A DNA stretch of 64,000 bases, from the NCBI GenBank assembly GCA_964019695.1, contig OZ026517.1, forward strand, positions 60,043,478 to 60,107,477. Direction: 5' to 3'. Under the pieces are notes generated by a model. The model saw nothing but the letters and a program-made list of their open reading frames with translations. It was not told the DNA's origin and did no database searches. Below are positions 1 through 64,000 of this stretch, piece by piece. The first letter of the stretch is position 1. Every line of letters starts with the position of its first letter. The position numbers and the translations under genes are program-made. This DNA comes from Loripinus fragilis (Eukaryota; Mollusca; Bivalvia; Lucinida; Lucinidae).

Positions 1-1991
1 GGCATGGATAAAGAACAGCCCTGTCTAACGCCTCGTTTAATTGGGAAAGTTTCAGATATGTGATTATTTACAATGACTGAAGACGAAATGTCATTATATA
101 GAAGCTTGATCCATTTTATAAAGTTATTATTGAATCCAAACGCTGTCAAAGCATCGAACATATATGACCTAGAGACTCTGTCAAAAGCTTTTTCTTGGTC
201 CAAACAAATGAAGGAGGCTGCCAAGTTTTTCTGATCAACATAATCTACAACGTTGCGTATCAAATGAAGGTTATCAAAAATTGATCGTCCTTTTACCGAG
301 CAAGTTTGATCTATGCCAATGATTTTTGGTAACACTTTTCCAAGTCGAATTGTGATTATTTTTGAAATTATTTTATAATCAATATTTAAAAGTGAAATGG
401 GTCTATAGCATTTCATCTCATCTGACCTAGTTTCGTCTTTGCAAATCAAGGTAATATATGATAATTTCTGAGTTTCAGATAATTCTCCAGCTTCATAGGC
501 TAAATTTATAATCTTACAAAGAACATCACCAAATAAATGAAAGAATTTCAAATAGAAGGCGTTTGTTAGACCGTCACTACCAGGGGATTTATTGGGTTTC
601 ATCTCTTTAAGGGCATGCAAAATTTCATCTTTTTCTATTTTCTTTTCCAGGAAGAGATTATCGGAGTGGTCAATCTTGGGCAAATCATCAAAGAAAAGGG
701 AGTTTAAAGATGAGTCAATAGGTTCTTCACTATACAGAGTTTCATAAAAGGATCTAAAACAGGTAAGTATGTCTTTTGAGTTATTATATGTGTTTGTGTT
801 GTGTTGTATTGTTTTGACTGTTTTGTTTTTGCTTAGTGTTGCTTCTTTTTGAAAAAAATACGCGCTAGGTTTTTCATTTTCTTGTATGGATTGTGTTTTG
901 CTGCGGATCATAGAACCTTTTAAAATGTTATTTTCTATTTCTTTTACCTTAAGTTTGATGTCATTGTATATATGTAGGTCAGATGTGGATTTAAAGTCAA
1001 GTTTCGAATATTGCTTTTTCAACTTTTTTAATTCACCAAATTGTTCCTTGTTTTTAGATTTACTGTAGTCAATACAAAATGTCTTTATTTGATTCTTCAT
1101 ATGATCCCACCATTCCAAAGTTATATTCTTAGTTCTAGAAATAAATTTCCAAAATAGTTCAAAATATCTAAAGAAGTCATTATCATCCAATAATTGATCA
1201 TTAAATTTCCAATAGGATTTGCCAATATCTAAACCACAATCTGCAGCCAAGTTGACTTTTATGAAACTATGGTCCGAGCATGCACAAGGTAAGGTTTGAA
1301 AAGCAATAATAGAGTTACACATATATTTCGAAATATAGAATCTGTCAATTCTAGTACCAACAATATCATAGTTTTGTGTATCGTTTCCAGTTGCAATATT
1401 TGATCTAGTCCAAGTTACAGATTTCTTTTCAGGATTCAAATGTCGAAAACAGTCCGCCAGTCCAAATTTATCAATGATAACTTTAAAAGCTTTAGATCCA
1501 ATGGTACCCTTTTTTGAATTTCCACCAAGTTTATCCAAGTTAGGTTCTAGAATAAAGTTAAAATCACCACTAATGATAACATTTTTTGCCCCAGTTATAT
1601 GATGTGAAAAAGAGTCCAAGAATTCCAATCGTTCTGTAGTATCGCTAGGAAAATATGCATTCACAATTCTAAAGTTTTTAAACCCATCAGTGGCAAAGTC
1701 TAAACGAATTACTCTGCCATAGAAATCTGAGTGGAATTTTTCAATTTGAATGTTATCCTTAATAAGAAGAATTGCTACACCACAAGAATCATCTTTACCA
1801 AAGTTCCATATGATTTTATTTTCCAGTTCTAAAGTTTTTTCAATAGATTTTGCTAAACGTAGGTTATCGACAAAAGTTTCTTGAATCAATAGAATATCAA
1901 TCTTGTTCTGGTCTATAAACTGTTTTATCAATCGGTGTTTATAGTTGGATCTAAATCCGTTTATATTAATGCTTGAGATGTTCAAATCCAT
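1..1991 (-). CDS. LINE ORF2 (endonuclease-reverse transcriptase), partial
   Basis: The ATG lies at 1991-1989, inside the 10-nt overlap ATGGATTTGA with the stop of ORFm. The frame is open to the window edge for 663 codons plus two bases. APE-type endonuclease motifs are readable: SININGFR, QET, GDFN, DRFY and SDH. Reverse transcriptase motifs follow: YRPISLLNIDYK, the motif A segment LDQEKAFD, and motif B RQGCSLSMP, where the window ends before the expected YADD. The codon number up to motif B equals that of copy B, so there is no net indel over 663 residues. By eye the protein is roughly 80-90 percent identical to copy B. The frame has no stops, so the copy may be young, but its 3' half cannot be seen. 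Confidence 0.92.
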   Translation of the reverse strand, partial: MDLNISSININGFRSNYKHRLIKQFIDQNKIDILLIQETFVDNLRLAKSIEKTLELENKIIWNFGKDDSCGVAILLIKDNIQIEKFHSDFYGRVIRLDFATDGFKNFRIVNAYFPSDTTERLEFLDSFSHHITGAKNVIISGDFNFILEPNLDKLGGNSKKGTIGSKAFKVIIDKFGLADCFRHLNPEKKSVTWTRSNIATGNDTQNYDIVGTRIDRFYISKYMCNSIIAFQTLPCACSDHSFIKVNLAADCGLDIGKSYWKFNDQLLDDNDFFRYFELFWKFISRTKNITLEWWDHMKNQIKTFCIDYSKSKNKEQFGELKKLKKQYSKLDFKSTSDLHIYNDIKLKVKEIENNILKGSMIRSKTQSIQENEKPSAYFFQKEATLSKNKTVKTIQHNTNTYNNSKDILTCFRSFYETLYSEEPIDSSLNSLFFDDLPKIDHSDNLFLEKKIEKDEILHALKEMKPNKSPGSDGLTNAFYLKFFHLFGDVLCKIINLAYEAGELSETQKLSYITLICKDETRSDEMKCYRPISLLNIDYKIISKIITIRLGKVLPKIIGIDQTCSVKGRSIFDNLHLIRNVVDYVDQKNLAASFICLDQEKAFDRVSRSYMFDALTAFGFNNNFIKWIKLLYNDISSSVIVNNHISETFPIKRGVRQGCSLSM

Positions 1992-3946
1992 TGAATTGAT
2001 TGAGTTTGATTGCCAAACATATACACAGGACTAAGTTTCAGACTACAGTGAAAATAGGTGATATAATTGCATAATATAAGCAGTGATAGTAGCGTATTGT
2101 TAAAAGGTTCAAAAGTAAGGTATATCGTTGGATAATAATAATAACAATAATTATAATAATAATAGTAATAATAATAGTAGTAATAATAATAGCCATCATT
2201 TTTATGCTTGTTGAGTATATGTGACAGTAGTAATTGCTGTAGTAGTAGTAGTGATAAACGTTGCGAAAAATGTATTTGTTGTTGTTGTAGTAGTAGTAGT
2301 AGTTGTTGTGGTTGTAACGAAATGTTTGGTGATAATAGCAGTGATGGTCGTGGTTGGGAAGGTATTATAAGTGGTAATAGCAATAATGTATGTGAGAATG
2401 ATAGTGTTGGGTATTTCATTTCTCTATCAAAATACTTTGGATTCAGATTGGGTTCTACAAAATGTGAGATCCGATCTGGGTCCAAACTATTTGCAATTAT
2501 TGCTAAGCTATAAAATATTTGCATCACTAATAGTGGTATATGGAAAAGTAGTAGTAATAGTGATGATTGTGGCAAGTACTCATATTTATATTTAGGATTC
2601 AAGAGTTTTGATGCACAAGGTTTAAGATGATGATGATGATAATGATGATGATGATGATGATGATGATTTTCAAATATATACATGTATACATATATACAAT
2701 ATGGGGGTTGGGTATTATTGGATGATATAGGTAAGTATTTCTTGAAAACAGCCAAGAGCCAAAGGAAGTCAAAGGTAGGGTAAATATGGTATAATGTATC
2801 ACAGATATTAATTGTTATTACCGTACAGATATGCACAATAAAAGACGAGTAGTTTGGAGTCTGTACTAACCATAGGGAAATATAAAACCAGAAATTCAAT
2901 CTCAGATTCATCACAAAACATATAATCATGAGGATGTATAGGCTATAGCTTTTAATTTGCGAAATAAAGCAAAATAGCCATAATGCAAATACAGCAGGAA
3001 TAAGGTGTAATGTATTCAACCAAGGTATTTGTACATGTAAAATACTCAGCAGGAATAAGGTAAGTAATAACCAAACGATAAGAGATTTTTCCAATACTGT
3101 ATGTCGTTGTAATTTATCGTCTGCTATAGGAGCGAATTGAGACGATTTTATATACCAAAAATACACCCAGGTAAACCAGTAAATCGATAAAACAGCGTAG
3201 CGCTTGATCAAACATATAGAGAGTGCAGGATTCGAAATATACATGCAGTGTAAAAATAGTGTATGTAAAACAGAGTGTAGCGTGGTCGCGTAGTTACCAT
3301 ATACATGTATTTGTGATTTATCTAAGGTGGCCTGATGAATAGCGTTAATAGTGTACATGTACGAATAGGTCAGACGATTTGAAAACAAGTTGGAACGCTT
3401 TTGCCAAAGCATACAGGCCTCAAAACACATAGATTTGAATGTTGAGGAAAGAGAGGGTTTGATTATTTGGTGGAGGCAGGCTAAAATATAGTGAGATGTG
3501 TTATTGGAACATTTGTATTCATAGTAGGGGTTGGCTGGCCAGTGGAGTTTTGGGGGTATGGGTAAAAGGAAAAATATATATAGGAGTTGATGGTAAAACG
3601 GGAACATTTGGGACGTTATTATTTTAAAAAGCGGGAGCATTAGGGGCTGTATATTGCTATACGAATATATAGGGATAAGTGGAAAAGAGGTAAGGGTATA
3701 ATAAGGAATATAAGTATTTGCTGTGTCAAAAGGTAGATGAGGGGCAATGGGAGTATATGTATTTAAGGGGCAAGGTATAACCTGTAAACATATATAAACA
3801 AACCAGGCAATTATATAGAAGATAATTGCCTTAAAGGTGAAATCGCATAGCATTCTCATAGTCCATACACGTTTCCGGGTCCCACATACCAAGCAAAGAT
3901 TGACATATCCATAGTCCAAAGAGTCATTGTCGATTAACATAGCCAT
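1982..3946 (-). CDS. LINE middle open frame (ORFm), hydrophobic 654-aa product, function unknown
   Basis: The ATG at 3946 lies 8 nt after the ORF1 stop. The frame stays open for 654 codons and its TGA overlaps the ORF2 start. I do not recognise the product. It is rich in Leu, Ile, Tyr and aromatic residues, with several segments that look membrane-spanning, a His run around residues 430-445, and a Tyr run near residue 590. Both runs come from trinucleotide microsatellites. The central third (about residues 200-330) matches copy B best, for example YTINAIHQATLDKS and QIPWLN. Against a real gene: the sense strand is pyrimidine-rich, so stop codons are rare, and a palindromic repeat (2431-2491) lies inside the frame. 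For it: copy B keeps the same start, end and length although the sequences differ strongly. Confidence 0.5.
   Translation of the reverse strand: MAMLIDNDSLDYGYVNLCLVCGTRKRVWTMRMLCDFTFKAIIFYIIAWFVYICLQVIPCPLNTYTPIAPHLPFDTANTYIPYYTLTSFPLIPIYSYSNIQPLMLPLFKIITSQMFPFYHQLLYIFFLLPIPPKLHWPANPYYEYKCSNNTSHYILACLHQIIKPSLSSTFKSMCFEACMLWQKRSNLFSNRLTYSYMYTINAIHQATLDKSQIHVYGNYATTLHSVLHTLFLHCMYISNPALSICLIKRYAVLSIYWFTWVYFWYIKSSQFAPIADDKLQRHTVLEKSLIVWLLLTLFLLSILHVQIPWLNTLHLIPAVFALWLFCFISQIKSYSLYILMIICFVMNLRLNFWFYISLWLVQTPNYSSFIVHICTVITINICDTLYHIYPTFDFLWLLAVFKKYLPISSNNTQPPYCIYVYMYIFENHHHHHHHHYHHHHLKPCASKLLNPKYKYEYLPQSSLLLLLFHIPLLVMQIFYSLAIIANSLDPDRISHFVEPNLNPKYFDREMKYPTLSFSHTLLLLPLIIPSQPRPSLLLSPNISLQPQQLLLLLQQQQIHFSQRLSLLLLQQLLLSHILNKHKNDGYYYYYYYYYYYYYNYCYYYYPTIYLTFEPFNNTLLSLLILCNYITYFHCSLKLSPVYMFGNQTQSIQWI
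2132..2192. repeat. (TAA)n-type microsatellite inside ORFm of copy A
   Basis: Interrupted ATA/TAA triplet run. On the minus strand it is read as TAT codons and gives the Tyr-rich stretch of the ORFm product. Its period of three does not break the frame. Confidence 0.85.
2431..2491. repeat. Imperfect palindrome (hairpin repeat) in copy A
   Basis: Two 28-nt arms (2431-2458 and 2464-2491) are imperfect inverted copies around a 5-nt centre. The arm core TTTGGATTCAGATTGGG resembles the palindromes at 10906-10958, 11192-11244 and 6727-6789, which suggests one palindromic repeat family. It lies inside ORFm without adding a stop. Confidence 0.6.
2626..2668. repeat. (GAT)n microsatellite inside ORFm of copy A
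   Basis: Run of GAT/TGA triplets. In the ORFm frame on the minus strand it reads as CAT codons and yields a His tract. Copy B has a similar tract at the matching place (11323-11371). Confidence 0.85.
3302..3362 (-). other. 61-nt block conserved between the two LINE copies (copy A)
   Basis: This block matches 12020-12080 of copy B at 59 of 61 positions, while the DNA around it is much more diverged. It begins and ends with TACATGTA palindromes. It lies in ORFm and encodes the YTINAIHQATLDKS segment, but third codon positions are conserved too. A nucleotide-level role (RNA structure or cis element) is therefore possible. Confidence 0.7.
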
Positions 3947-3954
3947 TTGATTAC

Positions 3955-5046
3955 TTACTTACTACTCATCAAATCATCAACACCAAGGTTATCATATGGG
4001 TTTGACAACTCAATGGAGGGGGGCTCCTCTGTCCAATCGACCGCTTTTGCTGTTTTATTAGGTGTTAAGTAGTCGTCGTCGGCAGACGAATCCCTACACC
4101 TTTTTGAGCGTTTTTCATTCATCTCAACATCTTCATCATTTTCCTCATCATCTGTAGTGTCAAACATGGACTTCGGCCGTTGCCCGGACCCGGCTTCGTC
4201 AGCCTCCATGCCAACAGACACATCAGCCCCACCCGCCGACACAGCCGTCGCATCATTTGATGCGGCAACCCTATCAGCAGGCACGGCTTCAGCATCCGCT
4301 GAGGAAGGCGCTGGGTCTGGGTCCTTAGATCCAGTCCCAGCACCAACCTGAGGCACAGGTGCCTTAGGCGGGGCCCCAGCACCAGCAGAAGTCCTGTTAT
4401 TCTTGAATAGGCCTGCAAAGGATCTATTATTTGTAGGGCATCTAGACCGTATGTGACCTACTTCTTGACATTTTAAGCAGTAAGGGGGGCGTCCCTGCAT
4501 TGTGACCAGGCAACATTGGCCAGATGGAAACTTGATCAAGTGGGGGATTCTCTGTTTCATTACCTCATCAACTTTCAGAGTTACCTGCCTAACACCATTT
4601 AGCACTGTAACTTTCTCATGAGATGCTCTCATCATACCTATGTCTAGAATCTGACCATACAAAGAAAATACTGTACGTAGTATACTATGATCATAATACA
4701 GAGGGAGCCAATGCACCCTCAAAGTGACCACCTGCTCAGACATCTTCATAACATTCAGAGAGGCTTTGCCAAAACGGAGCTGTTGTATGTCCATTAATTC
4801 CTGGACAGCTTCCTCATCTTTCATTTGCAATGAGTACGAAGAATCAGAATCACTGACCTTGAATAATCCTTCGATCTTCTCTCCATCAATTCCCGCATCT
4901 TCTAGTACTGACAAAAGTTCCCCATAGCTAGGTAGTTGTCTCCTATTCCCTGGATCCGCCGGTATCAACTTCACCGTCTGGTCTAACTTAGTGTTGTTAA
5001 TATGGATGGTTTCTGAACCCTCAAAAATAAACACTGGATCTGCCAT
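3955..5046 (-). CDS. LINE ORF1 protein (zinc-knuckle RNA-binding), copy A
   Basis: The first ATG gives a 363-aa protein; an upstream in-frame TTG was not used. The N-terminal 180 residues look like RNA-binding folds, with a segment VTLRVHWLPLYYD that has an RRM-like strand pattern. One CCHC zinc knuckle follows: C190-x2-C193-x4-H198-x4-C203, ending GHIRSRC. The C-terminal part is Ala/Pro/Asp/Glu-rich and low in complexity, with a basic KRSKRCRD patch (a possible nuclear signal) and the motif PNKTAKA shared with copy B. In LINEs such ORF1 proteins coat the element RNA and act as chaperones. Identity to copy B ORF1 is only about 40-50 percent by eye. The stop is 8 nt before the ORFm start. Confidence 0.88.
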   Translation of the reverse strand: MADPVFIFEGSETIHINNTKLDQTVKLIPADPGNRRQLPSYGELLSVLEDAGIDGEKIEGLFKVSDSDSSYSLQMKDEEAVQELMDIQQLRFGKASLNVMKMSEQVVTLRVHWLPLYYDHSILRTVFSLYGQILDIGMMRASHEKVTVLNGVRQVTLKVDEVMKQRIPHLIKFPSGQCCLVTMQGRPPYCLKCQEVGHIRSRCPTNNRSFAGLFKNNRTSAGAGAPPKAPVPQVGAGTGSKDPDPAPSSADAEAVPADRVAASNDATAVSAGGADVSVGMEADEAGSGQRPKSMFDTTDDEENDEDVEMNEKRSKRCRDSSADDDYLTPNKTAKAVDWTEEPPSIELSNPYDNLGVDDLMSSK

Positions 5047-5065
5047 ATTGGTAGATAAAACCAAG

Positions 5066-5107
5066 AGGACCGCGTGTTGTCACGTTTCCTCTGTACCAGG
5101 TAAGTAT
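5066..5107 (-). pseudogene. U1 snRNA gene 5' remnant, interrupted by LINE copy A
   Basis: Positions 5107-5084 are U1 nt 1-24 without change. From there to about 5066 the match continues with several one-base losses and changes: GTGACAACACGCGGTCCTC in place of the normal GTGATCAACAAGGCGG and what follows. The promoter and spacer to the right (5108-5573) look normal. The rest of this gene lies beyond copy A, outside the window. Confidence 0.85.
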
Positions 5108-5573
5108 GCTTGGACAGCCAAGGCCGTGCCTCTTAAAGCACAAGGATCTCAATTCAAAGTGGTGTGGCGCCACCAGCTCCCAGCTCACGCTTCCACACGG
5201 TTCCCTCGCGCAGCTGCACGCCATGCACGTGCTCCACGCCATGCACGTGCTCCACGAGCCTCTCCTCCAAGCAGCACGAACGAAATCCCACCTGCAGCTC
5301 GCACAATATAAAGGAGGCGCACGCTCAGCCTGAAAAACAAGGACATAAGCGATTAAGCACACAGGCAACGTCGCACATACGTTTCTGACATTCAACGTTT
5401 ACATTGAGAAAGGGCGACAACTCTCCCTTTCAGCAGCTGCAACTGCAAATGCTACCTACTAGCCCACATTCAACCTGCCTGTCGTGGCGTGATCTGGTCT
5501 GCGCGAAAGCACAGGGGTTTTCCGGGATTTCTCGGGATTTTGGAAGGGTTTCTGTTCTGCAATGTCTTTGTTT
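5108..5573. repeat. U1 array spacer between the two LINE-interrupted genes
   Basis: The 466-bp spacer has the same length as in the main array and shows the same elements: the E-box pair, AATATAAAGG, and the GAAAGGG/CCCTTTC hairpin. It shows that copies A and B occupy neighbouring units of the same array. Confidence 0.93.
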
Positions 5574-5703
5574 CAGGGGTTAGCGCGTACGCAGACCCCC
5601 ACACTTATAAATTGCGTACCCGAGTTGTCCACATTTGGGACAATCGCAGCCGTCAGCCCAACCGAAGTGCAATGGAAGGGCCTCCTGCTGGAGGAACCGC
5701 CTT
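5574..5703 (-). pseudogene. U1 snRNA gene 3' part (nt 35-164), interrupted by LINE copy B
   Basis: These 130 bases equal nt 35-164 of the array U1: the 3' side of stem-loop I, stem-loops II-IV and the Sm-like site. They follow directly after the A-rich 3' tail of copy B. The matching 5' part is at 13731-13773. Confidence 0.95.
5695..5703 (-). repeat. Target-site duplication of LINE copy B, 3' side
   Basis: AAGGCGGTT on the U1 sense strand (U1 nt 35-43). It is repeated exactly at 13731-13739. Both 5' junctions also keep a CCTC after it, so the true duplication may be 13 bp with one extra T in copy B. Confidence 0.88.
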
Positions 5704-5743
5704 TTGTTTTTCATAAATTTTAATTAAGTATTTACAATAAAAA

Positions 5744-5769
5744 CCGGTGGGGTGTAAGGCCCCACACGG
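5744..5769 (-). other. Hairpin near the 3' end of LINE copy B
   Basis: CCG plus GTGGGG (5744-5752) pairs with CCCCAC plus CGG (5760-5769), with a single bulged base and a 7-nt loop. It lies about 40 nt from the element 3' end and is strikingly GC-rich in an AT-rich UTR, so it is a candidate recognition structure for target-primed reverse transcription. Confidence 0.6.
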
Positions 5770-6192
5770 CCGGTACCTTTGTCATGCATATACAATAATT
5801 GAAACCCTTAAAAAGACCTATGAAAAAAACTTTATACATCGAAATATGAAAGATAAAAATGTTATAGAGACGTATTTGATAAAGACCTAGATAGATAATT
5901 ATTTGAAATATCTTGCAAGGAAAGAAAAGGAAAGGATAGATATGACTTAGCTACAAAATGAATCCCTTAATATGCACTATGGCGGCATATATTCAACAAT
6001 AGATAAATTGCATTGCGTTTTCACAAACTTAAACCTTAAAAGGTACCGTGTGTAAGTATTTGAGATTACTTGACCACAGACTAAATATTTTATACATTTG
6101 TATTTATGTTTTGCCAGTCTATTAGGTAAAAAAAGAGAAATCTTAGGAAAAATGTTCTGCCTTTCCATGTGTCCCCGGTCATGACACGAGCG

Positions 6193-6211
6193 TTGTGCAC
6201 CTCGTGCACAA
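6193..6211. repeat. Perfect short inverted repeat in the copy B 3' UTR
   Basis: TTGTGCAC (6193-6200) and GTGCACAA (6204-6211) form an 8-bp stem with a CTC loop. A role is not known. Confidence 0.5.
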
Positions 6212-6726
6212 GGCTAGAGTCAGTGACCAAGTTCACATTTCAACCTGGGTCAGCCTTTAACATGGGACATATGTAGGTAATTCAATTCAATAAGGTATAA
6301 GCATAATATATACAATGGCGGACATTGATCACAGAGGGCAAATGGGAGAGTTGGACTTGGGTCGCTCACTATTCCTACTGGGGGAAAGACAAGAACCACT
6401 CACACATCCAAGAGACGAGGGCTCGGGTTCCCTCCCCACTTGGGCGTGGGAGTATTAAAAGGATATCCATAATTTATAGCCTAAATGTGTTGTGCAGGTA
6501 TAATTCAAAATGATCTTAGTCTGTAGTCAAGTCAGAGCTCTACATATATAGTTAGTACAATACAATGAATATTCACAAATGAAATGACAACTCTTTACTG
6601 TTCAGACAGCAACTGCAGTCTGAAAATAGAAAGACTAGTTTAAAACATGTACAAGGTTATTTTCCATAATATAACAAAATGACAATATAAATTGCAAGTA
6701 CCAGAGGAGATAATGGCTACATCATC

Positions 6727-6789
6727 CTGTAGTTTGGACTGAGATGAGTTCTGACATATAGTCAGGTCTGACCTCTGTCCAAAATATAG
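6727..6789. repeat. Imperfect palindrome in the copy B 3' UTR
   Basis: 29-nt arms at 6727-6755 and 6761-6789 around a 5-nt centre. The core TTTGGACTGAGATGAG resembles the other palindromes in both LINE copies. Confidence 0.55.
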
Positions 6790-7181
6790 TAATTCTCATA
6801 AGTCGATGATTTAAGTCACGATTTAAATTAATCTGTGTTAACATATGCCTATAATCTTTTCTTTGGAAACAAAAACAAACAGTGCAGATCCAGATTAGCC
6901 ACTACATAACGCAGCATCCAATCAGGCTCTCCACTGTTTGTTTATATAATGTTATATTAATTTTGGATGAAAAGAAAAATCTAAGAATGGGTAATAGACA
7001 ATCTATTTGGCTTGAAGGGGTAAAAAAGAATAACAAATATTAAAATGAACAATAAACGAAATAAAAGGTATATTTTGCTTTGTCTAATAGGCTGTGGACG
7101 AAAGAAAACAGTGCAAATCAGGAGGAGACGTTAGCTAGGCCCACATCTCATCTGGTCTGTACTGCTTGCAATATTTATAAG

Positions 7182-10100
7182 TTATTGATTTTCTATCATT
7201 GTTTTTTGGAAATATTTTCTTATATCCAAAATGGAGTCAAAACTTATTGTATCAGAAATAATTTCAATGCTGCAAAATCCTGAAGAAATCCAAGTATAAA
7301 AAAAATCGTCCGCCATCAATCTTTCCTTATCAACCAGAATTCTACATTTGATTTTATTTAAAAATTTTGAAACCACACCAAAACTAGTTATTGTTTTTAG
7401 TTCGTGTTTAGCTAAATTTCTATTTGTCCAAATGATATGTCTGGACTCTGTAAGAAGAATTAGTGCTACTTGTTTTTTGAATTTTGGAAGTTGAGGCAAT
7501 ACAAAATATCTAAAAGTTTTTTCTGAAAGTGAAATTTTGTTTTGGCTAAGCTTCTTTAACATAAACAGTACAATTTTATTTAGGGGTAAGAAGACATTAC
7601 ATTCCAAAAACAGGTGAGTAACAGTTTCTATTTTATCACATAAGGGGCAAGTCTTAATTTTTGAAATATGTTTATAGTAAAGATAATAATTAACATATAT
7701 AACATCATGAGTTAATTTCCAAAAAGTATTACGAACATCAGGGTCAATATATGGCAAACTAATATTTTTCCAAATAGGCTTAAAATCTATATATGGGCAC
7801 AATTTTTCTATTTTTGGCTGTATGCAAACGTCTTGTAATAATGTTTTGTATATGTGTTTCTTGTGAAATGAGTTAAAATCAATGTCTTCATTCGTATGTG
7901 TGAAATTGTCAAAAATTGATAAACATGTTTTGTAAAATATAGGAATGTATTCACTATGGGGAACGCTGTTACTAGCAAAAGCTGGGTTATACTTTCTAAG
8001 TTGCAAACCTATCCAATATTTAGCAAAGAAGGTCCAGTTAGCGTTATGGTTATTTATTAGCTTCTGCAAATGATTTAAGTATATCGAATGGCACTTAAGT
8101 TTCACACATGGAACATTCAATCCTCCTTGATTAAAATCTAGATATAAGGTTTTTCTGGCCACAGGTTCAAATGTAGAGCTCCAAATAAATCTAAAGAATC
8201 GTCTTTCAAAAAGTGTGAGATAGTGAGAAGGTATTGGGTTACAAGTAGCATAATACAATATTTTACTAAGACACAGAGAATTCAAAACTGTTGATTTCCC
8301 TTTAAAAGAAAGTTTCCTTGAAGTCCAAAGGTTAAGGGTTTTATCAATTTTTACATATATTTTCGACCATATATCATCATTACTGAAACCTGATCCAAAA
8401 AAGTAACCAAGAATTTTATGATGGTCAATCCAACTGATGCCAAAAGGATGATCAGATCTAGTTTTCCATTTACCAAGGTACATTCCTTTCGATTTTTCAT
8501 AATTTATTTTTGCTCCAGATACCTGTCCAAAAAGTTTTACCCAATAGAAATATTTTCGAATGGATGAATCAGATGTCAAAAGTGCTGTACTATCATCAGC
8601 ATATAAACTAAGTTTCACTTCAGAACTAGAACCGGGTAATTTAATTCCTTTGATATCGTCCAAGTTTCTGATTTTGTGTGCAAAAGGTTCAAAACATATA
8701 ACATACAGGGGCATTGATAAGGAGCAGCCCTGTCTAACACCTCGTTTGATGGGAAATGCATCAGATATATGATTGTTTACAATGACAGAAGATGATATGT
8801 CATTATAAAGAAGCTTGATCCATTTTAAGAAGTTTTCATTGAAGCCAAATGCTGTCAAAGTATCGAGCATATAAGATCTAGACACTCTATCAAAAGCTTT
8901 TTCTTGATCTAAGCATATGAAAGAGGCTCCCAAGTTTTTCTGATCTACATAATCCATTACATTGCGTATTAAATGAAGATTGTCAAAAATCGAGCGACCT
9001 TTAACAGAACAAGTTTGATCAATGCCAATGATTTTGGGTAAAACATTTCCAAGTCGAATTGTGATAACTTTCGAAATAATCTTATAGTCAATATTTAGAA
9101 GTGAAATAGGTCTATAACATTTCATTTCATTAGCTCTAGTTTCATCTTTGCAAATCAGTGTTATGTATGATTGCTTCTGAGTTTCAGATAGTTCACCATT
9201 TTCGTATGCCAAGTTAATTACTTCACATAAAACGTCACCAAACAAATGAAAGAGTTTCAAATAGAAGGCGTTTGTTAAACCATCACAACCGGGAGATTTA
9301 TTGGGTTTCATTTCTTTCAGGGCGTGCAAAATTTCATCTTTATCAATTTTCTTTTCCAGGAGGACATTATCGGAAGGGTCAATTTGAGGCAGACCATCAA
9401 AGAAAAGGGAGTTTAATGATGAATCTACAGGTTCTTCATTATATAGGTTTTGGTAAAAGGACCCAAAAGAGGTAAGTATATCTTTAGAATTATTGTATGT
9501 GTTGTTGTTGTGTTGTATTGTTGTTATTGTTTTTTGTTTGCTTTGTGATGCTTCTTTTTGAAAAAAATATGTTGTTGGGTTTTCATTGCTTTCAATTGTT
9601 TGTGTCTTACTGCGGATAATTGTGCCTTTTAGTATGTTGTTTTCGATGTCTTTGACTTTTAATTTGATATCATTGTAAGTATGTAGGTCAGATTCATTTT
9701 GTAAGTTAATGTTTGAATATTGTTTCTTTAAATGTTTTAATTCACCAAATTGCTTTTTGTTTTTAGATTTACTGTAGTCTATACAAAACATTTTTATTTG
9801 ATTTTTAACATCATCCCACCATTCTAAAGTTACATTTTTATCTCGGGTCAATAATTTCCAAAAAAGCTCAAAAGATCTTACAAAGTTACAGTCATCTAAT
9901 AATTGATCATTGAATTTCCAATATGATTTGCCAATATCAATTCCACTATTAGCTGCCAAGGTTATTTGAATAAAGCTATGATCTGAACATGCACAAGGTA
10001 AGGTCTCAAAAGATGTAATTGAATTGCAAATAAGTTTGGAAATATAGAATCTATCAATTCTTGTGCCAATTTGGTCATAGTTTGATGAATCATTCCCAGT

Positions 10101-10700
10101 TGCAACATTCGATCTTGTCCAAGTTACATTTTTCTGATTAGGATGCAAATGTCGAAAACAGTCAACTAAGCCAAAATGTTCGACAAGAGCTTTGAAAGAT
10201 TTAGAGCCAATAGTACCTTTTTTAGGATTGCCACCAAGTTTATCTAAGTTTGGATCCATTATGAAATTGAAATCACCACCAATGATTACATTTTTTGCTC
10301 CACTTAAATGTTGCGAAAAAGAGCTTAAAAATTCCAATCTTTCAGCAGATTCGCTGGGACAGTATGTGTTAACAATTCTAAAGTTTTCATACCCATCAGT
10401 GGCAAAGTCTAGACGAATTACTCTGCCATAAAAATCCGAGTGAAATTTTTCAATCTTTATGTTGTCCCTAATAAGAAGTATTGCTACACCACATGAATCA
10501 GCTTTACCAAAGTTCCATATGATTTTATTTTCCAAATCTAAAGTTTGTTCAATAGATTTTGCCAAACATAAATTATCAACAAAAGTTTCTTGAAGTAATA
10601 AAATATCAATCTTGTTCTGATCTATAAACTGTTTTATTAATTGGTGTTTATATTTGGATCTAAACCCATTAATATTAATGCTCGAAATGTTCAAATCCAT
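7182..10700 (-). CDS. LINE ORF2: APE endonuclease, reverse transcriptase, C-terminal zinc motif (1172 aa)
   Basis: Residues 1-245 form an apurinic-type endonuclease: SININGFR (7-14), QET (37-39), GDFN (142-145), DRFY (216-219), SDH (239-241). It would nick the U1 target. The reverse transcriptase follows, about residues 450-770: YRPISLLNIDYK (529-540), motif A LDQEKAFD (597-604), motif B RQGCSLSMP (656-664), catalytic YADD (700-703), motif D SGAKINYEKSKG (728-739), and a motif E LGY (764-766). A C-terminal zinc motif of the zf-RVT kind is C1018-x2-C1021-x7-H1029-x4-C1034. All key residues are present and the length is normal for the family. The ATG sits inside the ORFm stop overlap ATGGATTTGA, which suggests termination-reinitiation as reported for some other LINEs. 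Confidence 0.95.
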   Translation of the reverse strand: MDLNISSININGFRSKYKHQLIKQFIDQNKIDILLLQETFVDNLCLAKSIEQTLDLENKIIWNFGKADSCGVAILLIRDNIKIEKFHSDFYGRVIRLDFATDGYENFRIVNTYCPSESAERLEFLSSFSQHLSGAKNVIIGGDFNFIMDPNLDKLGGNPKKGTIGSKSFKALVEHFGLVDCFRHLHPNQKNVTWTRSNVATGNDSSNYDQIGTRIDRFYISKLICNSITSFETLPCACSDHSFIQITLAANSGIDIGKSYWKFNDQLLDDCNFVRSFELFWKLLTRDKNVTLEWWDDVKNQIKMFCIDYSKSKNKKQFGELKHLKKQYSNINLQNESDLHTYNDIKLKVKDIENNILKGTIIRSKTQTIESNENPTTYFFQKEASQSKQKTITTIQHNNNTYNNSKDILTSFGSFYQNLYNEEPVDSSLNSLFFDGLPQIDPSDNVLLEKKIDKDEILHALKEMKPNKSPGCDGLTNAFYLKLFHLFGDVLCEVINLAYENGELSETQKQSYITLICKDETRANEMKCYRPISLLNIDYKIISKVITIRLGNVLPKIIGIDQTCSVKGRSIFDNLHLIRNVMDYVDQKNLGASFICLDQEKAFDRVSRSYMLDTLTAFGFNENFLKWIKLLYNDISSSVIVNNHISDAFPIKRGVRQGCSLSMPLYVICFEPFAHKIRNLDDIKGIKLPGSSSEVKLSLYADDSTALLTSDSSIRKYFYWVKLFGQVSGAKINYEKSKGMYLGKWKTRSDHPFGISWIDHHKILGYFFGSGFSNDDIWSKIYVKIDKTLNLWTSRKLSFKGKSTVLNSLCLSKILYYATCNPIPSHYLTLFERRFFRFIWSSTFEPVARKTLYLDFNQGGLNVPCVKLKCHSIYLNHLQKLINNHNANWTFFAKYWIGLQLRKYNPAFASNSVPHSEYIPIFYKTCLSIFDNFTHTNEDIDFNSFHKKHIYKTLLQDVCIQPKIEKLCPYIDFKPIWKNISLPYIDPDVRNTFWKLTHDVIYVNYYLYYKHISKIKTCPLCDKIETVTHLFLECNVFLPLNKIVLFMLKKLSQNKISLSEKTFRYFVLPQLPKFKKQVALILLTESRHIIWTNRNLAKHELKTITSFGVVSKFLNKIKCRILVDKERLMADDFFYTWISSGFCSIEIISDTISFDSILDIRKYFQKTMIENQ

Positions 10701-10987
10701 TTTATAATTTGAGAATATATGCCAAGCATGTATAAAAGACTAAGATTCAAACTACAGTACCAAATAGAGTGACCATAAGTAATATTGTAGTAGAATATGG
10801 GTAATGATAGTGGTGTATGGTAGCAATGTTTGAGTATAAGGCATATTAATAAATAATAATAATAATAATAATAATAGTAATAGTGACTAAAAATTTGCAC
10901 AAATTCTAAAGACCCTGAGCAGGCCCAACATTTAGTTAGGCCTGATCTTAGTCTAAAGTATTTGTAATGGAAGCCAATTGTCTGTAC

Positions 10988-11028
<41 letters not shown>

Positions 11029-12652
11029 TGGTATTATAAGTATTTATTGTGTACAGTGAGTAATTAAAGCTATAATTGGTAGTAATGTATGTGGTTGTGT
11101 AGTGGATAATGATAGCACATAATAATAATAATAATAATAATAATAAAATTAACAATAATGATAATAATAAAATTTGAAAACTACAAGAAACTTTTGGATC
11201 CTGATCAGGTCCGACTTTAAGTCGAGCCTGATCATGATCCAAAACTTTTGCAAAGTAGTCATATATTCCGAACGGGTATGTTATTGGTGGATATATGGTA
11301 TTTTGGGGATGTGACCTGCTGGATAGATGATGATGATGATTGTAATAGTGATGATGAGAATGGTGATGATCAGCATATATATACATGTATATACAATATA
11401 GGATTGTTTTCCAGATAAGTGAGTATGTGTCAACAAATGCTCGAAGAGCAGAAAAGCAGAATATATAACAAGCTAAAGGGGTGCAAATATTTAGGTAAAT
11501 ATGGTATAAAGTATTACAGGTTTTCAGTCTTATCTCTGTACAGATATGCAAAGCCAGACGATCTAAAGTTAGAGTCTGTACTGAACAGAAGGTGTATCTG
11601 AAAAGAATAATGCATCCTAGTTTCATCTCAATATATGAAACAATAGAGAGTATTCGGCAATTACTTATAATTTGCCAAAAACAACAGAAGAACGATGGTA
11701 CAAAAATAGTATAAATAAGGTACAGGAAGTTCAACCAAGGTATTTGCATATTAAAAATACTCAGCAGGAATAAGGTAAAGGACAGCCAAGCGACAATTGA
11801 TTTTTCCAATACTTTATACTGCAAAAAATATTCGTCTGCTTTCAGTGTAATTTGAGGTAGTTTTATAACGCTATAAATCATACAGGTAAATCGAAAAATC
11901 AATACAGTATAGAACATGGCCAGGCAGATAGTGTGCGTAGGGTTGAAAAGATACATGAGGTGTAAAAATAAAACAGGTAAATGTAAACTCAGGTATAGCG
12001 TGGTTGCATAGTAACTAAGTACATGTATTGGTGATTTATCTAAGGTGGCCTGATGAATAGCGTTAATCGTGTACATGTACATGTATATCAATCTATTTGA
12101 TATCTTTACAAGAAGATTATTGCTAATTACACTGTATACAAAACGTCTAAAGTTTAGAGAGGATTCGAATATGGGTATATGTATCGATAGAAGGCCAATA
12201 ATAAAGTATGTAAGATGCAACAAAGAAATATAGCAATAAGAGGGGTGAGAGGGGTTGTACGTTAGAGTGTGGATAAAAGCTGTAGTTAATAATGGTGTAG
12301 TATGTGAGAATAAAGGGTATAACGGGAACATTGGGGGCACTGTATGGATCGGGAACATTAGGGGCATAGCATTACTATAGGAAATTATGGGATGGTAATT
12401 TATGAGGAAATGGCTATAGTGTATGGTGTTGGGTCTGGTATGGCCATATAAAAATAGGGAGAAAATCAAAACAAAAAGCACATATGGTACATGTATATAA
12501 ATAGTGTAAGACATAACACAACAGGCAATCAAAATGAAAGGGGTGATTGCCTTAGAATTTAGTCCATTAATCAGTCTCGTTATCGGTATGCATATCGGGG
12601 TCTCATGTTCCAAACAAGGATTGACATGTCCGTAATCTAGTGTGTAGTCCAT
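10691..12652 (-). CDS. LINE middle open frame (ORFm), hydrophobic 653-aa product, function unknown
   Basis: The ATG at 12652 lies 11 nt after the ORF1 stop. The frame runs 653 codons and ends in the 10-nt overlap with ORF2. The start (LDYGHVNPCL), centre (YTINAIHQATLDKS, LEKS, TLFLLSI, QIPWLN, TLYHIY) and end (CSLNLS, YMLG, IIKWI) all align with copy A in the same order. The product has many hydrophobic stretches that could span membranes, a His-rich tract near residue 430, and long Leu and Tyr runs from triplet microsatellites in its last third. Two palindromic repeats (10906-10958, 11192-11244) are inside the frame. No known domain was recognised. A pyrimidine-rich non-coding spacer that happens to be open remains possible. 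Confidence 0.5.
10850..10884. repeat. (TAA)n microsatellite in ORFm of copy B
   Basis: ATA/TAA triplet run, read as TAT (Tyr) codons on the minus strand. Confidence 0.85.
10906..10958. repeat. Imperfect palindrome in copy B
   Basis: 24-nt arms (10906-10929, 10935-10958) around a 5-nt centre, with about 17 of 24 positions able to pair. The GAGCAGGCCCAAC core resembles the better conserved palindrome at 11192-11244. Confidence 0.5.
10988..11029. repeat. (TAA)n microsatellite in ORFm of copy B
   Basis: Nearly pure ATA/TAA triplet run of about 14 units; it gives the longest Tyr tract in the ORFm product. Confidence 0.9.
11119..11172. repeat. (TAA)n microsatellite in ORFm of copy B
   Basis: Interrupted triplet run. 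It is in another register, so the minus-strand frame reads mostly TTA (Leu) and ATT (Ile) codons. Confidence 0.85.
11192..11244. repeat. Near-perfect palindrome in copy B
   Basis: 25-nt arms at 11192-11216 and 11220-11244 differ from perfect pairing at three positions, with a 3-nt loop. The core is TTTTGGATCCTGATCAGG. It looks like a widespread kind of palindromic interspersed repeat of marine invertebrates, recalled from memory and not checked. Confidence 0.7.
11323..11371. repeat. (GAT)n microsatellite in ORFm of copy B
   Basis: GAT/GATG triplet run with interruptions. It encodes the His-rich tract on the minus strand and sits at the place of the copy A tract at 2626-2668. Confidence 0.8.
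12020..12080 (-). other. 61-nt block conserved between the two LINE copies (copy B)
   Basis: Counterpart of 3302-3362, with only two differences. The right end is the perfect palindrome GTACATGTAC. Confidence 0.7.
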
Positions 12653-12663
12653 TTTGCAAGCGT

Positions 12664-13671
12664 TTATTGTTCATCCTGTTCATCCTGATTATCTCTGTCA
12701 CTTGGACTATATTCTCCAGGCGCTATACCAAGAAAATTCGTGCTCAAGGAGATGGGTCTCTGAGCCAAAGACTGCGCCTTGGCAGTCTTGTTTGGCTTGA
12801 CGAAACCGTCATCGCCAGGCTCAGAGTCCCTTCCCCTTTTGCAACTACCACTAGTCTCTGACATGTCAGTGTCTGTCTGCTGCTGCTGCGACCCAAGGCC
12901 AACAACGCCACCACTCCCAGAGCCTGCAGCCGCAGGCACTGGCGTGCTGTCTGGGTCCGAAATATCAGTCCCAGGCTGCACGTCAGGCTGAGAGGGTGGC
13001 ATATCAGGCAGGGTCACAGCATCAGCAGTAGCCGTATTTGACGATCTAACTGCAGCAGCGTAGTTCCTTCCTGGGCATCTTGATCTGATGTGTCCTACTG
13101 TAGAACATCTTAAGCAGTAAGGCTTCCGGCCAGGCACAGTCAGCAGCACTGACTGGCCAGACCTAAAGTTGATGAGGTGGGGAAGCGATTGCTTTCCAAG
13201 CTCATCACATTTAAGTCTGACTTCTCTAGTTCCGTTGTATGTTGAGAGCTTTGCATGTTCAGTTTTAAGCATTTTAATGTCAATGACCTCTCCATATAAA
13301 TTCAGCATTTCTTGGATAATAGAGTTATCAAAATACATTGGCAACCAATGTATACGCAATGTAATTATTTGCTCAGACATTTGCATTACATCACAGATAG
13401 TGTCTCCACATTTGATTTGCTGGAGTGACTTGAGTTTCTCTGCAGCGTCTTCAAAATTAAGCAATACTGAGTACGCATTTTCAAAGGCACTAACCTTGTA
13501 TATGCCACCAATGTCGTTCATCTCTATACCAGCCTTCTCTAAACCCAATAACAGATCACCATAGCTGACATTCGCTCTAGCCACCGTTGGAACCAGGCGC
13601 ATAGTCTTCTCCATCCTGTTGACATTGATAAACCTCGTCTCAGCTCCTTTGAAATCAATAACAGCACTCAT
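12664..13671 (-). CDS. LINE ORF1 protein (zinc-knuckle RNA-binding), copy B
   Basis: A 335-aa protein from the first ATG, 59 nt inside the element. Residues 1-180 resemble two RRM-like units; ITLRIHWLPMYFD (102-114) matches the same segment in copy A. One CCHC zinc knuckle is C186-x2-C189-x4-H194-x4-C199 (GHIRSRC). The C-terminal tail is Pro/Ser/Gly/Asp-rich, with a basic CKRGRDS patch and PNKTAKA shared with copy A. The likely role is binding and chaperoning of the element RNA in a retrotransposition particle. It is followed 11 nt later by ORFm. Confidence 0.9.
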   Translation of the reverse strand: MSAVIDFKGAETRFINVNRMEKTMRLVPTVARANVSYGDLLLGLEKAGIEMNDIGGIYKVSAFENAYSVLLNFEDAAEKLKSLQQIKCGDTICDVMQMSEQIITLRIHWLPMYFDNSIIQEMLNLYGEVIDIKMLKTEHAKLSTYNGTREVRLKCDELGKQSLPHLINFRSGQSVLLTVPGRKPYCLRCSTVGHIRSRCPGRNYAAAVRSSNTATADAVTLPDMPPSQPDVQPGTDISDPDSTPVPAAAGSGSGGVVGLGSQQQQTDTDMSETSGSCKRGRDSEPGDDGFVKPNKTAKAQSLAQRPISLSTNFLGIAPGEYSPSDRDNQDEQDEQ

Positions 13672-13730
13672 CTTTGATATTAAGATACGACTTTATAGTC
13701 GAGAAAATACCGTGACAAAAATACTGAGGA
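13672..13730 (-). other. 5' leader of LINE copy B
   Basis: Only 59 nt separate the U1 junction from the ORF1 ATG, and about 19 nt in copy A. This is too short for the usual internal LINE promoter, so transcription from the U1 promoter upstream is the simplest reading. Confidence 0.75.
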
Positions 13731-13739
13731 AACCGCCTT
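13731..13739 (-). repeat. Target-site duplication of LINE copy B, 5' side
   Basis: Exact copy of 5695-5703 (U1 nt 35-43, AAGGCGGTT). Confidence 0.88.
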
Positions 13740-13773
13740 GTTGATCACGGTTTCCTCTGTACCAGGTAAGTAT
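13731..13773 (-). pseudogene. U1 snRNA gene 5' part (nt 1-43), interrupted by LINE copy B
   Basis: Positions 13773 down to 13731 are U1 nt 1-43, unchanged, directly upstream of the LINE 5' end. The normal U1 promoter spacer lies to the right (13774-14239). Joined to the LINE this would give a chimeric RNA that begins with the 5'-splice-site pairing sequence of U1. Confidence 0.94.
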
Positions 13774-14225
13774 GCTTGGACAGCCAAGGCCGTGCCTCTT
13801 AAAGCACAAGGATCTCAATTCAAAGTGGTGTGGCGCCACCAGCTCCCAGCTCACGCTTCCACACGGTTCCCTCGCGCAGCTGCACGCCATGCACGTGCTC
13901 CACGCCATGCACGTGCTCCACGAGCCTCTCCTCCAAGCAGCACGAACGAAATCCCACCTGCAGCTCGCACAATATAAAGGAGGCGCACGCTCAGCCTGAA
14001 AAACAAGGACATAAGCGATTAAGCACACAGGCAACGTCGCACATACGTTTCTGACATTCAACGTTTACATTGAGAAAGGGCGACAACTCTCCCTTTCAGC
14101 AGCTGCAACTGCAAATGCTACCTACTAGCCCACATTCAACCTGCCTGTCGTGGCGTGATCTGGTCTGCGCGAAAGCACAGGGGTTTTCCGGGATTTCTCG
14201 GGATTTTGGAAGGGTTTCTGTTCTG

Positions 14226-14239
14226 CAATGTCTTTGTTT
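14226..14239 (-). promoter_or_regulatory. Candidate snRNA 3' box, copy 1 (repeated in each unit)
   Basis: Directly after the U1 3' end the sense strand reads AAACAAAGACATTG. It partly resembles the metazoan snRNA 3'-end signal (GTTT, short gap, AAAR). Integrator-dependent 3' processing would use such a site. The match is loose. Confidence 0.35.
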
Positions 14240-14403
14240 CAGGGGTTAGCGCGTACGCAGACCCCCACACTTATAAATTGCGTACCCGAGTTGTCCACAT
14301 TTGGGACAATCGCAGCCGTCAGCCCAACCGAAGTGCAATGGAAGGGCCTCCTGCTGGAGGAACCGCCTTGTTGATCACGGTTTCCTCTGTACCAGGTAAG
14401 TAT
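14240..14403 (-). ncRNA. U1: U1 snRNA, copy 1 (reference copy)
   Basis: The U1 RNA of the spliceosome; it pairs with 5' splice sites through nt 3-10. The sequence is 164 nt, the same as vertebrate U1. Nt 1-11 are ATACTTACCTG. Stem-loop I: nt 17-26 pair with 39-47, loop GATCAACAAGG. Stem-loop II carries the U1A-type loop ATTGCACTTC (65-74). Stem-loop III: TTGTCC (95-100) pairs with GGACAA (108-113). An Sm-like stretch AATTTATAAG (125-134) stands where vertebrates have AATTTGTGG. Stem-loop IV has GCG-TACG-CGC (146-155), a UNCG tetraloop like UUCG in vertebrates, closed by GGGG/CCCC. The loop I sequence differs by a C from the usual GATCAxGAAG bound by U1-70K. Confidence 0.97.
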
Positions 14404-14441
14404 GCTTGGACAGCCAAGGCCGTGCCTCTTAAAGCACAAGG

Positions 14442-14463
14442 ATCTCAATTCAAAGTGGTGTGG
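14442..14463 (-). promoter_or_regulatory. Candidate proximal sequence element (PSE) of U1
   Basis: The minus-strand stretch CACACCACTTTGAATTGAG lies about 40-60 nt before the U1 start, where SNAPc-bound PSEs of snRNA genes lie. PSE sequences vary between phyla, so this rests on position. Confidence 0.4.
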
Positions 14464-14514
14464 CGCCACCAGCTCCCAGCTCACGCTTCCACACGGTTCC
14501 CTCGCGCAGCTGCA

Positions 14515-14550
14515 CGCCATGCACGTGCTCCACGCCATGCACGTGCTCCA
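14515..14550. promoter_or_regulatory. Two 18-bp direct repeats with CACGTG E-boxes, candidate distal element
   Basis: CGCCATGCACGTGCTCCA is repeated exactly at 14515-14532 and 14533-14550, so two CACGTG palindromes stand 18 bp apart, 119-142 nt upstream of U1. A USF-type CACGTG element is known to be needed for a sea urchin U6 snRNA promoter, which makes an enhancer role plausible. It occurs in each unit. Confidence 0.5.
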
Positions 14551-14600
14551 CGAGCCTCTCCTCCAAGCAGCACGAACGAAATCCCACCTGCAGCTCGCAC

Positions 14601-14610
14601 AATATAAAGG
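14601..14610 (+). promoter_or_regulatory. TATA-like AATATAAAGG in the U1 spacer
   Basis: A good TATA-like box on the strand opposite to U1, about 200 bp upstream of the gene. It could drive divergent transcription or be chance. Repeated in each unit. Confidence 0.25.
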
Positions 14611-14703
14611 AGGCGCACGCTCAGCCTGAAAAACAAGGACATAAGCGATTAAGCACACAGGCAACGTCGCACATACGTTTCTGACATTCAACGTTTACAT
14701 TGA

Positions 14704-14727
14704 GAAAGGGCGACAACTCTCCCTTTC
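14704..14727. repeat. Short inverted repeat in the U1 spacer
   Basis: GAAAGGG and CCCTTTC form a 7-bp stem with a 10-nt loop, in every spacer. Role unknown. Confidence 0.45.
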
Positions 14728-14869
14728 AGCAGCTGCAACTGCAAATGCTACCTACTAGCCCACATTCAACCTGCCTGTCGTGGCGTGATCTGGTCTGCGC
14801 GAAAGCACAGGGGTTTTCCGGGATTTCTCGGGATTTTGGAAGGGTTTCTGTTCTGCAATGTCTTTGTTT

Positions 14870-15033
14870 CAGGGGTTAGCGCGTACGCAGACCCCCACAC
14901 TTATAAATTGCGTACCCGAGTTGTCCACATTTGGGACAATCGCAGCCGTCAGCCCAACCGAAGTGCAATGGAAGGGCCTCCTGCTGGAGGAACCGCCTTG
15001 TTGATCACGGTTTCCTCTGTACCAGGTAAGTAT
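14870..15033 (-). ncRNA. U1: U1 snRNA, copy 2
   Basis: No difference from copy 1 seen. Confidence 0.96.
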
Positions 15034-15499
15034 GCTTGGACAGCCAAGGCCGTGCCTCTTAAAGCACAAGGATCTCAATTCAAAGTGGTGTGGCGCCACC
15101 AGCTCCCAGCTCACGCTTCCACACGGTTCCCTCGCGCAGCTGCACGCCATGCACGTGCTCCACGCCATGCACGTGCTCCACGAGCCTCTCCTCCAAGCAG
15201 CACGAACGAAATCCCACCTGCAGCTCGCACAATATAAAGGAGGCGCACGCTCAGCCTGAAAAACAAGGACATAAGCGATTAAGCACACAGGCAACGTCGC
15301 ACATACGTTTCTGACATTCAACGTTTACATTGAGAAAGGGCGACAACTCTCCCTTTCAGCAGCTGCAACTGCAAATGCTACCTACTAGCCCACATTCAAC
15401 CTGCCTGTCGTGGCGTGATCTGGTCTGCGCGAAAGCACAGGGGTTTTCCGGGATTTCTCGGGATTTTGGAAGGGTTTCTGTTCTGCAATGTCTTTGTTT

Positions 15500-15663
15500 C
15501 AGGGGTTAGCGCGTACGCAGACCCCCACACTTATAAATTGCGTACCCGAGTTGTCCACATTTGGGACAATCGCAGCCGTCAGCCCAACCGAAGTGCAATG
15601 GAAGGGCCTCCTGCTGGAGGAACCGCCTTGTTGATCACGGTTTCCTCTGTACCAGGTAAGTAT
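15500..15663 (-). ncRNA. U1: U1 snRNA, copy 3
   Basis: No difference from copy 1 seen. Confidence 0.96.
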
Positions 15664-16129
15664 GCTTGGACAGCCAAGGCCGTGCCTCTTAAAGCACAAG
15701 GATCTCAATTCAAAGTGGTGTGGCGCCACCAGCTCCCAGCTCACGCTTCCACACGGTTCCCTCGCGCAGCTGCACGCCATGCACGTGCTCCACGCCATGC
15801 ACGTGCTCCACGAGCCTCTCCTCCAAGCAGCACGAACGAAATCCCACCTGCAGCTCGCACAATATAAAGGAGGCGCACGCTCAGCCTGAAAAACAAGGAC
15901 ATAAGCGATTAAGCACACAGGCAACGTCGCACATACGTTTCTGACATTCAACGTTTACATTGAGAAAGGGCGACAACTCTCCCTTTCAGCAGCTGCAACT
16001 GCAAATGCTACCTACTAGCCCACATTCAACCTGCCTGTCGTGGCGTGATCTGGTCTGCGCGAAAGCACAGGGGTTTTCCGGGATTTCTCGGGATTTTGGA
16101 AGGGTTTCTGTTCTGCAATGTCTTTGTTT

Positions 16130-16293
16130 CAGGGGTTAGCGCGTACGCAGACCCCCACACTTATAAATTGCGTACCCGAGTTGTCCACATTTGGGACAAT
16201 CGCAGCCGTCAGCCCAACCGAAGTGCAATGGAAGGGCCTCCTGCTGGAGGAACCGCCTTGTTGATCACGGTTTCCTCTGTACCAGGTAAGTAT
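16130..16293 (-). ncRNA. U1: U1 snRNA, copy 4
   Basis: No difference from copy 1 seen. Confidence 0.96.
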
Positions 16294-16759
16294 GCTTGGA
16301 CAGCCAAGGCCGTGCCTCTTAAAGCACAAGGATCTCAATTCAAAGTGGTGTGGCGCCACCAGCTCCCAGCTCACGCTTCCACACGGTTCCCTCGCGCAGC
16401 TGCACGCCATGCACGTGCTCCACGCCATGCACGTGCTCCACGAGCCTCTCCTCCAAGCAGCACGAACGAAATCCCACCTGCAGCTCGCACAATATAAAGG
16501 AGGCGCACGCTCAGCCTGAAAAACAAGGACATAAGCGATTAAGCACACAGGCAACGTCGCACATACGTTTCTGACATTCAACGTTTACATTGAGAAAGGG
16601 CGACAACTCTCCCTTTCAGCAGCTGCAACTGCAAATGCTACCTACTAGCCCACATTCAACCTGCCTGTCGTGGCGTGATCTGGTCTGCGCGAAAGCACAG
16701 GGGTTTTCCGGGATTTCTCGGGATTTTGGAAGGGTTTCTGTTCTGCAATGTCTTTGTTT

Positions 16760-16923
16760 CAGGGGTTAGCGCGTACGCAGACCCCCACACTTATAAATTG
16801 CGTACCCGAGTTGTCCACATTTGGGACAATCGCAGCCGTCAGCCCAACCGAAGTGCAATGGAAGGGCCTCCTGCTGGAGGAACCGCCTTGTTGATCACGG
16901 TTTCCTCTGTACCAGGTAAGTAT
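16760..16923 (-). ncRNA. U1: U1 snRNA, copy 5 (promoter variant)
   Basis: RNA as copy 1. The promoter at about -31 to -39 (16954-16962) reads GCATAAAGG instead of GCACAAGG; shared with copies 21 and 24. Confidence 0.96.
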
Positions 16924-17390
16924 GCTTGGACAGCCAAGGCCGTGCCTCTTAAAGCATAAAGGATCTCAATTCAAAGTGGTGTGGCGCCACCAGCTCCCAG
17001 CTCACGCTTCCACACGGTTCCCTCGCGCAGCTGCACGCCATGCACGTGCTCCACGCCATGCACGTGCTCCACGAGCCTCTCCTCCAAGCAGCACGAACGA
17101 AATCCCACCTGCAGCTCGCACAATATAAAGGAGGCGCACGCTCAGCCTGAAAAACAAGGACATAAGCGATTAAGCACACAGGCAACGTCGCACATACGTT
17201 TCTGACATTCAACGTTTACATTGAGAAAGGGCGACAACTCTCCCTTTCAGCAGCTGCAACTGCAAATGCTACCTACTAGCCCACATTCAACCTGCCTGTC
17301 GTGGCGTGATCTGGTCTGCGCGAAAGCACAGGGGTTTTCCGGGATTTCTCGGGATTTTGGAAGGGTTTCTGTTCTGCAATGTCTTTGTTT

Positions 17391-17554
17391 CAGGGGTTAG
17401 CGCGTACGCAGACCCCCACACTTATAAATTGCGTACCCGAGTTGTCCACATTTGGGACAATCGCAGCCGTCAGCCCAACCGAAGTGCAATGGAAGGGCCT
17501 CCTGCTGGAGGAACCGCCTTGTTGATCACGGTTTCCTCTGTACCAGGTAAGTAT
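17391..17554 (-). ncRNA. U1: U1 snRNA, copy 6
   Basis: No difference from copy 1 seen. Confidence 0.96.
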
Positions 17555-18020
17555 GCTTGGACAGCCAAGGCCGTGCCTCTTAAAGCACAAGGATCTCAAT
17601 TCAAAGTGGTGTGGCGCCACCAGCTCCCAGCTCACGCTTCCACACGGTTCCCTCGCGCAGCTGCACGCCATGCACGTGCTCCACGCCATGCACGTGCTCC
17701 ACGAGCCTCTCCTCCAAGCAGCACGAACGAAATCCCACCTGCAGCTCGCACAATATAAAGGAGGCGCACGCTCAGCCTGAAAAACAAGGACATAAGCGAT
17801 TAAGCACACAGGCAACGTCGCACATACGTTTCTGACATTCAACGTTTACATTGAGAAAGGGCGACAACTCTCCCTTTCAGCAGCTGCAACTGCAAATGCT
17901 ACCTACTAGCCCACATTCAACCTGCCTGTCGTGGCGTGATCTGGTCTGCGCGAAAGCACAGGGGTTTTCCGGGATTTCTCGGGATTTTGGAAGGGTTTCT
18001 GTTCTGCAATGTCTTTGTTT

Positions 18021-18184
18021 CAGGGGTTAGCGCGTACGCAGACCCCCACACTTATAAATTGCGTACCCGAGTTGTCCACATTTGGGACAATCGCAGCCGT
18101 CAGCCCAACCGAAGTGCAATGGAAGGGCCTCCTGCTGGAGGAACCGCCTTGTTGATCACGGTTTCCTCTGTACCAGGTAAGTAT
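18021..18184 (-). ncRNA. U1: U1 snRNA, copy 7
   Basis: No difference from copy 1 seen. Confidence 0.96.
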
Positions 18185-18650
18185 GCTTGGACAGCCAAGG
18201 CCGTGCCTCTTAAAGCACAAGGATCTCAATTCAAAGTGGTGTGGCGCCACCAGCTCCCAGCTCACGCTTCCACACGGTTCCCTCGCGCAGCTGCACGCCA
18301 TGCACGTGCTCCACGCCATGCACGTGCTCCACGAGCCTCTCCTCCAAGCAGCACGAACGAAATCCCACCTGCAGCTCGCACAATATAAAGGAGGCGCACG
18401 CTCAGCCTGAAAAACAAGGACATAAGCGATTAAGCACACAGGCAACGTCGCACATACGTTTCTGACATTCAACGTTTACATTGAGAAAGGGCGACAACTC
18501 TCCCTTTCAGCAGCTGCAACTGCAAATGCTACCTACTAGCCCACATTCAACCTGCCTGTCGTGGCGTGATCTGGTCTGCGCGAAAGCACAGGGGTTTTCC
18601 GGGATTTCTCGGGATTTTGGAAGGGTTTCTGTTCTGCAATGTCTTTGTTT

Positions 18651-18814
18651 CAGGGGTTAGCGCGTACGCAGACCCCCACACTTATAAATTGCGTACCCGA
18701 GTTGTCCACATTTGGGACAATCGCAGCCGTCAGCCCAACCGAAGTGCAATGGAAGGGCCTCCTGCTGGAGGAACCGCCTTGTTGATCACGGTTTCCTCTG
18801 TACCAGGTAAGTAT
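18651..18814 (-). ncRNA. U1: U1 snRNA, copy 8
   Basis: No difference from copy 1 seen. Confidence 0.96.
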
Positions 18815-19280
18815 GCTTGGACAGCCAAGGCCGTGCCTCTTAAAGCACAAGGATCTCAATTCAAAGTGGTGTGGCGCCACCAGCTCCCAGCTCACGCTTC
18901 CACACGGTTCCCTCGCGCAGCTGCACGCCATGCACGTGCTCCACGCCATGCACGTGCTCCACGAGCCTCTCCTCCAAGCAGCACGAACGAAATCCCACCT
19001 GCAGCTCGCACAATATAAAGGAGGCGCACGCTCAGCCTGAAAAACAAGGACATAAGCGATTAAGCACACAGGCAACGTCGCACATACGTTTCTGACATTC
19101 AACGTTTACATTGAGAAAGGGCGACAACTCTCCCTTTCAGCAGCTGCAACTGCAAATGCTACCTACTAGCCCACATTCAACCTGCCTGTCGTGGCGTGAT
19201 CTGGTCTGCGCGAAAGCACAGGGGTTTTCCGGGATTTCTCGGGATTTTGGAAGGGTTTCTGTTCTGCAATGTCTTTGTTT

Positions 19281-19444
19281 CAGGGGTTAGCGCGTACGCA
19301 GACCCCCACACTTATAAATTGCGTACCCGAGTTGTCCACATTTGGGACAATCGCAGCCGTCAGCCCAACCGAAGTGCAATGGAAGGGCCTCCTGCTGGAG
19401 GAACCGCCTTGTTGATCACGGTTTCCTCTGTACCAGGTAAGTAT
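19281..19444 (-). ncRNA. U1: U1 snRNA, copy 9
   Basis: No difference from copy 1 seen. Confidence 0.96.
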
Positions 19445-19910
19445 GCTTGGACAGCCAAGGCCGTGCCTCTTAAAGCACAAGGATCTCAATTCAAAGTGGT
19501 GTGGCGCCACCAGCTCCCAGCTCACGCTTCCACACGGTTCCCTCGCGCAGCTGCACGCCATGCACGTGCTCCACGCCATGCACGTGCTCCACGAGCCTCT
19601 CCTCCAAGCAGCACGAACGAAATCCCACCTGCAGCTCGCACAATATAAAGGAGGCGCACGCTCAGCCTGAAAAACAAGGACATAAGCGATTAAGCACACA
19701 GGCAACGTCGCACATACGTTTCTGACATTCAACGTTTACATTGAGAAAGGGCGACAACTCTCCCTTTCAGCAGCTGCAACTGCAAATGCTACCTACTAGC
19801 CCACATTCAACCTGCCTGTCGTGGCGTGATCTGGTCTGCGCGAAAGCACAGGGGTTTTCCGGGATTTCTCGGGATTTTGGAAGGGTTTCTGTTCTGCAAT
19901 GTCTTTGTTT

Positions 19911-20074
19911 CAGGGGTTAGCGCGTACGCAGACCCCCACACTTATAAATTGCGTACCCGAGTTGTCCACATTTGGGACAATCGCAGCCGTCAGCCCAACC
20001 GAAGTGCAATGGAAGGGCCTCCTGCTGGAGGAACCGCCTTGTTGATCACGGTTTCCTCTGTACCAGGTAAGTAT
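19911..20074 (-). ncRNA. U1: U1 snRNA, copy 10
   Basis: No difference from copy 1 seen. Confidence 0.96.
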
Positions 20075-20540
20075 GCTTGGACAGCCAAGGCCGTGCCTCT
20101 TAAAGCACAAGGATCTCAATTCAAAGTGGTGTGGCGCCACCAGCTCCCAGCTCACGCTTCCACACGGTTCCCTCGCGCAGCTGCACGCCATGCACGTGCT
20201 CCACGCCATGCACGTGCTCCACGAGCCTCTCCTCCAAGCAGCACGAACGAAATCCCACCTGCAGCTCGCACAATATAAAGGAGGCGCACGCTCAGCCTGA
20301 AAAACAAGGACATAAGCGATTAAGCACACAGGCAACGTCGCACATACGTTTCTGACATTCAACGTTTACATTGAGAAAGGGCGACAACTCTCCCTTTCAG
20401 CAGCTGCAACTGCAAATGCTACCTACTAGCCCACATTCAACCTGCCTGTCGTGGCGTGATCTGGTCTGCGCGAAAGCACAGGGGTTTTCCGGGATTTCTC
20501 GGGATTTTGGAAGGGTTTCTGTTCTGCAATGTCTTTGTTT

Positions 20541-20704
20541 CAGGGGTTAGCGCGTACGCAGACCCCCACACTTATAAATTGCGTACCCGAGTTGTCCACA
20601 TTTGGGACAATCGCAGCCGTCAGCCCAACCGAAGTGCAATGGAAGGGCCTCCTGCTGGAGGAACCGCCTTGTTGATCACGGTTTCCTCTGTACCAGGTAA
20701 GTAT
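20541..20704 (-). ncRNA. U1: U1 snRNA, copy 11
   Basis: No difference from copy 1 seen. Confidence 0.96.
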
Positions 20705-21170
20705 GCTTGGACAGCCAAGGCCGTGCCTCTTAAAGCACAAGGATCTCAATTCAAAGTGGTGTGGCGCCACCAGCTCCCAGCTCACGCTTCCACACGGTTC
20801 CCTCGCGCAGCTGCACGCCATGCACGTGCTCCACGCCATGCACGTGCTCCACGAGCCTCTCCTCCAAGCAGCACGAACGAAATCCCACCTGCAGCTCGCA
20901 CAATATAAAGGAGGCGCACGCTCAGCCTGAAAAACAAGGACATAAGCGATTAAGCACACAGGCAACGTCGCACATACGTTTCTGACATTCAACGTTTACA
21001 TTGAGAAAGGGCGACAACTCTCCCTTTCAGCAGCTGCAACTGCAAATGCTACCTACTAGCCCACATTCAACCTGCCTGTCGTGGCGTGATCTGGTCTGCG
21101 CGAAAGCACAGGGGTTTTCCGGGATTTCTCGGGATTTTGGAAGGGTTTCTGTTCTGCAATGTCTTTGTTT

Positions 21171-21334
21171 CAGGGGTTAGCGCGTACGCAGACCCCCACA
21201 CTTATAAATTGCGTACCCGAGTTGTCCACATTTGGGACAATCGCAGCCGTCAGCCCAACCGAAGTGCAATGGAAGGGCCTCCTGCTGGAGGAACCGCCTT
21301 GTTGATCACGGTTTCCTCTGTACCAGGTAAGTAT
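21171..21334 (-). ncRNA. U1: U1 snRNA, copy 12
   Basis: No difference from copy 1 seen. Confidence 0.96.
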
Positions 21335-21800
21335 GCTTGGACAGCCAAGGCCGTGCCTCTTAAAGCACAAGGATCTCAATTCAAAGTGGTGTGGCGCCAC
21401 CAGCTCCCAGCTCACGCTTCCACACGGTTCCCTCGCGCAGCTGCACGCCATGCACGTGCTCCACGCCATGCACGTGCTCCACGAGCCTCTCCTCCAAGCA
21501 GCACGAACGAAATCCCACCTGCAGCTCGCACAATATAAAGGAGGCGCACGCTCAGCCTGAAAAACAAGGACATAAGCGATTAAGCACACAGGCAACGTCG
21601 CACATACGTTTCTGACATTCAACGTTTACATTGAGAAAGGGCGACAACTCTCCCTTTCAGCAGCTGCAACTGCAAATGCTACCTACTAGCCCACATTCAA
21701 CCTGCCTGTCGTGGCGTGATCTGGTCTGCGCGAAAGCACAGGGGTTTTCCGGGATTTCTCGGGATTTTGGAAGGGTTTCTGTTCTGCAATGTCTTTGTTT

Positions 21801-21964
21801 CAGGGGTTAGCGCGTACGCAGACCCCCACACTTATAAATTGCGTACCCGAGTTGTCCACATTTGGGACAATCGCAGCCGTCAGCCCAACCGAAGTGCAAT
21901 GGAAGGGCCTCCTGCTGGAGGAACCGCCTTGTTGATCACGGTTTCCTCTGTACCAGGTAAGTAT
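21801..21964 (-). ncRNA. U1: U1 snRNA, copy 13
   Basis: No difference from copy 1 seen. Confidence 0.96.
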
Positions 21965-22430
21965 GCTTGGACAGCCAAGGCCGTGCCTCTTAAAGCACAA
22001 GGATCTCAATTCAAAGTGGTGTGGCGCCACCAGCTCCCAGCTCACGCTTCCACACGGTTCCCTCGCGCAGCTGCACGCCATGCACGTGCTCCACGCCATG
22101 CACGTGCTCCACGAGCCTCTCCTCCAAGCAGCACGAACGAAATCCCACCTGCAGCTCGCACAATATAAAGGAGGCGCACGCTCAGCCTGAAAAACAAGGA
22201 CATAAGCGATTAAGCACACAGGCAACGTCGCACATACGTTTCTGACATTCAACGTTTACATTGAGAAAGGGCGACAACTCTCCCTTTCAGCAGCTGCAAC
22301 TGCAAATGCTACCTACTAGCCCACATTCAACCTGCCTGTCGTGGCGTGATCTGGTCTGCGCGAAAGCACAGGGGTTTTCCGGGATTTCTCGGGATTTTGG
22401 AAGGGTTTCTGTTCTGCAATGTCTTTGTTT

Positions 22431-22594
22431 CAGGGGTTAGCGCGTACGCAGACCCCCACACTTATAAATTGCGTACCCGAGTTGTCCACATTTGGGACAA
22501 TCGCAGCCGTCAGCCCAACCGAAGTGCAATGGAAGGGCCTCCTGCTGGAGGAACCGCCTTGTTGATCACGGTTTCCTCTGTACCAGGTAAGTAT
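22431..22594 (-). ncRNA. U1: U1 snRNA, copy 14
   Basis: No difference from copy 1 seen. Confidence 0.96.
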
Positions 22595-23060
22595 GCTTGG
22601 ACAGCCAAGGCCGTGCCTCTTAAAGCACAAGGATCTCAATTCAAAGTGGTGTGGCGCCACCAGCTCCCAGCTCACGCTTCCACACGGTTCCCTCGCGCAG
22701 CTGCACGCCATGCACGTGCTCCACGCCATGCACGTGCTCCACGAGCCTCTCCTCCAAGCAGCACGAACGAAATCCCACCTGCAGCTCGCACAATATAAAG
22801 GAGGCGCACGCTCAGCCTGAAAAACAAGGACATAAGCGATTAAGCACACAGGCAACGTCGCACATACGTTTCTGACATTCAACGTTTACATTGAGAAAGG
22901 GCGACAACTCTCCCTTTCAGCAGCTGCAACTGCAAATGCTACCTACTAGCCCACATTCAACCTGCCTGTCGTGGCGTGATCTGGTCTGCGCGAAAGCACA
23001 GGGGTTTTCCGGGATTTCTCGGGATTTTGGAAGGGTTTCTGTTCTGCAATGTCTTTGTTT

Positions 23061-23224
23061 CAGGGGTTAGCGCGTACGCAGACCCCCACACTTATAAATT
23101 GCGTACCCGAGTTGTCCACATTTGGGACAATCGCAGCCGTCAGCCCAACCGAAGTGCAATGGAAGGGCCTCCTGCTGGAGGAACCGCCTTGTTGATCACG
23201 GTTTCCTCTGTACCAGGTAAGTAT
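23061..23224 (-). ncRNA. U1: U1 snRNA, copy 15
   Basis: No difference from copy 1 seen. Confidence 0.96.
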
Positions 23225-23690
23225 GCTTGGACAGCCAAGGCCGTGCCTCTTAAAGCACAAGGATCTCAATTCAAAGTGGTGTGGCGCCACCAGCTCCCAG
23301 CTCACGCTTCCACACGGTTCCCTCGCGCAGCTGCACGCCATGCACGTGCTCCACGCCATGCACGTGCTCCACGAGCCTCTCCTCCAAGCAGCACGAACGA
23401 AATCCCACCTGCAGCTCGCACAATATAAAGGAGGCGCACGCTCAGCCTGAAAAACAAGGACATAAGCGATTAAGCACACAGGCAACGTCGCACATACGTT
23501 TCTGACATTCAACGTTTACATTGAGAAAGGGCGACAACTCTCCCTTTCAGCAGCTGCAACTGCAAATGCTACCTACTAGCCCACATTCAACCTGCCTGTC
23601 GTGGCGTGATCTGGTCTGCGCGAAAGCACAGGGGTTTTCCGGGATTTCTCGGGATTTTGGAAGGGTTTCTGTTCTGCAATGTCTTTGTTT

Positions 23691-23854
23691 CAGGGGTTAG
23701 CGCGTACGCAGACCCCCACACTTATAAATTGCGTACCCGAGTTGTCCACATTTGGGACAATCGCAGCCGTCAGCCCAACCGAAGTGCAATGGAAGGGCCT
23801 CCTGCTGGAGGAACCGCCTTGTTGATCACGGTTTCCTCTGTACCAGGTAAGTAT
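23691..23854 (-). ncRNA. U1: U1 snRNA, copy 16
   Basis: No difference from copy 1 seen. Confidence 0.96.
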
Positions 23855-24320
23855 GCTTGGACAGCCAAGGCCGTGCCTCTTAAAGCACAAGGATCTCAAT
23901 TCAAAGTGGTGTGGCGCCACCAGCTCCCAGCTCACGCTTCCACACGGTTCCCTCGCGCAGCTGCACGCCATGCACGTGCTCCACGCCATGCACGTGCTCC
24001 ACGAGCCTCTCCTCCAAGCAGCACGAACGAAATCCCACCTGCAGCTCGCACAATATAAAGGAGGCGCACGCTCAGCCTGAAAAACAAGGACATAAGCGAT
24101 TAAGCACACAGGCAACGTCGCACATACGTTTCTGACATTCAACGTTTACATTGAGAAAGGGCGACAACTCTCCCTTTCAGCAGCTGCAACTGCAAATGCT
24201 ACCTACTAGCCCACATTCAACCTGCCTGTCGTGGCGTGATCTGGTCTGCGCGAAAGCACAGGGGTTTTCCGGGATTTCTCGGGATTTTGGAAGGGTTTCT
24301 GTTCTGCAATGTCTTTGTTT

Positions 24321-24484
24321 CAGGGGTTAGCGCGTACGCAGACCCCCACACTTATAAATTGCGTACCCGAGTTGTCCACATTTGGGACAATCGCAGCCGT
24401 CAGCCCAACCGAAGTGCAATGGAAGGGCCTCCTGCTGGAGGAACCGCCTTGTTGATCACGGTTTCCTCTGTACCAGGTAAGTAT
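24321..24484 (-). ncRNA. U1: U1 snRNA, copy 17
   Basis: No difference from copy 1 seen. Confidence 0.96.
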
Positions 24485-24950
24485 GCTTGGACAGCCAAGG
24501 CCGTGCCTCTTAAAGCACAAGGATCTCAATTCAAAGTGGTGTGGCGCCACCAGCTCCCAGCTCACGCTTCCACACGGTTCCCTCGCGCAGCTGCACGCCA
24601 TGCACGTGCTCCACGCCATGCACGTGCTCCACGAGCCTCTCCTCCAAGCAGCACGAACGAAATCCCACCTGCAGCTCGCACAATATAAAGGAGGCGCACG
24701 CTCAGCCTGAAAAACAAGGACATAAGCGATTAAGCACACAGGCAACGTCGCACATACGTTTCTGACATTCAACGTTTACATTGAGAAAGGGCGACAACTC
24801 TCCCTTTCAGCAGCTGCAACTGCAAATGCTACCTACTAGCCCACATTCAACCTGCCTGTCGTGGCGTGATCTGGTCTGCGCGAAAGCACAGGGGTTTTCC
24901 GGGATTTCTCGGGATTTTGGAAGGGTTTCTGTTCTGCAATGTCTTTGTTT

Positions 24951-25114
24951 CAGGGGTTAGCGCGTACGCAGACCCCCACACTTATAAATTGCGTACCCGA
25001 GTTGTCCACATTTGGGACAATCGCAGCCGTCAGCCCAACCGAAGTGCAATGGAAGGGCCTCCTGCTGGAGGAACCGCCTTGTTGATCACGGTTTCCTCTG
25101 TACCAGGTAAGTAT
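24951..25114 (-). ncRNA. U1: U1 snRNA, copy 18
   Basis: No difference from copy 1 seen. Confidence 0.96.
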
Positions 25115-25580
25115 GCTTGGACAGCCAAGGCCGTGCCTCTTAAAGCACAAGGATCTCAATTCAAAGTGGTGTGGCGCCACCAGCTCCCAGCTCACGCTTC
25201 CACACGGTTCCCTCGCGCAGCTGCACGCCATGCACGTGCTCCACGCCATGCACGTGCTCCACGAGCCTCTCCTCCAAGCAGCACGAACGAAATCCCACCT
25301 GCAGCTCGCACAATATAAAGGAGGCGCACGCTCAGCCTGAAAAACAAGGACATAAGCGATTAAGCACACAGGCAACGTCGCACATACGTTTCTGACATTC
25401 AACGTTTACATTGAGAAAGGGCGACAACTCTCCCTTTCAGCAGCTGCAACTGCAAATGCTACCTACTAGCCCACATTCAACCTGCCTGTCGTGGCGTGAT
25501 CTGGTCTGCGCGAAAGCACAGGGGTTTTCCGGGATTTCTCGGGATTTTGGAAGGGTTTCTGTTCTGCAATGTCTTTGTTT

Positions 25581-25744
25581 CAGGGGTTAGCGCGTACGCA
25601 GACCCCCACACTTATAAATTGCGTACCCGAGTTGTCCACATTTGGGACAATCGCAGCCGTCAGCCCAACCGAAGTGCAATGGAAGGGCCTCCTGCTGGAG
25701 GAACCGCCTTGTTGATCACGGTTTCCTCTGTACCAGGTAAGTAT
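25581..25744 (-). ncRNA. U1: U1 snRNA, copy 19
   Basis: No difference from copy 1 seen. Confidence 0.96.
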
Positions 25745-26210
25745 GCTTGGACAGCCAAGGCCGTGCCTCTTAAAGCACAAGGATCTCAATTCAAAGTGGT
25801 GTGGCGCCACCAGCTCCCAGCTCACGCTTCCACACGGTTCCCTCGCGCAGCTGCACGCCATGCACGTGCTCCACGCCATGCACGTGCTCCACGAGCCTCT
25901 CCTCCAAGCAGCACGAACGAAATCCCACCTGCAGCTCGCACAATATAAAGGAGGCGCACGCTCAGCCTGAAAAACAAGGACATAAGCGATTAAGCACACA
26001 GGCAACGTCGCACATACGTTTCTGACATTCAACGTTTACATTGAGAAAGGGCGACAACTCTCCCTTTCAGCAGCTGCAACTGCAAATGCTACCTACTAGC
26101 CCACATTCAACCTGCCTGTCGTGGCGTGATCTGGTCTGCGCGAAAGCACAGGGGTTTTCCGGGATTTCTCGGGATTTTGGAAGGGTTTCTGTTCTGCAAT
26201 GTCTTTGTTT

Positions 26211-26374
26211 CAGGGGTTAGCGCGTACGCAGACCCCCACACTTATAAATTGCGTACCCGAGTTGTCCACATTTGGGACAATCGCAGCCGTCAGCCCAACC
26301 GAAGTGCAATGGAAGGGCCTCCTGCTGGAGGAACCGCCTTGTTGATCACGGTTTCCTCTGTACCAGGTAAGTAT
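26211..26374 (-). ncRNA. U1: U1 snRNA, copy 20
   Basis: No difference from copy 1 seen. Confidence 0.96.
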
Positions 26375-26840
26375 GCTTGGACAGCCAAGGCCGTGCCTCT
26401 TAAAGCACAAGGATCTCAATTCAAAGTGGTGTGGCGCCACCAGCTCCCAGCTCACGCTTCCACACGGTTCCCTCGCGCAGCTGCACGCCATGCACGTGCT
26501 CCACGCCATGCACGTGCTCCACGAGCCTCTCCTCCAAGCAGCACGAACGAAATCCCACCTGCAGCTCGCACAATATAAAGGAGGCGCACGCTCAGCCTGA
26601 AAAACAAGGACATAAGCGATTAAGCACACAGGCAACGTCGCACATACGTTTCTGACATTCAACGTTTACATTGAGAAAGGGCGACAACTCTCCCTTTCAG
26701 CAGCTGCAACTGCAAATGCTACCTACTAGCCCACATTCAACCTGCCTGTCGTGGCGTGATCTGGTCTGCGCGAAAGCACAGGGGTTTTCCGGGATTTCTC
26801 GGGATTTTGGAAGGGTTTCTGTTCTGCAATGTCTTTGTTT

Positions 26841-27004
26841 CAGGGGTTAGCGCGTACGCAGACCCCCACACTTATAAATTGCGTACCCGAGTTGTCCACA
26901 TTTGGGACAATCGCAGCCGTCAGCCCAACCGAAGTGCAATGGAAGGGCCTCCTGCTGGAGGAACCGCCTTGTTGATCACGGTTTCCTCTGTACCAGGTAA
27001 GTAT
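26841..27004 (-). ncRNA. U1: U1 snRNA, copy 21 (promoter variant)
   Basis: RNA as copy 1. The promoter carries the GCATAAAGG variant at 27035-27043. Confidence 0.96.
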
Positions 27005-27471
27005 GCTTGGACAGCCAAGGCCGTGCCTCTTAAAGCATAAAGGATCTCAATTCAAAGTGGTGTGGCGCCACCAGCTCCCAGCTCACGCTTCCACACGGTT
27101 CCCTCGCGCAGCTGCACGCCATGCACGTGCTCCACGCCATGCACGTGCTCCACGAGCCTCTCCTCCAAGCAGCACGAACGAAATCCCACCTGCAGCTCGC
27201 ACAATATAAAGGAGGCGCACGCTCAGCCTGAAAAACAAGGACATAAGCGATTAAGCACACAGGCAACGTCGCACATACGTTTCTGACATTCAACGTTTAC
27301 ATTGAGAAAGGGCGACAACTCTCCCTTTCAGCAGCTGCAACTGCAAATGCTACCTACTAGCCCACATTCAACCTGCCTGTCGTGGCGTGATCTGGTCTGC
27401 GCGAAAGCACAGGGGTTTTCCGGGATTTCTCGGGATTTTGGAAGGGTTTCTGTTCTGCAATGTCTTTGTTT

Positions 27472-27635
27472 CAGGGGTTAGCGCGTACGCAGACCCCCAC
27501 ACTTATAAATTGCGTACCCGAGTTGTCCACATTTGGGACAATCGCAGCCGTCAGCCCAACCGAAGTGCAATGGAAGGGCCTCCTGCTGGAGGAACCGCCT
27601 TGTTGATCACGGTTTCCTCTGTACCAGGTAAGTAT
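27472..27635 (-). ncRNA. U1: U1 snRNA, copy 22
   Basis: No difference from copy 1 seen. Confidence 0.96.
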
Positions 27636-28101
27636 GCTTGGACAGCCAAGGCCGTGCCTCTTAAAGCACAAGGATCTCAATTCAAAGTGGTGTGGCGCCA
27701 CCAGCTCCCAGCTCACGCTTCCACACGGTTCCCTCGCGCAGCTGCACGCCATGCACGTGCTCCACGCCATGCACGTGCTCCACGAGCCTCTCCTCCAAGC
27801 AGCACGAACGAAATCCCACCTGCAGCTCGCACAATATAAAGGAGGCGCACGCTCAGCCTGAAAAACAAGGACATAAGCGATTAAGCACACAGGCAACGTC
27901 GCACATACGTTTCTGACATTCAACGTTTACATTGAGAAAGGGCGACAACTCTCCCTTTCAGCAGCTGCAACTGCAAATGCTACCTACTAGCCCACATTCA
28001 ACCTGCCTGTCGTGGCGTGATCTGGTCTGCGCGAAAGCACAGGGGTTTTCCGGGATTTCTCGGGATTTTGGAAGGGTTTCTGTTCTGCAATGTCTTTGTT
28101 T

Positions 28102-28265
28102 CAGGGGTTAGCGCGTACGCAGACCCCCACACTTATAAATTGCGTACCCGAGTTGTCCACATTTGGGACAATCGCAGCCGTCAGCCCAACCGAAGTGCAA
28201 TGGAAGGGCCTCCTGCTGGAGGAACCGCCTTGTTGATCACGGTTTCCTCTGTACCAGGTAAGTAT
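28102..28265 (-). ncRNA. U1: U1 snRNA, copy 23
   Basis: No difference from copy 1 seen. Confidence 0.96.
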
Positions 28266-28731
28266 GCTTGGACAGCCAAGGCCGTGCCTCTTAAAGCACA
28301 AGGATCTCAATTCAAAGTGGTGTGGCGCCACCAGCTCCCAGCTCACGCTTCCACACGGTTCCCTCGCGCAGCTGCACGCCATGCACGTGCTCCACGCCAT
28401 GCACGTGCTCCACGAGCCTCTCCTCCAAGCAGCACGAACGAAATCCCACCTGCAGCTCGCACAATATAAAGGAGGCGCACGCTCAGCCTGAAAAACAAGG
28501 ACATAAGCGATTAAGCACACAGGCAACGTCGCACATACGTTTCTGACATTCAACGTTTACATTGAGAAAGGGCGACAACTCTCCCTTTCAGCAGCTGCAA
28601 CTGCAAATGCTACCTACTAGCCCACATTCAACCTGCCTGTCGTGGCGTGATCTGGTCTGCGCGAAAGCACAGGGGTTTTCCGGGATTTCTCGGGATTTTG
28701 GAAGGGTTTCTGTTCTGCAATGTCTTTGTTT

Positions 28732-28895
28732 CAGGGGTTAGCGCGTACGCAGACCCCCACACTTATAAATTGCGTACCCGAGTTGTCCACATTTGGGACA
28801 ATCGCAGCCGTCAGCCCAACCGAAGTGCAATGGAAGGGCCTCCTGCTGGAGGAACCGCCTTGTTGATCACGGTTTCCTCTGTACCAGGTAAGTAT
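28732..28895 (-). ncRNA. U1: U1 snRNA, copy 24 (promoter variant)
   Basis: RNA as copy 1. The promoter carries the GCATAAAGG variant at 28926-28934. Confidence 0.96.
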
Positions 28896-29362
28896 GCTTG
28901 GACAGCCAAGGCCGTGCCTCTTAAAGCATAAAGGATCTCAATTCAAAGTGGTGTGGCGCCACCAGCTCCCAGCTCACGCTTCCACACGGTTCCCTCGCGC
29001 AGCTGCACGCCATGCACGTGCTCCACGCCATGCACGTGCTCCACGAGCCTCTCCTCCAAGCAGCACGAACGAAATCCCACCTGCAGCTCGCACAATATAA
29101 AGGAGGCGCACGCTCAGCCTGAAAAACAAGGACATAAGCGATTAAGCACACAGGCAACGTCGCACATACGTTTCTGACATTCAACGTTTACATTGAGAAA
29201 GGGCGACAACTCTCCCTTTCAGCAGCTGCAACTGCAAATGCTACCTACTAGCCCACATTCAACCTGCCTGTCGTGGCGTGATCTGGTCTGCGCGAAAGCA
29301 CAGGGGTTTTCCGGGATTTCTCGGGATTTTGGAAGGGTTTCTGTTCTGCAATGTCTTTGTTT

Positions 29363-29526
29363 CAGGGGTTAGCGCGTACGCAGACCCCCACACTTATAAA
29401 TTGCGTACCCGAGTTGTCCACATTTGGGACAATCGCAGCCGTCAGCCCAACCGAAGTGCAATGGAAGGGCCTCCTGCTGGAGGAACCGCCTTGTTGATCA
29501 CGGTTTCCTCTGTACCAGGTAAGTAT
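29363..29526 (-). ncRNA. U1: U1 snRNA, copy 25
   Basis: No difference from copy 1 seen. Confidence 0.96.
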
Positions 29527-29992
29527 GCTTGGACAGCCAAGGCCGTGCCTCTTAAAGCACAAGGATCTCAATTCAAAGTGGTGTGGCGCCACCAGCTCCC
29601 AGCTCACGCTTCCACACGGTTCCCTCGCGCAGCTGCACGCCATGCACGTGCTCCACGCCATGCACGTGCTCCACGAGCCTCTCCTCCAAGCAGCACGAAC
29701 GAAATCCCACCTGCAGCTCGCACAATATAAAGGAGGCGCACGCTCAGCCTGAAAAACAAGGACATAAGCGATTAAGCACACAGGCAACGTCGCACATACG
29801 TTTCTGACATTCAACGTTTACATTGAGAAAGGGCGACAACTCTCCCTTTCAGCAGCTGCAACTGCAAATGCTACCTACTAGCCCACATTCAACCTGCCTG
29901 TCGTGGCGTGATCTGGTCTGCGCGAAAGCACAGGGGTTTTCCGGGATTTCTCGGGATTTTGGAAGGGTTTCTGTTCTGCAATGTCTTTGTTT

Positions 29993-30156
29993 CAGGGGTT
30001 AGCGCGTACGCAGACCCCCACACTTATAAATTGCGTACCCGAGTTGTCCACATTTGGGACAATCGCAGCCGTCAGCCCAACCGAAGTGCAATGGAAGGGC
30101 CTCCTGCTGGAGGAACCGCCTTGTTGATCACGGTTTCCTCTGTACCAGGTAAGTAT
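29993..30156 (-). ncRNA. U1: U1 snRNA, copy 26
   Basis: No difference from copy 1 seen. Confidence 0.96.
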
Positions 30157-30622
30157 GCTTGGACAGCCAAGGCCGTGCCTCTTAAAGCACAAGGATCTCA
30201 ATTCAAAGTGGTGTGGCGCCACCAGCTCCCAGCTCACGCTTCCACACGGTTCCCTCGCGCAGCTGCACGCCATGCACGTGCTCCACGCCATGCACGTGCT
30301 CCACGAGCCTCTCCTCCAAGCAGCACGAACGAAATCCCACCTGCAGCTCGCACAATATAAAGGAGGCGCACGCTCAGCCTGAAAAACAAGGACATAAGCG
30401 ATTAAGCACACAGGCAACGTCGCACATACGTTTCTGACATTCAACGTTTACATTGAGAAAGGGCGACAACTCTCCCTTTCAGCAGCTGCAACTGCAAATG
30501 CTACCTACTAGCCCACATTCAACCTGCCTGTCGTGGCGTGATCTGGTCTGCGCGAAAGCACAGGGGTTTTCCGGGATTTCTCGGGATTTTGGAAGGGTTT
30601 CTGTTCTGCAATGTCTTTGTTT

Positions 30623-30786
30623 CAGGGGTTAGCGCGTACGCAGACCCCCACACTTATAAATTGCGTACCCGAGTTGTCCACATTTGGGACAATCGCAGCC
30701 GTCAGCCCAACCGAAGTGCAATGGAAGGGCCTCCTGCTGGAGGAACCGCCTTGTTGATCACGGTTTCCTCTGTACCAGGTAAGTAT
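30623..30786 (-). ncRNA. U1: U1 snRNA, copy 27
   Basis: No difference from copy 1 seen. Confidence 0.96.
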
Positions 30787-31252
30787 GCTTGGACAGCCAA
30801 GGCCGTGCCTCTTAAAGCACAAGGATCTCAATTCAAAGTGGTGTGGCGCCACCAGCTCCCAGCTCACGCTTCCACACGGTTCCCTCGCGCAGCTGCACGC
30901 CATGCACGTGCTCCACGCCATGCACGTGCTCCACGAGCCTCTCCTCCAAGCAGCACGAACGAAATCCCACCTGCAGCTCGCACAATATAAAGGAGGCGCA
31001 CGCTCAGCCTGAAAAACAAGGACATAAGCGATTAAGCACACAGGCAACGTCGCACATACGTTTCTGACATTCAACGTTTACATTGAGAAAGGGCGACAAC
31101 TCTCCCTTTCAGCAGCTGCAACTGCAAATGCTACCTACTAGCCCACATTCAACCTGCCTGTCGTGGCGTGATCTGGTCTGCGCGAAAGCACAGGGGTTTT
31201 CCGGGATTTCTCGGGATTTTGGAAGGGTTTCTGTTCTGCAATGTCTTTGTTT

Positions 31253-31416
31253 CAGGGGTTAGCGCGTACGCAGACCCCCACACTTATAAATTGCGTACCC
31301 GAGTTGTCCACATTTGGGACAATCGCAGCCGTCAGCCCAACCGAAGTGCAATGGAAGGGCCTCCTGCTGGAGGAACCGCCTTGTTGATCACGGTTTCCTC
31401 TGTACCAGGTAAGTAT
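31253..31416 (-). ncRNA. U1: U1 snRNA, copy 28
   Basis: No difference from copy 1 seen. Confidence 0.96.
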
Positions 31417-31882
31417 GCTTGGACAGCCAAGGCCGTGCCTCTTAAAGCACAAGGATCTCAATTCAAAGTGGTGTGGCGCCACCAGCTCCCAGCTCACGCT
31501 TCCACACGGTTCCCTCGCGCAGCTGCACGCCATGCACGTGCTCCACGCCATGCACGTGCTCCACGAGCCTCTCCTCCAAGCAGCACGAACGAAATCCCAC
31601 CTGCAGCTCGCACAATATAAAGGAGGCGCACGCTCAGCCTGAAAAACAAGGACATAAGCGATTAAGCACACAGGCAACGTCGCACATACGTTTCTGACAT
31701 TCAACGTTTACATTGAGAAAGGGCGACAACTCTCCCTTTCAGCAGCTGCAACTGCAAATGCTACCTACTAGCCCACATTCAACCTGCCTGTCGTGGCGTG
31801 ATCTGGTCTGCGCGAAAGCACAGGGGTTTTCCGGGATTTCTCGGGATTTTGGAAGGGTTTCTGTTCTGCAATGTCTTTGTTT

Positions 31883-32046
31883 CAGGGGTTAGCGCGTACG
31901 CAGACCCCCACACTTATAAATTGCGTACCCGAGTTGTCCACATTTGGGACAATCGCAGCCGTCAGCCCAACCGAAGTGCAATGGAAGGGCCTCCTGCTGG
32001 AGGAACCGCCTTGTTGATCACGGTTTCCTCTGTACCAGGTAAGTAT
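31883..32046 (-). ncRNA. U1: U1 snRNA, copy 29
   Basis: No difference from copy 1 seen. Confidence 0.96.
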
Positions 32047-32512
32047 GCTTGGACAGCCAAGGCCGTGCCTCTTAAAGCACAAGGATCTCAATTCAAAGTG
32101 GTGTGGCGCCACCAGCTCCCAGCTCACGCTTCCACACGGTTCCCTCGCGCAGCTGCACGCCATGCACGTGCTCCACGCCATGCACGTGCTCCACGAGCCT
32201 CTCCTCCAAGCAGCACGAACGAAATCCCACCTGCAGCTCGCACAATATAAAGGAGGCGCACGCTCAGCCTGAAAAACAAGGACATAAGCGATTAAGCACA
32301 CAGGCAACGTCGCACATACGTTTCTGACATTCAACGTTTACATTGAGAAAGGGCGACAACTCTCCCTTTCAGCAGCTGCAACTGCAAATGCTACCTACTA
32401 GCCCACATTCAACCTGCCTGTCGTGGCGTGATCTGGTCTGCGCGAAAGCACAGGGGTTTTCCGGGATTTCTCGGGATTTTGGAAGGGTTTCTGTTCTGCA
32501 ATGTCTTTGTTT

Positions 32513-32676
32513 CAGGGGTTAGCGCGTACGCAGACCCCCACACTTATAAATTGCGTACCCGAGTTGTCCACATTTGGGACAATCGCAGCCGTCAGCCCAA
32601 CCGAAGTGCAATGGAAGGGCCTCCTGCTGGAGGAACCGCCTTGTTGATCACGGTTTCCTCTGTACCAGGTAAGTAT
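32513..32676 (-). ncRNA. U1: U1 snRNA, copy 30
   Basis: No difference from copy 1 seen. Confidence 0.96.
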
Positions 32677-33142
32677 GCTTGGACAGCCAAGGCCGTGCCT
32701 CTTAAAGCACAAGGATCTCAATTCAAAGTGGTGTGGCGCCACCAGCTCCCAGCTCACGCTTCCACACGGTTCCCTCGCGCAGCTGCACGCCATGCACGTG
32801 CTCCACGCCATGCACGTGCTCCACGAGCCTCTCCTCCAAGCAGCACGAACGAAATCCCACCTGCAGCTCGCACAATATAAAGGAGGCGCACGCTCAGCCT
32901 GAAAAACAAGGACATAAGCGATTAAGCACACAGGCAACGTCGCACATACGTTTCTGACATTCAACGTTTACATTGAGAAAGGGCGACAACTCTCCCTTTC
33001 AGCAGCTGCAACTGCAAATGCTACCTACTAGCCCACATTCAACCTGCCTGTCGTGGCGTGATCTGGTCTGCGCGAAAGCACAGGGGTTTTCCGGGATTTC
33101 TCGGGATTTTGGAAGGGTTTCTGTTCTGCAATGTCTTTGTTT

Positions 33143-33306
33143 CAGGGGTTAGCGCGTACGCAGACCCCCACACTTATAAATTGCGTACCCGAGTTGTCCA
33201 CATTTGGGACAATCGCAGCCGTCAGCCCAACCGAAGTGCAATGGAAGGGCCTCCTGCTGGAGGAACCGCCTTGTTGATCACGGTTTCCTCTGTACCAGGT
33301 AAGTAT
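33143..33306 (-). ncRNA. U1: U1 snRNA, copy 31
   Basis: No difference from copy 1 seen. Confidence 0.96.
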
Positions 33307-33772
33307 GCTTGGACAGCCAAGGCCGTGCCTCTTAAAGCACAAGGATCTCAATTCAAAGTGGTGTGGCGCCACCAGCTCCCAGCTCACGCTTCCACACGGT
33401 TCCCTCGCGCAGCTGCACGCCATGCACGTGCTCCACGCCATGCACGTGCTCCACGAGCCTCTCCTCCAAGCAGCACGAACGAAATCCCACCTGCAGCTCG
33501 CACAATATAAAGGAGGCGCACGCTCAGCCTGAAAAACAAGGACATAAGCGATTAAGCACACAGGCAACGTCGCACATACGTTTCTGACATTCAACGTTTA
33601 CATTGAGAAAGGGCGACAACTCTCCCTTTCAGCAGCTGCAACTGCAAATGCTACCTACTAGCCCACATTCAACCTGCCTGTCGTGGCGTGATCTGGTCTG
33701 CGCGAAAGCACAGGGGTTTTCCGGGATTTCTCGGGATTTTGGAAGGGTTTCTGTTCTGCAATGTCTTTGTTT

Positions 33773-33936
33773 CAGGGGTTAGCGCGTACGCAGACCCCCA
33801 CACTTATAAATTGCGTACCCGAGTTGTCCACATTTGGGACAATCGCAGCCGTCAGCCCAACCGAAGTGCAATGGAAGGGCCTCCTGCTGGAGGAACCGCC
33901 TTGTTGATCACGGTTTCCTCTGTACCAGGTAAGTAT
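33773..33936 (-). ncRNA. U1: U1 snRNA, copy 32
   Basis: No difference from copy 1 seen. Confidence 0.96.
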
Positions 33937-34402
33937 GCTTGGACAGCCAAGGCCGTGCCTCTTAAAGCACAAGGATCTCAATTCAAAGTGGTGTGGCGCC
34001 ACCAGCTCCCAGCTCACGCTTCCACACGGTTCCCTCGCGCAGCTGCACGCCATGCACGTGCTCCACGCCATGCACGTGCTCCACGAGCCTCTCCTCCAAG
34101 CAGCACGAACGAAATCCCACCTGCAGCTCGCACAATATAAAGGAGGCGCACGCTCAGCCTGAAAAACAAGGACATAAGCGATTAAGCACACAGGCAACGT
34201 CGCACATACGTTTCTGACATTCAACGTTTACATTGAGAAAGGGCGACAACTCTCCCTTTCAGCAGCTGCAACTGCAAATGCTACCTACTAGCCCACATTC
34301 AACCTGCCTGTCGTGGCGTGATCTGGTCTGCGCGAAAGCACAGGGGTTTTCCGGGATTTCTCGGGATTTTGGAAGGGTTTCTGTTCTGCAATGTCTTTGT
34401 TT

Positions 34403-34566
34403 CAGGGGTTAGCGCGTACGCAGACCCCCACACTTATAAATTGCGTACCCGAGTTGTCCACATTTGGGACAATCGCAGCCGTCAGCCCAACCGAAGTGCA
34501 ATGGAAGGGCCTCCTGCTGGAGGAACCGCCTTGTTGATCACGGTTTCCTCTGTACCAGGTAAGTAT
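34403..34566 (-). ncRNA. U1: U1 snRNA, copy 33
   Basis: No difference from copy 1 seen. Confidence 0.96.
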
Positions 34567-35032
34567 GCTTGGACAGCCAAGGCCGTGCCTCTTAAAGCAC
34601 AAGGATCTCAATTCAAAGTGGTGTGGCGCCACCAGCTCCCAGCTCACGCTTCCACACGGTTCCCTCGCGCAGCTGCACGCCATGCACGTGCTCCACGCCA
34701 TGCACGTGCTCCACGAGCCTCTCCTCCAAGCAGCACGAACGAAATCCCACCTGCAGCTCGCACAATATAAAGGAGGCGCACGCTCAGCCTGAAAAACAAG
34801 GACATAAGCGATTAAGCACACAGGCAACGTCGCACATACGTTTCTGACATTCAACGTTTACATTGAGAAAGGGCGACAACTCTCCCTTTCAGCAGCTGCA
34901 ACTGCAAATGCTACCTACTAGCCCACATTCAACCTGCCTGTCGTGGCGTGATCTGGTCTGCGCGAAAGCACAGGGGTTTTCCGGGATTTCTCGGGATTTT
35001 GGAAGGGTTTCTGTTCTGCAATGTCTTTGTTT

Positions 35033-35196
35033 CAGGGGTTAGCGCGTACGCAGACCCCCACACTTATAAATTGCGTACCCGAGTTGTCCACATTTGGGAC
35101 AATCGCAGCCGTCAGCCCAACCGAAGTGCAATGGAAGGGCCTCCTGCTGGAGGAACCGCCTTGTTGATCACGGTTTCCTCTGTACCAGGTAAGTAT
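35033..35196 (-). ncRNA. U1: U1 snRNA, copy 34
   Basis: No difference from copy 1 seen. Confidence 0.96.
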
Positions 35197-35662
35197 GCTT
35201 GGACAGCCAAGGCCGTGCCTCTTAAAGCACAAGGATCTCAATTCAAAGTGGTGTGGCGCCACCAGCTCCCAGCTCACGCTTCCACACGGTTCCCTCGCGC
35301 AGCTGCACGCCATGCACGTGCTCCACGCCATGCACGTGCTCCACGAGCCTCTCCTCCAAGCAGCACGAACGAAATCCCACCTGCAGCTCGCACAATATAA
35401 AGGAGGCGCACGCTCAGCCTGAAAAACAAGGACATAAGCGATTAAGCACACAGGCAACGTCGCACATACGTTTCTGACATTCAACGTTTACATTGAGAAA
35501 GGGCGACAACTCTCCCTTTCAGCAGCTGCAACTGCAAATGCTACCTACTAGCCCACATTCAACCTGCCTGTCGTGGCGTGATCTGGTCTGCGCGAAAGCA
35601 CAGGGGTTTTCCGGGATTTCTCGGGATTTTGGAAGGGTTTCTGTTCTGCAATGTCTTTGTTT

Positions 35663-35826
35663 CAGGGGTTAGCGCGTACGCAGACCCCCACACTTATAAA
35701 TTGCGTACCCGAGTTGTCCACATTTGGGACAATCGCAGCCGTCAGCCCAACCGAAGTGCAATGGAAGGGCCTCCTGCTGGAGGAACCGCCTTGTTGATCA
35801 CGGTTTCCTCTGTACCAGGTAAGTAT
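35663..35826 (-). ncRNA. U1: U1 snRNA, copy 35
   Basis: No difference from copy 1 seen. Confidence 0.96.
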
Positions 35827-36292
35827 GCTTGGACAGCCAAGGCCGTGCCTCTTAAAGCACAAGGATCTCAATTCAAAGTGGTGTGGCGCCACCAGCTCCC
35901 AGCTCACGCTTCCACACGGTTCCCTCGCGCAGCTGCACGCCATGCACGTGCTCCACGCCATGCACGTGCTCCACGAGCCTCTCCTCCAAGCAGCACGAAC
36001 GAAATCCCACCTGCAGCTCGCACAATATAAAGGAGGCGCACGCTCAGCCTGAAAAACAAGGACATAAGCGATTAAGCACACAGGCAACGTCGCACATACG
36101 TTTCTGACATTCAACGTTTACATTGAGAAAGGGCGACAACTCTCCCTTTCAGCAGCTGCAACTGCAAATGCTACCTACTAGCCCACATTCAACCTGCCTG
36201 TCGTGGCGTGATCTGGTCTGCGCGAAAGCACAGGGGTTTTCCGGGATTTCTCGGGATTTTGGAAGGGTTTCTGTTCTGCAATGTCTTTGTTT

Positions 36293-36456
36293 CAGGGGTT
36301 AGCGCGTACGCAGACCCCCACACTTATAAATTGCGTACCCGAGTTGTCCACATTTGGGACAATCGCAGCCGTCAGCCCAACCGAAGTGCAATGGAAGGGC
36401 CTCCTGCTGGAGGAACCGCCTTGTTGATCACGGTTTCCTCTGTACCAGGTAAGTAT
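36293..36456 (-). ncRNA. U1: U1 snRNA, copy 36
   Basis: No difference from copy 1 seen. Confidence 0.96.
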
Positions 36457-36922
36457 GCTTGGACAGCCAAGGCCGTGCCTCTTAAAGCACAAGGATCTCA
36501 ATTCAAAGTGGTGTGGCGCCACCAGCTCCCAGCTCACGCTTCCACACGGTTCCCTCGCGCAGCTGCACGCCATGCACGTGCTCCACGCCATGCACGTGCT
36601 CCACGAGCCTCTCCTCCAAGCAGCACGAACGAAATCCCACCTGCAGCTCGCACAATATAAAGGAGGCGCACGCTCAGCCTGAAAAACAAGGACATAAGCG
36701 ATTAAGCACACAGGCAACGTCGCACATACGTTTCTGACATTCAACGTTTACATTGAGAAAGGGCGACAACTCTCCCTTTCAGCAGCTGCAACTGCAAATG
36801 CTACCTACTAGCCCACATTCAACCTGCCTGTCGTGGCGTGATCTGGTCTGCGCGAAAGCACAGGGGTTTTCCGGGATTTCTCGGGATTTTGGAAGGGTTT
36901 CTGTTCTGCAATGTCTTTGTTT

Positions 36923-37086
36923 CAGGGGTTAGCGCGTACGCAGACCCCCACACTTATAAATTGCGTACCCGAGTTGTCCACATTTGGGACAATCGCAGCC
37001 GTCAGCCCAACCGAAGTGCAATGGAAGGGCCTCCTGCTGGAGGAACCGCCTTGTTGATCACGGTTTCCTCTGTACCAGGTAAGTAT
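36923..37086 (-). ncRNA. U1: U1 snRNA, copy 37 (spacer variant)
   Basis: RNA as copy 1. One base is missing between the two E-box repeats upstream (37211-37216), so their spacing is 17 bp. Confidence 0.96.
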
Positions 37087-37551
37087 GCTTGGACAGCCAA
37101 GGCCGTGCCTCTTAAAGCACAAGGATCTCAATTCAAAGTGGTGTGGCGCCACCAGCTCCCAGCTCACGCTTCCACACGGTTCCCTCGCGCAGCTGCACGC
37201 CATGCACGTGCTCCCGCCATGCACGTGCTCCACGAGCCTCTCCTCCAAGCAGCACGAACGAAATCCCACCTGCAGCTCGCACAATATAAAGGAGGCGCAC
37301 GCTCAGCCTGAAAAACAAGGACATAAGCGATTAAGCACACAGGCAACGTCGCACATACGTTTCTGACATTCAACGTTTACATTGAGAAAGGGCGACAACT
37401 CTCCCTTTCAGCAGCTGCAACTGCAAATGCTACCTACTAGCCCACATTCAACCTGCCTGTCGTGGCGTGATCTGGTCTGCGCGAAAGCACAGGGGTTTTC
37501 CGGGATTTCTCGGGATTTTGGAAGGGTTTCTGTTCTGCAATGTCTTTGTTT

Positions 37552-37715
37552 CAGGGGTTAGCGCGTACGCAGACCCCCACACTTATAAATTGCGTACCCG
37601 AGTTGTCCACATTTGGGACAATCGCAGCCGTCAGCCCAACCGAAGTGCAATGGAAGGGCCTCCTGCTGGAGGAACCGCCTTGTTGATCACGGTTTCCTCT
37701 GTACCAGGTAAGTAT
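37552..37715 (-). ncRNA. U1: U1 snRNA, copy 38
   Basis: No difference from copy 1 seen. Confidence 0.96.
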
Positions 37716-38181
37716 GCTTGGACAGCCAAGGCCGTGCCTCTTAAAGCACAAGGATCTCAATTCAAAGTGGTGTGGCGCCACCAGCTCCCAGCTCACGCTT
37801 CCACACGGTTCCCTCGCGCAGCTGCACGCCATGCACGTGCTCCACGCCATGCACGTGCTCCACGAGCCTCTCCTCCAAGCAGCACGAACGAAATCCCACC
37901 TGCAGCTCGCACAATATAAAGGAGGCGCACGCTCAGCCTGAAAAACAAGGACATAAGCGATTAAGCACACAGGCAACGTCGCACATACGTTTCTGACATT
38001 CAACGTTTACATTGAGAAAGGGCGACAACTCTCCCTTTCAGCAGCTGCAACTGCAAATGCTACCTACTAGCCCACATTCAACCTGCCTGTCGTGGCGTGA
38101 TCTGGTCTGCGCGAAAGCACAGGGGTTTTCCGGGATTTCTCGGGATTTTGGAAGGGTTTCTGTTCTGCAATGTCTTTGTTT

Positions 38182-38345
38182 CAGGGGTTAGCGCGTACGC
38201 AGACCCCCACACTTATAAATTGCGTACCCGAGTTGTCCACATTTGGGACAATCGCAGCCGTCAGCCCAACCGAAGTGCAATGGAAGGGCCTCCTGCTGGA
38301 GGAACCGCCTTGTTGATCACGGTTTCCTCTGTACCAGGTAAGTAT
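38182..38345 (-). ncRNA. U1: U1 snRNA, copy 39 (spacer variant)
   Basis: RNA as copy 1. One C is missing near -96 (38441), in GGTTCCTCGCG instead of GGTTCCCTCGCG. Confidence 0.96.
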
Positions 38346-38810
38346 GCTTGGACAGCCAAGGCCGTGCCTCTTAAAGCACAAGGATCTCAATTCAAAGTGG
38401 TGTGGCGCCACCAGCTCCCAGCTCACGCTTCCACACGGTTCCTCGCGCAGCTGCACGCCATGCACGTGCTCCACGCCATGCACGTGCTCCACGAGCCTCT
38501 CCTCCAAGCAGCACGAACGAAATCCCACCTGCAGCTCGCACAATATAAAGGAGGCGCACGCTCAGCCTGAAAAACAAGGACATAAGCGATTAAGCACACA
38601 GGCAACGTCGCACATACGTTTCTGACATTCAACGTTTACATTGAGAAAGGGCGACAACTCTCCCTTTCAGCAGCTGCAACTGCAAATGCTACCTACTAGC
38701 CCACATTCAACCTGCCTGTCGTGGCGTGATCTGGTCTGCGCGAAAGCACAGGGGTTTTCCGGGATTTCTCGGGATTTTGGAAGGGTTTCTGTTCTGCAAT
38801 GTCTTTGTTT

Positions 38811-38974
38811 CAGGGGTTAGCGCGTACGCAGACCCCCACACTTATAAATTGCGTACCCGAGTTGTCCACATTTGGGACAATCGCAGCCGTCAGCCCAACC
38901 GAAGTGCAATGGAAGGGCCTCCTGCTGGAGGAACCGCCTTGTTGATCACGGTTTCCTCTGTACCAGGTAAGTAT
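38811..38974 (-). ncRNA. U1: U1 snRNA, copy 40
   Basis: No difference from copy 1 seen. Confidence 0.96.
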
Positions 38975-39440
38975 GCTTGGACAGCCAAGGCCGTGCCTCT
39001 TAAAGCACAAGGATCTCAATTCAAAGTGGTGTGGCGCCACCAGCTCCCAGCTCACGCTTCCACACGGTTCCCTCGCGCAGCTGCACGCCATGCACGTGCT
39101 CCACGCCATGCACGTGCTCCACGAGCCTCTCCTCCAAGCAGCACGAACGAAATCCCACCTGCAGCTCGCACAATATAAAGGAGGCGCACGCTCAGCCTGA
39201 AAAACAAGGACATAAGCGATTAAGCACACAGGCAACGTCGCACATACGTTTCTGACATTCAACGTTTACATTGAGAAAGGGCGACAACTCTCCCTTTCAG
39301 CAGCTGCAACTGCAAATGCTACCTACTAGCCCACATTCAACCTGCCTGTCGTGGCGTGATCTGGTCTGCGCGAAAGCACAGGGGTTTTCCGGGATTTCTC
39401 GGGATTTTGGAAGGGTTTCTGTTCTGCAATGTCTTTGTTT

Positions 39441-39603
39441 CAGGGGTTAGCGCGTACGCAGACCCCCACCTTATAAATTGCGTACCCGAGTTGTCCACAT
39501 TTGGGACAATCGCAGCCGTCAGCCCAACCGAAGTGCAATGGAAGGGCCTCCTGCTGGAGGAACCGCCTTGTTGATCACGGTTTCCTCTGTACCAGGTAAG
39601 TAT
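39441..39603 (-). ncRNA. U1: U1 snRNA, copy 41 (1-nt deletion beside the Sm-like site)
   Basis: 163 nt. One base is lost just after the Sm-like stretch: AATTTATAAGGTGGGGG instead of AATTTATAAGTGTGGGGG. It shortens the link to stem-loop IV. A sequencing error is possible. Confidence 0.9.
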
Positions 39604-40069
39604 GCTTGGACAGCCAAGGCCGTGCCTCTTAAAGCACAAGGATCTCAATTCAAAGTGGTGTGGCGCCACCAGCTCCCAGCTCACGCTTCCACACGGTTCC
39701 CTCGCGCAGCTGCACGCCATGCACGTGCTCCACGCCATGCACGTGCTCCACGAGCCTCTCCTCCAAGCAGCACGAACGAAATCCCACCTGCAGCTCGCAC
39801 AATATAAAGGAGGCGCACGCTCAGCCTGAAAAACAAGGACATAAGCGATTAAGCACACAGGCAACGTCGCACATACGTTTCTGACATTCAACGTTTACAT
39901 TGAGAAAGGGCGACAACTCTCCCTTTCAGCAGCTGCAACTGCAAATGCTACCTACTAGCCCACATTCAACCTGCCTGTCGTGGCGTGATCTGGTCTGCGC
40001 GAAAGCACAGGGGTTTTCCGGGATTTCTCGGGATTTTGGAAGGGTTTCTGTTCTGCAATGTCTTTGTTT

Positions 40070-40233
40070 CAGGGGTTAGCGCGTACGCAGACCCCCACAC
40101 TTATAAATTGCGTACCCGAGTTGTCCACATTTGGGACAATCGCAGCCGTCAGCCCAACCGAAGTGCAATGGAAGGGCCTCCTGCTGGAGGAACCGCCTTG
40201 TTGATCACGGTTTCCTCTGTACCAGGTAAGTAT
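40070..40233 (-). ncRNA. U1: U1 snRNA, copy 42
   Basis: No difference from copy 1 seen. Confidence 0.96.
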
Positions 40234-40699
40234 GCTTGGACAGCCAAGGCCGTGCCTCTTAAAGCACAAGGATCTCAATTCAAAGTGGTGTGGCGCCACC
40301 AGCTCCCAGCTCACGCTTCCACACGGTTCCCTCGCGCAGCTGCACGCCATGCACGTGCTCCACGCCATGCACGTGCTCCACGAGCCTCTCCTCCAAGCAG
40401 CACGAACGAAATCCCACCTGCAGCTCGCACAATATAAAGGAGGCGCACGCTCAGCCTGAAAAACAAGGACATAAGCGATTAAGCACACAGGCAACGTCGC
40501 ACATACGTTTCTGACATTCAACGTTTACATTGAGAAAGGGCGACAACTCTCCCTTTCAGCAGCTGCAACTGCAAATGCTACCTACTAGCCCACATTCAAC
40601 CTGCCTGTCGTGGCGTGATCTGGTCTGCGCGAAAGCACAGGGGTTTTCCGGGATTTCTCGGGATTTTGGAAGGGTTTCTGTTCTGCAATGTCTTTGTTT

Positions 40700-40863
40700 C
40701 AGGGGTTAGCGCGTACGCAGACCCCCACACTTATAAATTGCGTACCCGAGTTGTCCACATTTGGGACAATCGCAGCCGTCAGCCCAACCGAAGTGCAATG
40801 GAAGGGCCTCCTGCTGGAGGAACCGCCTTGTTGATCACGGTTTCCTCTGTACCAGGTAAGTAT
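40700..40863 (-). ncRNA. U1: U1 snRNA, copy 43
   Basis: No difference from copy 1 seen. Confidence 0.96.
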
Positions 40864-41329
40864 GCTTGGACAGCCAAGGCCGTGCCTCTTAAAGCACAAG
40901 GATCTCAATTCAAAGTGGTGTGGCGCCACCAGCTCCCAGCTCACGCTTCCACACGGTTCCCTCGCGCAGCTGCACGCCATGCACGTGCTCCACGCCATGC
41001 ACGTGCTCCACGAGCCTCTCCTCCAAGCAGCACGAACGAAATCCCACCTGCAGCTCGCACAATATAAAGGAGGCGCACGCTCAGCCTGAAAAACAAGGAC
41101 ATAAGCGATTAAGCACACAGGCAACGTCGCACATACGTTTCTGACATTCAACGTTTACATTGAGAAAGGGCGACAACTCTCCCTTTCAGCAGCTGCAACT
41201 GCAAATGCTACCTACTAGCCCACATTCAACCTGCCTGTCGTGGCGTGATCTGGTCTGCGCGAAAGCACAGGGGTTTTCCGGGATTTCTCGGGATTTTGGA
41301 AGGGTTTCTGTTCTGCAATGTCTTTGTTT

Positions 41330-41493
41330 CAGGGGTTAGCGCGTACGCAGACCCCCACACTTATAAATTGCGTACCCGAGTTGTCCACATTTGGGACAAT
41401 CGCAGCCGTCAGCCCAACCGAAGTGCAATGGAAGGGCCTCCTGCTGGAGGAACCGCCTTGTTGATCACGGTTTCCTCTGTACCAGGTAAGTAT
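41330..41493 (-). ncRNA. U1: U1 snRNA, copy 44
   Basis: No difference from copy 1 seen. Confidence 0.96.
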
Positions 41494-41959
41494 GCTTGGA
41501 CAGCCAAGGCCGTGCCTCTTAAAGCACAAGGATCTCAATTCAAAGTGGTGTGGCGCCACCAGCTCCCAGCTCACGCTTCCACACGGTTCCCTCGCGCAGC
41601 TGCACGCCATGCACGTGCTCCACGCCATGCACGTGCTCCACGAGCCTCTCCTCCAAGCAGCACGAACGAAATCCCACCTGCAGCTCGCACAATATAAAGG
41701 AGGCGCACGCTCAGCCTGAAAAACAAGGACATAAGCGATTAAGCACACAGGCAACGTCGCACATACGTTTCTGACATTCAACGTTTACATTGAGAAAGGG
41801 CGACAACTCTCCCTTTCAGCAGCTGCAACTGCAAATGCTACCTACTAGCCCACATTCAACCTGCCTGTCGTGGCGTGATCTGGTCTGCGCGAAAGCACAG
41901 GGGTTTTCCGGGATTTCTCGGGATTTTGGAAGGGTTTCTGTTCTGCAATGTCTTTGTTT

Positions 41960-42123
41960 CAGGGGTTAGCGCGTACGCAGACCCCCACACTTATAAATTG
42001 CGTACCCGAGTTGTCCACATTTGGGACAATCGCAGCCGTCAGCCCAACCGAAGTGCAATGGAAGGGCCTCCTGCTGGAGGAACCGCCTTGTTGATCACGG
42101 TTTCCTCTGTACCAGGTAAGTAT
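41960..42123 (-). ncRNA. U1: U1 snRNA, copy 45
   Basis: No difference from copy 1 seen. Confidence 0.96.
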
Positions 42124-42589
42124 GCTTGGACAGCCAAGGCCGTGCCTCTTAAAGCACAAGGATCTCAATTCAAAGTGGTGTGGCGCCACCAGCTCCCAGC
42201 TCACGCTTCCACACGGTTCCCTCGCGCAGCTGCACGCCATGCACGTGCTCCACGCCATGCACGTGCTCCACGAGCCTCTCCTCCAAGCAGCACGAACGAA
42301 ATCCCACCTGCAGCTCGCACAATATAAAGGAGGCGCACGCTCAGCCTGAAAAACAAGGACATAAGCGATTAAGCACACAGGCAACGTCGCACATACGTTT
42401 CTGACATTCAACGTTTACATTGAGAAAGGGCGACAACTCTCCCTTTCAGCAGCTGCAACTGCAAATGCTACCTACTAGCCCACATTCAACCTGCCTGTCG
42501 TGGCGTGATCTGGTCTGCGCGAAAGCACAGGGGTTTTCCGGGATTTCTCGGGATTTTGGAAGGGTTTCTGTTCTGCAATGTCTTTGTTT

Positions 42590-42753
42590 CAGGGGTTAGC
42601 GCGTACGCAGACCCCCACACTTATAAATTGCGTACCCGAGTTGTCCACATTTGGGACAATCGCAGCCGTCAGCCCAACCGAAGTGCAATGGAAGGGCCTC
42701 CTGCTGGAGGAACCGCCTTGTTGATCACGGTTTCCTCTGTACCAGGTAAGTAT
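42590..42753 (-). ncRNA. U1: U1 snRNA, copy 46
   Basis: No difference from copy 1 seen. Confidence 0.96.
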
Positions 42754-43219
42754 GCTTGGACAGCCAAGGCCGTGCCTCTTAAAGCACAAGGATCTCAATT
42801 CAAAGTGGTGTGGCGCCACCAGCTCCCAGCTCACGCTTCCACACGGTTCCCTCGCGCAGCTGCACGCCATGCACGTGCTCCACGCCATGCACGTGCTCCA
42901 CGAGCCTCTCCTCCAAGCAGCACGAACGAAATCCCACCTGCAGCTCGCACAATATAAAGGAGGCGCACGCTCAGCCTGAAAAACAAGGACATAAGCGATT
43001 AAGCACACAGGCAACGTCGCACATACGTTTCTGACATTCAACGTTTACATTGAGAAAGGGCGACAACTCTCCCTTTCAGCAGCTGCAACTGCAAATGCTA
43101 CCTACTAGCCCACATTCAACCTGCCTGTCGTGGCGTGATCTGGTCTGCGCGAAAGCACAGGGGTTTTCCGGGATTTCTCGGGATTTTGGAAGGGTTTCTG
43201 TTCTGCAATGTCTTTGTTT

Positions 43220-43383
43220 CAGGGGTTAGCGCGTACGCAGACCCCCACACTTATAAATTGCGTACCCGAGTTGTCCACATTTGGGACAATCGCAGCCGTC
43301 AGCCCAACCGAAGTGCAATGGAAGGGCCTCCTGCTGGAGGAACCGCCTTGTTGATCACGGTTTCCTCTGTACCAGGTAAGTAT
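43220..43383 (-). ncRNA. U1: U1 snRNA, copy 47
   Basis: No difference from copy 1 seen. Confidence 0.96.
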
Positions 43384-43849
43384 GCTTGGACAGCCAAGGC
43401 CGTGCCTCTTAAAGCACAAGGATCTCAATTCAAAGTGGTGTGGCGCCACCAGCTCCCAGCTCACGCTTCCACACGGTTCCCTCGCGCAGCTGCACGCCAT
43501 GCACGTGCTCCACGCCATGCACGTGCTCCACGAGCCTCTCCTCCAAGCAGCACGAACGAAATCCCACCTGCAGCTCGCACAATATAAAGGAGGCGCACGC
43601 TCAGCCTGAAAAACAAGGACATAAGCGATTAAGCACACAGGCAACGTCGCACATACGTTTCTGACATTCAACGTTTACATTGAGAAAGGGCGACAACTCT
43701 CCCTTTCAGCAGCTGCAACTGCAAATGCTACCTACTAGCCCACATTCAACCTGCCTGTCGTGGCGTGATCTGGTCTGCGCGAAAGCACAGGGGTTTTCCG
43801 GGATTTCTCGGGATTTTGGAAGGGTTTCTGTTCTGCAATGTCTTTGTTT

Positions 43850-44013
43850 CAGGGGTTAGCGCGTACGCAGACCCCCACACTTATAAATTGCGTACCCGAG
43901 TTGTCCACATTTGGGACAATCGCAGCCGTCAGCCCAACCGAAGTGCAATGGAAGGGCCTCCTGCTGGAGGAACCGCCTTGTTGATCACGGTTTCCTCTGT
44001 ACCAGGTAAGTAT
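43850..44013 (-). ncRNA. U1: U1 snRNA, copy 48
   Basis: No difference from copy 1 seen. Confidence 0.96.
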
Positions 44014-44479
44014 GCTTGGACAGCCAAGGCCGTGCCTCTTAAAGCACAAGGATCTCAATTCAAAGTGGTGTGGCGCCACCAGCTCCCAGCTCACGCTTCC
44101 ACACGGTTCCCTCGCGCAGCTGCACGCCATGCACGTGCTCCACGCCATGCACGTGCTCCACGAGCCTCTCCTCCAAGCAGCACGAACGAAATCCCACCTG
44201 CAGCTCGCACAATATAAAGGAGGCGCACGCTCAGCCTGAAAAACAAGGACATAAGCGATTAAGCACACAGGCAACGTCGCACATACGTTTCTGACATTCA
44301 ACGTTTACATTGAGAAAGGGCGACAACTCTCCCTTTCAGCAGCTGCAACTGCAAATGCTACCTACTAGCCCACATTCAACCTGCCTGTCGTGGCGTGATC
44401 TGGTCTGCGCGAAAGCACAGGGGTTTTCCGGGATTTCTCGGGATTTTGGAAGGGTTTCTGTTCTGCAATGTCTTTGTTT

Positions 44480-44643
44480 CAGGGGTTAGCGCGTACGCAG
44501 ACCCCCACACTTATAAATTGCGTACCCGAGTTGTCCACATTTGGGACAATCGCAGCCGTCAGCCCAACCGAAGTGCAATGGAAGGGCCTCCTGCTGGAGG
44601 AACCGCCTTGTTGATCACGGTTTCCTCTGTACCAGGTAAGTAT
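44480..44643 (-). ncRNA. U1: U1 snRNA, copy 49
   Basis: No difference from copy 1 seen. Confidence 0.96.
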
Positions 44644-45109
44644 GCTTGGACAGCCAAGGCCGTGCCTCTTAAAGCACAAGGATCTCAATTCAAAGTGGTG
44701 TGGCGCCACCAGCTCCCAGCTCACGCTTCCACACGGTTCCCTCGCGCAGCTGCACGCCATGCACGTGCTCCACGCCATGCACGTGCTCCACGAGCCTCTC
44801 CTCCAAGCAGCACGAACGAAATCCCACCTGCAGCTCGCACAATATAAAGGAGGCGCACGCTCAGCCTGAAAAACAAGGACATAAGCGATTAAGCACACAG
44901 GCAACGTCGCACATACGTTTCTGACATTCAACGTTTACATTGAGAAAGGGCGACAACTCTCCCTTTCAGCAGCTGCAACTGCAAATGCTACCTACTAGCC
45001 CACATTCAACCTGCCTGTCGTGGCGTGATCTGGTCTGCGCGAAAGCACAGGGGTTTTCCGGGATTTCTCGGGATTTTGGAAGGGTTTCTGTTCTGCAATG
45101 TCTTTGTTT

Positions 45110-45273
45110 CAGGGGTTAGCGCGTACGCAGACCCCCACACTTATAAATTGCGTACCCGAGTTGTCCACATTTGGGACAATCGCAGCCGTCAGCCCAACCG
45201 AAGTGCAATGGAAGGGCCTCCTGCTGGAGGAACCGCCTTGTTGATCACGGTTTCCTCTGTACCAGGTAAGTAT
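45110..45273 (-). ncRNA. U1: U1 snRNA, copy 50
   Basis: No difference from copy 1 seen. Confidence 0.96.
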
Positions 45274-45739
45274 GCTTGGACAGCCAAGGCCGTGCCTCTT
45301 AAAGCACAAGGATCTCAATTCAAAGTGGTGTGGCGCCACCAGCTCCCAGCTCACGCTTCCACACGGTTCCCTCGCGCAGCTGCACGCCATGCACGTGCTC
45401 CACGCCATGCACGTGCTCCACGAGCCTCTCCTCCAAGCAGCACGAACGAAATCCCACCTGCAGCTCGCACAATATAAAGGAGGCGCACGCTCAGCCTGAA
45501 AAACAAGGACATAAGCGATTAAGCACACAGGCAACGTCGCACATACGTTTCTGACATTCAACGTTTACATTGAGAAAGGGCGACAACTCTCCCTTTCAGC
45601 AGCTGCAACTGCAAATGCTACCTACTAGCCCACATTCAACCTGCCTGTCGTGGCGTGATCTGGTCTGCGCGAAAGCACAGGGGTTTTCCGGGATTTCTCG
45701 GGATTTTGGAAGGGTTTCTGTTCTGCAATGTCTTTGTTT

Positions 45740-45903
45740 CAGGGGTTAGCGCGTACGCAGACCCCCACACTTATAAATTGCGTACCCGAGTTGTCCACAT
45801 TTGGGACAATCGCAGCCGTCAGCCCAACCGAAGTGCAATGGAAGGGCCTCCTGCTGGAGGAACCGCCTTGTTGATCACGGTTTCCTCTGTACCAGGTAAG
45901 TAT
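45740..45903 (-). ncRNA. U1: U1 snRNA, copy 51
   Basis: No difference from copy 1 seen. Confidence 0.96.
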
Positions 45904-46369
45904 GCTTGGACAGCCAAGGCCGTGCCTCTTAAAGCACAAGGATCTCAATTCAAAGTGGTGTGGCGCCACCAGCTCCCAGCTCACGCTTCCACACGGTTCC
46001 CTCGCGCAGCTGCACGCCATGCACGTGCTCCACGCCATGCACGTGCTCCACGAGCCTCTCCTCCAAGCAGCACGAACGAAATCCCACCTGCAGCTCGCAC
46101 AATATAAAGGAGGCGCACGCTCAGCCTGAAAAACAAGGACATAAGCGATTAAGCACACAGGCAACGTCGCACATACGTTTCTGACATTCAACGTTTACAT
46201 TGAGAAAGGGCGACAACTCTCCCTTTCAGCAGCTGCAACTGCAAATGCTACCTACTAGCCCACATTCAACCTGCCTGTCGTGGCGTGATCTGGTCTGCGC
46301 GAAAGCACAGGGGTTTTCCGGGATTTCTCGGGATTTTGGAAGGGTTTCTGTTCTGCAATGTCTTTGTTT

Positions 46370-46533
46370 CAGGGGTTAGCGCGTACGCAGACCCCCACAC
46401 TTATAAATTGCGTACCCGAGTTGTCCACATTTGGGACAATCGCAGCCGTCAGCCCAACCGAAGTGCAATGGAAGGGCCTCCTGCTGGAGGAACCGCCTTG
46501 TTGATCACGGTTTCCTCTGTACCAGGTAAGTAT
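46370..46533 (-). ncRNA. U1: U1 snRNA, copy 52
   Basis: No difference from copy 1 seen. Confidence 0.96.
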
Positions 46534-46999
46534 GCTTGGACAGCCAAGGCCGTGCCTCTTAAAGCACAAGGATCTCAATTCAAAGTGGTGTGGCGCCACC
46601 AGCTCCCAGCTCACGCTTCCACACGGTTCCCTCGCGCAGCTGCACGCCATGCACGTGCTCCACGCCATGCACGTGCTCCACGAGCCTCTCCTCCAAGCAG
46701 CACGAACGAAATCCCACCTGCAGCTCGCACAATATAAAGGAGGCGCACGCTCAGCCTGAAAAACAAGGACATAAGCGATTAAGCACACAGGCAACGTCGC
46801 ACATACGTTTCTGACATTCAACGTTTACATTGAGAAAGGGCGACAACTCTCCCTTTCAGCAGCTGCAACTGCAAATGCTACCTACTAGCCCACATTCAAC
46901 CTGCCTGTCGTGGCGTGATCTGGTCTGCGCGAAAGCACAGGGGTTTTCCGGGATTTCTCGGGATTTTGGAAGGGTTTCTGTTCTGCAATGTCTTTGTTT

Positions 47000-47163
47000 C
47001 AGGGGTTAGCGCGTACGCAGACCCCCACACTTATAAATTGCGTACCCGAGTTGTCCACATTTGGGACAATCGCAGCCGTCAGCCCAACCGAAGTGCAATG
47101 GAAGGGCCTCCTGCTGGAGGAACCGCCTTGTTGATCACGGTTTCCTCTGTACCAGGTAAGTAT
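47000..47163 (-). ncRNA. U1: U1 snRNA, copy 53
   Basis: No difference from copy 1 seen. Confidence 0.96.
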
Positions 47164-47629
47164 GCTTGGACAGCCAAGGCCGTGCCTCTTAAAGCACAAG
47201 GATCTCAATTCAAAGTGGTGTGGCGCCACCAGCTCCCAGCTCACGCTTCCACACGGTTCCCTCGCGCAGCTGCACGCCATGCACGTGCTCCACGCCATGC
47301 ACGTGCTCCACGAGCCTCTCCTCCAAGCAGCACGAACGAAATCCCACCTGCAGCTCGCACAATATAAAGGAGGCGCACGCTCAGCCTGAAAAACAAGGAC
47401 ATAAGCGATTAAGCACACAGGCAACGTCGCACATACGTTTCTGACATTCAACGTTTACATTGAGAAAGGGCGACAACTCTCCCTTTCAGCAGCTGCAACT
47501 GCAAATGCTACCTACTAGCCCACATTCAACCTGCCTGTCGTGGCGTGATCTGGTCTGCGCGAAAGCACAGGGGTTTTCCGGGATTTCTCGGGATTTTGGA
47601 AGGGTTTCTGTTCTGCAATGTCTTTGTTT

Positions 47630-47793
47630 CAGGGGTTAGCGCGTACGCAGACCCCCACACTTATAAATTGCGTACCCGAGTTGTCCACATTTGGGACAAT
47701 CGCAGCCGTCAGCCCAACCGAAGTGCAATGGAAGGGCCTCCTGCTGGAGGAACCGCCTTGTTGATCACGGTTTCCTCTGTACCAGGTAAGTAT
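47630..47793 (-). ncRNA. U1: U1 snRNA, copy 54
   Basis: No difference from copy 1 seen. Confidence 0.96.
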
Positions 47794-48259
47794 GCTTGGA
47801 CAGCCAAGGCCGTGCCTCTTAAAGCACAAGGATCTCAATTCAAAGTGGTGTGGCGCCACCAGCTCCCAGCTCACGCTTCCACACGGTTCCCTCGCGCAGC
47901 TGCACGCCATGCACGTGCTCCACGCCATGCACGTGCTCCACGAGCCTCTCCTCCAAGCAGCACGAACGAAATCCCACCTGCAGCTCGCACAATATAAAGG
48001 AGGCGCACGCTCAGCCTGAAAAACAAGGACATAAGCGATTAAGCACACAGGCAACGTCGCACATACGTTTCTGACATTCAACGTTTACATTGAGAAAGGG
48101 CGACAACTCTCCCTTTCAGCAGCTGCAACTGCAAATGCTACCTACTAGCCCACATTCAACCTGCCTGTCGTGGCGTGATCTGGTCTGCGCGAAAGCACAG
48201 GGGTTTTCCGGGATTTCTCGGGATTTTGGAAGGGTTTCTGTTCTGCAATGTCTTTGTTT

Positions 48260-48423
48260 CAGGGGTTAGCGCGTACGCAGACCCCCACACTTATAAATTG
48301 CGTACCCGAGTTGTCCACATTTGGGACAATCGCAGCCGTCAGCCCAACCGAAGTGCAATGGAAGGGCCTCCTGCTGGAGGAACCGCCTTGTTGATCACGG
48401 TTTCCTCTGTACCAGGTAAGTAT
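48260..48423 (-). ncRNA. U1: U1 snRNA, copy 55
   Basis: No difference from copy 1 seen. Confidence 0.96.
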
Positions 48424-48889
48424 GCTTGGACAGCCAAGGCCGTGCCTCTTAAAGCACAAGGATCTCAATTCAAAGTGGTGTGGCGCCACCAGCTCCCAGC
48501 TCACGCTTCCACACGGTTCCCTCGCGCAGCTGCACGCCATGCACGTGCTCCACGCCATGCACGTGCTCCACGAGCCTCTCCTCCAAGCAGCACGAACGAA
48601 ATCCCACCTGCAGCTCGCACAATATAAAGGAGGCGCACGCTCAGCCTGAAAAACAAGGACATAAGCGATTAAGCACACAGGCAACGTCGCACATACGTTT
48701 CTGACATTCAACGTTTACATTGAGAAAGGGCGACAACTCTCCCTTTCAGCAGCTGCAACTGCAAATGCTACCTACTAGCCCACATTCAACCTGCCTGTCG
48801 TGGCGTGATCTGGTCTGCGCGAAAGCACAGGGGTTTTCCGGGATTTCTCGGGATTTTGGAAGGGTTTCTGTTCTGCAATGTCTTTGTTT

Positions 48890-49053
48890 CAGGGGTTAGC
48901 GCGTACGCAGACCCCCACACTTATAAATTGCGTACCCGAGTTGTCCACATTTGGGACAATCGCAGCCGTCAGCCCAACCGAAGTGCAATGGAAGGGCCTC
49001 CTGCTGGAGGAACCGCCTTGTTGATCACGGTTTCCTCTGTACCAGGTAAGTAT
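48890..49053 (-). ncRNA. U1: U1 snRNA, copy 56
   Basis: No difference from copy 1 seen. Confidence 0.96.
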
Positions 49054-49519
49054 GCTTGGACAGCCAAGGCCGTGCCTCTTAAAGCACAAGGATCTCAATT
49101 CAAAGTGGTGTGGCGCCACCAGCTCCCAGCTCACGCTTCCACACGGTTCCCTCGCGCAGCTGCACGCCATGCACGTGCTCCACGCCATGCACGTGCTCCA
49201 CGAGCCTCTCCTCCAAGCAGCACGAACGAAATCCCACCTGCAGCTCGCACAATATAAAGGAGGCGCACGCTCAGCCTGAAAAACAAGGACATAAGCGATT
49301 AAGCACACAGGCAACGTCGCACATACGTTTCTGACATTCAACGTTTACATTGAGAAAGGGCGACAACTCTCCCTTTCAGCAGCTGCAACTGCAAATGCTA
49401 CCTACTAGCCCACATTCAACCTGCCTGTCGTGGCGTGATCTGGTCTGCGCGAAAGCACAGGGGTTTTCCGGGATTTCTCGGGATTTTGGAAGGGTTTCTG
49501 TTCTGCAATGTCTTTGTTT

Positions 49520-49683
49520 CAGGGGTTAGCGCGTACGCAGACCCCCACACTTATAAATTGCGTACCCGAGTTGTCCACATTTGGGACAATCGCAGCCGTC
49601 AGCCCAACCGAAGTGCAATGGAAGGGCCTCCTGCTGGAGGAACCGCCTTGTTGATCACGGTTTCCTCTGTACCAGGTAAGTAT
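49520..49683 (-). ncRNA. U1: U1 snRNA, copy 57
   Basis: No difference from copy 1 seen. Confidence 0.96.
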
Positions 49684-50149
49684 GCTTGGACAGCCAAGGC
49701 CGTGCCTCTTAAAGCACAAGGATCTCAATTCAAAGTGGTGTGGCGCCACCAGCTCCCAGCTCACGCTTCCACACGGTTCCCTCGCGCAGCTGCACGCCAT
49801 GCACGTGCTCCACGCCATGCACGTGCTCCACGAGCCTCTCCTCCAAGCAGCACGAACGAAATCCCACCTGCAGCTCGCACAATATAAAGGAGGCGCACGC
49901 TCAGCCTGAAAAACAAGGACATAAGCGATTAAGCACACAGGCAACGTCGCACATACGTTTCTGACATTCAACGTTTACATTGAGAAAGGGCGACAACTCT
50001 CCCTTTCAGCAGCTGCAACTGCAAATGCTACCTACTAGCCCACATTCAACCTGCCTGTCGTGGCGTGATCTGGTCTGCGCGAAAGCACAGGGGTTTTCCG
50101 GGATTTCTCGGGATTTTGGAAGGGTTTCTGTTCTGCAATGTCTTTGTTT

Positions 50150-50313
50150 CAGGGGTTAGCGCGTACGCAGACCCCCACACTTATAAATTGCGTACCCGAG
50201 TTGTCCACATTTGGGACAATCGCAGCCGTCAGCCCAACCGAAGTGCAATGGAAGGGCCTCCTGCTGGAGGAACCGCCTTGTTGATCACGGTTTCCTCTGT
50301 ACCAGGTAAGTAT
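50150..50313 (-). ncRNA. U1: U1 snRNA, copy 58
   Basis: No difference from copy 1 seen. Confidence 0.96.
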
Positions 50314-50779
50314 GCTTGGACAGCCAAGGCCGTGCCTCTTAAAGCACAAGGATCTCAATTCAAAGTGGTGTGGCGCCACCAGCTCCCAGCTCACGCTTCC
50401 ACACGGTTCCCTCGCGCAGCTGCACGCCATGCACGTGCTCCACGCCATGCACGTGCTCCACGAGCCTCTCCTCCAAGCAGCACGAACGAAATCCCACCTG
50501 CAGCTCGCACAATATAAAGGAGGCGCACGCTCAGCCTGAAAAACAAGGACATAAGCGATTAAGCACACAGGCAACGTCGCACATACGTTTCTGACATTCA
50601 ACGTTTACATTGAGAAAGGGCGACAACTCTCCCTTTCAGCAGCTGCAACTGCAAATGCTACCTACTAGCCCACATTCAACCTGCCTGTCGTGGCGTGATC
50701 TGGTCTGCGCGAAAGCACAGGGGTTTTCCGGGATTTCTCGGGATTTTGGAAGGGTTTCTGTTCTGCAATGTCTTTGTTT

Positions 50780-50940
50780 CAGGGGTTAGCGCGTACGACC
50801 CCCACACTTATAAATTGCGTACCCGAGTTGTCCACATTTGGGACAATCGCAGCCGTCAGCCCAACCGAAGTGCAATGGAAGGGCCTCCTGCTGGAGGAAC
50901 CGCCTTGTTGATCACGGTTTCCTCTGTACCAGGTAAGTAT
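50780..50940 (-). ncRNA. U1: U1 snRNA, copy 59 (3-nt deletion in stem-loop IV)
   Basis: 161 nt. Three bases are missing from the 5' strand of stem-loop IV (GGGTCGTACGCGC instead of GGGTCTGCGTACGCGC), which removes most of the stem below the UNCG loop. It is probably a defective copy if real. Confidence 0.88.
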
Positions 50941-51406
50941 GCTTGGACAGCCAAGGCCGTGCCTCTTAAAGCACAAGGATCTCAATTCAAAGTGGTGTGG
51001 CGCCACCAGCTCCCAGCTCACGCTTCCACACGGTTCCCTCGCGCAGCTGCACGCCATGCACGTGCTCCACGCCATGCACGTGCTCCACGAGCCTCTCCTC
51101 CAAGCAGCACGAACGAAATCCCACCTGCAGCTCGCACAATATAAAGGAGGCGCACGCTCAGCCTGAAAAACAAGGACATAAGCGATTAAGCACACAGGCA
51201 ACGTCGCACATACGTTTCTGACATTCAACGTTTACATTGAGAAAGGGCGACAACTCTCCCTTTCAGCAGCTGCAACTGCAAATGCTACCTACTAGCCCAC
51301 ATTCAACCTGCCTGTCGTGGCGTGATCTGGTCTGCGCGAAAGCACAGGGGTTTTCCGGGATTTCTCGGGATTTTGGAAGGGTTTCTGTTCTGCAATGTCT
51401 TTGTTT

Positions 51407-51570
51407 CAGGGGTTAGCGCGTACGCAGACCCCCACACTTATAAATTGCGTACCCGAGTTGTCCACATTTGGGACAATCGCAGCCGTCAGCCCAACCGAAG
51501 TGCAATGGAAGGGCCTCCTGCTGGAGGAACCGCCTTGTTGATCACGGTTTCCTCTGTACCAGGTAAGTAT
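51407..51570 (-). ncRNA. U1: U1 snRNA, copy 60
   Basis: No difference from copy 1 seen. Confidence 0.96.
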
Positions 51571-52036
51571 GCTTGGACAGCCAAGGCCGTGCCTCTTAAA
51601 GCACAAGGATCTCAATTCAAAGTGGTGTGGCGCCACCAGCTCCCAGCTCACGCTTCCACACGGTTCCCTCGCGCAGCTGCACGCCATGCACGTGCTCCAC
51701 GCCATGCACGTGCTCCACGAGCCTCTCCTCCAAGCAGCACGAACGAAATCCCACCTGCAGCTCGCACAATATAAAGGAGGCGCACGCTCAGCCTGAAAAA
51801 CAAGGACATAAGCGATTAAGCACACAGGCAACGTCGCACATACGTTTCTGACATTCAACGTTTACATTGAGAAAGGGCGACAACTCTCCCTTTCAGCAGC
51901 TGCAACTGCAAATGCTACCTACTAGCCCACATTCAACCTGCCTGTCGTGGCGTGATCTGGTCTGCGCGAAAGCACAGGGGTTTTCCGGGATTTCTCGGGA
52001 TTTTGGAAGGGTTTCTGTTCTGCAATGTCTTTGTTT

Positions 52037-52200
52037 CAGGGGTTAGCGCGTACGCAGACCCCCACACTTATAAATTGCGTACCCGAGTTGTCCACATTTG
52101 GGACAATCGCAGCCGTCAGCCCAACCGAAGTGCAATGGAAGGGCCTCCTGCTGGAGGAACCGCCTTGTTGATCACGGTTTCCTCTGTACCAGGTAAGTAT
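52037..52200 (-). ncRNA. U1: U1 snRNA, copy 61
   Basis: No difference from copy 1 seen. Confidence 0.96.
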
Positions 52201-52666
52201 GCTTGGACAGCCAAGGCCGTGCCTCTTAAAGCACAAGGATCTCAATTCAAAGTGGTGTGGCGCCACCAGCTCCCAGCTCACGCTTCCACACGGTTCCCTC
52301 GCGCAGCTGCACGCCATGCACGTGCTCCACGCCATGCACGTGCTCCACGAGCCTCTCCTCCAAGCAGCACGAACGAAATCCCACCTGCAGCTCGCACAAT
52401 ATAAAGGAGGCGCACGCTCAGCCTGAAAAACAAGGACATAAGCGATTAAGCACACAGGCAACGTCGCACATACGTTTCTGACATTCAACGTTTACATTGA
52501 GAAAGGGCGACAACTCTCCCTTTCAGCAGCTGCAACTGCAAATGCTACCTACTAGCCCACATTCAACCTGCCTGTCGTGGCGTGATCTGGTCTGCGCGAA
52601 AGCACAGGGGTTTTCCGGGATTTCTCGGGATTTTGGAAGGGTTTCTGTTCTGCAATGTCTTTGTTT

Positions 52667-52830
52667 CAGGGGTTAGCGCGTACGCAGACCCCCACACTTA
52701 TAAATTGCGTACCCGAGTTGTCCACATTTGGGACAATCGCAGCCGTCAGCCCAACCGAAGTGCAATGGAAGGGCCTCCTGCTGGAGGAACCGCCTTGTTG
52801 ATCACGGTTTCCTCTGTACCAGGTAAGTAT
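52667..52830 (-). ncRNA. U1: U1 snRNA, copy 62
   Basis: No difference from copy 1 seen. Confidence 0.96.
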
Positions 52831-53296
52831 GCTTGGACAGCCAAGGCCGTGCCTCTTAAAGCACAAGGATCTCAATTCAAAGTGGTGTGGCGCCACCAGC
52901 TCCCAGCTCACGCTTCCACACGGTTCCCTCGCGCAGCTGCACGCCATGCACGTGCTCCACGCCATGCACGTGCTCCACGAGCCTCTCCTCCAAGCAGCAC
53001 GAACGAAATCCCACCTGCAGCTCGCACAATATAAAGGAGGCGCACGCTCAGCCTGAAAAACAAGGACATAAGCGATTAAGCACACAGGCAACGTCGCACA
53101 TACGTTTCTGACATTCAACGTTTACATTGAGAAAGGGCGACAACTCTCCCTTTCAGCAGCTGCAACTGCAAATGCTACCTACTAGCCCACATTCAACCTG
53201 CCTGTCGTGGCGTGATCTGGTCTGCGCGAAAGCACAGGGGTTTTCCGGGATTTCTCGGGATTTTGGAAGGGTTTCTGTTCTGCAATGTCTTTGTTT

Positions 53297-53460
53297 CAGG
53301 GGTTAGCGCGTACGCAGACCCCCACACTTATAAATTGCGTACCCGAGTTGTCCACATTTGGGACAATCGCAGCCGTCAGCCCAACCGAAGTGCAATGGAA
53401 GGGCCTCCTGCTGGAGGAACCGCCTTGTTGATCACGGTTTCCTCTGTACCAGGTAAGTAT
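53297..53460 (-). ncRNA. U1: U1 snRNA, copy 63
   Basis: No difference from copy 1 seen. Confidence 0.96.
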
Positions 53461-53926
53461 GCTTGGACAGCCAAGGCCGTGCCTCTTAAAGCACAAGGAT
53501 CTCAATTCAAAGTGGTGTGGCGCCACCAGCTCCCAGCTCACGCTTCCACACGGTTCCCTCGCGCAGCTGCACGCCATGCACGTGCTCCACGCCATGCACG
53601 TGCTCCACGAGCCTCTCCTCCAAGCAGCACGAACGAAATCCCACCTGCAGCTCGCACAATATAAAGGAGGCGCACGCTCAGCCTGAAAAACAAGGACATA
53701 AGCGATTAAGCACACAGGCAACGTCGCACATACGTTTCTGACATTCAACGTTTACATTGAGAAAGGGCGACAACTCTCCCTTTCAGCAGCTGCAACTGCA
53801 AATGCTACCTACTAGCCCACATTCAACCTGCCTGTCGTGGCGTGATCTGGTCTGCGCGAAAGCACAGGGGTTTTCCGGGATTTCTCGGGATTTTGGAAGG
53901 GTTTCTGTTCTGCAATGTCTTTGTTT

Positions 53927-54090
53927 CAGGGGTTAGCGCGTACGCAGACCCCCACACTTATAAATTGCGTACCCGAGTTGTCCACATTTGGGACAATCGC
54001 AGCCGTCAGCCCAACCGAAGTGCAATGGAAGGGCCTCCTGCTGGAGGAACCGCCTTGTTGATCACGGTTTCCTCTGTACCAGGTAAGTAT
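53927..54090 (-). ncRNA. U1: U1 snRNA, copy 64
   Basis: No difference from copy 1 seen. Confidence 0.96.
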
Positions 54091-54556
54091 GCTTGGACAG
54101 CCAAGGCCGTGCCTCTTAAAGCACAAGGATCTCAATTCAAAGTGGTGTGGCGCCACCAGCTCCCAGCTCACGCTTCCACACGGTTCCCTCGCGCAGCTGC
54201 ACGCCATGCACGTGCTCCACGCCATGCACGTGCTCCACGAGCCTCTCCTCCAAGCAGCACGAACGAAATCCCACCTGCAGCTCGCACAATATAAAGGAGG
54301 CGCACGCTCAGCCTGAAAAACAAGGACATAAGCGATTAAGCACACAGGCAACGTCGCACATACGTTTCTGACATTCAACGTTTACATTGAGAAAGGGCGA
54401 CAACTCTCCCTTTCAGCAGCTGCAACTGCAAATGCTACCTACTAGCCCACATTCAACCTGCCTGTCGTGGCGTGATCTGGTCTGCGCGAAAGCACAGGGG
54501 TTTTCCGGGATTTCTCGGGATTTTGGAAGGGTTTCTGTTCTGCAATGTCTTTGTTT

Positions 54557-54720
54557 CAGGGGTTAGCGCGTACGCAGACCCCCACACTTATAAATTGCGT
54601 ACCCGAGTTGTCCACATTTGGGACAATCGCAGCCGTCAGCCCAACCGAAGTGCAATGGAAGGGCCTCCTGCTGGAGGAACCGCCTTGTTGATCACGGTTT
54701 CCTCTGTACCAGGTAAGTAT
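54557..54720 (-). ncRNA. U1: U1 snRNA, copy 65
   Basis: No difference from copy 1 seen. Confidence 0.96.
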
Positions 54721-55186
54721 GCTTGGACAGCCAAGGCCGTGCCTCTTAAAGCACAAGGATCTCAATTCAAAGTGGTGTGGCGCCACCAGCTCCCAGCTCA
54801 CGCTTCCACACGGTTCCCTCGCGCAGCTGCACGCCATGCACGTGCTCCACGCCATGCACGTGCTCCACGAGCCTCTCCTCCAAGCAGCACGAACGAAATC
54901 CCACCTGCAGCTCGCACAATATAAAGGAGGCGCACGCTCAGCCTGAAAAACAAGGACATAAGCGATTAAGCACACAGGCAACGTCGCACATACGTTTCTG
55001 ACATTCAACGTTTACATTGAGAAAGGGCGACAACTCTCCCTTTCAGCAGCTGCAACTGCAAATGCTACCTACTAGCCCACATTCAACCTGCCTGTCGTGG
55101 CGTGATCTGGTCTGCGCGAAAGCACAGGGGTTTTCCGGGATTTCTCGGGATTTTGGAAGGGTTTCTGTTCTGCAATGTCTTTGTTT

Positions 55187-55350
55187 CAGGGGTTAGCGCG
55201 TACGCAGACCCCCACACTTATAAATTGCGTACCCGAGTTGTCCACATTTGGGACAATCGCAGCCGTCAGCCCAACCGAAGTGCAATGGAAGGGCCTCCTG
55301 CTGGAGGAACCGCCTTGTTGATCACGGTTTCCTCTGTACCAGGTAAGTAT
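55187..55350 (-). ncRNA. U1: U1 snRNA, copy 66
   Basis: No difference from copy 1 seen. Confidence 0.96.
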
Positions 55351-55816
55351 GCTTGGACAGCCAAGGCCGTGCCTCTTAAAGCACAAGGATCTCAATTCAA
55401 AGTGGTGTGGCGCCACCAGCTCCCAGCTCACGCTTCCACACGGTTCCCTCGCGCAGCTGCACGCCATGCACGTGCTCCACGCCATGCACGTGCTCCACGA
55501 GCCTCTCCTCCAAGCAGCACGAACGAAATCCCACCTGCAGCTCGCACAATATAAAGGAGGCGCACGCTCAGCCTGAAAAACAAGGACATAAGCGATTAAG
55601 CACACAGGCAACGTCGCACATACGTTTCTGACATTCAACGTTTACATTGAGAAAGGGCGACAACTCTCCCTTTCAGCAGCTGCAACTGCAAATGCTACCT
55701 ACTAGCCCACATTCAACCTGCCTGTCGTGGCGTGATCTGGTCTGCGCGAAAGCACAGGGGTTTTCCGGGATTTCTCGGGATTTTGGAAGGGTTTCTGTTC
55801 TGCAATGTCTTTGTTT

Positions 55817-55980
55817 CAGGGGTTAGCGCGTACGCAGACCCCCACACTTATAAATTGCGTACCCGAGTTGTCCACATTTGGGACAATCGCAGCCGTCAGC
55901 CCAACCGAAGTGCAATGGAAGGGCCTCCTGCTGGAGGAACCGCCTTGTTGATCACGGTTTCCTCTGTACCAGGTAAGTAT
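55817..55980 (-). ncRNA. U1: U1 snRNA, copy 67
   Basis: No difference from copy 1 seen. Confidence 0.96.
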
Positions 55981-56446
55981 GCTTGGACAGCCAAGGCCGT
56001 GCCTCTTAAAGCACAAGGATCTCAATTCAAAGTGGTGTGGCGCCACCAGCTCCCAGCTCACGCTTCCACACGGTTCCCTCGCGCAGCTGCACGCCATGCA
56101 CGTGCTCCACGCCATGCACGTGCTCCACGAGCCTCTCCTCCAAGCAGCACGAACGAAATCCCACCTGCAGCTCGCACAATATAAAGGAGGCGCACGCTCA
56201 GCCTGAAAAACAAGGACATAAGCGATTAAGCACACAGGCAACGTCGCACATACGTTTCTGACATTCAACGTTTACATTGAGAAAGGGCGACAACTCTCCC
56301 TTTCAGCAGCTGCAACTGCAAATGCTACCTACTAGCCCACATTCAACCTGCCTGTCGTGGCGTGATCTGGTCTGCGCGAAAGCACAGGGGTTTTCCGGGA
56401 TTTCTCGGGATTTTGGAAGGGTTTCTGTTCTGCAATGTCTTTGTTT

Positions 56447-56610
56447 CAGGGGTTAGCGCGTACGCAGACCCCCACACTTATAAATTGCGTACCCGAGTTG
56501 TCCACATTTGGGACAATCGCAGCCGTCAGCCCAACCGAAGTGCAATGGAAGGGCCTCCTGCTGGAGGAACCGCCTTGTTGATCACGGTTTCCTCTGTACC
56601 AGGTAAGTAT
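56447..56610 (-). ncRNA. U1: U1 snRNA, copy 68
   Basis: No difference from copy 1 seen. Confidence 0.96.
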
Positions 56611-57076
56611 GCTTGGACAGCCAAGGCCGTGCCTCTTAAAGCACAAGGATCTCAATTCAAAGTGGTGTGGCGCCACCAGCTCCCAGCTCACGCTTCCACA
56701 CGGTTCCCTCGCGCAGCTGCACGCCATGCACGTGCTCCACGCCATGCACGTGCTCCACGAGCCTCTCCTCCAAGCAGCACGAACGAAATCCCACCTGCAG
56801 CTCGCACAATATAAAGGAGGCGCACGCTCAGCCTGAAAAACAAGGACATAAGCGATTAAGCACACAGGCAACGTCGCACATACGTTTCTGACATTCAACG
56901 TTTACATTGAGAAAGGGCGACAACTCTCCCTTTCAGCAGCTGCAACTGCAAATGCTACCTACTAGCCCACATTCAACCTGCCTGTCGTGGCGTGATCTGG
57001 TCTGCGCGAAAGCACAGGGGTTTTCCGGGATTTCTCGGGATTTTGGAAGGGTTTCTGTTCTGCAATGTCTTTGTTT

Positions 57077-57240
57077 CAGGGGTTAGCGCGTACGCAGACC
57101 CCCACACTTATAAATTGCGTACCCGAGTTGTCCACATTTGGGACAATCGCAGCCGTCAGCCCAACCGAAGTGCAATGGAAGGGCCTCCTGCTGGAGGAAC
57201 CGCCTTGTTGATCACGGTTTCCTCTGTACCAGGTAAGTAT
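57077..57240 (-). ncRNA. U1: U1 snRNA, copy 69
   Basis: No difference from copy 1 seen. Confidence 0.96.
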
Positions 57241-57706
57241 GCTTGGACAGCCAAGGCCGTGCCTCTTAAAGCACAAGGATCTCAATTCAAAGTGGTGTGG
57301 CGCCACCAGCTCCCAGCTCACGCTTCCACACGGTTCCCTCGCGCAGCTGCACGCCATGCACGTGCTCCACGCCATGCACGTGCTCCACGAGCCTCTCCTC
57401 CAAGCAGCACGAACGAAATCCCACCTGCAGCTCGCACAATATAAAGGAGGCGCACGCTCAGCCTGAAAAACAAGGACATAAGCGATTAAGCACACAGGCA
57501 ACGTCGCACATACGTTTCTGACATTCAACGTTTACATTGAGAAAGGGCGACAACTCTCCCTTTCAGCAGCTGCAACTGCAAATGCTACCTACTAGCCCAC
57601 ATTCAACCTGCCTGTCGTGGCGTGATCTGGTCTGCGCGAAAGCACAGGGGTTTTCCGGGATTTCTCGGGATTTTGGAAGGGTTTCTGTTCTGCAATGTCT
57701 TTGTTT

Positions 57707-57870
57707 CAGGGGTTAGCGCGTACGCAGACCCCCACACTTATAAATTGCGTACCCGAGTTGTCCACATTTGGGACAATCGCAGCCGTCAGCCCAACCGAAG
57801 TGCAATGGAAGGGCCTCCTGCTGGAGGAACCGCCTTGTTGATCACGGTTTCCTCTGTACCAGGTAAGTAT
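57707..57870 (-). ncRNA. U1: U1 snRNA, copy 70
   Basis: No difference from copy 1 seen. Confidence 0.96.
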
Positions 57871-58336
57871 GCTTGGACAGCCAAGGCCGTGCCTCTTAAA
57901 GCACAAGGATCTCAATTCAAAGTGGTGTGGCGCCACCAGCTCCCAGCTCACGCTTCCACACGGTTCCCTCGCGCAGCTGCACGCCATGCACGTGCTCCAC
58001 GCCATGCACGTGCTCCACGAGCCTCTCCTCCAAGCAGCACGAACGAAATCCCACCTGCAGCTCGCACAATATAAAGGAGGCGCACGCTCAGCCTGAAAAA
58101 CAAGGACATAAGCGATTAAGCACACAGGCAACGTCGCACATACGTTTCTGACATTCAACGTTTACATTGAGAAAGGGCGACAACTCTCCCTTTCAGCAGC
58201 TGCAACTGCAAATGCTACCTACTAGCCCACATTCAACCTGCCTGTCGTGGCGTGATCTGGTCTGCGCGAAAGCACAGGGGTTTTCCGGGATTTCTCGGGA
58301 TTTTGGAAGGGTTTCTGTTCTGCAATGTCTTTGTTT

Positions 58337-58500
58337 CAGGGGTTAGCGCGTACGCAGACCCCCACACTTATAAATTGCGTACCCGAGTTGTCCACATTTG
58401 GGACAATCGCAGCCGTCAGCCCAACCGAAGTGCAATGGAAGGGCCTCCTGCTGGAGGAACCGCCTTGTTGATCACGGTTTCCTCTGTACCAGGTAAGTAT
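58337..58500 (-). ncRNA. U1: U1 snRNA, copy 71 (promoter lost in the gap)
   Basis: Complete RNA as copy 1. Only 5 bases of its upstream region remain before the run of N. Confidence 0.95.
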
Positions 58501-58505
58501 GCTTG

Positions 58506-58705
58506 NNNNNNNNNNNNNNNNNNNNNNNNNNNNNNNNNNNNNNNNNNNNNNNNNNNNNNNNNNNNNNNNNNNNNNNNNNNNNNNNNNNNNNNNNNNNNNN
58601 NNNNNNNNNNNNNNNNNNNNNNNNNNNNNNNNNNNNNNNNNNNNNNNNNNNNNNNNNNNNNNNNNNNNNNNNNNNNNNNNNNNNNNNNNNNNNNNNNNNN
58701 NNNNN
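58506..58705. other. Assembly gap (200 N)
   Basis: Exactly 200 N, probably a fixed-size scaffold gap. The sequence to the right shares nothing with the U1 unit, so how much of the array is missing and the true distance are unknown. Confidence 0.99.
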
Positions 58706-59350
58706 TTGATATTGAAAACCACCGGAACCTTTGGGCTGGCACAGTATGACTGCTGTCAAGTAAGGTAATGTCCAACAGAAACAGTTAAAACAATTTTTTG
58801 ACCCTTTCTTGCCTGTATTAAACACACTTCCAGTTAATTGTTGGATAATGTAACTGGGTAATGATGGTCCACCTTGAAGAATATTGGAAAACTTAACCTT
58901 CATAAGTAGTCTGTGAGTCATGGCTATCAGGCAGAGTAATTTTCATTCAAATCCGTTCAGTGATTTTAGGCATACACCATCTCTAAAGTCGCCTTTAAAT
59001 GAGATATTTTATTACGCCCAGAGTTACGCCCCTTTATTATCATTATTCCAATGAGCCATCCATTTGTGATGCATTTGATAATGCACATTTTCCATAGATA
59101 AATGACACCTTACATATCTAATAACAGTATTTAAACCCTAATTTATATACTATACCAAATATGCAAAATATGCGTTGCTTTTGCTGTTCAGTATATATTT
59201 ACACTGCATCACAGTATTGTCTCGTTTAAATAATAAAACATGTTAATGCACTAATATAACATACAGTATTTCACAATTATTATATGTTGAATTGTAATAA
59301 TGACTTGAAAAGTTCATCAATATGGGAACATGGTATTTCTGTTATTACAG
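58706..59350. other. AT-rich DNA without recognised features
   Basis: No coding frame, RNA gene or clear repeat was recognised. The right end TTCTGTTATTACAG (to 59350) looks like a splice acceptor. Confidence 0.5.
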
Positions 59351-59750
59351 AAAAATGTCATTGAGACAGTATGGTATGACAGGAAAATGTCTGTGGCTGT
59401 CTTGGTTTGTTTTGAAGCAGGAAAATGCTATTATATGAATGATTGCTTATATAATGCATTGAAACAGGCCTGTGTAATACATAAGTGGGGTGGTATAGTA
59501 ATTCCCGGGTATTCTATTGATTCATCGTGTATAACTGTGTATAACCAAGTAGGGTAGCTTGGTATGTATTGTGCGATAGTGTTTGCTATGTAACGTTGCT
59601 TTTCAGGTCCGGCTGCAGGGGTTAGATAGATGTTGTTGGTTATGTCGAGCCGTCTATGGAGACATGTTTGAGGATACAGTGCATGATGCACATGTGTACC
59701 ATGGGCTCTGGTTAGATGGAACTACCGGCGATTTAATGGTCAATGGTTGA
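59351..59750 (+). CDS. Possible last two exons of an unknown gene
   Basis: Two open segments look like joined exons. The first (59351-59548) follows a pyrimidine-rich acceptor ending in CAG and encodes 66 residues rich in Cys, Trp and Tyr (WYDRKMSVAVLVCFEAG). A weak donor GTAGGG follows. After a 58-nt candidate intron, an acceptor TTGCTTTTCAG opens the second segment (59607-59750), which continues in phase 0 for 47 residues (DRCCWLCRAVYGDMFED) and ends in TGA. An AATAAA stands at 59909-59914. I recognise no family. The short intron and weak donor leave room for chance, or for a fragment of a repeat. Upstream exons are not visible before the gap. Confidence 0.27.
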
Positions 59751-60092
59751 CAATACTGTGCCTGCAGAGAAGGTGTGATGCTATCTTGTGATACTAATTA
59801 GGGAAGTACTGTTTTAATTTATGTTTTGAGATGTACTTTAATTAATCTAATTTCTTAGACATGTGAAAAGCTGCTGTGCGTTTATTAACCATGAACAATA
59901 TGATGGACAATAAACAATAGACACTATCTGTTTACATCAGATATGACATACAGTGGACATATAGACTACATTAATTAGAAATAATGTGTTAAATACATTT
60001 TGAATAAACTTTTATAGAATCACACTTTGTTTCTCTTTTTGTACATTTAAATGGTCTGAGGCTAGTTTACCACTCAGTAATTCCTTGACAAT
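59751..60092. other. AT-rich DNA with a possible poly(A) signal
   Basis: Apart from AATAAA at 59909-59914, nothing was recognised. The end (TTCCTTGACA at 60081-60090) could be the 3' end of a decayed LTR, but no second LTR copy was found. Confidence 0.35.
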
Positions 60093-60110
60093 TGGTGTCA
60101 GAAGTGGGAT
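60093..60110 (+). other. Candidate tRNA primer-binding site of an LTR retroelement
   Basis: TGGTGTCAGAAGTGGGAT starts with TGG, as sites complementary to tRNA 3' ends (CCA) do. It stands about 400 bp before the gag remnant on the same strand. No matching LTR pair was found to confirm it. Confidence 0.5.
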
Positions 60111-60507
60111 AAACTGGCTTCAGATGTACAATTTATATTTGTACAGACTGAACAGACATTGTGTTGATGCTTGGTGTGTTGAATTGTATATATTGTTGGA
60201 TAATATAAATATATAACTTGTTCTTTTCAGATCACAAGTGGCTTAATTGCTCAGACCCAGAGAAGGCGTGATTTTTAAAGCTGATCAGAGACTTTACCTG
60301 GAGGTGGTGTGGCTCATTTTCTGTGCAGAATCTGTGAGTAGAAAGCAATATCAAAATAGCAGTTGAGCAGATGATGACACATTAATTGTTTAGTTTAGAT
60401 AAAGGTCCATACATTTTTACACAAGATAAATAGGAAAAGTGTGTGTATATATGCATTGTAGTGCTTTGATTTGTGTTGTATTGGCATTGTTGTTGAATTG
60501 CCCAAAC

Positions 60508-61819
60508 ATGAATTTACCAAAAGAGCTAATGTCAATGGGAGAGGCACTTGGTTATGAATGTGATACATAACGGCTTTTGTTAAAGATCAGCAAGCTCAAC
60601 AAAGGAATGAGAGAATTGCAGAAACACAAAAAGAGAAAGAAGAACGCGAGTATCAACTTGAAAAAGAGAAAGCAGAACTTGAAAATAAGGTAAAATTAGA
60701 AACAGCCCAACTTGAAAAAGAGAAAAAGCAGAACTTGAAAATAGGGTAAAGTTAGAAACGGCTTGACTTGAAAAAGAGAAGGATGAGGCTTTACTAGAAG
60801 TAGAAAGACAAAAGGCAGAGAATGAGATAAAATTGAAACATGTAGAACATACTCATGCATCGGAACTTCTAGACCTTAAATTAAAAGGTGGGGTAGGTGT
60901 AGTAGAGAAAAGCGTACAAAAGCCTAAAGGACCTAAGATTCCACCATTTGAGGAAAGTAAAGATGAGATGGATAGTTATCTCCATCGTTTTGAACGTTAT
61001 GCACTGGCCAAAACTTGGAATAATGATCTATGGGCCACACATTTAAGTGCCCTTCTAAAAGGTAAAACGTTAGACGTATATGCGCTATTACCATCTGATC
61101 AAGCTCTGGACTATGATGTACTGAAAATGGCACAGCTTAAAAGGTATGAATTAACAGAAGATGGCTTTAAAAGAAAGTTTCAGTCTTGTAGGCCAGAATT
61201 AGGAGAAACATTTTGTCAGTTCTCAGTAAGAATGTCAAGTTATTTGACAAAATGGATAGATATGGCAAAAACTCCCAAAACGTAGGAAGGTGTGTTTGAT
61301 TTGATGATGAGGGATCAATTATTACATATTTGCAATAGAGATCTGGCACTGTTTCTTAAGGAACGTACTCCTATATCTTTACCACTGATGGCTACAATTG
61401 CTGATCAGTATAAGGAAGCTAGACTGACTAGTGCATTGAATTTAACTTTTCCTCAGGGTCTTGATAAGAAGAATTCTAGACACAAGTCTCCTAATGAAAG
61501 AGTGGATACAGGTAAGACGTTCAATTCTAAATTACACAAGAGCGAACGTCGTTTTTTCAAATGAGATAGTCCAGCACATATTGAAGTGAATTGTCCTCTG
61601 AGAAGAAACAAGGTAGGAAATGTGGCTTCTAATACAAGGAAAGGGTCTAACAGTCTGATATGTGGTAGCTCCAGGAGTTTATCTCCTTCTTCAAGAGTAT
61701 GGTTCAGTAATACAGAGTATGACAGATCTAGAAATAGGGTAAGAAATGACAATAGGGACAAAGACCAAATATCTGATGAATTTGCAAATTGTGGTGCATG
61801 TATTTTCATTCCATGGTAG
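60508..61819 (+). pseudogene. Gag pseudogene of a Ty3/gypsy-type element
   Basis: From an ATG at 60508 the frame soon breaks near 60568. A Lys/Glu-rich coiled-coil stretch follows (about 60590-60830) with a repeated EKEKAELEN-like segment, the second copy of which is frameshifted. From 60833 one long frame encodes a capsid-like region (PPFEESKDEMDSYLHRFERY ... CRPELGETFCQFSVRM ... FLKERTP). It is interrupted by TAG at 61283, TGA at 61562 and TAG at 61817. The TGA hits a zinc-knuckle cysteine position before DSPAH, and another knuckle cysteine is also changed. A Gag protein would form the particle shell and bind element RNA; this copy cannot. Confidence 0.75.
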
Positions 61820-61925
61820 CATTGTAAATGTAAGAGTAACAGATGCTGTGCCTCAAATAACTACATAATGTGTTATAAGCATGCCTACTACGGAAGGTAA
61901 GATAGGTTAATCAAGAATGTCAGTT

Positions 61926-61981
61926 TTCAGAGATACGGGTTGCAGTGGAGTTGTTGTCAAAAAGCGTTTAGTAAATGCAAG
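61926..61981 (+). pseudogene. Retroelement aspartic protease scrap
   Basis: RDTGCSGVVVKKRLV carries the DTG active-site signature of retroelement proteases. It is in a different frame from the gag remnant and stops soon after. Only this short piece can be read. Confidence 0.5.
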
Positions 61982-62571
61982 TTAGTACACAGGTAAAGAA
62001 CAAACACTCAAGAAGTCTCAAAAGGGCTCTATGATGGTTCAGACCTGAAGACTGATCTATTGATGAGATGGTAGGGGCCTGATGCTTTGGCTGTTTGTCA
62101 GGCCCACCACGGTTTACCTGTTGGATTTTTTTTGCTCTGATATTCAGTTTTATTTACTGTTTAGTCCTTACCTTTGCTTTATCTCCTTGTTATATCTTGA
62201 TTTACATGTTTCAGGAGATGATGCATTGATAAGTTATGGGTCTTTCATGCAAACCAAATATCTATGTGTCTTGATCCACATCTGAATTAAGGGTGAGGTT
62301 GGCGCCGTTAAACTGGTTTAAGCCCTCCAATAAAATATTTTACTGACCGTTCCAAGGCAGTATTTCTTTTGTGGATCTTTTATGTTTTTGTTCTGTTTTG
62401 TGTTTGCTATGTCTTTGTGCGCGTCTGTTCATATGCGCTTTGTGGTCACCTGCTGGGAAAGGGCTGACCTCTTGGCTCTCGTTTGTGGTGTCTAACTGAG
62501 AGTTTGTCACTTTCCCATTGATATCCTGGGTCAGGTGTGGTACTTGATTGTATCGATTCCTGATCTTTGCA
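61982..62571. other. Unassigned stretch replacing the reverse transcriptase region
   Basis: Here an intact element would carry its reverse transcriptase, but no RT motif is found in any frame. The sequence is T-rich on the plus strand and includes GTTAAACTGGTTTAAGCCC, which looks like part of another interspersed repeat. Deletion plus insertion of a foreign repeat is the simplest reading. Confidence 0.4.
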
Positions 62572-63200
62572 CACCTACTTACTCTAGTTTCCAGTCCAAT
62601 ACTGAAGTTGCCCCATTTTGCTGCTCAATTTATACTTCAAACTGATGCATCAGAATATGGTATAGGATCAGTGTTATTACAAGAGGAGAATGGTCTGAAC
62701 ATGCCTATTGCATACACAAGCAGCAAGTTATAGGCAATTGAGCGAAACTATTCAGTCATAGAGAAGGAGTGTCTTCGCATAGTTTGGTCAGGCCTAAATG
62801 AAATATATGTGTGGTTCCTGTTGCATACCAACAAAATTTAGGGTAGGTAGGGAAATTATTAAATTTTGTTATAACATTTAACAAAGAAAGTAGTGACAAA
62901 ATCTGAAAAAGTGCCCATTTTAGGTATTTTTTTTTCTCCAAAGACCATTTTACTGTTTAGGGTAGGTTTAAAAAAATATGGGTAGGTAGGCAACAGGAAC
63001 CACACATACATTTCATTTAAGCCACAGTACAAAAGTTCTCTAGGTACTTGTATGGACAAGAATTTGTCTTGGAAACAGATCATCAGCCCTTGGTTTATTT
63101 GACAAAGAAGTCAGTTGCTAATGCAAGATTAATGCGATGGGCGTTGGTATTACAGCCATATTATTTAGAATACAAGCCATCAGAGGTCGAGATAACGTAG
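62572..63200 (+). pseudogene. Ty3/gypsy-type RNase H pseudogene, split by an inserted element
   Basis: The first part (62572-62790) reads SSPILKLPHFAAQFILQTDA, then EYGIGSVLLQEENG and IEKECLRIVW: the RT connection and start of RNase H, with a TAG at 62731. After the inverted-repeat element (62791-63023) the same frame resumes: KFSRYLYGQEFVLETDHQPL, then a stop at 63198. DAS and ETDHQPL carry the usual catalytic acidic residues. It is inactive. Confidence 0.75.
62791..63023. mobile_element. 233-bp inverted-repeat element (MITE-like) inside RNase H
   Basis: Terminal inverted repeats of 33 bp at 62791-62823 and 62991-63023 match with two differences (GGCYTAAATGAAATRTATG and onward). The inside is AT-rich with GGGTAGGTAGG-type repeats near both ends and no coding capacity. 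The flanks give a continuous RNase H reading when it is left out, so it is an insertion. A target duplication is not clear (2 bp at most). The transposase superfamily was not identified. Confidence 0.7.
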
Positions 63201-63760
63201 GTGCTGTTTTTCTCAGTAGAAATCTGAAGTAAGTGAAATTTTAAAATGTATGCAAAATGCTCTGTGAATTTATAAGTGTGCATATTCACACTTGTCAAGG
63301 GGAAAGTATTGTCACGGTCGCATCTTTCAGATGACCCTCAGTAGAAATTATTTGTCCAAGTGAATATCTTGGGATCGGGTGGTTGATTTTACCTGTACAG
63401 TTATATACATTTTTATCACACCTCGCAGAACTGGTTTACATACGTGGCCAGTTGACTTCCAAATTTCAATGAATAAACATATACATGCTCTACTATACTG
63501 TTATTAGATTATTAGATTTGTCAGAGAAAGTAAAATATACTTCAAAAGAAGACACATAGAGCTGCACAGGAGGTAAGGAGGCTGCGCAGTTTTCTGGGTG
63601 AGTCCTTGTTCATTTAATTTTTCCTATGATAAGAACATATTTAGTTTGAGGTCCCAAAGGTTAAAATCCTGGTGTAGAATATGGTTATATTCTAAAAACT
63701 ATCTTCAGAAATGCATTTCATGAATAAGCATGGTGTCTGCGTTTTTTTGTGCAAAAGCAC
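63201..63760. other. AT-rich DNA after the retroelement remnant
   Basis: After the purine tract (63297-63306) a TGTCACGGTCGC start may mark a 3' LTR, but its end and its 5' partner were not found. Nothing else was recognised. Confidence 0.3.
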
Positions 63761-64000
63761 TGTATATGTACTGTCGGTTCCGCAATTGGAAAGTATCATT
63801 GAAAAAGAACTGTATATGTGCGGTCAGTTCAGTAATTGGGAAGTATCATTGAAAACTCACTATATAGATACTGTTGTTTTCATTATTGGGAAGTGTAATG
63901 AAAAACACTGTGTAGGTATGGTTGGTCCATAATTGGGAGGTATCATTGAGCATTGATATATGTACAGTGGTTGATATTAAGGAAATGCATTGTGTATCAC
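63761..64000. repeat. Degenerate tandem repeat, ~50-bp period
   Basis: About 4.9 units of 48-50 bp. Each begins TGTATATGTA or similar, has AATTGGGAAGTATCATTGA near the end, and diverges progressively to the right. It continues past the window edge. Confidence 0.75.

Follow-up and report, generated by a model that had tools for sequence, protein, structure and literature searches.

A family of LINE retrotransposons inserted at one site of tandem U1 snRNA genes in the bivalve Loripinus fragilis

The tandem U1 snRNA genes of Loripinus fragilis carry a family of APE-type LINEs that is very likely specific for this array class of U1 genes, and a U1-specific LINE family is well supported by the insertion junctions. 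The window analysed is a stretch of 64,000 nucleotides (C4:60043478-60107477, contig OZ026517.1) from an assembly of 1.99 Gb in 685 contigs. Rfam locates 72 U1 genes or gene parts in the window, all on the minus strand and most of them in 630-bp tandem units. The tandem array occupies positions 14240–58505 on the minus strand, and every 630-bp unit of it includes a U1 snRNA gene of a variant type (RF00003, 71 of the 72 window hits). A run of 200 N bases (58506–58705) closes the array in the window, so that the array length is uncertain. Tandem U1 genes of an embryonic type are known from other animals. A 172-codon open frame at 60767–61285 on the plus strand appears to resemble a gag fragment of an LTR element.

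Insertion site and genomic distribution

LINE copy B (5702–13730, minus strand) splits a U1 gene. The 5' part, U1 nt 1–43, is an exact match at 13731–13773 and the 3' part, U1 nt 37–164, is located at 5574–5701, both on the minus strand. The target sequence AAGGCGGTT (U1 nt 35–43) was read on the minus strand at both ends of the LINE, upstream at 13731–13739 and downstream at 5695–5703, which confirms the sequence-only reading that copy B resides inside a U1 gene between exact duplicates of nt 35–43. The first two A's of the downstream duplicate possibly belong to the LINE tail. U1 thus resumes at either 5703 (nt 35) or 5701 (nt 37), and the duplication comprises 7 bp (nt 37–43) if these two A's are assigned to the LINE and 9 bp if they are not.

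Copy A (1–5083, minus strand) extends beyond the window to C4:60041438, where its 3' end joins the same U1 site. Ahead of it on the minus strand are the exact U1 nt 1–24 (5084–5107) and the spacer and promoter of its U1 gene (5108–5573; 466 bp, 100% identical to that of an intact unit). The approximately 20 nt that follow the exact prefix are a degenerate form of U1 nt 25–47. The earlier claim that the 5' junctions of the two copies are in the same place therefore holds for the region but not to the base, as the exact prefix of copy A is only 24 nt long. Both copies lie on the minus strand and are co-oriented with U1, as had been proposed. Copy A terminates in an internal A-rich stretch, ~0.9 kb before the position of the copy B tail, at the same U1 base; this early end at the usual base offers a natural way to weigh tail against nick in the choice of target.

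The window together with C4:59963478-60137477 contains eleven U1 units that carry a LINE, named A to K; units C to K are just left of the window, and all eleven LINEs are in the U1 orientation. The 3' ends of three further copies were read on contig C568, and copy L, in another stretch, supplied a twelfth 5' junction. All 14 of the 3' junctions read (A to K and the three C568 copies) continue as AAGGCGGTTCC, that is, from U1 nt 35 on. The junction base is U1 nt 37, or nt 35 if two A's are counted as target, and the coincidence of 14 junctions at a single position, out of the 630 bp that a unit offers, is not attributable to chance. Twelve of these copies finish in the tail TTATGAAAAACAAAA(n). 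The tails of copies A and K are truncated and non-canonical, copy K ending just before the tail; both still join U1 at the usual base.

At the 5' end, an exact U1 prefix of 22–43 nt is present in 12 of the 12 junctions read. The prefix of copies B and F comprises U1 nt 1–43, hence the 7–9 bp duplication, and in the other copies the exact match to U1 is lost at nt 22–28. In copies A and E/H/I the sequence after the prefix is recognizable as drifted U1 nt 25–47, which we read as U1 sequence that the element RNA may have carried. The 5' junction of the LINE is variable and the 3' junction is fixed.

A genome search with copy B ORF2 returned 41 rows; 39 of 14,435 first-look candidates were scored, so the counts are lower bounds. 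The 17 rows of at least 81% identity, which correspond to 14 elements, all map to C4:59.95–60.06 M (14 rows) or C568 (three rows). The sequence-only reading had suggested aligning the junctions of such copies to U1, and for 13 of the 14 elements in this lower-bound search at least one junction was read and proved to be in U1; the one left unplaced is C4:59951444-59953930. The remaining rows include sixteen at 43–65% identity on C17:64.46–64.69 M, six dispersed rows at 31% identity, and two degraded matches at C4:59.89 M (C4:59889432-59891261). No U1 string was found in the one 3' flank read of the six from the dispersed 31% family, and a search of viral contigs found no relative.

Among the 42 U1 matches listed for the whole genome, ten fall outside the array. 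The first 60 nt are uninterrupted in nine of them, these being the nine that were read. These nine genes belong to another sequence class, with GGAGATACC...GGTTCTCC versus GAGGAAACC...GGTTCCTC in the array, such that both sides of stem I are changed. Beside the nine no LINE was found, short repeat matches aside. The LINE specificity is demonstrated for array-class U1 genes only.

U2-inserted relatives and a likely change of target

The region C17:64.46–64.70 M is a U2 snRNA gene array with 26 U2 matches among those listed, eight of them full (186–190 bits) and 18 reduced (127–136 bits). After joining two row pairs, the 16 ORF2 rows of this region correspond to 14 elements. In 14 of 14, a reduced U2 match on the element's own strand is located past ORF2, at a distance of 896–921 bp in the 63% identity family (nine elements) and 1421–1429 bp in the 43% identity family (five elements). 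For four of the reduced U2 matches, no ORF2 is among the rows listed. The two 3' junctions read consist of GAAAAACAAAA(n) followed directly by GTATCTG, and the two 5' junctions read are after U2 nt 28 and nt 22. A relative of 57% identity with the same tail is inserted in U2 in the 5.3-kb record JAHXIV010000038.1, which is filed under the MAG of a gammaproteobacterial Taylorina symbiont and is presumably host DNA, so that this GTDB genome is apparently contaminated by the animal host. Another, smaller cluster of U2 genes at C18:8266607-8281567 contains six full-length to reduced U2 matches (64.8–139.6 bits); the matches listed include no ORF2 of the LINE family there, and another element may be inserted in this cluster.

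In an ORF2 tree of 42 rows, rooted at the midpoint, the five U1 rows group together with support of 100/100. They are joined by P0007 and then by P0008 and P0009, proteins without target assignment. The sister group (99/99) contains the Taylorina U2 element. The 63% element of C17 falls outside this split, the joining branch having support of 81/62, and the 43% element is farther out. Because the U1 elements are nested among U2-specific ones, the least change is a U2-specific ancestor followed by a switch to U1, and the direction of the target switch is likely U2 to U1. The branch on which the switch would be placed hinges on the targets of P0007 to P0009. P0007 may reside in U2 as well, since a single contig of 113,115 bases lists P0007, P0014 and P0018, the latter two of which group with U2 elements.

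The endonucleases exhibit 13 fixed differences between U1 and U2-side proteins, which are given little weight here since the target is known for only two of the five U2-side proteins. The 3' tail of copy B (5702–5821, minus strand), which comprises a GC hairpin, a second hairpin and a GAAAAACAAAA end, is common to the U2 families. The last 120 nt were aligned for 12 elements, nine from U1 and three from U2, leaving aside G, I, L049 and, for their truncated tails, A and K. The alignment reveals long invariant blocks, so the RNA end is alike in both target groups. The consensus fold of the tail shows two-sided change in two of 19 pairs and a covariation term of 0.04; a tail RNA structure is thus unsupported by covariation but is supported by sequence conservation.

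Insertion might instead be guided by the chromatin or structure of snRNA genes, or by an A/G junction, with U1 being merely where copies survive. The U1 and U2 sites do both contain GATCAA within a few bases of the junction, on its 5' side, and they lie at a similar distance from +1; in addition, selection favors survivors in multicopy genes. However, the sorting is clean: all 13 placed elements of the 81% group are in U1 and all 14 elements of the 63% and 43% groups are in U2. Moreover, copies A and K use the usual base despite their aberrant tails, an observation that favors the nick over annealing of the tail. We consider this explanation improbable and favor specificity for the U1 sequence itself.

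Divergence of the copies and their reading frames

The ORF1 sequences of the 11 copies fall into seven lineages (A; B; C and K; D and G; E, H and I; F; J) that are at most 51.9% identical, and synonymous change between lineages is mostly saturated. For copies A and B, the 40–50 percent identity estimated by eye is matched by a measured 43.0%. Comparison of ORF2 from A, B, D, E, F and G yields identities of 80.9–88.3% outside the pair D-G, and a dN/dS of 0.08–0.11 in 14 of the 15 pairs, the near-identical D-G having 0.22. ORF2 is therefore under purifying selection. The U1 sequence flanking the LINE copies is 98–100% identical, and the 466 bp upstream of U1 equal those of the intact unit in six of the 11 LINE-bearing units and are 83.0–98.1% identical in the others.

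That the copies all stem from one old U1 insertion, multiplied by unequal crossing-over and followed by drift, is highly improbable. Some array duplication is likely, as indicated by the near-identical pairs D-G (ORF2 dS of 0.013), C-K (ORF1 dS of 0.087) and H-I (ORF1 dS of 0.024); these pairs may be array duplications, so the copies are not all independent, and the multiplied insertion is retained for them. For the seven lineages it is rejected. Their ORF1 synonymous change is mostly saturated, yet ORF2 retains a dN/dS of ~0.1 and the frames are open, whereas copies drifting in place would lose both, and the lineages diverged while the flanking U1 remained 98–100% identical. ORF1 identity of at most 52% between lineages combined with purifying selection on ORF2 indicates at least seven insertions, in line with the initial view that the differences between copies are too large for a single insertion multiplied with the array. 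The older divergence of ORF1 beside a younger ORF2 suggests exchange between lineages. Misjoining of LINE contigs into U1 repeats is the least credible account even though tandem arrays assemble badly and the window contains an N run, given that 14 copies whose bodies differ share a single junction base, and given the target duplication of copy B, the matching copies on C568, the separate record in which a U2 relative has the same tail, and the near-identical ORF2 proteins from ENA contigs in the protein collection.

Copy B encodes three frames on the minus strand. ORF1 (12664–13671, 335 aa) is modelled, with support from the alignment, as tandem RRM-like folds within residues 15–206, mostly at pLDDT 84–92, followed by a CCHC knuckle. 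The best Foldseek match is NONO (E of 7e-7) with low TM-scores of 0.2–0.3; HuR scores 0.29/0.49. ORF2 (7182–10700, 1172 aa) comprises an APE-type endonuclease (Exo_endo_phos, E of 1.5e-8), a reverse transcriptase (RVT_1, E of 1.3e-31) and zf-RVT by Pfam, and its residues 3–869 match L1 ORF2p in the PDB with an E value of 3e-69. An ORF that joins an APE-like endonuclease to a reverse transcriptase, together with the A-rich tail and the lack of an LTR, characterizes an APE-type non-LTR retrotransposon. The frames of copy A, also on the minus strand, are ORF1 (3955–5046, 363 aa), the middle ORF (1982–3946, 654 aa) and the first 663 codons of ORF2 (1–1991), which remain open to the window edge. 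Copy J (C4:59968327-59973299, 4.97 kb) is a half-LINE with ORF1 (344 aa) and without ORF2, inserted at the same U1 site, and the start of copy L resembles that of copy J.

The middle ORF of copy B (10691–12652, minus strand, 653 aa) has no known family or confident fold. A single open middle ORF of 455–849 codons (stop to stop) is present in eight of the 11 copies A to K; it is broken in H and I and absent from J. These eight copies, picked for openness, have no stops in frame, compared with shuffle means of 25.6–49.4 and a minimum of 15, and their other two forward frames hold 24–51 stops. In seven of the eight, the middle ORF stop overlaps the ORF2 start as ATGGATTTGA. The dN/dS in frame is 0.34–0.68 (14 of 15 pairs where defined) and 0.50–0.84 and 0.68–1.11 in the shifted frames; for the pairs B-C and B-F, a shifted frame does as well as the true one or better. 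The frame is kept open and the protein is weakly constrained. The protein contains 5–11 hydrophobic stretches. No Pfam family was found for copies A and B at E up to 1, and modelling gave no confident fold (AF2 pLDDT of 34.9 from six sequences). A U2 element also possesses a middle ORF, of at least 865 codons with 48-residue repeats. In the plain fit to these data the middle ORF may encode a fast-evolving membrane-like protein; in the boldest, it could serve as a bridge by which ribosomes pass from ORF1 to ORF2. Palindromic GATC-rich stretches of ~50–100 bp, read as LDPDQARQNV, recur in the middle ORF (10900–11280). Short dispersed repeats in the vicinity of other U1 genes (stretches L001, L043 and L045) match them. 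In the U2 element (stretch L048, 1100–2450, minus strand) the GATC-rich stretches form 144-bp tandem repeats.

Expression, integration and related transposons

In 11 of 12 U1 copies, the first AUG after U1 +1 is that of ORF1, at +62 to +103; copy F, with five ATGs upstream of ORF1, is the exception. In the two U2 copies read, the first AUG opens ORF1 at +85 and +39. The proximity of the ORF1 AUG to U1 +1 leaves no room for a 5' promoter of its own, and the element probably borrows the U1 promoter. U1 nt 12–25 can form a stem-loop at the joint RNA 5' end in all eight copies folded. Shuffles of equal or lower energy number 0–11 of 1000 in seven of the eight copies and 102 in copy C, and the number of pairs does not stand out for A (492), J (314) and F (148), again per 1000 shuffles. 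A conserved 5' hairpin is only suggestive, as part of its 3' arm is simply inherited U1 sequence.

In the mechanism that we envisage, the mRNA would start at the U1 promoter, with a leader of U1 stem-loop I and a few LINE bases, and ORF2 would be reached by stop and restart through the middle ORF. The ORF2 endonuclease would nick the U1 antisense strand at nt 36/37, and the A-rich RNA tail would be copied from the nick by target-primed reverse transcription. The 5' end would be closed either through a second nick after nt 43, as in B and F with their 7–9 bp duplication, or through U1 homology in the RNA. The U1 specificity itself would, from the tree, derive from a U2-specific ancestor. The fuller picture of a promoterless U1-specific LINE that combines a captured stem-loop I leader (hairpin kept, sequence drifting), a bridge ORF of 1.3–2.5 kb that serves by being open rather than by encoding a conserved protein, and a U2-to-U1 switch with the same 3' tail is tentative, and we judge it somewhat doubtful. 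Whether the element depends on a Pol II snRNA promoter, and why its middle ORF is open but drifting, are separate testable questions on LINE expression. The proposed mode resembles that of R2, which targets the 28S rRNA (PMC5035012), in the borrowed target promoter, precise 3' end and variable 5' end, but R2 has a different endonuclease, one ORF and an rRNA target.

After the C17 elements, U2 sequence starts again near nt 37 in an approximate numbering. Tx1 is a plausible clade label for the window family; a relative named Transposon TX1 (P0079, 32%) forms a long branch in the ORF2 tree. An account of 2015 names Keno and Utopia (U2), Dada-U1 and Dada-U6 as the snRNA-gene-specific transposons (PMC4640811). 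A U1-specific LINE is not described in the titles listed on such transposons, among which coverage after 2015 is scant, and would add a target to them. Keno is a U2-specific APE-type LINE of frogs, fish, lancelet and hydra (PMC4640811). Like the window family, Keno combines an APE endonuclease and reverse transcriptase with insertion inside an snRNA gene and a fixed 3' end; compared by description only, the window family differs in its U1 rather than U2 target and its long middle ORF. The C17 families, which have the U2 target of Keno that the window family lacks, may be Keno members. Utopia is a U2-specific LINE with a restriction-like endonuclease; in Phytophthora its 3' flank begins at U2 nt 39 (PMC4640811). 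Utopia shares with the window family the snRNA gene target, the precise 3' and variable 5' boundaries and array-like insertion, but the window family targets another snRNA gene and has an APE-like domain at the ORF2 N-terminus instead of a restriction-like one. The presence in one genome of U1 and U2 sister families with the same 3' tail makes a change of LINE target testable with two endonucleases and two short DNA sites.

Dada-U1 is a DNA transposon of the DDE type that occupies the U1 genes of zebrafish (PMC3706591). It has the U1 target in common with the window family and differs in its DDE transposase, 6–8 bp target site duplication, other U1 site (GCGAAT/CTGCGAAT) and lack of a reverse transcriptase. 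An additional insertion of 4.9 kb (C4:59982363-59987274) is located at U1 nt 110–113 of the unit that holds LINE H. It has the inverted ends TAGTGTAGGCC...GGCCTACACTA and no ORF of 150 codons, and may be a DNA transposon for which U1 is a target as well.
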